From Lysobacteraceae bacterium (GTDB taxonomy: Bacteria > Pseudomonadota > Gammaproteobacteria > Xanthomonadales > Ahniellaceae), in assembly GCA_021299185.1 (NCBI GenBank), contig JAJTHZ010000099.1, positions 1-32,644 on the forward strand: DNA of 32,644 nt, given 5' to 3'. The first letter of the stretch is position 1; each line of letters begins with the position of its first letter. Shown here piece after piece: positions 1-32,644 of the stretch. The translations under genes were made by a program, and so were the position numbers. The notes below the pieces were generated by a model. The model was not told where the DNA came from, made no database searches, and saw only the letters and a list, made by a program, of their open reading frames with translations.

Positions 1-393
1 CGTGCGGTTGCGCTTATGTAGGAGCCCGCTTGCGGGCGACCGCAGTCGATGGCTTGCCGCGCGCGCGAAGGTGGCGGTCGCGCGCAAGCGCGCTCCTACG
101 CGCGGTGGCGCTTTCGTAGGAGCCCGCTTGCGGGCGACCGCAGCCGATGCCGTGCCGCGCGCGCGAAGGTGACGGTCGCGCGCAAGCGCGCTCCTACGTG
201 CGGTGGCGCTTATGTAGGAGCCCGCTTGCGGGCGACCGCAACCGATGCCGTGCCGCGCGCGCGAAGGTGACGGTCGCGCGCAAGCGCGCTCCTACGTGCG
301 GTTGCGCTTATGTAGGAGCCCGCTTGCGGGCGACCGCAGTCGATGGCTTGCCGCGCGCGCGAAGGTGGCGGTCGCGCGCAAGCGCGCTCCTAC
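1..393. repeat. Tandem array of 98-bp units, each a pair of inverted REP-like arms
   Basis: Four units start at 18, 116, 214 and 312, exactly 98 bp apart; the first 17 bases match the end of a unit, so the array continues beyond the left edge. Each unit begins with a GTAGGAGCCCGCTTGCGGGC arm and ends with the near reverse complement, GCGCAAGCGCGCTCCTAC. Each arm is itself a small hairpin, and the two arms can pair with each other. Units differ at a few positions only (for example cagtcgatgg against cagccgatgc). The last unit ends 20 bp from the stop of the Lnt-like gene. No coding sequence is credible here: the open frames repeat the same Arg-rich peptide. Layout resembles REP/BIME elements, and related single copies lie at 19395-19498. 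Confidence 0.9.
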
Positions 394-413
394 GGGCACT
401 CGATGGCCGGGTC

Positions 414-2861
414 TCAATTGGCGAGCAGCAGTCGCCACGCGAGGAACGCCGGTACGCCGGCGTAGTAGATGGCGCGCGCCGCCTGTTCGAGCCCTCGGCG
501 CGCTCCGGATCCCATCGCACGTGCGATGGCCTCGATCGCGATCCGCAGCGCCGCGGCGAACAGCATCAGGCCGAGCGACCACGCCGCCCACCAGATGCCG
601 AGCCCGAGCAGCCATGCCCCCGCGCCATACGTCTGCCACTCGCCGAAGGTGCCGCCGAACGCGATGTACTGGTGCAGGCGGAAAGCGGGCAGGGCGGGCA
701 GCAGCGGGAACAGGCCGAACTTGAGCAGCGGCTCGTCGAGCCAGCGATGGCGGGCCCGTGCGCGGGCGCTCGCCTGCGCGACGCGCACGGCGGCGCCGGG
801 GCCATCGAGGGGCACGGCCGCCCCGGCGTCGCCGAGCGCGCGCAGGAAGGCGGTGGGATCGGGCACGACCAGGCCCTGCGTCCACGCGCGCCCCGACGCC
901 AGCACCAGGTCGAAGCCGCCCGCGGGTTGCGCGAGGCGCCACGGCCGCAGCGCCGCGATGCGGTCGAGCGGAATCTCGATCCGCCGCCGCGCGCCGCGCA
1001 GCACGAGCGCATCGTCCTCGAGGCTCGCGTCCGCACGGTGCATCCAGCCGATCATCGCTGCGACGACCAGCGGCGTCACCACCGCGCCGCCGAAGACCGC
1101 CAGCAGGTCGAGCGAATTCACCTGCAGCCCGTCGACGCGCACCATGCGCAGCGCAATCCACGCCAGTCCCGCGGCGGCTGCGACGCGCAGCACCACCATG
1201 AGCCAGCGCATCGTCGGCGCGAGCAGCATTACCCGTGCGGGCAGCGCGGACGCCGGCCCGATGGTCGCGACTTGGCGCGTCAGCAGGCGTCGCCATGCCG
1301 CGACGGCAGCCAGCAGTCCGAGCAGGGCCAGGGCCGTTGGGCCGATCCAGTCGCCCCAGCGCACCGCCAGGGTAGGCGGCGGGTCGCGGATCGGGACCTC
1401 GCCGGCCAGCACGGCGCGATCACCCATCGCGGTGCGCGCCAGCACCTCGCCGCTGGGATCGATGAAGGCGCTCAGCCCGTTGCTGGTGACGCGCAGTTGC
1501 GGCAGGCGGGTCTCGATGCTGCGGAAGGTCGCCACCGCGAGATGCAACTCGGCGCCGATCGGAAAGCGACTGAACCAGGCGTCGTTCGACAGGCCGACGA
1601 TCGCCTGCGCGCCGAGCCGCGCGCCCTCGATGGCCAGTGTGGGCCGCACGTCGTCGAGGCACACCAGCGGCAGCACCTGTAGCGCGCGCCCGTCGGCGGT
1701 GCGCAGCGGGAAGACCCGCGCGCCGTCACCCGGCTGCCAGGTGCCGGCCCAGGGCAGGGCGCGGCGCAGCCACGGACGATCCAGCCACGCCGGCACGTGC
1801 TCGGTCAGCGGGAACGGGTGGGTCTTGCGGTAGAAGCCCAGCAGCCCGCGATCCGGTTCCAGGAACGCGGCCGCGTTGTACTCGCCCGCGTCGTCGCGAT
1901 CGAAGGTGCCGAACACCAGCGGCACGCCGGCCGCGTCGACGAAGTCGATGATCTCGCGGTCGAAGGCCGCGCCCGCCGCGCTGCGCGGCCGGCCGAACGG
2001 GGTCGGATAGACCGTCTCCGACCACAGGATGGCTTCGGCGCCGTGGTGTTCGAGCGCCGCGCGGGAGAGCGCGAGGTGCGCATCCAGCACCTCGCGGACG
2101 ACGGTGTACGCATCGGACTCGGCGCGCCGCCGCTCGTAGTCGACGATGGCGGCCTGCACCATGGCGATGCGCAGGGACGGCACGGGCGATGCGGCCTGCG
2201 CGTGCAGCCCGTGCAGGCGCCACGCGCCGTAGCCGGCCAGCGCCAGCGGCAGCGCGACGGCGAGGCCGAGCGGTGCGGCCACGTCGCGCCAGCCATCGCG
2301 CCGGCGCTGCCAGCCGATCGCGAGGGCCGCGTTGCAGGCGAGCAGTGCGGCGGTCAGTCCGGCGGCGCCACCGAGGTCGGCCGCCTGCCGCAGCAGTCGC
2401 GATGGCGCAAGCCCGTGGCCGAGCGTGTCGCCGAGCAGTTTCTGCCACAGCCATTCGCAAGCGACCCAGGCCGCCGTGCCGGCGAGCGCCGCCAGCGCGG
2501 CGCCATGGCGCCGGCGGACGAGGTGTGCGGCCAGCGCGAAGGCGATGAACTGCGGCTGCAGCAGCGGCGCGGCCAGTGCAAGCAGCAGCAGCGCCGGCGC
2601 CAGGCCGTAGCCGGTGTAGGCATCGATCGCCGCGGCGAACCACGCGAACACCGCCACCGTGAACGACACCGCCATCAGCCAGCCGGCGCACAGGGCCGCG
2701 CCCAGTCCGCGGCTGCGATCGAGCGCGACCAGCCACGGCAGCAGGGCCACGAAGCCGAGTACATGCGCCGCGCCACCGCGCGCATGCAGGGCATACATCA
2801 GCGCCGAGGCCAGGCAGGCGGCGCACAGGCGCCAGCCGGCGGGCCAGGTGTTAGATCGCAT
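414..2861 (-). CDS. lnt: Apolipoprotein N-acyltransferase (Lnt)-like protein with C-terminal PH-like membrane extension
   Basis: 815 residues, against about 510 for usual Lnt. Residues 1-225 hold about six to eight membrane helices. Residues 228-495 are a nitrilase/CN-hydrolase domain with the Lnt triad in place: Glu282 (WSETVYP), Lys346 (YRKTHPFPLTEHVP) and Cys401 (LVCLDDVRP), followed by SNDAWF and the SNG segment near 460. In E. coli Lnt these residues transfer an acyl chain from phospholipid to the N-terminal cysteine of lipoproteins in the inner membrane. The triad context VCLDD differs from the common ICYE. After a helix at about 505-523 there are roughly 290 extra residues: two helices (about 556-606), a soluble stretch at 608-680 that looks like a bacterial PH domain, and further helices near 716-735, 748-772 and 797-813. 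It is last in a tight three-gene unit with 21-bp gaps. It could be a specialised paralogue rather than the housekeeping Lnt. Confidence 0.85.
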   Translation of the reverse strand: MRSNTWPAGWRLCAACLASALMYALHARGGAAHVLGFVALLPWLVALDRSRGLGAALCAGWLMAVSFTVAVFAWFAAAIDAYTGYGLAPALLLLALAAPLLQPQFIAFALAAHLVRRRHGAALAALAGTAAWVACEWLWQKLLGDTLGHGLAPSRLLRQAADLGGAAGLTAALLACNAALAIGWQRRRDGWRDVAAPLGLAVALPLALAGYGAWRLHGLHAQAASPVPSLRIAMVQAAIVDYERRRAESDAYTVVREVLDAHLALSRAALEHHGAEAILWSETVYPTPFGRPRSAAGAAFDREIIDFVDAAGVPLVFGTFDRDDAGEYNAAAFLEPDRGLLGFYRKTHPFPLTEHVPAWLDRPWLRRALPWAGTWQPGDGARVFPLRTADGRALQVLPLVCLDDVRPTLAIEGARLGAQAIVGLSNDAWFSRFPIGAELHLAVATFRSIETRLPQLRVTSNGLSAFIDPSGEVLARTAMGDRAVLAGEVPIRDPPPTLAVRWGDWIGPTALALLGLLAAVAAWRRLLTRQVATIGPASALPARVMLLAPTMRWLMVVLRVAAAAGLAWIALRMVRVDGLQVNSLDLLAVFGGAVVTPLVVAAMIGWMHRADASLEDDALVLRGARRRIEIPLDRIAALRPWRLAQPAGGFDLVLASGRAWTQGLVVPDPTAFLRALGDAGAAVPLDGPGAAVRVAQASARARARHRWLDEPLLKFGLFPLLPALPAFRLHQYIAFGGTFGEWQTYGAGAWLLGLGIWWAAWSLGLMLFAAALRIAIEAIARAMGSGARRGLEQAARAIYYAGVPAFLAWRLLLAN

Positions 2862-2882
2862 CGGGTTGCGGCGGGCGGCGGC

Positions 2883-3569
2883 CTACGGGTCCGGGATGTC
2901 GATCGTGCGGATCGGCAGGCCCGGTGGCGCGCGTTCAGGGGGCACCACGCGCGCGTCCGGCAGGTCGAGCGCGAGGGCCGTGGCGTCGGTCGCCGCGAAG
3001 TCGGGTGCGTACATCAGGATCGGCTCCAGCGGCACGCCGCCGTCGGTCACCTGGTGGTGGCGCACGTAGCCGGGCGGCAGCACGAAGTCGTCCGGTACCG
3101 CCAGCCCGCGCAGCGGCGGACTGGTGCCCGGGGGATTGAACGCGCCCAGCCCGGTGAAGTCGCCGGCGTCCTGCAGCGCGCGGATCACCTCGCCGGCGGT
3201 CGGCACCGGATCGCCGGGCCGGAAGTGCGAGGCGAGGTCGCGCGGATCGCCGCTGGGCCAATCGACGGCGTCGCGCGATTCGGTCGGCGGCGCCGGAGCG
3301 ACGGAGCGCCCGGGCGCCCGGTGGTCCGCCTTGGGTGTCACCGGAAAACCTTCGTTCCCCAGACGCTCGCCGGCCTGGGCGCCGACGAGCGCCGGCCCAT
3401 GGGGCGTTGATGCGGGCGCGTGCGGCCACAGCCAATACGCCGCTGCGCCGATCACTGCTGCGGCGAGCGCCACCGTGGCCAACCATGGGCGTCGGCGCGC
3501 TGGCCGCGCGTCGTACACGCGCACGCCACCGCCGTCGATCGACGGCGATGGCGCGTGTCGCTTGCGCAT
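2883..3569 (-). CDS. Hypothetical single-pass membrane protein with periplasmic domain
   Basis: 228 residues, not recognised. The N-terminus is basic (MRKRH, then RPARRR), followed by one hydrophobic helix at about 29-48 (WLATVALAAAVIGAAAYWLW), which suggests an inner-membrane anchor with the rest in the periplasm. The remainder is Pro- and Asp-rich with no cysteines and no repeat. The C-terminal half (about 100-228) looks like a folded domain, with segments such as HFRPGDPVPTAGEVIRALQDAG and PPGYVRHHQVTDGG. It lies between the GDSL hydrolase and the Lnt-like gene, 21 bp from each, so all three are probably co-transcribed. A role beside those two envelope proteins is inferred from position only. 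No strong ribosome binding site marks the start. Confidence 0.75.
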   Translation of the reverse strand: MRKRHAPSPSIDGGGVRVYDARPARRRPWLATVALAAAVIGAAAYWLWPHAPASTPHGPALVGAQAGERLGNEGFPVTPKADHRAPGRSVAPAPPTESRDAVDWPSGDPRDLASHFRPGDPVPTAGEVIRALQDAGDFTGLGAFNPPGTSPPLRGLAVPDDFVLPPGYVRHHQVTDGGVPLEPILMYAPDFAATDATALALDLPDARVVPPERAPPGLPIRTIDIPDP

Positions 3570-3590
3570 CGGGGAGATCCTGCCCGCGCC

Positions 3591-4679
3591 TTACGGGCTC
3601 GGCGGGTTGTAGGTCGACAGCGACCAGCCCATCCGCTCGTGCCCGAACTGGTTCCAGATCGGGCTCCTGCCGCCGGTGAAGCTGCTGTAGCGCGGCGCCC
3701 CGGTGCCGGTCGAGCCGCCCCACAGCCCGGCCGACACGGTGCCGCCGGTGAAGGTCGGGTGCACGTCGTCGGACTGGATGTAGTCGAACGACGACGACGT
3801 GGTCACGAACTTCGCATTGGCGTCGCGCAGGGTCGGGCGCAGGGTCTGCGTGATGCGCTGCAGGTAGGCCGCCTCGGTGTCGCCGGGCACGTAGCGCAGC
3901 GCGGCGGAATCGACCTGGCCATCACCGTTGCTGTCGAAGTCGGCGCCCATGTACTCGGCGAACGAGTCCGCGCACTGGAAGCCCTTCTGGCGGGCGTATT
4001 CGCACATCCAGTAGTTCATCTTCGCCAGCGCCGGCAGGAAGCGGTCGCGCAGGTTGACCGTGGCGCCGGTGGCGGCGTCGCGGCAGGAACTCTGCACGTT
4101 GTCGGCGTTGTAGCCGGGGTAGTACAGGTTGGCGATCACCTTCAGCCGCACGTTGGGGCTGGCGTTGGCGTTGATGTAGTCCATCGCCGCCGCGACATAG
4201 GTCTTGCAGTTGTTGACCGCGGTGTCGAGCACGCCGTAGTTGCAGGTGCCGGTCTGGCCCTTGAACGCCGAGCGCGCCTGCAGGCCGTCGTTGCCGCACA
4301 TCTCGAAGGTCACCACGCGGGTGGATGCGGCCTGCATCCACGAGCGTTCGGCGACGATCTTGTTCTGGTACACGTCGGACGCCACCGCGCCCGACTTGGC
4401 GCGACGGATGGTCTCGATGTCGGCGTTCCAGGCCGCCGACAGGTACTCGCCGTCGACGGTCGGCGCCGAGTAGCGCGCGGCGTTGCTGATCGAGCCGTTG
4501 TAGCCGGCGTAGATCGAATCGCCATAGGCCACCACCCGGTACTTGGCCGTGGTGCCGGCGCGGTCGATGGTCCAGGAAACGTTCTGGTTCAGGGTGTTGC
4601 CCAGCGCCTGCGTGCTCAGGACGAGCAAAGCAGCGGCGGGCAGCCACCGGCGAGCGGTGCCGCGGACGAAGTGGTTCAT
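3591..4679 (-). CDS. Secreted SGNH/GDSL-family hydrolase with an EF-hand-like calcium loop
   Basis: 362 residues from the chosen ATG, which has a GGGGAGAGG ribosome binding site and starts a clear signal peptide (MNHFVRGTARRWLPAAALLV, then LSTQALG). An in-frame start 30 codons upstream would bury the signal peptide and was not used. SGNH blocks are visible: the nucleophile Ser55 in VAYGDSIYAGY, Asn130 in EMCGND, and Asp304 with His307 in SDDVHPT. Cysteines at about 128, 146, 158, 199, 226 and 236 could form disulfides after export. Residues 247-257 read DFDSNGDGQVD, an EF-hand/dockerin-like Ca2+ loop. The family includes esterases, lipases and carbohydrate deacetylases, and the substrate cannot be read from sequence. 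First gene of the three-gene minus-strand unit ending in the Lnt-like gene. Confidence 0.88.
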   Translation of the reverse strand: MNHFVRGTARRWLPAAALLVLSTQALGNTLNQNVSWTIDRAGTTAKYRVVAYGDSIYAGYNGSISNAARYSAPTVDGEYLSAAWNADIETIRRAKSGAVASDVYQNKIVAERSWMQAASTRVVTFEMCGNDGLQARSAFKGQTGTCNYGVLDTAVNNCKTYVAAAMDYINANASPNVRLKVIANLYYPGYNADNVQSSCRDAATGATVNLRDRFLPALAKMNYWMCEYARQKGFQCADSFAEYMGADFDSNGDGQVDSAALRYVPGDTEAAYLQRITQTLRPTLRDANAKFVTTSSSFDYIQSDDVHPTFTGGTVSAGLWGGSTGTGAPRYSSFTGGRSPIWNQFGHERMGWSLSTYNPPSP

Positions 4680-4865
4680 GCCTCTCCCCATGGATTCGAT
4701 GTGCGTCGCAGGCGCCGGACGGCGCCTGCCCCTTGCCCCTGACTCACAGCGCGTAGCGAACGACGGCACGGCATCCCGGTTGGGATGTCCCCCCGTGCCG
4801 GTGCGGAGTCTGTGCCCGCGCGCGCGTGAAGGTCACGATGCGGTGCAACAGTGGCGCGCGAGGCG

Positions 4866-5576
4866 TCACCCGCGCCGCTGCCACTCCATCACGAGGAAGT
4901 TCGGCGCGCGCCGGTAGCGGTCGGCCTTGTCGTCGTCGACACCCTGCGGCGCCGGCTCGGCGAAGTGCCGCAGTTCGAACCCGGCGTCGAGCAGGCCCTG
5001 CAGGTAGGCCGCGAGCGGGCGATGGTGGTTGGCGATGCGGATCCCGCGCCAGGCCACCCACACCGTGCGCGGCGTGAGGTAATGGTCGATGCAGAAGCGA
5101 CGCGAGCCGTCGGGCTCGCGGGTCCAGCCCTGGTCCGGGCAGGCGGTGTTGAAGGCCTGCAGGTTGGCGATCAGGAAGGTGCCGCCGGGGCGCAGCACGC
5201 GATGCGCCTCGGCGAGCGCAGCCGGCAGGTCGGGGATGTCGATCAGCGACAGGTAGGCCACCGCGAGGTCCATACTGCCGGGTGGCAGGTCGAGCGCCTC
5301 GCCGCGGCCGACCCGGTAGTCGCCGTCCGGATCGAGGCATCGCGCGCGCTCGATCAATGCCGCGGTGGGGTCGATGCCGACCGTCGTGATGCCGCGCGCC
5401 TTGAGCATGCGGCAGAAGCGGCCCTCGCCGCAGCCGATGTTCACCGCGCGCCGGAACCCACGGGCTTCCACCCGCGCCAGCATCGGCGCATCGAGCACGT
5501 GGCGGCGGCCCCAGTCGCCGTCCGTGCCCATCACGTCGATCCAGGCCTGCGCCGAATCGTCCCAGTCCTTCTGCAT
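4866..5576 (-). CDS. Class I SAM-dependent methyltransferase (type 11-like)
   Basis: 236 residues. The SAM-binding glycine-rich motif I is AVNIGCGEGRFCRML (about 44-58), followed by the acidic end of strand 2 at TVGIDPTAALIERAR. Motif IV lies around LAVAYLSLIDIPDLPAAL, and HRVLRPGGTFLIANLQ follows. This order is typical of Methyltransf_11 proteins, which methylate small molecules or quinone-like substrates in the cytoplasm. The C-terminal third carries HHRPLAAYLQGLLDAGF, seen in many stand-alone small-molecule methyltransferases. Its substrate is unknown. It is 186 bp upstream of the GDSL hydrolase on the same strand and divergent from the M14-like gene (127 bp between starts), so it is probably its own transcription unit. 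Confidence 0.88.
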   Translation of the reverse strand: MQKDWDDSAQAWIDVMGTDGDWGRRHVLDAPMLARVEARGFRRAVNIGCGEGRFCRMLKARGITTVGIDPTAALIERARCLDPDGDYRVGRGEALDLPPGSMDLAVAYLSLIDIPDLPAALAEAHRVLRPGGTFLIANLQAFNTACPDQGWTREPDGSRRFCIDHYLTPRTVWVAWRGIRIANHHRPLAAYLQGLLDAGFELRHFAEPAPQGVDDDKADRYRRAPNFLVMEWQRRG

Positions 5577-5703
5577 GCCTGTCCCCGGGTGGCGTCCGCG
5601 CGACCGCGGCCGCGCGCATGGTCGCGCACGCAGGGCGGTTCGGAAAGGGGCGCAACGGCGTGCGCGCGGCTATGCTTTCGTCCCCGCAACCGCGCAGAGC
5701 ACC

Positions 5704-6621
5704 ATGTCCACCACGGCTTATCCCATCGGTACCCCGGGCCAACCCTGGGGCGCGGCCGAACGCGCCGCCTGGCTCGCGCGCCAGGTCCGCCGGCGCGACT
5801 ATGCGGTCGACGTGCTGGCGGCGGTGGACGCGCTGCGCGATCGATTCGCGGTCGACGCCTACGGCGAGGTCGCCTACCACGGCGAGCGCTATCCGCTGGT
5901 CGCGCTGTGCAGCCGCGAGTGGCGCGACGACCTGCCGGTGGCGCTGGTCACCGGGGGCGTCCACGGCTACGAGACCAGCGGCGTGCACGGCGCGCTCGCC
6001 TTCGCGGCGGGTCGGGCGGCGGCCTTCGAGGGCGTCTGCAACCTGTTGCTCGCGCCCTGCGTCAGCCCGTGGGCCTACGAGCGCATCCACCGCTGGAACG
6101 CCGACGCGGTCGATCCGAACCGTTCATTCCGCGCCGACGGCCCGTCCGGCGAAGCGACCGCGCTCATGCGTCGCGTCGCGCCGCTCGGCGCCCGGGTGCT
6201 GGTCCACGTCGACCTGCACGAGACCACCGACACCGACGAATCCGAGTTCCGTCCCGCGCTCGCCGCCCGCGACGGCAAGCCGTTCGAGCCGGGGCACATC
6301 CCGGACGGCTTCTACGTGGTCGGCGACGAGGCCAATCCGCAACTGGCGTTCCAGCAGGCGATCATCGCCGCGGTGTCGAAGGTTACCCACATCGCGCCGG
6401 CCGATGCCGGCGGCCGGATCATCGGCTCGCCGGTGGTCGCAGAGGGCGTGATCCTGTATCCATTCCGCAGCCTGGGCCTGTGCGCCGGACTCACCGAGGC
6501 GCGCTTCACCAGCACCACCGAGGTGTACCCGGACAGCCCGCGCGCCACGCCGGCGCAGTGCAATGCCGCGCAGGTCGCGGCGGTCGAGGCCGCACTGCGC
6601 TTCGCTCTCGCGCGACGCTGA
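5704..6621 (+). CDS. M14-family zinc deacylase/carboxypeptidase-like protein (succinylglutamate desuccinylase/aspartoacylase type)
   Basis: 305 residues, no signal peptide, so cytoplasmic. Zinc ligands of the M14 fold are visible: His87 and Glu90 in GGVHGYETSG, and His172 in VHVDLHETTDTDE, matching the HxxE ... DLH pattern of the aspartoacylase branch. DPNRSF (about 138-142) matches the substrate-binding Asn-Arg pair of M14 enzymes. The C-terminal region (GLTEARFTSTTEVYPDSP) probably supplies the catalytic glutamate. Proteins of this size are usually annotated M14 family metallocarboxypeptidase or deacylase. The substrate, an N-acyl amino acid or a peptide, is not determined. The start ATG sits in a divergent intergenic gap with the methyltransferase, and ybiI follows 58 bp downstream. 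Confidence 0.88.
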   Translation: MSTTAYPIGTPGQPWGAAERAAWLARQVRRRDYAVDVLAAVDALRDRFAVDAYGEVAYHGERYPLVALCSREWRDDLPVALVTGGVHGYETSGVHGALAFAAGRAAAFEGVCNLLLAPCVSPWAYERIHRWNADAVDPNRSFRADGPSGEATALMRRVAPLGARVLVHVDLHETTDTDESEFRPALAARDGKPFEPGHIPDGFYVVGDEANPQLAFQQAIIAAVSKVTHIAPADAGGRIIGSPVVAEGVILYPFRSLGLCAGLTEARFTSTTEVYPDSPRATPAQCNAAQVAAVEAALRFALARR

Positions 6622-6679
6622 CGACACCACGCGATAATCCGCGGGCCGGTGGCGAAGCCGGCGCGGAAGGAGGGCTGCC

Positions 6680-6946
6680 ATGGCGACCGGTTGGGCCGGC
6701 GACAACGCCGTCAACGAGCAGATCGAAGCCACCATCAAGGACGGCATCGCCCGCGCCCGCGCCGCGTTGCCGCGCGGCCCCTCGCGCGAGCGCTGCGAGG
6801 ACTGCGAGGCGCCGATCCCGGCCGCGCGCCGCGAGGCCGTGCCGGGGGTTCGCCTGTGCGTGGCCTGCCAGGGCGCCCGCGACGCCGAGGCGCTCACGTT
6901 CGCCGGCTACAACCGCCGCGGCAGCAAGGACAGCCAACTGCGCTGA
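6680..6946 (+). CDS. ybiI: DksA/TraR-family C4 zinc-finger protein YbiI
   Basis: 88 residues, the same length as E. coli YbiI as I recall it, and close to it throughout: GWA.D.AVNEQI near the N-terminus, APIP.ARREA.PGVRLC in the middle, and the ending GYNRRGSKDSQLR. Four cysteines make the zinc finger: CEDC at about 39-42 and CVAC at about 60-63. It lacks the long coiled coil of DksA, so it may not act like DksA on RNA polymerase; the role of YbiI is poorly known. An AAGGAGGG ribosome binding site lies a few bases before the ATG. The small membrane protein starts 6 bp after its stop, so the two are probably translated from one message. Confidence 0.93.
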   Translation: MATGWAGDNAVNEQIEATIKDGIARARAALPRGPSRERCEDCEAPIPAARREAVPGVRLCVACQGARDAEALTFAGYNRRGSKDSQLR

Positions 6947-6952
6947 CGCCCG

Positions 6953-7189
6953 ATGACCGGCGTGCTCACCCTGCTGCCGTTCGTCGTCTCGCTGGTGCTG
7001 TGGGCGCACTGGTTCCGCGAGGGCGACTCGCATGTCGCTTGGAAGCTCGTCGTGCTGGCGGTGGCGCTGTACGCGGTTCACCTGCAGTTCTTCAGCGAAC
7101 ACGTCGTGCATGGCCTGGTGTTGCAGGTGCTGCTGGCCATCGGACTGCTGTTCTGGAGCCGCTGGCACGAGGCGCGCTACGGCGGCTGA
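6953..7189 (+). CDS. Small hydrophobic membrane protein, hypothetical
   Basis: 78 residues with two or three hydrophobic segments (about 3-18, 31-48 and 52-67). The charged sequence WFREGDSHVAWK lies between the first two and a short basic/aromatic tail, WSRWHEARYGG, ends the protein. It is probably an inner-membrane protein. The family is not recognised and no catalytic motif is visible. It follows ybiI by 6 bp and is likely co-expressed with it. Codon usage is as GC-biased as its neighbours, which supports a real gene. Confidence 0.7.
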   Translation: MTGVLTLLPFVVSLVLWAHWFREGDSHVAWKLVVLAVALYAVHLQFFSEHVVHGLVLQVLLAIGLLFWSRWHEARYGG

Positions 7190-7220
7190 GCGGCGTGCGG
7201 TTGCGGCACCCTGGACGACG

Positions 7221-7249
7221 TTGACGCGCGCCGCCGTGCCGCCCATGCT
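7221..7249 (+). promoter_or_regulatory. Possible sigma-70 promoter for the GGDEF gene
   Basis: TTGACG (7221-7226) is followed after 17 bp by CATGCT (7244-7249), 40 bp before the ATG of the GGDEF gene. The -35 is good and the -10 is weak, so this is tentative. Confidence 0.25.
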
Positions 7250-7288
7250 CGCGCGTCTCCGCGGCAGCGCCGCGCTGGCCTTGTCCTG

Positions 7289-8451
7289 ATGGAAGAACTC
7301 CTGCTCTGGCGCTGGAGCACCACCGCCCAGGTCCTGTCGGTCCTGATGGTCACGGTGTTCTTCCTGATCGTGCGCCGCTCGGCGCGCCGCCGCGGCATGG
7401 GCGCCTGGACCCTGGCCTGGATCGCCAACTGCGGGGCGATGCTCGCCACCCTGGTGTACTGGTTCGCGCAGCCCGATGGCCTTGCGATGCAGGTCGTCAC
7501 CGGTGCCTATTTCTTCGCCAAGACGCTGTTCGTGCTGCTGCTGGTCGTCGGCGCGATGGCGTTCGCGCGGCCGGCCCGCCGCCCGGTCCCGGCGGGATGG
7601 ATGGCGCTGTTCGCGCTGGCCTTCGCGATCGCCGCGGCGGCGTGGGCCGACGGCATCGATGCGGTCGGCGTGGCGCAGGCGTCGGTGATCGCGGCGGTGG
7701 TGCTGCCGGGCGCGTGGTTCTGCGCGCGCCACCGCGCGGAGGGTCTGGGCTGGCTGGGCACCGGGCTCGCGCTGCGCGGGATCCTCGCGCTGATGGAGGC
7801 GGGCGCCTACGGCCTGCGCCTGGCCGACGCCACGCTGCTGCCCGCGGCCACGCTGGATTTCTTCCTCGGCGCGCATTCGCTGTTCGATACCGGCGCCGAG
7901 TGGGCGATCGCGCTCGGCATCGTGCTGGCGCTGGCCCACCGCGCGTTGGCCGAACTGCGGCGCAGCCACGACGAACTGGAGGCCGCCCACCAGCGCCTGC
8001 GCGAGATGGCCGACACCGACCCGCTGACCGGGCTCGCCAACCGTCGCATGCTGCCTTCGCTGTGGCCGGTGGCGACGGCCGACGGCGCGGTGGTGCTGTT
8101 CTTCGACCTCGACGGCTTCAAGCGCATCAACGACAGCGAGGGCCACTTCGCCGGCGACGCCAGCCTGCGCCGCTTCGCCGGCCCGTTGCGCGAGGCCTTC
8201 CCGCCACCGGCAGCGCTCGCGCGCTTCGCCGGCGACGAATTCGTGGTCGTCGCTCCGCGACCGGGACCGGAGGGCGTCGAGGCGTCGCTGCAGCGCCTGC
8301 GCGAGCGCGTCGGACAGGCGGCCGACGGTTTGCCGCCGCTGCGGTTCAGCGTCGGGCTGGCCGAGGTGGTGCCAGGCACCGCGCTGGAAGAGGGACTGGG
8401 ACGGGCGAACGGGCGATGTACGCCCAGCGTGCCGCGCTGCGGCCGTCCTGA
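7289..8451 (+). CDS. Membrane GGDEF-domain protein (AGDEF variant), C-terminus frameshifted
   Basis: Residues 1-225 hold about six membrane helices forming a MASE-like sensor. A signalling helix (about 227-245) leads into a GGDEF domain beginning DTDPLTGLANRR. The signature is Ala-Gly-Asp-Glu-Phe at 314-318; Ala at the first position is tolerated in active diguanylate cyclases, so c-di-GMP synthesis is possible. No RxxD inhibitory site precedes it (PPPA stands there). The reading frame runs correctly to about 8400 (EEGLGRA) and then turns into unrelated sequence that would continue to 8743 and overlap the next gene by 176 bp. A one-base shift at about 8402-8412 restores the usual ending, RAMYAQRAALRPS with stop at 8451. 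The coordinates given are for that restored 387-residue product. Either a genuine small deletion or a sequencing error. Confidence 0.82.
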
Positions 8452-8476
8452 GCGCACCGGCCCCGCGCCCGGCATC

Positions 8477-8504
8477 TTGGCAATTTGTGCCGGCGTGTTA
8501 CGCT
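8477..8504 (+). promoter_or_regulatory. Putative sigma-70 promoter upstream of the sulfotransferase operon
   Basis: TTGGCA (8477-8482) and TACGCT (8499-8504) are separated by 16 bp, with a TG at 8496-8497 forming an extended -10. The site lies between the end of the GGDEF gene and the start at 8568, in a locally less GC-rich patch, where a promoter for the five-gene block would be expected. Confidence 0.4.
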
Positions 8505-8567
8505 CCCGTGAAGAGGGCGTGGTCGCGCTGCCTTGGGGGCGTGCGAGCGCCGCCGGACGGGGGCTGG

Positions 8568-10604
8568 ATGTCGGCAGCGGCAGAGTCGGTGGTCACCCTG
8601 GAACAGGCGCTCGCGCACGGCGCACGCCTGCTCGCGGCCGACCCGGCGGCGGCACAGTCGCAAGCCGAAGAAATCCTCCGCGTGCATCCGGGCCACCCGG
8701 AGGCGCTGCGCCTCTACGGCCAGGCCTGCCTCGCGCGCGATGACGTGCACCGTGCGGTGGCGCTGCTGGCCGCAGCCGCCGGGGCGATGCCGCGGTCGGC
8801 CGAGGCCCACCTGGACCTCGGGCTGGCGCTGGGACGCGCGGGCCGCGGCGATGCCGCGGTGCGCGCGTTGCGCCGGGCGCTCACCCTGCAACCCGACCTG
8901 CCGGGCGCGTGGCTGGCGCTCGGCGAGCACCTCGGTGCCTGCGGCGACCACGAAGGCGCGGCCCATGCGCACGCGCAGCACCTGCGCTTCGCCGCCGCCG
9001 ATCCGGCGCTGATGGCCGCCGCCGACGCCCTGGCCGAGGGCCGCCTCGACGACGCCGAGGCCCGCCTGCGCGTGCGCCTGAACGCCGCGCCCAACGACGT
9101 CGCCGCGTCGCGCATGCTGGCCGAGGTCGCCGCGCGGCTCGGCCGCCACGAGGACGCCGAGGCGCTGCTGGAGCGCTGCCTCGAACTCGCACCGGGATTC
9201 CACGCCGCGCGGCAGAACTACGCCCTGGTCCTGTACCGCGGCAACCAGCCGGCCCGCGCGCTGGCCGAGATCGAGCGCCTGCTGGCGCAGGACCCCTACC
9301 ATCCGGCGTGGCGCAACCTGAAGGCGGTGGTGCTCGGGCGGGTCGGCGACTACGAGGCCGCGATCGGCCTGTTCGCCGCCCTGCTGGCCGAGTACCCCGA
9401 CAACGCCAAGCTCTGGCTCAGCCAGGGCCATACGCTCAAGACCGCCGGTCGCAGCGCGGAGGCGATCGATGCCTACCGCCGCGCGATCACGCTGGAACCA
9501 GCCTTCGGCGAGGCCTGGTGGAGCCTCGCCAACCTCAAGACCTTCCGCTTCGGGGACGACGACGTCGAGGCGATGCGGCGACAGCTCGCATCCGACGACC
9601 TTGCGCCCGCCGACCGCTGGCACTTCGAGTTCGCGCTCGGCCGGGCGCTGGAGGAACGCGGGCGGTGGGAGGAATCCTTCCGGCACTACGCCGAAGGCAA
9701 CCGCCAGCGCCGCGCCGCCGTGCCGCACAGCGCGCAGGCGATCAGCATGCGCGTGCGGCGCGCGAGGAAGGTGTTCAGCCGCGAATTCTTCGCCGATCGC
9801 GCGGGCTGGGGCTGCCCGGCGGAGGACCCGATCTTCGTGGTCGGCCTGCCGCGGTCGGGCTCGACCCTGATCGAGCAGATCCTGTCCAGCCACCCGCAGG
9901 TGGAAGGCACGATGGAGCTGCCCGAGGTGATCGCGATGACCCGCATGCTGCGCCGGCAGTCGGCGCGCGGCGAGCATCACACCTACTACGACGCCCTCGC
10001 CGAACTCGGGCCGGCCGAGGTGCGCGCGCTGGGCGAGTCCTACCTCGAGCGCACGCGCATCCAGCGCCGCAGCGGCGCGCCGCGCTTCATCGACAAAATG
10101 CCGAACAACTTCCTGCACGTGGCGCTGATCCACCTCGCGCTGCCGAACGCACGGATCGTCGACGCGCGGCGCCACCCGCTGGCCTGCGGATTCTCCTGCT
10201 TCAAGCAGCACTTCGCGCGCGGGCAGAACTTCACCTATTCGCTGGACGACCTCGGCCGCTACTGGCGCGACTACGCCGACCTGATGGCGCATTTCGACGC
10301 CGTGCTGCCGGGGCGCATCCATCGCGTGGTCTACGAGCGCATGGTCGATGACACCGAAGGCGAGGTGCGCGCGCTGCTCGACCACCTCGGCCTGCCGTTC
10401 GACGGCCGCTGCCTGCGCTTCTTCGAGAACGAGCGCCCGGTGCGCACCGCGAGTTCCGAGCAGGTGCGGCGGCCGATCTACCGCGAAGGCGTCGACCACT
10501 GGCGCCACTACGAGCCCTGGCTGGGGCCACTCAAGGACGCGCTGGGCCCCGCGCTCGACACCTATCCCGACGCGCCGCCGGCGATCGCCGGCGACGCCGC
10601 TTGA
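8568..10604 (+). CDS. TPR-repeat sulfotransferase family protein
   Basis: 678 residues. The N-terminal half (about 1-390) is a run of tetratricopeptide repeats, for example GHPEALRLYGQACLARDD, SAEAHLDLGLALGRAGR and NAKLWLSQGHTLKTAGRSA. The C-terminal half is a sulfotransferase domain. Its 5'-phosphosulfate-binding loop is VVGLPRSGSTLIEQIL, with the Arg-Ser-Gly-Ser core near 429-432, and the 3'-phosphate region is around DARRHPLACGFSCF. Such enzymes move sulfate from PAPS to an acceptor, but the TPR-fused bacterial group is largely uncharacterised and may modify proteins or peptides. ATG at 8568 was chosen because an upstream in-frame start lies inside the -35/-10 spacer. It is first in a plus-strand block and its stop is 38 bp before the TonB receptor, a pairing that recurs in Xanthomonadales as I recall. 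Confidence 0.9.
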   Translation: MSAAAESVVTLEQALAHGARLLAADPAAAQSQAEEILRVHPGHPEALRLYGQACLARDDVHRAVALLAAAAGAMPRSAEAHLDLGLALGRAGRGDAAVRALRRALTLQPDLPGAWLALGEHLGACGDHEGAAHAHAQHLRFAAADPALMAAADALAEGRLDDAEARLRVRLNAAPNDVAASRMLAEVAARLGRHEDAEALLERCLELAPGFHAARQNYALVLYRGNQPARALAEIERLLAQDPYHPAWRNLKAVVLGRVGDYEAAIGLFAALLAEYPDNAKLWLSQGHTLKTAGRSAEAIDAYRRAITLEPAFGEAWWSLANLKTFRFGDDDVEAMRRQLASDDLAPADRWHFEFALGRALEERGRWEESFRHYAEGNRQRRAAVPHSAQAISMRVRRARKVFSREFFADRAGWGCPAEDPIFVVGLPRSGSTLIEQILSSHPQVEGTMELPEVIAMTRMLRRQSARGEHHTYYDALAELGPAEVRALGESYLERTRIQRRSGAPRFIDKMPNNFLHVALIHLALPNARIVDARRHPLACGFSCFKQHFARGQNFTYSLDDLGRYWRDYADLMAHFDAVLPGRIHRVVYERMVDDTEGEVRALLDHLGLPFDGRCLRFFENERPVRTASSEQVRRPIYREGVDHWRHYEPWLGPLKDALGPALDTYPDAPPAIAGDAA

Positions 10605-10642
10605 CCCGCACCGCGACACCCGATCCGACCGAGGAGATCGCC

Positions 10643-13096
10643 ATGAACCGTTCCGACGCGCAACCGCAGCACGCCGAGCCCTTCCATCCCAGCCGCCTGC
10701 GGCTGGTCAGCGCGATCTGGCTGGCGCTGGGTGCCGCCCCGCTGGCGTTCGCGCAGCAGCATCCGCTCGACGCCGCCGCCGACGCCGCGCCCGATGCATC
10801 GGCCGAGGCCGCGGCGAACGCGGAGGCGCAGGACCAGGACAGCAGCGGCTCGCGCACCCTGGAGGCGGTCACGGTCACCGCGCAGAAGCGCGCCGAGAAC
10901 CTGCAGGAGGTGCCGATCAGCATCCAGGTGCTGGGCGTGGAGAAACTGAAGGAACTGCAGGTCGCCGACTTCGACGACTTCGCGCGCTACCTGCCGTCGG
11001 TGTCCATCGAGTCCGGCGGCCCGGGCTTCGGCCAGGTCTACATGCGCGGCGTGGCGTCGGGTTCGAACGGCAACCACTCCGGCCCGCTGCCCAGCGTCGG
11101 CCAGTACCTCGACGAGCAGCCGATCACCACCATCCAGGGCGCGCTCGACGTCCACATCTACGACATCGAACGCGTCGAATCGCTGGCCGGACCGCAGGGC
11201 ACGCTGTACGGCGCGAGTTCGCAGGCCGGCACGATCCGCATCATCACCAACAAGCCCGACCCCAGCGGCTTCAGCGCGGCCTACGGCGTCGAGGCGAACA
11301 AGGTCAGCGAAGGCGGCGCCGGCGGCGTGGGCGAGGCCTACGTCAACCTGCCGATCACCGACTCCGCGGCCGTGCGCCTGGTGGCCTGGCGCAAGCGCGA
11401 TGCGGGCTACATCGACAACGTGCCGGGAACGCGCACTTTCCCGACCTCGGAGATCACCGACGACAACTTCGACCTCGCCAAGGACGACTACAACTCGGTC
11501 GACACCTCGGGCGTGCGCGGCGCGCTGCAGTTCGACCTGTTCGACGGCTGGACGGTCACGCCGACCGTGATGGCCCAGCGCACCAAGGCCGGCGGCATTT
11601 TCGCCTTCGACCGCACCAAAGGCGACCTCGAGCTGAGCCACGGCTACCCGGAGCGCTCCGACGACCGCTGGGCGCAGGCCGCGCTCACCGTGCAGGGCAA
11701 GATCGGCAACTTCGACATCACCTACGCCTTCGCCAACCTCAACCGCGACGTCGACACGGAAACGGATTACTCCGACTACGCGTTCTGGTACGACACCCTG
11801 TACGGCTACGGGTCGTACTTCTACGACGACGACGGCGACCTGGTGAACCCCTCGCAGTACATCCAGGGGCGCGACATCTACCGCAAGCGCAGCCACGAAC
11901 TGCGCCTGTCGTCGCCGGCGGACGACCGCCTGCGCTTCACCGCCGGGCTGTTCTGGCAGCGCCAGACGCACGACATCCAGCAGCGCTACCGGGTCGACGA
12001 CCTGGCCGAGATCCAGTCCGTCACCGGCTGGCAGGACACGATCTGGCTGACCAAGCAGTTGCGCACCGACAAGGACCGCGCGGTGTTCGGCGAGATCGCC
12101 TACGACCTCACCGACGCGCTCACCCTCAGCGCCGGTGCGCGCTTCTTCAACGTGGACAACAGCCTGAAGGGCTTCTTCGGGTTCACCTCCAACTATTCGT
12201 CGCGCACCGGCGAGGCGGCCTGCTTCGACCAGACCGACTTCAACGGCGCGCCCTGCATCAACCTCGACAAGAACGTCGACGAGGACGACCACGTCGGCAA
12301 GGTGAACCTCACCTACCAGTTGAGCGACACCAAGATGGTGTACGCGACGTGGTCGGAGGGCTACCGCGCCGGCGGCATCAACCGGCGCGGCACGCTGCCC
12401 CCCTACCTTTCGGACTTCCTCACCAACCTGGAAGCCGGCTGGAAGACCACCTGGCTCGACAATACGCTGGCGTTCAACGGCGCGGTGTTCCACCAGACCT
12501 GGGAGGACTTCCAGTTCGCGTTGCTCGGCGCCAATGGCCTGACCGAGATCAAGAACGCCAACCAGGCCGAGATCAATGGCCTGGAGATGGACCTGCAGTG
12601 GGCGCTGACCTACAACTTCACGCTCACCGGCGGCGTGGCCTTCTACGACGCCGAATTGACCGAGAACTACTGCGGTGAGACTGACGCCAACGGCGTGCCG
12701 ATCATCGATTGCGACGAACCGCAGGCGCCGGAGGGCACGCAGTTGCCGATCACCGCCAAGGTCAAGGGCAATCTGGTCGGCCGCTACAACTTCGACTGGG
12801 GCGACTACGCGGGCTACCTCCAGGGCGCGGTCGTGCATGAGGGCGAGCGCAAGTCCGACCTGCGCCTTGCCGAGCGCGAGATCCTCGGCGACCTGCCGGC
12901 CTACACCACGCTGGACCTGTCGCTGGGCTTCGCCAAGGACGACTGGAAGGTCGACTTCTACATCCGCAACGTCACCGACAAGCGCGGCGAGATCTCGCGC
13001 TTCGCCCAGTGCGCCGAGGCGGTGTGCGGCCAGCAGACCTACGTGGTGCCGATCCAGCCGCGGATCTTCGGGGTGCGGTTCTCGCAGGAATTCTGA
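10643..13096 (+). CDS. TonB-dependent outer-membrane receptor
   Basis: 817 residues. A GAGGAG ribosome binding site sits 6 bp before the ATG. The signal peptide has a long polar n-region and probably ends at AFA/QQ (about 37). A TonB box-like LEAVTVTA (72-79) precedes the plug domain (about 85-200: VPISIQVLG, YMRGVASG, IERVESLAGPQGTLYGASSQAGTIRI). The rest is a 22-strand beta-barrel ending in a terminal phenylalanine (RFSQEF), the usual outer-membrane assembly signal. It imports a ligand using TonB energy. The plug shows the FecA/CirA-like GPQGTLYG motif, but the ligand cannot be read from sequence. It lies between the TPR-sulfotransferase and the Rieske-amidohydrolase-permease genes, which suggests a catabolised organic compound rather than a siderophore. 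Confidence 0.93.
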   Translation: MNRSDAQPQHAEPFHPSRLRLVSAIWLALGAAPLAFAQQHPLDAAADAAPDASAEAAANAEAQDQDSSGSRTLEAVTVTAQKRAENLQEVPISIQVLGVEKLKELQVADFDDFARYLPSVSIESGGPGFGQVYMRGVASGSNGNHSGPLPSVGQYLDEQPITTIQGALDVHIYDIERVESLAGPQGTLYGASSQAGTIRIITNKPDPSGFSAAYGVEANKVSEGGAGGVGEAYVNLPITDSAAVRLVAWRKRDAGYIDNVPGTRTFPTSEITDDNFDLAKDDYNSVDTSGVRGALQFDLFDGWTVTPTVMAQRTKAGGIFAFDRTKGDLELSHGYPERSDDRWAQAALTVQGKIGNFDITYAFANLNRDVDTETDYSDYAFWYDTLYGYGSYFYDDDGDLVNPSQYIQGRDIYRKRSHELRLSSPADDRLRFTAGLFWQRQTHDIQQRYRVDDLAEIQSVTGWQDTIWLTKQLRTDKDRAVFGEIAYDLTDALTLSAGARFFNVDNSLKGFFGFTSNYSSRTGEAACFDQTDFNGAPCINLDKNVDEDDHVGKVNLTYQLSDTKMVYATWSEGYRAGGINRRGTLPPYLSDFLTNLEAGWKTTWLDNTLAFNGAVFHQTWEDFQFALLGANGLTEIKNANQAEINGLEMDLQWALTYNFTLTGGVAFYDAELTENYCGETDANGVPIIDCDEPQAPEGTQLPITAKVKGNLVGRYNFDWGDYAGYLQGAVVHEGERKSDLRLAEREILGDLPAYTTLDLSLGFAKDDWKVDFYIRNVTDKRGEISRFAQCAEAVCGQQTYVVPIQPRIFGVRFSQEF

Positions 13097-13176
13097 TCGG
13101 TCGTCTGCCGGTGGATCGGTTCCGTCCGGCGCCGGCGGACGGCTCCGCCTCCCGGTCCCGGTCGACGCTGCAGCGT

Positions 13177-13268
13177 CCCCTCTCTCCGCGTGAGAGAGGG
13201 GCAGGAGAGAGGGAGCAGCCCGTGCGAAAGCGTTCCCTCTCCCCTTGCGCCTCGTCCGCGAGGGGAGA
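13177..13268. repeat. Two hairpins in the receptor-oxygenase intergenic gap
   Basis: Hairpin 1 is CCCCTCTCTC (13177-13186) pairing with GAGAGAGGGG (13192-13201) around a 5-base loop. Hairpin 2 is TCTCCCCT (13238-13245) pairing with AGGGGAGA (13261-13268) around a 15-base loop. Neither is followed by a T-run, so these are not textbook intrinsic terminators. They could lower downstream expression or protect the receptor mRNA 3' end. Similar CCCTCTC-type palindromes are common intergenic repeats in this order (recollection). Confidence 0.6.
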
Positions 13269-13289
13269 CGGGCGGACGGCAGCAATGCG

Positions 13290-14363
13290 ATGAACCCGAG
13301 CACCGCGACACACGATCCCGAGCTTCCCCTCGACCAGGCGCGTGCCCTTGACGTCGGCTGGTACGTCGATACCGCGCGCCTCGCGCGCGAGCGCGACCTC
13401 GTGTTCGCGCGCTCCTGGCAACTCGCCGCGCACCAGGCGCAGCTGGCCGATCCCGGCGACCACGTCGTCGCCGACGTCGCCGGCCGCGAGGTCCTGGTCC
13501 TGCGCCATCCCGACGGTGGCCTGCGCGCGTTCCACAACGTATGCCGGCACCGCGCGGGACCGCTGGCGATCGGCTGCGGCAGCGGACTGAAGCAGATCTC
13601 CTGCCGCTACCACGGGTGGACCTACACCCTCGACGGCGTGCTGCGCAGCGCACCCGAGATGCAGGGCGCGCGCGATTTCGAGCCTGGGGGCATCCGCCTG
13701 CACGCGGTGCGCGTGCAGGAGTGGCAGGGCCTGGTGTTCGTCGCGCTGTCGCCGCAGGCGCCGCCGTTCGCCGAGGTCTTCGGCGGCATCGCCGAGCGTA
13801 TCCGCCCGGTCGACCTCGGCGCGCTGCGCTTCCTGCGCCGCGTCGCCTACGAGATCGACTGCCACTGGAAGATCTACGTCGACAACTTCCTCGAGGGCTA
13901 CCACCTGCCGCACGTGCACCCCGGCCTGAGCAAGGTGCTCGACTACCGCGCGTACGACACCGAAGTCTTCGACTGGCATTCGCTGCAGCATTCGCCGCTG
14001 CGCGAGGCGGCCGGCATCTACGGCGAGGGCGAGGCGTGGTACTACTTCGTCTACCCGAACACCATGCTCAACATCATGCCCGGCCGGCTGCAGACCAACT
14101 GCGTGGTCCCGATCGGGGACCGCCGCTGCCGGGTGGAGTTCGACTACTACTACGCCGACGATCCCGCCGCCCGCGCGCGGATCGAGGCCGGCGAGCGCTT
14201 CTCCGACGAGATCCAGGCCGAGGACATCGCGATCTGCGAGGCCGTGCAGCGCGGACTGGACTCCGGCGTCTACGAGCCCGGCCGGCTGTGCCCGAAGCGC
14301 GAGGCCGGCGTGTGGCACTTCCACAACCTGCTGCGCCGCGCCTACGCAGCGGGTGCCGCGTGA
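13290..14363 (+). CDS. Rieske-type ring-hydroxylating/N-demethylating oxygenase alpha subunit
   Basis: 357 residues, cytoplasmic. The Rieske [2Fe-2S] ligands are Cys85-x-His87 and Cys105-x2-His108 (CRHRAG ... CRYHGWTY). The mononuclear iron site is His205, His210 and Asp313 (DNFLEGYHLPHVHPGL; AEDIAICEAVQRGL). The bridging acid three residues before the first His is Glu202, where naphthalene-dioxygenase-type enzymes have Asp. A glutamate here is a feature of the carnitine/quaternary-amine oxygenase group (CntA), so the substrate may be an N-methylated amine rather than an aromatic ring. No reductase, ferredoxin or beta subunit is nearby. The start at 13290 is the first in-frame ATG after the hairpins; its ribosome binding site is weak. 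The amidohydrolase GTG overlaps its stop by 4 bp. Confidence 0.9.
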   Translation: MNPSTATHDPELPLDQARALDVGWYVDTARLARERDLVFARSWQLAAHQAQLADPGDHVVADVAGREVLVLRHPDGGLRAFHNVCRHRAGPLAIGCGSGLKQISCRYHGWTYTLDGVLRSAPEMQGARDFEPGGIRLHAVRVQEWQGLVFVALSPQAPPFAEVFGGIAERIRPVDLGALRFLRRVAYEIDCHWKIYVDNFLEGYHLPHVHPGLSKVLDYRAYDTEVFDWHSLQHSPLREAAGIYGEGEAWYYFVYPNTMLNIMPGRLQTNCVVPIGDRRCRVEFDYYYADDPAARARIEAGERFSDEIQAEDIAICEAVQRGLDSGVYEPGRLCPKREAGVWHFHNLLRRAYAAGAA

Positions 14364-15664
14364 TCCGGCGCCTAGTCGGGCTTTGCCTGGCCGCGCTCGT
14401 GGCGCCGCTGGCGTGGGCGGCGGAGGGCTACTGGATCCAGCCCGACGCGGTGCTGGACGTGGAGAAGGGCGTGCTGGTCCGCGATCGCGCAATCCGGATC
14501 GAGGGCGAGCGCATCGCCGCGGTGGCGCCAGTCGACGACGTCCCCGAAGGGGCGCGCGTGGTCGACTGGTCCGGCCACGTCGCGCTGCCGGGCCTGATCG
14601 ACCTGCACACGCATCTGGTCGGCGACATCCAGGGCGCCGATCCGGCCGCGCCGCTGCTGAGCAGCCCGGCCAAGGACGCCCTGATCGGCGCGGCCAACGC
14701 ACGTGCGACCGTGCAGGCCGGTTTCACCACCGTGCGCGACGTCGGCACCTACCGCGCCTTTATCGACGTCGCGCTGCGCGATGCGATTGCCGCCGGCCAG
14801 GTCGACGGCCCGCGGATGTTCGTCGCCGGCGCCTACCTGACGGTCAGCAATGGCGGAGGCGAAGTCACCGGGCTGCCGCAGGGCATGGCGGTGCCGTCGT
14901 CGATGCGCCGCGGCGTGGCCGACGATGCGGCCATGGTCAGGCGCCGGGTGCGTGAACTGATCCGCGGCGGCGCTGACTTCATCAAGGTGATCGCGACTGG
15001 CGCGGTGTTGACCGCCGGCACGGTGCCGGGCGCGCCGGAATACGAGGAGGACGAGATCCGTGCCGCGGTCGAGGAGGCGGAGAAAGCCGGCAAGTACGTG
15101 ATCGCCCACGCGCACGGCGCGGAAGGCATCCACCGCGCGGTGCGCGCCGGCGTGCGCAGCATCGAGCACGGGTCCTACCTCGACGACGAGGGCATCCGCC
15201 TGATGCGCGAGCACGGCACCTGGCTGGTCGCCGACGTCTACAACGGCACCTACATCGCCGACGTCGGTCGCCGCGACGGCTGGCCGGAAGAGATCCTGCG
15301 CAAGAACGACGAAACCACCGGCACCCAGCGCGAGGGCTTCCGCAAGGCGGTGGAGGCCGGGGTGCGCATCGCCTTCGGCACCGACGCCGGGGTGTTCCCG
15401 CACGGGCGGAACGCGCGCCAGTTCGCCTTCATGGTCGAGCACGGCATGACCCCGGCGCAGGCGATCCGCTCGGCCACGATCGACGCCGCGCGCGCGCTCG
15501 GGCGCGAGACCGAGTTCGGCGCGATCCGCGCCGGGCTCGCCGCCGACGTGATCGCGGTGCGCGGCGACCCGCTCGCCGACGTGCGCCGCCTGGAGGACGT
15601 GCGCGGTGTGATCGCGCGCGGTCGCATCCTCGTGCCGCTGCGCACGGACGCCACCGCGCGGTGA
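14360..15664 (+). CDS. Exported metal-dependent amidohydrolase (imidazolonepropionase/Xaa-dipeptidase-like)
   Basis: 434 residues, GTG start overlapping the previous stop (GTGA). A signal peptide (about 1-21, LVGLCLAALVAPLAWA) sends it to the periplasm. Amidohydrolase-superfamily metal ligands are complete: His83 and His85 (DLHTHL), Lys209 likely carboxylated (ADFIKVIATGA), His250 (VIAHAH), His270 (SIEHGSYL) and Asp342 (FGTDAGVFPHG). This is the binuclear pattern of the group containing Xaa-Pro and Xaa-Arg/Lys dipeptidases and imidazolonepropionase-like proteins. It should hydrolyse an amide or peptide bond in a small molecule. Position between a TonB receptor and an amino-acid permease suggests it processes the imported ligand in the periplasm before inner-membrane transport. 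Confidence 0.9.
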   Translation: MIRRLVGLCLAALVAPLAWAAEGYWIQPDAVLDVEKGVLVRDRAIRIEGERIAAVAPVDDVPEGARVVDWSGHVALPGLIDLHTHLVGDIQGADPAAPLLSSPAKDALIGAANARATVQAGFTTVRDVGTYRAFIDVALRDAIAAGQVDGPRMFVAGAYLTVSNGGGEVTGLPQGMAVPSSMRRGVADDAAMVRRRVRELIRGGADFIKVIATGAVLTAGTVPGAPEYEEDEIRAAVEEAEKAGKYVIAHAHGAEGIHRAVRAGVRSIEHGSYLDDEGIRLMREHGTWLVADVYNGTYIADVGRRDGWPEEILRKNDETTGTQREGFRKAVEAGVRIAFGTDAGVFPHGRNARQFAFMVEHGMTPAQAIRSATIDAARALGRETEFGAIRAGLAADVIAVRGDPLADVRRLEDVRGVIARGRILVPLRTDATAR

Positions 15665-16977
15665 ACGCGACCGACCCCGCCGGCGCGCCGCGGCGCGTGC
15701 TCGGGTTCTGGATGTGCACTGCCCTGGTGATGGGCAACACCATCGGCATGGGCATCTTCCTGCTGCCCGCCAGCCTCGCGACCTACGGCTGGAACGCCCT
15801 GCTGGGCTGGGTGGTGACCGTGGTGGGCTGCATGTTCGTCGCGCGGGTGTTCGCCGCGCTGGCGCGTCGGCTGCCGGGCGAGGACGGCGCCTTTTCGTGG
15901 GTGCGGGTGGCGCTCGGTCCGCGCGCCGCGTTCGCGATCGGCTGGTGTTACTGGGTCTCGGTGTGGGTGACGCTGGCCACGCTGGCGGTGGGCATCGTCG
16001 GCTACCTCGGCGCGCTGTGGCCGGCGCTGGCGACGCTGCCCGCGTGGCCGCTGGGGCTGCTGCTGGTGTGGACCTTCGTCGGCGTGTCGCTGCTCGGCGC
16101 GCGCGCCGGCGGCGGCGTGCAGGTCGTGTCCACCCTGCTCAAACTGGTGCCGATGGGTGCCCTGGTGGGCTTGGGGCTGTGGCTGGCGATCAGCGAACCG
16201 GCGGCCCTGCGCGTCGATTATCCGCGCGCCGAATGGTCGTTCGGCGCCACCCTCGCGGCGTCCACGATCGCGCTGTTCGCGATGCTGGGCATCGAATCGG
16301 CATCGTTCCCCGCGCGTGCGGTGCGCGATCCGGCGACCACCATCCCGCGCGCGACCCTGGTCGGCGCGGTGCTCACCGGCCTAGTCTACATCGCGGTCTG
16401 CGCGGTGCCGATGCTGCTCCTGCCACCCGAGCAACTCGCCGCCTCGGGCGCGCCGTTCGTCGATGCCTTCGAGGTGGTGATGGGGGAGGGCAGCGGGCGC
16501 TGGATCGCGGTGTTCGTGGTGGTGAGCGGGCTCGGTGCACTCAACGGATGGACCCTGCTCGCGGGCGAACTCACGCGCACCATGGCGCGCGAACGCGCGT
16601 TGCCGGCGTGGCTGGCGGCCGACAATCCGCGCGGCGCCCCCCAGCGTGCCTTGCTGCTGTGCGGTGCGCTGGCCAGCGGCATGGTGGCGATGTCGTTCAG
16701 CGGCACGCTGGCGCAGGGCTATGCCTTCCTGACCACCGTGGTCACGGCGGCGACCCTGCCGCTGTACCTCGGGGGCGCGCTGGCGCTGTTCGCCCTGTGG
16801 CGGCGCGACCCGGTGGCGACCCGGGACGGCGCGCTCGTCGTGGCCGTCCTCGGCGGCGGATACGCGGTGCTGGCGTTCGCCGGCGTGGGTGCCGAATCGG
16901 CCGGCTGGGCCGTGGTGCTCGCGGCGGCCGGCGTGCCGGTATATCTGCTGTCGCGGCGGGGCCCGGCACGCGCCTGA
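15661..16977 (+). CDS. APC-superfamily amino acid/polyamine permease (AdiC-like)
   Basis: 438 residues, GTG start overlapping the previous stop by 4 bp, so translationally coupled. About twelve membrane helices are visible. The first carries GNTIGMGIFLLPASLA, the APC substrate-backbone motif, and resembles the GNIMGSGVFLLPANLA of the arginine/agmatine antiporter AdiC. Helix 6 has the MLGIESASFPARAVRDP segment typical of this family. It probably carries an amino acid or amine across the inner membrane, as importer or exchanger. A basic substrate is a guess from the AdiC likeness. It is the last gene of the block and converges on the SOUL gene with only 9 bp between stops; no terminator is visible there. 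Confidence 0.9.
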   Translation: MNATDPAGAPRRVLGFWMCTALVMGNTIGMGIFLLPASLATYGWNALLGWVVTVVGCMFVARVFAALARRLPGEDGAFSWVRVALGPRAAFAIGWCYWVSVWVTLATLAVGIVGYLGALWPALATLPAWPLGLLLVWTFVGVSLLGARAGGGVQVVSTLLKLVPMGALVGLGLWLAISEPAALRVDYPRAEWSFGATLAASTIALFAMLGIESASFPARAVRDPATTIPRATLVGAVLTGLVYIAVCAVPMLLLPPEQLAASGAPFVDAFEVVMGEGSGRWIAVFVVVSGLGALNGWTLLAGELTRTMARERALPAWLAADNPRGAPQRALLLCGALASGMVAMSFSGTLAQGYAFLTTVVTAATLPLYLGGALALFALWRRDPVATRDGALVVAVLGGGYAVLAFAGVGAESAGWAVVLAAAGVPVYLLSRRGPARA

Positions 16978-16986
16978 GCCTCGACC

Positions 16987-17607
16987 TCAGCGCAGGGGCA
17001 CCACCACCTCGTTGCGGCGCATGAACCAGGGCGTGATCGGCCCGTTGTAGACCGCGAAGCGCGACGGGCCGGCCGCTTCCAGCCCATCGCGCGCGAGGGC
17101 GGCCAGCAGTTCGGCTTCGTTCTCGCGCCAGTTCGATTCCGACGACAGGCCCGAGAAGCGCCGCACCGCCACCTTCTCCGCCGGGATGTCCACCAGCCGC
17201 ACCGCGGGATCGTTGGGCAGCGGTGCGGTGTCGCGGTCGAAGGCCTTCGGCAGCACGAACTGCATGGTGTGCCCGCCGCCGGCCGGGGCGCTGGTGACCG
17301 GCACCGTCATCGCGACCTTCTGCGACGCCGGCTGGCTGGTGACCGGCACGGTCATCGCGATCTTGCCGCGGGCGGTGTTGTTGCCCTGGATGTAGTCGAA
17401 CAGGCGCCGGAACGCGCGGTTGCGCGACTGCGAATAGCTTCCCTGGACCGTGGTCTCGACGGCGAGATGCGCCGCGACCTCGCGCACCTCGTAGCCGTCG
17501 GCCTGCGAAAGCACGCGGTAGTCGGGGGATTCGTAGGCCATGGCGGGCGCTCCGGCGGCGAGCAGCAGCAGGGCGGCGAGCGTCGGGAGGACGGTGCGAA
17601 TTCTCAT
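16987..17607 (-). CDS. SOUL-family haem-binding protein, exported
   Basis: 206 residues from the ATG at 17607, which begins a clean signal peptide (MRIRTVLPTLAALLLLAAG, APAMA). An in-frame start 64 codons upstream would run through the inverted repeat at 17661-17749 and was rejected. The SOUL domain follows, with YEVREVAAHLAVET, FRRLFDYIQGNN and two copies of an MTVPVTS segment (KIAMTVPVTS and KVAMTVPVTS). These correspond to the repeated MT.PV motif of SOUL/HBP proteins. The end PWFMRRNEVVVPL is also typical. Such proteins bind haem or porphyrin; an envelope haem-handling role is inferred from the signal peptide. It is a single gene, convergent with the permease. Confidence 0.9.
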   Translation of the reverse strand: MRIRTVLPTLAALLLLAAGAPAMAYESPDYRVLSQADGYEVREVAAHLAVETTVQGSYSQSRNRAFRRLFDYIQGNNTARGKIAMTVPVTSQPASQKVAMTVPVTSAPAGGGHTMQFVLPKAFDRDTAPLPNDPAVRLVDIPAEKVAVRRFSGLSSESNWRENEAELLAALARDGLEAAGPSRFAVYNGPITPWFMRRNEVVVPLR

Positions 17608-17660
17608 GAAGACAGCATGCGCCGCGTTGCCTTGCCCTGGCGTGAAGACCCATGCGCCCC

Positions 17661-17749
17661 CTGTGGGAGCGAGCATCGCTCGCGACTGCTCGGGAAGGGT
17701 TGCAGCGGAATTGGGATGCTGCCGACGCGAGCGCTGCTCGCTCCCACAG
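17661..17749. repeat. Inverted-repeat (REP-like) element, GTGGGAGCGAGC type
   Basis: CTGTGGGAGCGAGCATCGCT begins the element, and its near reverse complement, AGCGCTGCTCGCTCCCACAG, ends it, with one mismatch in the paired arms and about 45 bases between. A third decayed arm (GCGAACGCGGCTCGCGCCCAC) follows at about 17780. It lies between the SOUL gene start and the stop of yedI. It is a different family from the GTAGGAGC repeats at 1-393 but has the same two-arm layout. Confidence 0.75.
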
Positions 17750-17814
17750 GCAGGCGTCGCAGGGCCGAGTGCATCGGCGCGAACGCGGCTCGCGCCCACG
17801 GTGTGGCGCCGGGC

Positions 17815-18759
17815 TCAGGCCGCGGCAGGCTTGCGCACGAAAACCTTCTTGCCGGCCAGCACCACCGCCAGCACCACGATGCCCGCCAGCACCCCGAACA
17901 CACCGTCGAAACCGGTCAGCAGCAAGGTGCGGCCGATGCCCTCGCCGGGGCCGAGCATCGCCGTCGCCCAGCCGCCGAAGGTGTCGGCGATCGTGTGCAC
18001 GCCGTGCACCACGATGCCGCCGCCGACCAGGAACATCGCCGCCGTGCCGAGGATCGACAGCGCCTTCATGAACCACGGGGCGAAGGCGAGGATGCCGCTG
18101 CCCAGCGCGCGCTTGGCGGCTGCAAGTCCGCCGCCCTGCGCGCGGTACAGGTGGGCGCCGAGGTCGTCCAGCTTGACGATGCCGGCGACCAGCCCGTAGA
18201 CACCCACCGTCATCAGCACCGCGATCGCGCACAGGGTCAGCACCTGGGTGGTGAACGGCGCGGCGCTCACGCTGCCCAGCGTGATCACGATGATCTCGGC
18301 CGACAGGATGAAGTCGGTGCGCACCGCGCCCTTGATCTTGTCCTTCTCCAGCTTCACCAGGTCGACGTTCGGGTCGACGATGGCCTTCTTCAGTTCGGCC
18401 GCGTGCGCGGCGTCCTCGGCCGGGTGCATGAGCTTGTGCGCCAGCTTCTCGACACCCTCGTAGCAGAGGAACAGGCCGCCGACCATCATCAGCGGCAGCA
18501 CCGCCCACGGTGCGAAGGCGCTGATCAGCAGCGCGGCGGGCACCAGGATCACCTTGTTGATCGCCGAGCCCTTGGCGACCGCCCACACCACCGGCAGCTC
18601 GCGATCGGACGCCACGCCGGTGACCTGCTGCGCGTTCAGTGCGAGGTCGTCGCCCAGCACGCCAGCGGTCTTCTTGGCCGCCACCTTGGTCATCACCGAC
18701 ATGTCGTCGAGGATCGTGGCGATGTCGTCGATGAGCGCGAACAGGCTGGAGCCGGCCAT
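17815..18759 (-). CDS. yedI: DUF808-family inner-membrane protein (YedI-like)
   Basis: 314 residues, close to the roughly 305 of E. coli YedI. The N-terminus [19 protein letters not shown] and the segment [22 protein letters not shown] are characteristic of the DUF808 family. About six to eight membrane helices are present, with a charged loop rich in Lys/Glu at about 110-145 ([20 protein letters not shown]). The C-terminal helices contain [18 protein letters not shown]. The function of the family is unknown. The frame stays open far upstream, but ATG at 18759 matches the family N-terminus. It is divergent from the PIN-domain gene, with 69 bp between starts, so both promoters must lie in that gap. 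Confidence 0.92.
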
Positions 18760-18828
18760 GGGGTTCCCGGGACTGCGAGGCGGGCCGCCAGTGTACGGGC
18801 CGCACCCGGAGCGCGGTAGGCTCGTCGG

Positions 18829-19398
18829 ATGGCCGCCGCATCGCCGGTTCGCATCGTGCTCGACACCAACGCCTGCCTCGACCTGTTCGTGTTCAACGAC
18901 CGGGTCGGCGGGCCGCTGCGCGCGTTGCTGGAGGCCGGGCGCGCGCAGGCGGTGACGGATGCAGCCTGCCGGTCGGAGTGGCAGCGCGTGCTGCGTTATC
19001 CGCACCTGGGGTTCGACCCGGAGCGCATCGAGGTCGCCGAGGCGGCTTTCGAGGCGTGGGTGGTCGAGTGGGCGGATGCGGGTCCGGACGCGGCCATGCA
19101 TTCGATTCGCGGGCCGGCGTCGACAGTGCCGAAGGCGGCGCCAGCAGGATGGGCCCCGCCGCCGGGTCCGGTCCCGAGCGAGCCCCCGGCGCCGTTGCCG
19201 CCGCTGCCGCGCTGCAAGGACCCCGACGACCAGAAGTTCCTCGAACTGGCCGCCCGCTGCGGCGCCCGCGTGCTGGTCACGCGCGATGCCAGCCTGCTGC
19301 GCCTGTCGAAACGCGCGTTCGCCGTGGCGGGCTTCGTCGTGCTGCCGCCGCAGGCGGCGGTCGCGCTGCTGTATGCCGCCGCACTCCCGCATCCGTAG
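18829..19398 (+). CDS. PIN-domain protein (putative toxin/RNase) with proline-rich insert
   Basis: 189 residues. The PIN fold is shown by Asp12 and Asn14 ([13 protein letters not shown]), Glu50 (CRSEWQRVL), Asp131/Asp134 ([12 protein letters not shown]) and Asp153 ([10 protein letters not shown]), the acidic residues that bind metal in PIN nucleases. It resembles the group annotated as putative toxin-antitoxin toxin component, PIN family. Between the third helix and the acidic motif there is a Pro/Ala-rich stretch of about 35 residues (94-128) not expected in a PIN core. No antitoxin gene sits beside it: upstream is the divergent yedI, downstream a repeat. The TAG stop (19396-19398) is part of the GTAGG start of the REP-like element at 19395. 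Confidence 0.85.
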
Positions 19399-19498
19399 GC
19401 GCGCGCTTGCGCGCGATCGCCACGTCGCGCGCTCGCGGCACGACACCGTTCTTGCCGCAAGCCTTCGGTGTTGCGGTCGCGCGCAAGCGCGCTCCTAC
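19395..19498. repeat. Single two-arm REP-like element, GTAGGAGC type
   Basis: It starts with GTAGGCGCGCGCTTGCGCGC and ends with its near reverse complement, GCGCGCAAGCGCGCTCCTAC, 104 bp in all. It is the same family as each 98-bp unit at 1-393 but with a different centre. The 149 bp after it, up to the end of putP, hold a small palindromic patch and no gene. Confidence 0.85.
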
Positions 19499-19647
19499 GA
19501 CGGCGGCAGGAGGCAGCCGATCGGTGGATACCCTCTTTCGCGCTCTTTCGCGAGCGGGAGAACGGCAGGCGGGATGGTGGGTGGCAGCAAGGCGGAAAAG
19601 CTCGCGGCGCACGCGCCGATTCCACCGGGCCTGAGGGCGTCGCAGAC

Positions 19648-21135
19648 TCAGCGCAAGGCTCGATACTCCGTCGCCACCTCCGCGAAGCGCGCGGCGATCG
19701 ATGCCGACGGCGGCGCACCCAGGCGCGAGACGACCACGATCGCGAGCGAGGCCAGCACCACGCCCGGCACCATCTCGTAGAGGCCGAACCAGGCGTAGTG
19801 TTTCCACACCAGCACCACCACCGCACCCACCACCATGCCGGCCAGTGCGCCGTTGCGCGTCATCCGCGGCCACAGCAGGGACAGCACCACCACCGGCCCG
19901 AACGCCGCGCCGAAGCCGGCCCAGGCGTAGCTGACCATGTCGAGCACGCGGTTCTCCGGATTCCAGGCCAGCAGGATCGCCACCAGCGCCACCGCGACGA
20001 GGGTCATTCGGCCCACCCAGACGAGTTCGCGCTGGCTCGCGCGCGGGCGCAGGAAGGGCTTGTAGAGGTCTTCCGTCAGCGCGCTCGAACACACCAGCAA
20101 CTGGCACGACAGGGTGCTCATGATCGCCGCCAGCACCGCGGCCAGCAGCACGCCGGCGATCCACGGGTTGAACAGCTCGCGCGCCTGCACCAGGAACACG
20201 CGCTCGGGATTGGCATCGATGATGGCCTTGGCCTCGGGATTGCCCAACGCCCAGGCGATGCCGAAGAAGCCGCAGGCCATCGCGCCGCCCAGGCACAGCA
20301 CCATCCAGGTCATCGAGATGCGCCGCGCCGGGGCGATCGCCGCCGCCGATTCCGCCGCCATGAAGCGCGCCAGGATGTGCGGCTGGCCGACGTAGCCGAG
20401 GCCCCAGGCCATCAGCGACACGATGCCGACCAGCGTGGTCCCGTGGAACCAGTCCAGCCGCGCCGGATCGAACTGCTGCACCAGCGCGATGCTTTCCGCC
20501 GGCCCACCGGCCGAGGCGATCACCACTACCGGCGCGATCAACAGGGCGAGGATCATCAGCGTGGCCTGCACCGTATCGGTCCAGCTCACGGCGAGGAAGC
20601 CGCCGACCGCCGTGTAGGCGATCGTGGCCGCCGCACCGGCCAGCATCGCCACCGGGTAGGACACCTCGAACAGGCTCTCGAACAGCCGCGCCCCGGCCAC
20701 GATGCCCGAGGCCGAATAGATGGCGAAGAAGACCAGGATCACCAGCGCCGGGATCACCCGCAGCAGGCGGCTCGTGTCCTCGAAGCGGGCGGTGAAATAG
20801 TCCGGCAGGGTCAGCGCGTTCTGCGCGCGCTCGGTGTAGATGCGCAGGCGCGCCGCCACGTAGCGCCAGTTCGCCCACGCGCCGATGACCAGTCCGATCG
20901 CGATCCAGGCCTCGCTGGCCCCGCCCGCGTACAGCGCCCCCGGCAGCCCCATCAGCAGCCAGCCGCTCATGTCGGAGGCGCCCGCCGCCAGCGCCGTCAC
21001 CCAGGGGTTGAGGCTGCGTCCGCCGAGGATGAAGTCGTCGAAGTCCCGCGTGCGCCGCCAGGCCCAGAAGCCGATCAGCAGCATGCCGGCGATGTAGACG
21101 CCGAAGGTGGCGAGGGTGGGGATGGAGGCGGTCAT
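19648..21135 (-). CDS. putP: Sodium/proline symporter PutP
   Basis: 495 residues (E. coli PutP has about 502), with about 13 membrane helices of the SSS family. Family signatures are visible: FDDFILGGRSLNPWVTALAAG, then ASDMSGWLLMGLPGALY in helix 2, which matches the Na+/proline site region of PutP. TLPDYFTARFED, AVGGFLAVSWTDT and LMAWGLGYVGQPHILARFMA also match. It imports L-proline with Na+ across the inner membrane. ATG at 21135 is chosen because it gives the usual family N-terminus; a TTG 12 codons upstream is possible. No putA lies beside it. It is divergent from the cupin gene, with a possible promoter at 21165-21193. Confidence 0.93.
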   Translation of the reverse strand: MTASIPTLATFGVYIAGMLLIGFWAWRRTRDFDDFILGGRSLNPWVTALAAGASDMSGWLLMGLPGALYAGGASEAWIAIGLVIGAWANWRYVAARLRIYTERAQNALTLPDYFTARFEDTSRLLRVIPALVILVFFAIYSASGIVAGARLFESLFEVSYPVAMLAGAAATIAYTAVGGFLAVSWTDTVQATLMILALLIAPVVVIASAGGPAESIALVQQFDPARLDWFHGTTLVGIVSLMAWGLGYVGQPHILARFMAAESAAAIAPARRISMTWMVLCLGGAMACGFFGIAWALGNPEAKAIIDANPERVFLVQARELFNPWIAGVLLAAVLAAIMSTLSCQLLVCSSALTEDLYKPFLRPRASQRELVWVGRMTLVAVALVAILLAWNPENRVLDMVSYAWAGFGAAFGPVVVLSLLWPRMTRNGALAGMVVGAVVVLVWKHYAWFGLYEMVPGVVLASLAIVVVSRLGAPPSASIAARFAEVATEYRALR

Positions 21136-21164
21136 CGGCGGCGGCAAAGGGGTGGACAGCCCGG

Positions 21165-21193
21165 ATGACAATGCATGCAGGCGTCGACGTCAA
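21165..21193 (-). promoter_or_regulatory. Possible sigma-70 promoter for putP
   Basis: Read on the minus strand, TTGACG (21193-21188) is followed after 17 bp by TGTCAT (21170-21165), about 30 bp before the putP ATG. The -35 is good, the -10 is poor. The spacer contains ATGCAT. Confidence 0.35.
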
Positions 21194-21330
21194 TGCGCGC
21201 GGGTCCGGCGCGTTCCGCAACCGTCGCCGGCCCCCTGTGCAAGCAACCCCGGATGCCGTGCCGATGGGGTACAGGATCGCGGGTCGGCTCCCGTGCTACC
21301 GTCCAGCGCCGCCTTGGCAGGACTGCTGCG

Positions 21331-21681
21331 ATGGCCGCGATCAACCTGGCGCAGAAGCTGGCGACCTTCTCGGCGCATTGGCAGCCGCGCGTGGTCGGCC
21401 AGTTCAACGGCCACGACCTGATGGTGGTCAAGGTCAAGGGCGAATTCGTCTGGCACCAGCACGACGACACGGACGACTTCTTTCTGGTCCTCAGCGGCCG
21501 CATGACCATCCGGATGCACGAAGGCGACGTCACACTCGGACCAGGCGAGGTCTTCGTGGTGCCGAAAGGCGTGCCGCATTGTCCGGTCGCGGAGGAGGAA
21601 GCCCACCTGCTGCTGATCGAGCCGACCGGTACGCCCAACACCGGCGACGCCAGCACGGCGGCGCCGCGGCGCGTGATCTAG
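21331..21681 (+). CDS. Small cupin-domain protein
   Basis: 116 residues, a single cupin barrel. Motif 1 is GEFVWHQHDDTDDFFLVLSG, with His-x-His and an Asp where the third acidic ligand (usually Glu) falls. Motif 2 is GDVTLGPGEVFVVPKGVPHC, with its His. These residues would bind one metal ion. Proteins this short with the N-terminal form NLAQKLATFSAHWQPRVVG are usually annotated cupin domain-containing protein and have no assigned reaction. ATG at 21331 gives that N-terminus, and the open frame upstream has no similarity to the family. It is divergent from putP and followed after about 250 bp by the broken TraB-like gene. Confidence 0.85.
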   Translation: MAAINLAQKLATFSAHWQPRVVGQFNGHDLMVVKVKGEFVWHQHDDTDDFFLVLSGRMTIRMHEGDVTLGPGEVFVVPKGVPHCPVAEEEAHLLLIEPTGTPNTGDASTAAPRRVI

Positions 21682-21930
21682 CGCACCCGGGAACGCGTTT
21701 CCCACCCCGCATTGCGTCCGTGCGCGCGCGGCCCGTCGGATGCCGCAGGAAGCGTCGGCGCGTTCGCGCTGGAAGATGCCGGGTTGCGACCGCTGGCGAT
21801 CAGCATTCTGCTGATCGACGGGCCGCGTGCGCTCGGTGATCATGCAGCGGCGAGTCCGTGGTGGATGCTGCGCGCATCGGTCCGCGGATCGGGGGGGCGG
21901 GCCCAGGGACTTGATGCGAGGGGAGGGGTG

Positions 21931-23061
21931 GTGAGCGATCGATCCGAGGGGCCGTCGGTCTCGCCGTGGCGGCTGCGCCTGCAGGGCGCGTGGTGGTTCG
22001 CGCTGCTGGCGGGTTTCGTTCTCTGCCTGCCGGTCCTGCTTGGCTGGGGCTGGTGGATGTTGCTGGGCGTGGTGTTGCTGGCGGCGCTGGTCGCCCTGCC
22101 CGCGGCCTGGCTGTTGCGCCGCGTGTCCACCGCGGCGGCGGGGCGATCGTTCGGCGCCGGCTGGCTGCGCGCGACGATCGGCTGGAGCCTGGCGCTCGGG
22201 ATCGCGCTCGCTGCGCCGTCCTACTACCTCGCGACCATCACCGACACGCGCCCGGCCACCATCCCGCAGGTGGCGCCGAGCAACGGCGACAAGCGCGTCG
22301 TGTTCCAGGGCATGCAGCACGTCGCGTCGGAGAACTTCAACAAGGCGGTGATCTAAGACGTGGAGAAAGCGCTGTCGGAGGGCTACGTCATCTACTACGA
22401 GGGCGTGCAGACCGGCAGTCCGGAATCGAAGGCCTTCTTCGGCCAGTTCGCCGACGAACTGACCGGCGGCGGCAAGGACCTCGAGGCGACGTACAAGTCG
22501 ATCGGCGAGGTGTGCGGCATGGCGTTCCAGCTCGACTACTTCGGGCTGCTCGAAGCCGACAAGGCCGCGCACCCCGAGCGCCACGTGATGGCCGACGTCG
22601 ATGCGCTCGAGATGAAGGCCGAATACGAGCGCCTGCTGCGCGAGTACCCCGCGTTCGCGAAGGCGCACGCGAACGACTTCAAGCCCAAGCCCGCGACCGA
22701 CGACGATGCGCTGGCGCTGCGCGTGCTGCAGTGGCTGAAGGACGGCAGCGCATCCCAGCGGGCGCTGGGCGGGATCGCCTGCCGCGGCCTGTGGACCTTG
22801 CTGCTCGCGCCGTCCGCGCCGAAGGCGCCGGGGCCGATGGATGCCGTCGCGCTCGACTTCCGCAACCGCGCGCTTGCGCAGCGCATCATGGAGGACCCGC
22901 GCGAGCGGATCTTCATCACCTACGGCGCCAACCACCTGCCTGGCCTGCTCGCCGAACTGCGCAAGCGCGATCCGCGCTGGGCGGTCGGGTCGGTGAAGTG
23001 GCTGCGCACGATCGAAGCCCCGCAACACCTCGAGGGCCGGCTGCAGGGCGTCGACGGTTGA
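21931..23061 (+). pseudogene. TraB/GumN-like membrane protein interrupted by an in-frame TAA
   Basis: One continuous reading frame of 377 codons broken at 22354-22356 by TAA, with the frame unchanged on both sides. The first part (GTG at 21931 after a GGGGAGGGG ribosome binding site) has two to three hydrophobic helices (about 22-45, 48-65 and 78-95) and then KRVVFQGMQHVASENFNKAVI. After the stop the protein goes on as DVEKALSEGYVIYYEGVQ and ends with FITYGANHLPGLLAEL. The two H-containing segments and YYEG resemble TraB/PrgY/GumN proteins. A single change such as TAC (Tyr) to TAA explains the break. The second half could start at GTG 22360 but would lack the first motif and the membrane anchor. 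Coding bias is normal throughout, so the lesion is recent or a sequencing error. Confidence 0.8.
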
Positions 23062-23335
23062 TGCTCGGGGCGCGCGCCGAAGCCCTTTCGTGATGGCAAG
23101 CCCGTTGCCGCGCAAGCACTGCCGCCTTGTCGAGGGATGGCCCGGGCGCAGGCTCTCGCTGCAGATGTCGTCGTTGTCTTCGGGCCGTCGCACCTCGCGA
23201 ACCCGGCGGTCACGCTGAGAGCGAGCTGTCGATCAGGGTCGAAGCCGGGTTCGGTCTGCCGCGCCCGACAGGTTGACCCCTCCGCTGCGCCCGCAGACCG
23301 ACCGACACCCGCTGGCGGACGCGCCCGCGACCGGG

Positions 23336-23691
23336 CTACGTGACCTCCGGCCACGCCAGCCGCCCGTCCACCACCACGGGCGAGCGGCCGCCGACCCACA
23401 CCGTGCCGTCGGCGTCGATCGCCACGTCGAGCCGCGCGTCGTGGCCGATCTCGCGGCCCTGGCTGACGGTGTAGCCGCGCGACAGCGGGCCGTTTGATTC
23501 CAGTTCGCGCAGCCAGGAGGCGACCAGGCCGTTGGCGGCGCCGGATGCCGGGTCTTCGTCGATACCGACGCCGCACGGGAAGGCGCGCACCACCAGCGCG
23601 GGGGCATCGCCCGGCTGGCGGGCGAAGGCGGTGAGGCCGAGGCTGTCGGCGGCGCGCGCGAGTGCGGCGATCGCCGCATGCGGCGCGCGCC
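23336..23691 (-). pseudogene. 5'-truncated second copy of phzF (C-terminal fragment only)
   Basis: Encodes about 118 residues matching the last 114 or so of the intact phzF at 25630-26517 almost exactly, from APHAAIAALARA through DEDPASGAAN to VVVDGRLAWP. The copies diverge only in the last few residues (EVT here, DTG there). Upstream of 23691 the similarity stops abruptly and the frame continues into unrelated sequence, so the N-terminal half with the catalytic glutamate and the GHP motif is missing. It cannot be a working PhzF enzyme. It is one arm of the 343-bp direct repeat. Confidence 0.9.
23349..23691. repeat. 343-bp direct repeat, copy A (partner 25643-25985)
   Basis: Aligned without gaps at an offset of 2294 bp, I count about ten mismatches, so near 97% identity. 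The repeat starts at GGCCACGCCAGCCGCCCGTC, just inside the phzF 3' end, and ends at the CATGCGG(C/G)GCGCGCC junction. Copy B is the 3' part of the intact phzF gene. The two copies bracket 1951 bp holding one gene for a secreted protein. Confidence 0.93.
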
Positions 23692-24212
23692 GGGTCCGTA
23701 AATTCCGAGGCCACAGCGCGATTTCCCTGGATGCGCACTGCCGCGGCGCCGTCCTTTGCGATCGGCAATGGGCACGCGCCGATACGCGCGCAGGCGACGT
23801 CCTCGTGTCGACACCCGCGACGGGGTGGCGCGGGCTCGTCCAGGCTGCGGCGCGCGCACCGCCGGGCAGGTTTTCGGTGCCGGCGGGATGGCCGTCGAAG
23901 GCATGGAGGGCGTTCCGGCGCATCGGCCGGCGGCGGGGCCCGGCCGCGTGACACGATCGACGGCCTGATTACGCGTTGGGTCGTAACGGGGCGGCCCACA
24001 CGCGAGGATCGTGCAATGAGCAACGACGGCATCACGGCGGTTTCAGGTCGGAGCGGTTTCTGCGCCAGATACGGGCGAAGCGCGCGGAACCGGGTGGTGC
24101 ATGCCGGTACGCGGACCTCACGCAGGGGCAGGTGCGTTCGGGGCTGCGCTGGGCTTTCTGCGTGTCGCGGACCGTGCATCGCCCACGGATCGACGGATCG
24201 AGGAGTGCGAGC
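23692..24212. other. Non-coding stretch between truncated phzF and the secreted-protein gene
   Basis: 521 bp without a convincing gene. Third-position GC bias is weaker than in neighbours. Open frames here are short and Arg/Cys-rich. The only candidate is a 66-codon frame from ATG 24016 (after GAGGATCG) to TGA 24216, which overlaps the next start by ATGA; I do not call it. It probably carries the promoter of the secreted-protein gene. Confidence 0.5.
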
Positions 24213-25559
24213 ATGAAGCGATGGACATGGAGGGTGGCGCTCAGCGCAGCAATCGCAGGCTTCGCGCCGGTGTCGGTGTCTGGTGCGGACTGGTCGCTCA
24301 CGTTTGCCGCGGGCCACGGCGCGGAAGTGATGCCGGCAGGCCCGCATGCGGTCCAGGACGACCAGAATGGAAACCTGCTGTTCTTCACCCGCGTTTCCGG
24401 GTTGTTGGACGACGGTGGCGGCGACGCGACCTGGATCGCACACACGGTCAATGGCGACGGCAAGGTGGTGCGACCGTCGCGACGCTATGCGCCTGCGCCG
24501 ACCAAGATCTCGGCACACCTGCGCGGCGTGCATGCCTACAACGACCATCGCGTCGCGTGGTTCGAGGTCGACACCCATCCGCCGGCCGACGTGGTGACCG
24601 TCGACGATCCCTGTGCCGGGCGCACGCTGCAGCTCGACCTGCCGCGCTCGGCGGGGGCGGTCGTGCACGCGGCGTCCGGCGACGGCGAGGGCGGCCTGCT
24701 GCTGCTGCGGGTTCGGGCCGGCGATCCGATGCCGCGGCTCGAACGCCATGTGCCCGTCGCCGGCGCGCTGCAACTGGCCTGGGCGACGCCGATGGCGTCC
24801 TGTGCGCCGGGCACGCAGCGGTTCCGGGTGCTGGGTGCCACGCTCGACATTGCGCGCGACTCGCCCGCGTTCTCGCGGCTGCATGTGTTCGGCTTCTGCG
24901 ACGCGCGCCCGTTGCCCGGCGATACCGTGATCCTCGGCGTCGACCACGGCAGCGGTGCGGTGCTCGAACAGCAGCGTTTCGATGCGTCCTGGGCCGCGAG
25001 CGGCGCCGAGCCGCTGGCGGCGATCGGTGATGGCGCGTGGCTCGGGCAGCGCGTCGCCGCGGACTGCAGGCGCGACCTCGTCGTCCTCGATGCGCAGTTC
25101 GGGGAGTCCGCGCTGTCGTTCGACTCCTACGCGGCCCGCGCCACGGTCTGGCGCGTGCCGGGCGGGGCGCTGCTGGGCGCGCGGCTGCCGCAGCAGTCGG
25201 GTCGCTTCGTCCTGGGGCGGCTGCAGTGCGACACCGGCGGGCCGTTCAGGCTGTTCTCCACGCGCGACTATCCTGCCGTGGCGTCGATTGATCCCGCGCA
25301 ACTGACATGGACCGCCGACCTCGCCGACCGCCGCGTCGCGGCTTTCGTATCGAAGTCCGACAAGGCAGGCGAGTCTGAGGCGACGATGCTCGGTTTCGCG
25401 GCCACCGGCGCGGTGTCGTGGACGCGCAGCCTGCCTACGATCGACCCCGGGCGGCCCGTGCTCGGACTCGAACCCTGGTCGCGCACCTTCGTCCTGGCGG
25501 CAGGCACCCTCAACATGCGATTCGGCAGCGAGACCGTCGTGATCGGGCATCGGCCCTGA
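24213..25559 (+). CDS. Secreted protein of unknown function
   Basis: 448 residues, not recognised. ATG at 24213 has an AGGAG ribosome binding site 7 bp upstream and opens a signal peptide (MKRWTWRVALSAAIAGFAPV, cleaved near SVSG/AD). The mature part alternates short hydrophobic strands with Asp/Gly turns, for example NGNLLFFTRVSGLLDDGGGD, GEGGLLLLRVRAGD and GDTVILGVDHGSGAVLEQQ. This pattern fits a beta-propeller or other all-beta fold of the kind found in secreted proteins that track DNGNL-type repeats. About six cysteines could form disulfides. No catalytic motif or C-terminal anchor is visible. It is the only gene between the two copies of the phzF direct repeat, so it may have arrived by the event that made them. 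Confidence 0.78.
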   Translation: MKRWTWRVALSAAIAGFAPVSVSGADWSLTFAAGHGAEVMPAGPHAVQDDQNGNLLFFTRVSGLLDDGGGDATWIAHTVNGDGKVVRPSRRYAPAPTKISAHLRGVHAYNDHRVAWFEVDTHPPADVVTVDDPCAGRTLQLDLPRSAGAVVHAASGDGEGGLLLLRVRAGDPMPRLERHVPVAGALQLAWATPMASCAPGTQRFRVLGATLDIARDSPAFSRLHVFGFCDARPLPGDTVILGVDHGSGAVLEQQRFDASWAASGAEPLAAIGDGAWLGQRVAADCRRDLVVLDAQFGESALSFDSYAARATVWRVPGGALLGARLPQQSGRFVLGRLQCDTGGPFRLFSTRDYPAVASIDPAQLTWTADLADRRVAAFVSKSDKAGESEATMLGFAATGAVSWTRSLPTIDPGRPVLGLEPWSRTFVLAAGTLNMRFGSETVVIGHRP

Positions 25560-25629
25560 CGCAGGAAGTCGGCATCGGCCGGCGCCGCTGGCGTGCAGCG
25601 GGCTGCTGGGTCGTCGCCGTATCGCACGG

Positions 25630-26517
25630 TCAGCCGGTATCAGGCCACGCCAGCCGCCCGTCCACCACCACGTGCGAGCGGCCGCCGACCCACACCGTGC
25701 CGTCGGCGTCGATCGCCACGTCGAGTCGCGCGTCGTGGCCGATCTCGCGGCCCTGGCTGACGGTGTAGCCGCGCGACAGCGGGCCGTTTGGTTCCAATTC
25801 GCGCAGCCAGGAGGCGATCAGGCCATTGGCGGCGCCGGATGCCGGGTCTTCGTCGATACCGACGCCGCACGGGAAGGCGCGCACCACTAGCGCGGGGGCA
25901 TCGCCCGGCTGGCGGGCGAAGGCGGTGAGGCCGAGGCTGTCGGTGGCGCGCGCTAGTGCGGCGATCGCCGCATGCGGGGCGCGCCAGGCGCGCAGCGCCG
26001 CCGGATCGGCGAACTCCACCACCCACCAGCGGCGGCCGCCTTCCACCAGCGCGGTGGGCGAAGGGCCGGTGGCGATGCCGTCGAGGATGAAGGCGAGGCT
26101 GGCGTCCAGGTCGGGCGCGCGACGCAGGCAGCGCGCCGCGGGAGACTGCACGGCGATCCGCCATTCGCCGGCCGGGCCCTCGACGCGCAGCGGCAGCAGT
26201 CCGGCGCCGCACTCCTGCACCAGACGACCCTGCGGCGCCATCGCGGCACCGGTGCTCAGCGCGGCATGCGCGGTGCCGACGCTGGGATGGCCGGCGAAGG
26301 GAATCTCGCGCACCGGGGTGTAGATGCGCACGCGGTAATCGGCGCCGGCCACCGTCGGCGGCAGCACGAAGGTGGTCTCGACCAGGTCCAGCCAGCGCGC
26401 GAGCGACTGCAACCGGCGATCGGACCAGCCGTCGGCGCCCAGCACCACGCCCAGCGGGTTGCCGCCGCCGGCGCGCTCGGTGAACACATCGAGTTGCAGG
26501 AACCGGACGTCGCGCAT
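25630..26517 (-). CDS. PhzF-family isomerase/epimerase-like protein
   Basis: 295 residues, full length for the family, with the two-lobed diaminopimelate-epimerase fold. Typical motifs are the N-terminal FLQLDVFTERAGGGNPLGVV, the likely catalytic Glu47 in LVETTFVLPP, GHPSVGTAHA (76-85) and DEDPASGAANGL in the second lobe. PhzF itself isomerises a phenazine precursor; most family members, including this one with no phenazine genes near it, have unknown substrates. Its 3' 343 bp recurs at 23349-23691. It is divergent from the GNAT gene, with 59 bp between the starts. Confidence 0.92.
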   Translation of the reverse strand: MRDVRFLQLDVFTERAGGGNPLGVVLGADGWSDRRLQSLARWLDLVETTFVLPPTVAGADYRVRIYTPVREIPFAGHPSVGTAHAALSTGAAMAPQGRLVQECGAGLLPLRVEGPAGEWRIAVQSPAARCLRRAPDLDASLAFILDGIATGPSPTALVEGGRRWWVVEFADPAALRAWRAPHAAIAALARATDSLGLTAFARQPGDAPALVVRAFPCGVGIDEDPASGAANGLIASWLRELEPNGPLSRGYTVSQGREIGHDARLDVAIDADGTVWVGGRSHVVVDGRLAWPDTG

Positions 26518-26576
26518 CGCGCGAGCCTAGCCGATCCACCGCTGGCGCGACACCGCGCGCGTGCGACAATCGCCGC

Positions 26577-27137
26577 GTGCACGAGGCCGTCGACATCCTG
26601 CAGACGCCGCGCCTGTTGCTGCGCCGCTTCCGCGACGAGCCGGCCGACTTCGAGCACTACGCGGGCCTGTATGCGGACCCGGACGTGGCGCGGCACGTCG
26701 GCGGCGTGCAGAGCCGCGAGCAGGCGGCGCAGACCTACGACGAGCGCATCCTGCGCTACTACGACGCCAACCCGGGCCTCGGCATCTGGGCCACCTTCGA
26801 GCGCGAGGGGGGCGCCTTCGTAGGCCTGCACTTGTTGAACCACATCCGCGGCGATACCTTGCTGCAAGTGGGCTACAGCCTGCGTCGCGCGGCCTGGGGT
26901 CGCGGCTACGCCACCGAGATGGCGCGCGCAGTGATGCGGTACGGCTTCCGCACGCTGGGGCTGCCGATCGTCCACGCCATCGTGAACCTCGACAACGGGG
27001 CCTCGATGAAGGTGCTGCACAAGCTCGGCATGCGGCGCGAAGGCGAGCGCGCGTTCGCAGCCTACGGCCCGCGGCCGCTGGCCTGGTTCGAGTGCCTGCC
27101 AAACGAATTCCGCGATGGCGACGGCGACAGCGACTGA
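26577..27137 (+). CDS. GNAT-family N-acetyltransferase (RimJ/RimL-like)
   Basis: 186 residues, GTG start. The opening LQTPRLLLRRFRDEPADFEHYAGLY is the standard Acetyltransf_3 start (TxRLxLR). The acetyl-CoA loop is in AWGRGYATEMARAVMRYGF (RGxA/G pattern) and the late motif is VNLDNGASMKVLHKLGMRREGE, where N..S..V..KLGF/M is diagnostic. It transfers an acetyl group from acetyl-CoA to an amine, perhaps a protein N-terminus or a small molecule; the acceptor is unknown. GTG at 26577 is the first start after the divergent phzF start, and the family N-terminus begins within ten residues of it. Its stop lies 36 bp from the stop of convergent nei. Confidence 0.9.
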   Translation: MHEAVDILQTPRLLLRRFRDEPADFEHYAGLYADPDVARHVGGVQSREQAAQTYDERILRYYDANPGLGIWATFEREGGAFVGLHLLNHIRGDTLLQVGYSLRRAAWGRGYATEMARAVMRYGFRTLGLPIVHAIVNLDNGASMKVLHKLGMRREGERAFAAYGPRPLAWFECLPNEFRDGDGDSD

Positions 27138-27173
27138 ACAGTTCGAGCATCGAGCGGCCTCAGCCCTCAGCCC

Positions 27174-27992
27174 TCAAACCTGGCACCCCGGACAGGCATA
27201 CAGGCGGCGCCCGCCAGTCTCCGAGCGCTCGATGAGCTCGCCGCAGGTCCAGCAGGGCAGGCCGTCGCGGTCGAACACGTGGAAGCGCCGGGTCTCGAAC
27301 GACAGCCCTTCGGCTTTCAGTTGCTGCGCTCGCTGCCAGTCGTTGGTGACGCCGGCGCGTTTCCACGCCTGACGCCCGACGGCGACGATCGCCTCCGCCA
27401 GCGCAGTGCGTTCGCGGTCGTCGAGGTCCTTCGGGCGACGATCGGCGCGGATGCCGGCGACGAACAGCATCTCGCTGCGCAGGTAGTTGCCGATGCCGGC
27501 CACGAAGGCCTGGTCGAGCAGCACGGCGGCCAGCGTGCGACCGGCGAAGCGGCGGTCGGCAAGTCGCGCTTCCACCACCGCTGGCGTGGTGGCCTCGTCG
27601 AGCAGGTCGGGTCCCAGTTTCGCCAGGAACGGGTGCGCCGCCATCCCGCGCGCATCCAGCACCGCGATGTCCGACGCGCTGTAGAGCAGAATGGCGTCGG
27701 TATCGGTCTCGATCGAGAGCCGCAGTTCGCGGTTGATGCGCGGGCGCTCGCCCGCTCGCGCCACCATCCAGCGGCCGTAGAGCTGGTTGTGGCTGTAGAT
27801 CGTCAGCCCGCCCTCGAAGGAGGTCAGCAGCGCCTTGCCGCGCGGACGGATGCGCAGCACGCGTTGGCCGGACAGCTTGGCGCCGAAGCGGCGCAGCAGG
27901 GGCAGGCCGAACGCGACCTTGAGTGCGACGTCACCCTCGACCGCGCGTGCGAGGCGATCGGCGGCGCGGCGGATCTCGGGGCCCTCTGGCAT
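27174..27992 (-). CDS. nei: Endonuclease VIII (Nei), Fpg/Nei DNA glycosylase
   Basis: 272 residues (E. coli Nei has 263). The N-terminus MPEGPEIRRAADRLA has the catalytic Pro and Glu right after Met, as in E. coli Nei. RGKALLTSFEGGLTIYSHNQLYGRW carries the conserved lysine. The helix-two-turn-helix segment is LLDQAFVAGIGNYLRSEML. A C-terminal zinc finger of four cysteines (CWTC ... CPGC) ends the protein. It removes oxidised pyrimidines from DNA and nicks the abasic site, in base-excision repair. ATG at 27992 is fixed by the required Pro-Glu N-terminus even though the frame is open further upstream. It is divergent from the metalloprotease gene. Confidence 0.95.
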   Translation of the reverse strand: MPEGPEIRRAADRLARAVEGDVALKVAFGLPLLRRFGAKLSGQRVLRIRPRGKALLTSFEGGLTIYSHNQLYGRWMVARAGERPRINRELRLSIETDTDAILLYSASDIAVLDARGMAAHPFLAKLGPDLLDEATTPAVVEARLADRRFAGRTLAAVLLDQAFVAGIGNYLRSEMLFVAGIRADRRPKDLDDRERTALAEAIVAVGRQAWKRAGVTNDWQRAQQLKAEGLSFETRRFHVFDRDGLPCWTCGELIERSETGGRRLYACPGCQV

Positions 27993-28135
27993 GGTGGCAG
28001 ATTCGGGGATCGGCGGTACACCGGGCGTGAAGCGGCGCCACCCGTCGCGCGGCCGCTGCCGGAAGTCGGGGCCGCCGCCGACCAGGGTGGCGGGTTGTGG
28101 ATACTCCGTCGGCTTCGGGATCGGGGATCGGAACC

Positions 28136-31100
28136 ATGGGTCGGACCTTGCGCCGCTTGGGCGCCATCGCGGTGTTGTGGGCGGCGGTCGGTGGCCCGGC
28201 CATGGCCCAGGCGGACCCGGCGCGGGCGCAGGCCGATGCCGCGCTGCGGGCCTTCGACGCGTGGGCCCGGCAGTGGACCCCGGGGCGGGCGGATGCGGCC
28301 GCATTGGCCGAGGGCGTGCGCCTCGCCACCCAGCGCCGCGAGGCGATGAAGTTCCTGATCGCGGACGATCCCGCGGCGGCGATCGCGGCCGCCGTGCCGT
28401 ACGCGGTGCGGCGCACCCTGCCGTCCGACATCACCGCCCTGCTCGAGGAGCGCGTCGACGGCGAGGGCCTGCTCACCGTGCGGGTCACGATGTACCACGA
28501 CCATCCGCCAGGGCACGCGCACGAGGAAGGCGACTTCCACCGCGCCGTGCATACGCCGGTCGTGGTGATGGGCGATCGCCGCTGGTTCGCCTTCCCGCAC
28601 GGACGGCGGGTCGGCGTGCGCAGCCTGCGCCCGCTGCCGGTGCACGGCGTGGCGATCGACGATGACCTCGCGTTCTCCGAACTGCCGTTCCGCGCGGTCG
28701 AAGCGGGCGAGACACCGGCCGGCGCGCTGCCGGCCACCACGCGTTCCTGTGGCGCCGATGCGCGCCAGCCCAACGACCGACGCGTCGCGCTCAGCGGGCG
28801 CCAGTTGCTGGTGGTGTGCGACCCGGACGAACTGGAGGCGCTGTCCCAGTACTGGGGCGTGATCGAGCGCGAGGGCCGCGACGGTCGCTATGTGGCGCCG
28901 CTGGCCGAGACCCTCTCGACCTGGACCACCGGGCCGAAGACCTTCCTCTACATCCGCGCGCGTTTCGCCGACCAGCCTGAAACCGCGCTGCCCAGCCTGC
29001 AGACCGTCACCAACACGGTCAACAGCATGCGCGACCACATGCGCGCGTTCTCCTACGCCCGACTGCCCGACATCACGGGCACCTACACCGACGTGGTGCA
29101 GCTGCCGAAGACGGCGGCCGAGTACAACGGCAACGACCTGCCGATCCTGGGCGACGCGGCGAACGCGGCGCTTGCGCTCAACCCGGCCTGGAACCGCGCC
29201 AACTACAGCTTCTATGCGGTGCGCTTCGTCGGCGGCCCCGGCAGTTACGCCGGCCGCGCCTACGTCGGCGCGACCGGGATCTGGATGAAGAGCGACGACG
29301 GTGGCGTCGCCGCGCACGAGTTGGGACACAACCTCGGCCTGCTGCATTCGAACTTCTGGACCCCGGCTGCCGGTGTCGCGGATGCGGCGGGCGCCGGCAG
29401 CAATTCGGAGTACGGCAACGGTTACGACCGGTTGGGCAGCGGCGGCGGCCTGCGGGCGCACTTCACCGCCAGTTTCAAGGAGCGGCTGACCTGGCTGCTC
29501 GATCCGCAGTTCTCGCGCTTGTGGGGCAGCGGGACCTTCCGCGTGTTTTCGCACGACGTCACGCCGCCGCTGGCGGGCCCCGCGGCGCTGGTGTTCGGCC
29601 GCGAACGGCTGTGGATGCCGAGCCTCGATTCGACGCAGGCGCTGCCGAGCCCCGTGCCCGCGCTGCAGCGCGGGCTGTACTGGTTCGAGCACCGCGCGCA
29701 GTACACCGACTTCGACCGCGCGCTGCACGTCAACCTGCAGGGCTCGGCCAACCACCTGCTCGACCTGACGCCGCGCAGTCGCAACAACAAGGCCGATGGC
29801 GGGCTGCTGGTCGGGCGCACGCTGAGCGACCGCGGATTGGGTCTGCACGTGACGCCGATCGCCAAGTCGGGCACCTCGCCCGCGGCGTTCGACGTGGTGG
29901 TCCACAGCGGTGGATTCGCCGGCAATCGCGCGCCGACCGTGGGCCTGTCGGCCAACGTGTCCAGCGTGCCGGTGGGCGGCAGCGTCAGCTTCACCGCCAG
30001 CGGGACCGATCCCGACGGCGACCCGCTCGCCTGGTCCTGGGACTGGGGCGACGGCAGTTTCGGCGGCAGCAACAGCGCGAGCGCATCGCGCACCTTCGGC
30101 ACCGCCGGCCATCACCGCGTGCGGGCGATGGCCAGCGACATGAAGGGCGGTCGCGCCAGCGCCGCGCTGCTGGTGACGGTCGGCAGTCCGACCACGCTGC
30201 GCGCCAGCGGGCGCGTGCTGGCCGGCGGCCAGCCGGTCGAGGGCGTGCTGGTCAGCAACGGCCAGACCGGCAACAACTTCCGCGGCGGCTACACCGATTC
30301 GAACGGCCAGTACGTGGTGGCGGGTCTGGCGGCGAACGCCGCGCTCACGCTGACGGCGGCCGAACCGGGCTGGGCGATCACGCCGGCCTTCAGCAACCCG
30401 CAGACGCCGACCGCCGATCTCGCGGGGCTCGATTTCGCGGCCACGCCGCTGCCGGTGGTGAGCATCGTCGCCACCGACGCCTCGGCCGCAGAGAACGCGA
30501 GCGACCCGATCACCTTCCGCGTGAGTCGAAGCGGCCAGACCACCGCGATGCTGCGCGTGTGGTTCGATCGCAGCGGCACGGCGTTCTCGTCTGGCACCAG
30601 TGGGGACTACACGTTCTCGACTGCCGCCAATCGTTACGTCGAGATCCCCGCCGGCGCGGCCTTCGTCGACCTGGTCGCGACCCCGGTCGCGGACACCATC
30701 GTCGAACCGGGCGAAACCGTTGTCGTGGACCTCGTCGACGGCGTGGACTACGAACTCGCCTGGCCGGCGCGCGCGCAGGGCCTGATCGCCGGCAGCGCCG
30801 GTCCCGCCAACGACGCGTTCGCCAGCGCGATCGCGCTGGCGGGCGCCACGGCGAGCACCACCGGCAGCAACGTCAACGCGACGCTGGAGTTCCTGGAACC
30901 GCCGCACAACGGTCGCGCGCCCAGCGGTTCGTCCGTCTGGTGGCGCTGGACGGCGCCGGCATCCGGGCCGGTGGTGGTCGATACCGTCGGCAGCGCGGCC
31001 GACACCCTGCTCGCGGTGTACACCGGCGGCAGCGTGGCGGAACTGGCGCCGGTGGCGGCCAACAACAACGCCGCGGCGGGCACCATCACCTCGCGCGTCA

Positions 31101-31246
31101 CGTTCACCGCGCAGGCCGGCGTGACCTACCGCATTGCCGTGGCCGCGCCGTCGGCGAGCGGCGGCACGGGCAACCTGAGCGTCAACCTCGCGCTCGACCT
31201 GAGCGATGCCGATTTGCTGCTGCGGAATGGGTTTGAGGCGAATTGA
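28136..31246 (+). CDS. Secreted zinc metalloprotease (M11/gametolysin-like) with PKD, carboxypeptidase-regulatory-like and Calx-beta-like modules
   Basis: 1036 residues. A signal peptide (about 1-25, GAIAVLWAAVGGPAMA) follows ATG 28136. Residues 27-280 are an unassigned N-terminal region, perhaps a propeptide. The catalytic motif HELGHNLGLLH lies at 394-404, followed by EYGNGYDRLG; the place of the metzincin Met-turn is occupied by Leu433. Next come a PKD domain (about 598-683: GTDPDGDPLAWSWDWGDGS), a carboxypeptidase-regulatory-like domain (about 685-770), a Calx-beta-like domain (about 773-880: VSIVATDASAAENASDPITF) and a beta-rich domain (about 889-1020: NDAFASAIALAG ... SSVWWRWTAP). The last residues are DADLLLRNGFEAN. 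It probably acts outside the cell on proteins. It is a single gene, divergent from nei. Confidence 0.88.
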   Translation: MGRTLRRLGAIAVLWAAVGGPAMAQADPARAQADAALRAFDAWARQWTPGRADAAALAEGVRLATQRREAMKFLIADDPAAAIAAAVPYAVRRTLPSDITALLEERVDGEGLLTVRVTMYHDHPPGHAHEEGDFHRAVHTPVVVMGDRRWFAFPHGRRVGVRSLRPLPVHGVAIDDDLAFSELPFRAVEAGETPAGALPATTRSCGADARQPNDRRVALSGRQLLVVCDPDELEALSQYWGVIEREGRDGRYVAPLAETLSTWTTGPKTFLYIRARFADQPETALPSLQTVTNTVNSMRDHMRAFSYARLPDITGTYTDVVQLPKTAAEYNGNDLPILGDAANAALALNPAWNRANYSFYAVRFVGGPGSYAGRAYVGATGIWMKSDDGGVAAHELGHNLGLLHSNFWTPAAGVADAAGAGSNSEYGNGYDRLGSGGGLRAHFTASFKERLTWLLDPQFSRLWGSGTFRVFSHDVTPPLAGPAALVFGRERLWMPSLDSTQALPSPVPALQRGLYWFEHRAQYTDFDRALHVNLQGSANHLLDLTPRSRNNKADGGLLVGRTLSDRGLGLHVTPIAKSGTSPAAFDVVVHSGGFAGNRAPTVGLSANVSSVPVGGSVSFTASGTDPDGDPLAWSWDWGDGSFGGSNSASASRTFGTAGHHRVRAMASDMKGGRASAALLVTVGSPTTLRASGRVLAGGQPVEGVLVSNGQTGNNFRGGYTDSNGQYVVAGLAANAALTLTAAEPGWAITPAFSNPQTPTADLAGLDFAATPLPVVSIVATDASAAENASDPITFRVSRSGQTTAMLRVWFDRSGTAFSSGTSGDYTFSTAANRYVEIPAGAAFVDLVATPVADTIVEPGETVVVDLVDGVDYELAWPARAQGLIAGSAGPANDAFASAIALAGATASTTGSNVNATLEFLEPPHNGRAPSGSSVWWRWTAPASGPVVVDTVGSAADTLLAVYTGGSVAELAPVAANNNAAAGTITSRVTFTAQAGVTYRIAVAAPSASGGTGNLSVNLALDLSDADLLLRNGFEAN

Positions 31247-31290
31247 GCGCGTGGGTGCTTGGGTGGGTTCGGGTGTTGGGGGCGGAGCGA

Positions 31291-31451
31291 GGGCCCAGGG
31301 CCCAGGGTATAGGGCCCAGGGTATAGGGCCCAGGGCCCAGGGGTGGGCAGGGTGCGTGGTCGCGGCGCGATGGGCGGGCGTGACTGACAGGCTGCGCCAC
31401 ACTGCCCCCGCTATTCCTTCGGCTGGGCCCTGTACCCTGGGCCCCGGGCCC
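31291..31451. repeat. GGGCCCAGGGTATA tandem patch with a downstream inverted copy
   Basis: 31291-31340 contains tandem GGGCCCAGG units, including two copies of CCCAGGGTATAGGG. The reverse-complement form GGGCCCTGTACCCTGGGCCC lies at 31425-31444, so an 80-90 bp loop with a GC-rich stem can form just downstream of the protease gene stop. The stretch 31247-31516 holds no gene. It might end transcription of both convergent genes, though there is no T-run. Confidence 0.7.
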
Positions 31452-31516
31452 TCTTCGGGCTCAAGCGCCCACCCCGACGCAGCGATCCCGCCGCCCCACG
31501 CGGACCCGGCCCCCGC

Positions 31517-32425
31517 TCAATCCCCCCGATCCACCCCGATCCGCGTCCAGAACGCGCCGCAGGCCTCGAGCACGGCTGCGGGCGCCTCGACCTGTGGCCA
31601 GTGGCCGATGCCTGGCAGTTCGACCACGTCCGGGATCGGCATCAGTTCGCGGTAGCGCGCGACCATCGAGGCGCCCGAGACCGGATCGGCCGTGCCGTCG
31701 ACCAGTCGCAGCGGCACGCGCGTGGCCTGCATCGCGCCGACCCAGGTCGCGCGCATGCGGCGACGCTCGGCGATGTAGGCCAGCAGGCGCGGGGCGAGCC
31801 GGTGCCCTTCATCGTGCGACACCAGCGCCCAGGCATCGGCCAGCCACTCGGCCGTCGGCGGCGTGCGCGGGCCGAACACGGCCGCGATGCTGCGCTCGAA
31901 GCGCGCTTGATCGAGCAGGTTCACCAGCAGGGGACCCAGCGGCGAGGCGAGCAGGCGCTGGATCGGCCGCGGTCGATGCGCTTCCGGGAACAGCCCGCCG
32001 TTGAGGAACACGATCGAGCCGATCCGCAGTCCGTCTTCGCCGAGGAACTGGCGATGCTCGTGGCGCGCCAGCAGTTCCTGCGCGACGCTGTCGCCGAGGT
32101 CGTGCGCCAGCACGTGCACGCGCGTGATTTCGCGTTCGCGCAGCACGGCATCGACCAGGTCGGCCTGTTCAACGACGCGGTAGTCGTGCCGCCGGGGCTT
32201 GCTGCTGAACCCGAAGCCCAGCAGGTCGGGCGCGAGCAGGTGGAAGCGCTCGCCGAGTGTGTCCCACAACGGCGCGAAGTCGTAGCCGGCGGTGGGGAAG
32301 CCGTGCAGCAGCAGCAGGGGCGGGCGCGTGACGTCGCCGGCTTCGCGCAGGAACACGCGGTGCGCGCCGAAGAGGTAATGCAGGCCGAGGGCGCGCCAGC
32401 GGCGCAGCGCGTCGGACCCGTTCAT
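31517..32425 (-). CDS. MEST-like alpha/beta hydrolase with an aspartate nucleophile
   Basis: 302 residues. The oxyanion-hole motif is HGFPTAGYDF (41-50) and the nucleophile elbow is AHDLGDSVAQELL. There Asp109 takes the nucleophile place as in epoxide hydrolases and haloalkane dehalogenases, with Asp247 (DGTADPVSG) and His275 (GIGHWPQ) completing a possible triad. The pattern PDLLGFGFSSKPR, HDLGDSVAQELL, FLNGGLFPEAHRP and VFGP follows human MEST/PEG1 as I recall it (FGFSDKP, SHDYGDIVAQELL, NGGIFPETHRP). No signal peptide, so cytoplasmic. The substrate is unknown. It starts with an ATGA overlap with the pbpC stop, so it is coupled to that gene. Confidence 0.88.
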   Translation of the reverse strand: MNGSDALRRWRALGLHYLFGAHRVFLREAGDVTRPPLLLLHGFPTAGYDFAPLWDTLGERFHLLAPDLLGFGFSSKPRRHDYRVVEQADLVDAVLREREITRVHVLAHDLGDSVAQELLARHEHRQFLGEDGLRIGSIVFLNGGLFPEAHRPRPIQRLLASPLGPLLVNLLDQARFERSIAAVFGPRTPPTAEWLADAWALVSHDEGHRLAPRLLAYIAERRRMRATWVGAMQATRVPLRLVDGTADPVSGASMVARYRELMPIPDVVELPGIGHWPQVEAPAAVLEACGAFWTRIGVDRGD

Positions 32426-32644
32426 GGCAGGACGTGCAGCACCACCCGATCGTAGCGGCCGGCGGCATCGAGCGCGACGATCGCCTGCTCGCCCGCCTGC
32501 TCGAAGCGGTGCTGCAGCGGTCGCGCCCCCTCGCTGCGCCCGACCAGCCGGCCGTTGACCAGCCAGTCGACCGGGCCGTCGGCGCCGAGCGCGCGCAGCG
32601 ACAGCGTCGGCGCCGTCGCGCTGCCGGGGGCGCGCCGCAGCACG
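32422..32644 (-). CDS. pbpC: Penicillin-binding protein 1C, C-terminal end (partial)
   Basis: Only the last 73 residues are inside the window; the frame runs off the right edge. The piece fits the BiPBP_C domain that ends PbpC (PF06832): LSLRALGADGPVDWLVNGRL, then the G..aivaLDaaGRyDrV.. strand pattern seen near the end of that family. PBP1C is an inner-membrane glycosyltransferase with a transpeptidase domain acting on peptidoglycan in the periplasm. The stop overlaps the ATG of the alpha/beta hydrolase by 4 bp, so both genes are on one message. The call rests on one small domain. Confidence 0.75.
   Translation of the reverse strand, partial: VLRRAPGSATAPTLSLRALGADGPVDWLVNGRLVGRSEGARPLQHRFEQAGEQAIVALDAAGRYDRVVLHVLP

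Follow-up and report, generated by a model that had tools for sequence, protein, structure and literature searches.

A duplicated phzF 3' end on both sides of an orphan gene, a possible scar of recombination within phzF

How did a second 3' end of a phzF gene, lacking its 5' part, come to lie beyond the intact gene, with an orphan gene between the two? The question is raised by a direct repeat in the window, as we call the whole analysed stretch of 32,644 nucleotides (C105:1-32644), which comes from a draft genome of 4.84 Mb in 270 contigs. The ungapped alignment of 23349-23691 with 25643-25985 has 343 columns, 333 of them identical and 10 mismatched (97.1%); uninterrupted identity reaches 64 bp at most, and the pair stands far above chance level (blastn E = 3e-168). 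These coordinates, an identity of about 97% and the absence of gaps had been described in an earlier note on this DNA, and all were borne out. The same holds for its placing of one copy in the 3' end of a full phzF (26517-25630) and of the other in a piece without the 5' part, with which the profile matches agree, and for its 1951 bp between the copies with one secreted-protein gene, the open reading frame (ORF) at 24213-25559, whose signal peptide is judged by eye from the N-terminus. The locus is made up of the following features:

25630-26517, minus strand: intact phzF-family gene, 295 aa, with profile matches to PF02567 and TIGR00654
25643-25985, minus strand: repeat copy within the intact phzF, from the ungapped pair alignment
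25560-25642, no strand: stretch from the stop of the cargo gene to the repeat edge in the intact copy, including the phzF stop and last three codons (25630-25641)
24213-25559, plus strand: orphan gene (the cargo) for a predicted secreted protein of 448 aa, an ORF in no family library
23692-24212, no strand: spacer part of 521 bp without clear coding signature (flat codon-position GC)
23349-23691, minus strand: repeat copy forming a 5'-truncated phzF 3' fragment, whose frame closes at the stop 23336-23338

The intact gene belongs to the PhzF family by full-length matches over the curated cut-offs, with E = 7.6e-48 and 163.9 bits against PF02567 (cut-off 27, profile 1-281 covered) and E = 1.2e-49 and 169.3 bits against TIGR00654 (cut-off 76.2). 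The fragment ORF obtains 35.6 bits with PF02567, on profile positions 188-280 of 281 alone; what the truncated copy retains of the family is roughly its 120 C-terminal residues. In the own genome, the protein search for PhzF gave two places in all, both at this locus, and at the DNA level 23000-26600 matched itself and, weakly, three stretches of 30-43 bp, one of which lies within the locus. The direct repeat brackets the insert, with the full gene first and the truncated copy last, as in a single-crossover (Campbell-type) layout; this order and the 97% ungapped identity were counted for an insertion scar.

The explanation that we tentatively prefer, at somewhat less than an even chance, is a partial merodiploid scar left by recombination within phzF between the resident gene and incoming DNA. 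The proposed event is a recombination in the 3' third of the resident phzF with a molecule on which a phzF 3' end was followed by different DNA, namely the orphan gene. The result would be an intact phzF, then the orphan gene, and then the displaced 3' end, severed from phzF's own promoter; later, the intact gene would have been held by purifying selection while the fragment drifted. The repeat, the truncation, the differing types of change and the two native-like but unlike 3' ends are observed; that two phzF contexts were joined by recombination, and in which direction, we infer. The earlier note had proposed a single crossover with a circular molecule: the order is that expected of a single crossover, and the two native-like, differing 3' ends support a joining of two phzF contexts, but neither a circle nor an integrase was found, nor an empty site in a searched set whose one genome of the genus is the own, and the cargo is host-like in GC content and only mildly atypical in codon usage. 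A circular donor is a one-step route to this layout, yet a circle is not required. Loss of the cargo by recombination of the repeat, suggested in the same place, is possible in principle.

The ten mismatches give information on what happened to the copies after they separated. Their polarity was read from 56 of 66 listed homologues (the own locus, one partial and the eight lowest-scoring were dropped), a set that includes one actinobacterial sequence (L058) and sequences with identical ends (L016 and L041, at least), so the rows are not independent. All four amino-acid differences place the fragment away from the common residue. At residue 282, His is replaced by Pro (His in 20/56 homologues, Pro in 0/56); at 243, Pro by Ser (49/56 and 0/56); at 234, Ile by Val (49/56 and 2/56); and at 192, Thr by Ala (Ser or Thr in 51/56, Ala in 0/56). 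The six remaining differences are synonymous: judging by homologue codons four are derived in the intact copy, site 23503 is derived there by codon rarity alone, and site 23684 has no assignable polarity; all these assignments are rough, since the closest homologues of the intact phzF within the order are merely 55-65% identical. Every one of the four or five derived changes of the intact copy is thus synonymous, whereas the polarised changes of the fragment are nonsynonymous in 4 of 4 cases. Under random change in the repeat, the expected nonsynonymous share is 73%, which gives a probability of 0.0015 for none in five and 0.0055 for none in four. Fisher's exact test for the contrast of change types yields p = 0.008 with five sites and 0.029 with four, rising to 0.048 when one doubtful site is assigned to the fragment and to 0.076 when both are. 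Changes of both types are intermixed along the repeat and mark no mosaic boundary. By this pattern the truncated copy is drifting and the full gene is not; the contrast between the copies was counted for an insertion scar, the roughness of the polarisation against it.

The 3' ends of the copies bear on whether one or two phzF contexts were involved. The DNA likeness stops about 10 nt ahead of the stop codon, and consequently the last codons and the stop differ between the copies. The intact protein ends in LAWPDTG and the fragment in LAWPEVT, each 4 residues past the conserved Trp; this distance is 5 residues or fewer in 49/56 homologues, and exactly 4 in 12 of these. A random frame in this DNA reaches a stop within 4 codons in 3.0-4.5% of cases, although the idea for this test came only once the sequence had been seen, which lowers its weight. 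In the intact copy, a normal terminus could also be kept by selection; both points were counted against an insertion scar. The downstream flanks of the two copies show no likeness over shuffles (alignment score 18, shuffle mean 19.8). Both ends therefore look like genuine phzF ends with differing downstream DNA, as far as their sequences tell, and this makes recombination of two phzF contexts, or the remains of two genes, more likely than local copying in which a stop arose by accident. The native-like ends and the unlike 3' flanks were together counted for an insertion scar.

No family membership was found for the cargo protein in Pfam, NCBIfam, PHROGs and PADLOC, and the best match to solved structures (E = 0.26) gives no convincing relative; the single-sequence AlphaFold2 model is poor, with a mean pLDDT of 35.2. 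Searches of 10 family genomes, 398 genomes of the order and 369 of the class, each set including the own genome, found the protein in that genome only; the order- and class-level searches covered sampled genomes with up to 4 candidates scored in each, and the genus is represented in the searched set by the own genome (G000) alone. The plasmid and phage collections gave no hit to the cargo protein, and viral contigs gave no confirmed relative, absence from samples being weak evidence. Its GC content is 0.713, against 0.718 for the window, with 0.86 at third positions, and by codon score the cargo ranks second from the bottom among 25 window genes, beside the cupin gene. On composition and searches, the cargo appears to be an orphan, mildly atypical in codon usage and not demonstrably foreign. 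The low codon score was counted for an insertion scar; the GC content equal to that of the window and the lack of a plasmid, phage or viral contig with the cargo were counted against it.

The surroundings of phzF in other genomes were also compared. Nine neighbour genes from the window gave a single match among 55 related phzF loci, of which L003-L021 carry merely about 1.5 kb of flank; the match is a GNAT gene lying nearly 4 kb off in L052. The relatives compared do not preserve this neighbourhood, so it gives the event no polarity; the presence of phzF among other neighbours in relatives was counted for an insertion scar. In the plasmid DNA search with the 5 kb of 22300-27300, 29 records match at 60-80% identity. 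In the 20 of these matches that are listed, the matched part is phzF parts and none spans most of the query; phzF genes thus do travel on plasmids, which was likewise counted for an insertion scar, and none of the phzF-bearing plasmids among the matches listed has the cargo. No tRNA, tmRNA or Rfam family that could mark an attachment site lies in the window. The promoter and terminator scans stay at chance level, with 0 and 1 found and 0.1 and 1.0 expected.

Among the competing explanations, a local rearrangement without foreign DNA is rather unlikely, although it comes closest to the preferred one. It assumes either that the phzF 3' end and the cargo were duplicated in tandem and the second cargo was lost, or that some 343 bp were copied from the gene as a template and placed downstream of a cargo that had always been there. 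The host-like GC of the cargo and the restriction of phzF to two genome places, both here, agree with such a history, and small duplications without flanking repeats are reported in Streptococcus pneumoniae (PMC3784515). However, one in-frame 3' end of native length would have to be accidental (about 3-4.5%), and the left flank, 23062-23348, holds no trace of a second spacer (score 24, shuffle mean 27). The native-like ends in both copies are explained without such an accident if the locus is the relic of a tandem phzF pair, in which the 5' part of the second gene was deleted or was lost at the entry of the cargo, the 3' ends being kept similar by gene conversion. Adjacent phzF genes are indeed present in the order (e.g., in G010, G021, G030, G045, G051, and L055), but these are 45-52% identical to the query. 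In 23692-24212 the frameshift-tolerant profile detected no phzF 5' remnant: the score of 15.1 lies below the control mean of 19.3 and is equalled or beaten by 548/586 window-segment controls and 187/300 shuffles. Six-frame hmmsearch found nothing significant for phzF outside the repeat. The power of the profile search was tested on simulated copies: those with 5% redrawn bases score at least 264.6 in 40 trials; with 30% redrawn the mean is 92.9 and the minimum of 40 trials 29.2, controls reaching 35.6, and with 50% the mean is 28.8 and the minimum 15.1. Most copies with 30% redrawn are thus detected but detection at 50% or more is unreliable, so a very old phzF remnant would escape. A plain DNA alignment of both upstream regions speaks for the pair, with a score of 37 matched by just 5/300 shuffles, and was put down to chance in view of the negative profile result. 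Taken with both sides of this evidence, the tandem-pair origin is improbable. Motifs resembling a decayed phzF 5' part had been picked out by eye upstream of 23692; the profile and six-frame searches are against this candidate. Pfam has no match for two additional ORFs taken from the non-coding spacer part.

Two other possibilities concern the assembly and site-specific elements. An assembly or strain-mixture chimera with its join at 23691/23692 would suit a draft in 270 contigs and the entirely different 3' flanks. Copies whose longest shared identical run is 64 bp should, however, be resolved at common assembly k-mer sizes, and the amino-acid changes of the fragment hit conserved sites, unlike those of a functional allele of another strain; there is a small chance that the locus arose in this way. 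It is slighter still for the remnant of a site-specific element that entered the phzF 3' end in the manner of prophage e14 in icd of E. coli and then lost its integrase. Prophage e14 encodes an integrase, and Hill et al. in 1989 are said to be the source for its integration in icd. The geometry matches: at icd and, on this reading, at phzF, the 3' piece of the gene is moved downstream, the incoming DNA gives the working 3' end and the insert is bracketed by a direct repeat, which at icd is a 163-bp icd' duplicate (PMC6379469) and at phzF a repeat of 343 bp. Yet e14 is a site-specific prophage in that account, whereas the phzF spacer measures just 1951 bp, holds no integrase and has a single orphan gene, without a phage family match. 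That no integrase is visible had already been remarked in the earlier note, and the searches agree: the spacer's gene has no Pfam match, Phage_integrase is absent from the whole contig, and its 6 places in the genome are all on other contigs. The boldest reading makes the locus a minimal non-autonomous integrative unit of 2.3 kb, which would use the phzF end as homology for attachment and excision, ferry a lineage-specific secreted protein between hosts and excise by the 343-bp repeat; we regard it as highly improbable.

The preferred reading, a scar of recombination between resident phzF and incoming DNA, looks like an ordinary old event, not like a mobile element of a new type. The broad class, partial merodiploidy, is known; this example is seen in one genome, and its oddity is the orphan gene. 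The merodiploids arising by transformation of S. pneumoniae are similar in that recombination duplicates part of the chromosome and the extra copies stay in the same chromosome; of those described, most are large with repeats at their borders, while a small one (3,276 bp) has none (PMC3784515). The phzF locus differs from them in that a piece of a gene is truncated, the copies have diverged by about 3% and a further gene lies between them. The tpsA/tpsC 3' cassettes of Neisseria meningitidis share the order of full gene, intervening ORF and 5'-truncated relative; tpsC cassettes have varied 3' ends and can exchange the end of a growth-inhibiting protein (PMC3848433). At phzF, by contrast, fragment and full gene share one 3' end and the family is one of enzymes, so an exchange would bring no variation. 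If the recombination reading is true, the locus is another case in which an unknown gene was added beside a working gene without breaking it. No general idea is changed by it; its value is that of a small scar with measurable drift, and of a caution that a direct repeat alone should not be read as a mobile element.

Several other features of the window were recorded. The TraB/GumN-like gene next to the phzF fragment (21712-23061, plus strand) appears to be interrupted at 22354-22356 by an in-frame TAA, beyond which the frame runs on unshifted; the second part alone matches PF01963, under the cut-off, and this neighbour may, from its reading frame, itself be a broken gene. No relative of the second part was found among the other 9 family genomes, so the stretch may be lineage-specific as a whole. 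On the opposite side of the locus lies an endonuclease VIII (Nei)-type gene (27174-28001, minus strand), over the NCBIfam cut-off, with a close relative (65%) in one of the 9 other family genomes, G007, and distant matches only in the remaining 8. The contig starts with a 98-bp unit repeated four times in tandem (1-394, 93% matching), each unit having palindromic GC-rich words such as GTAGGAGC..GCTTGC, which we take to resemble REP elements. Palindromic words of the same kind occur in an imperfect inverted repeat of 60 bp at 19384-19509 (77% complementary, 6-bp loop), located at the end of a PIN-domain gene and in the spacer before a symporter-like gene, the latter named by eye. A short tandem repeat at 31290-31342, with the 14-bp unit AGGGCCCAGGGTAT at 31297-31335, lies 3' of the gene of a large PKD-domain protein.
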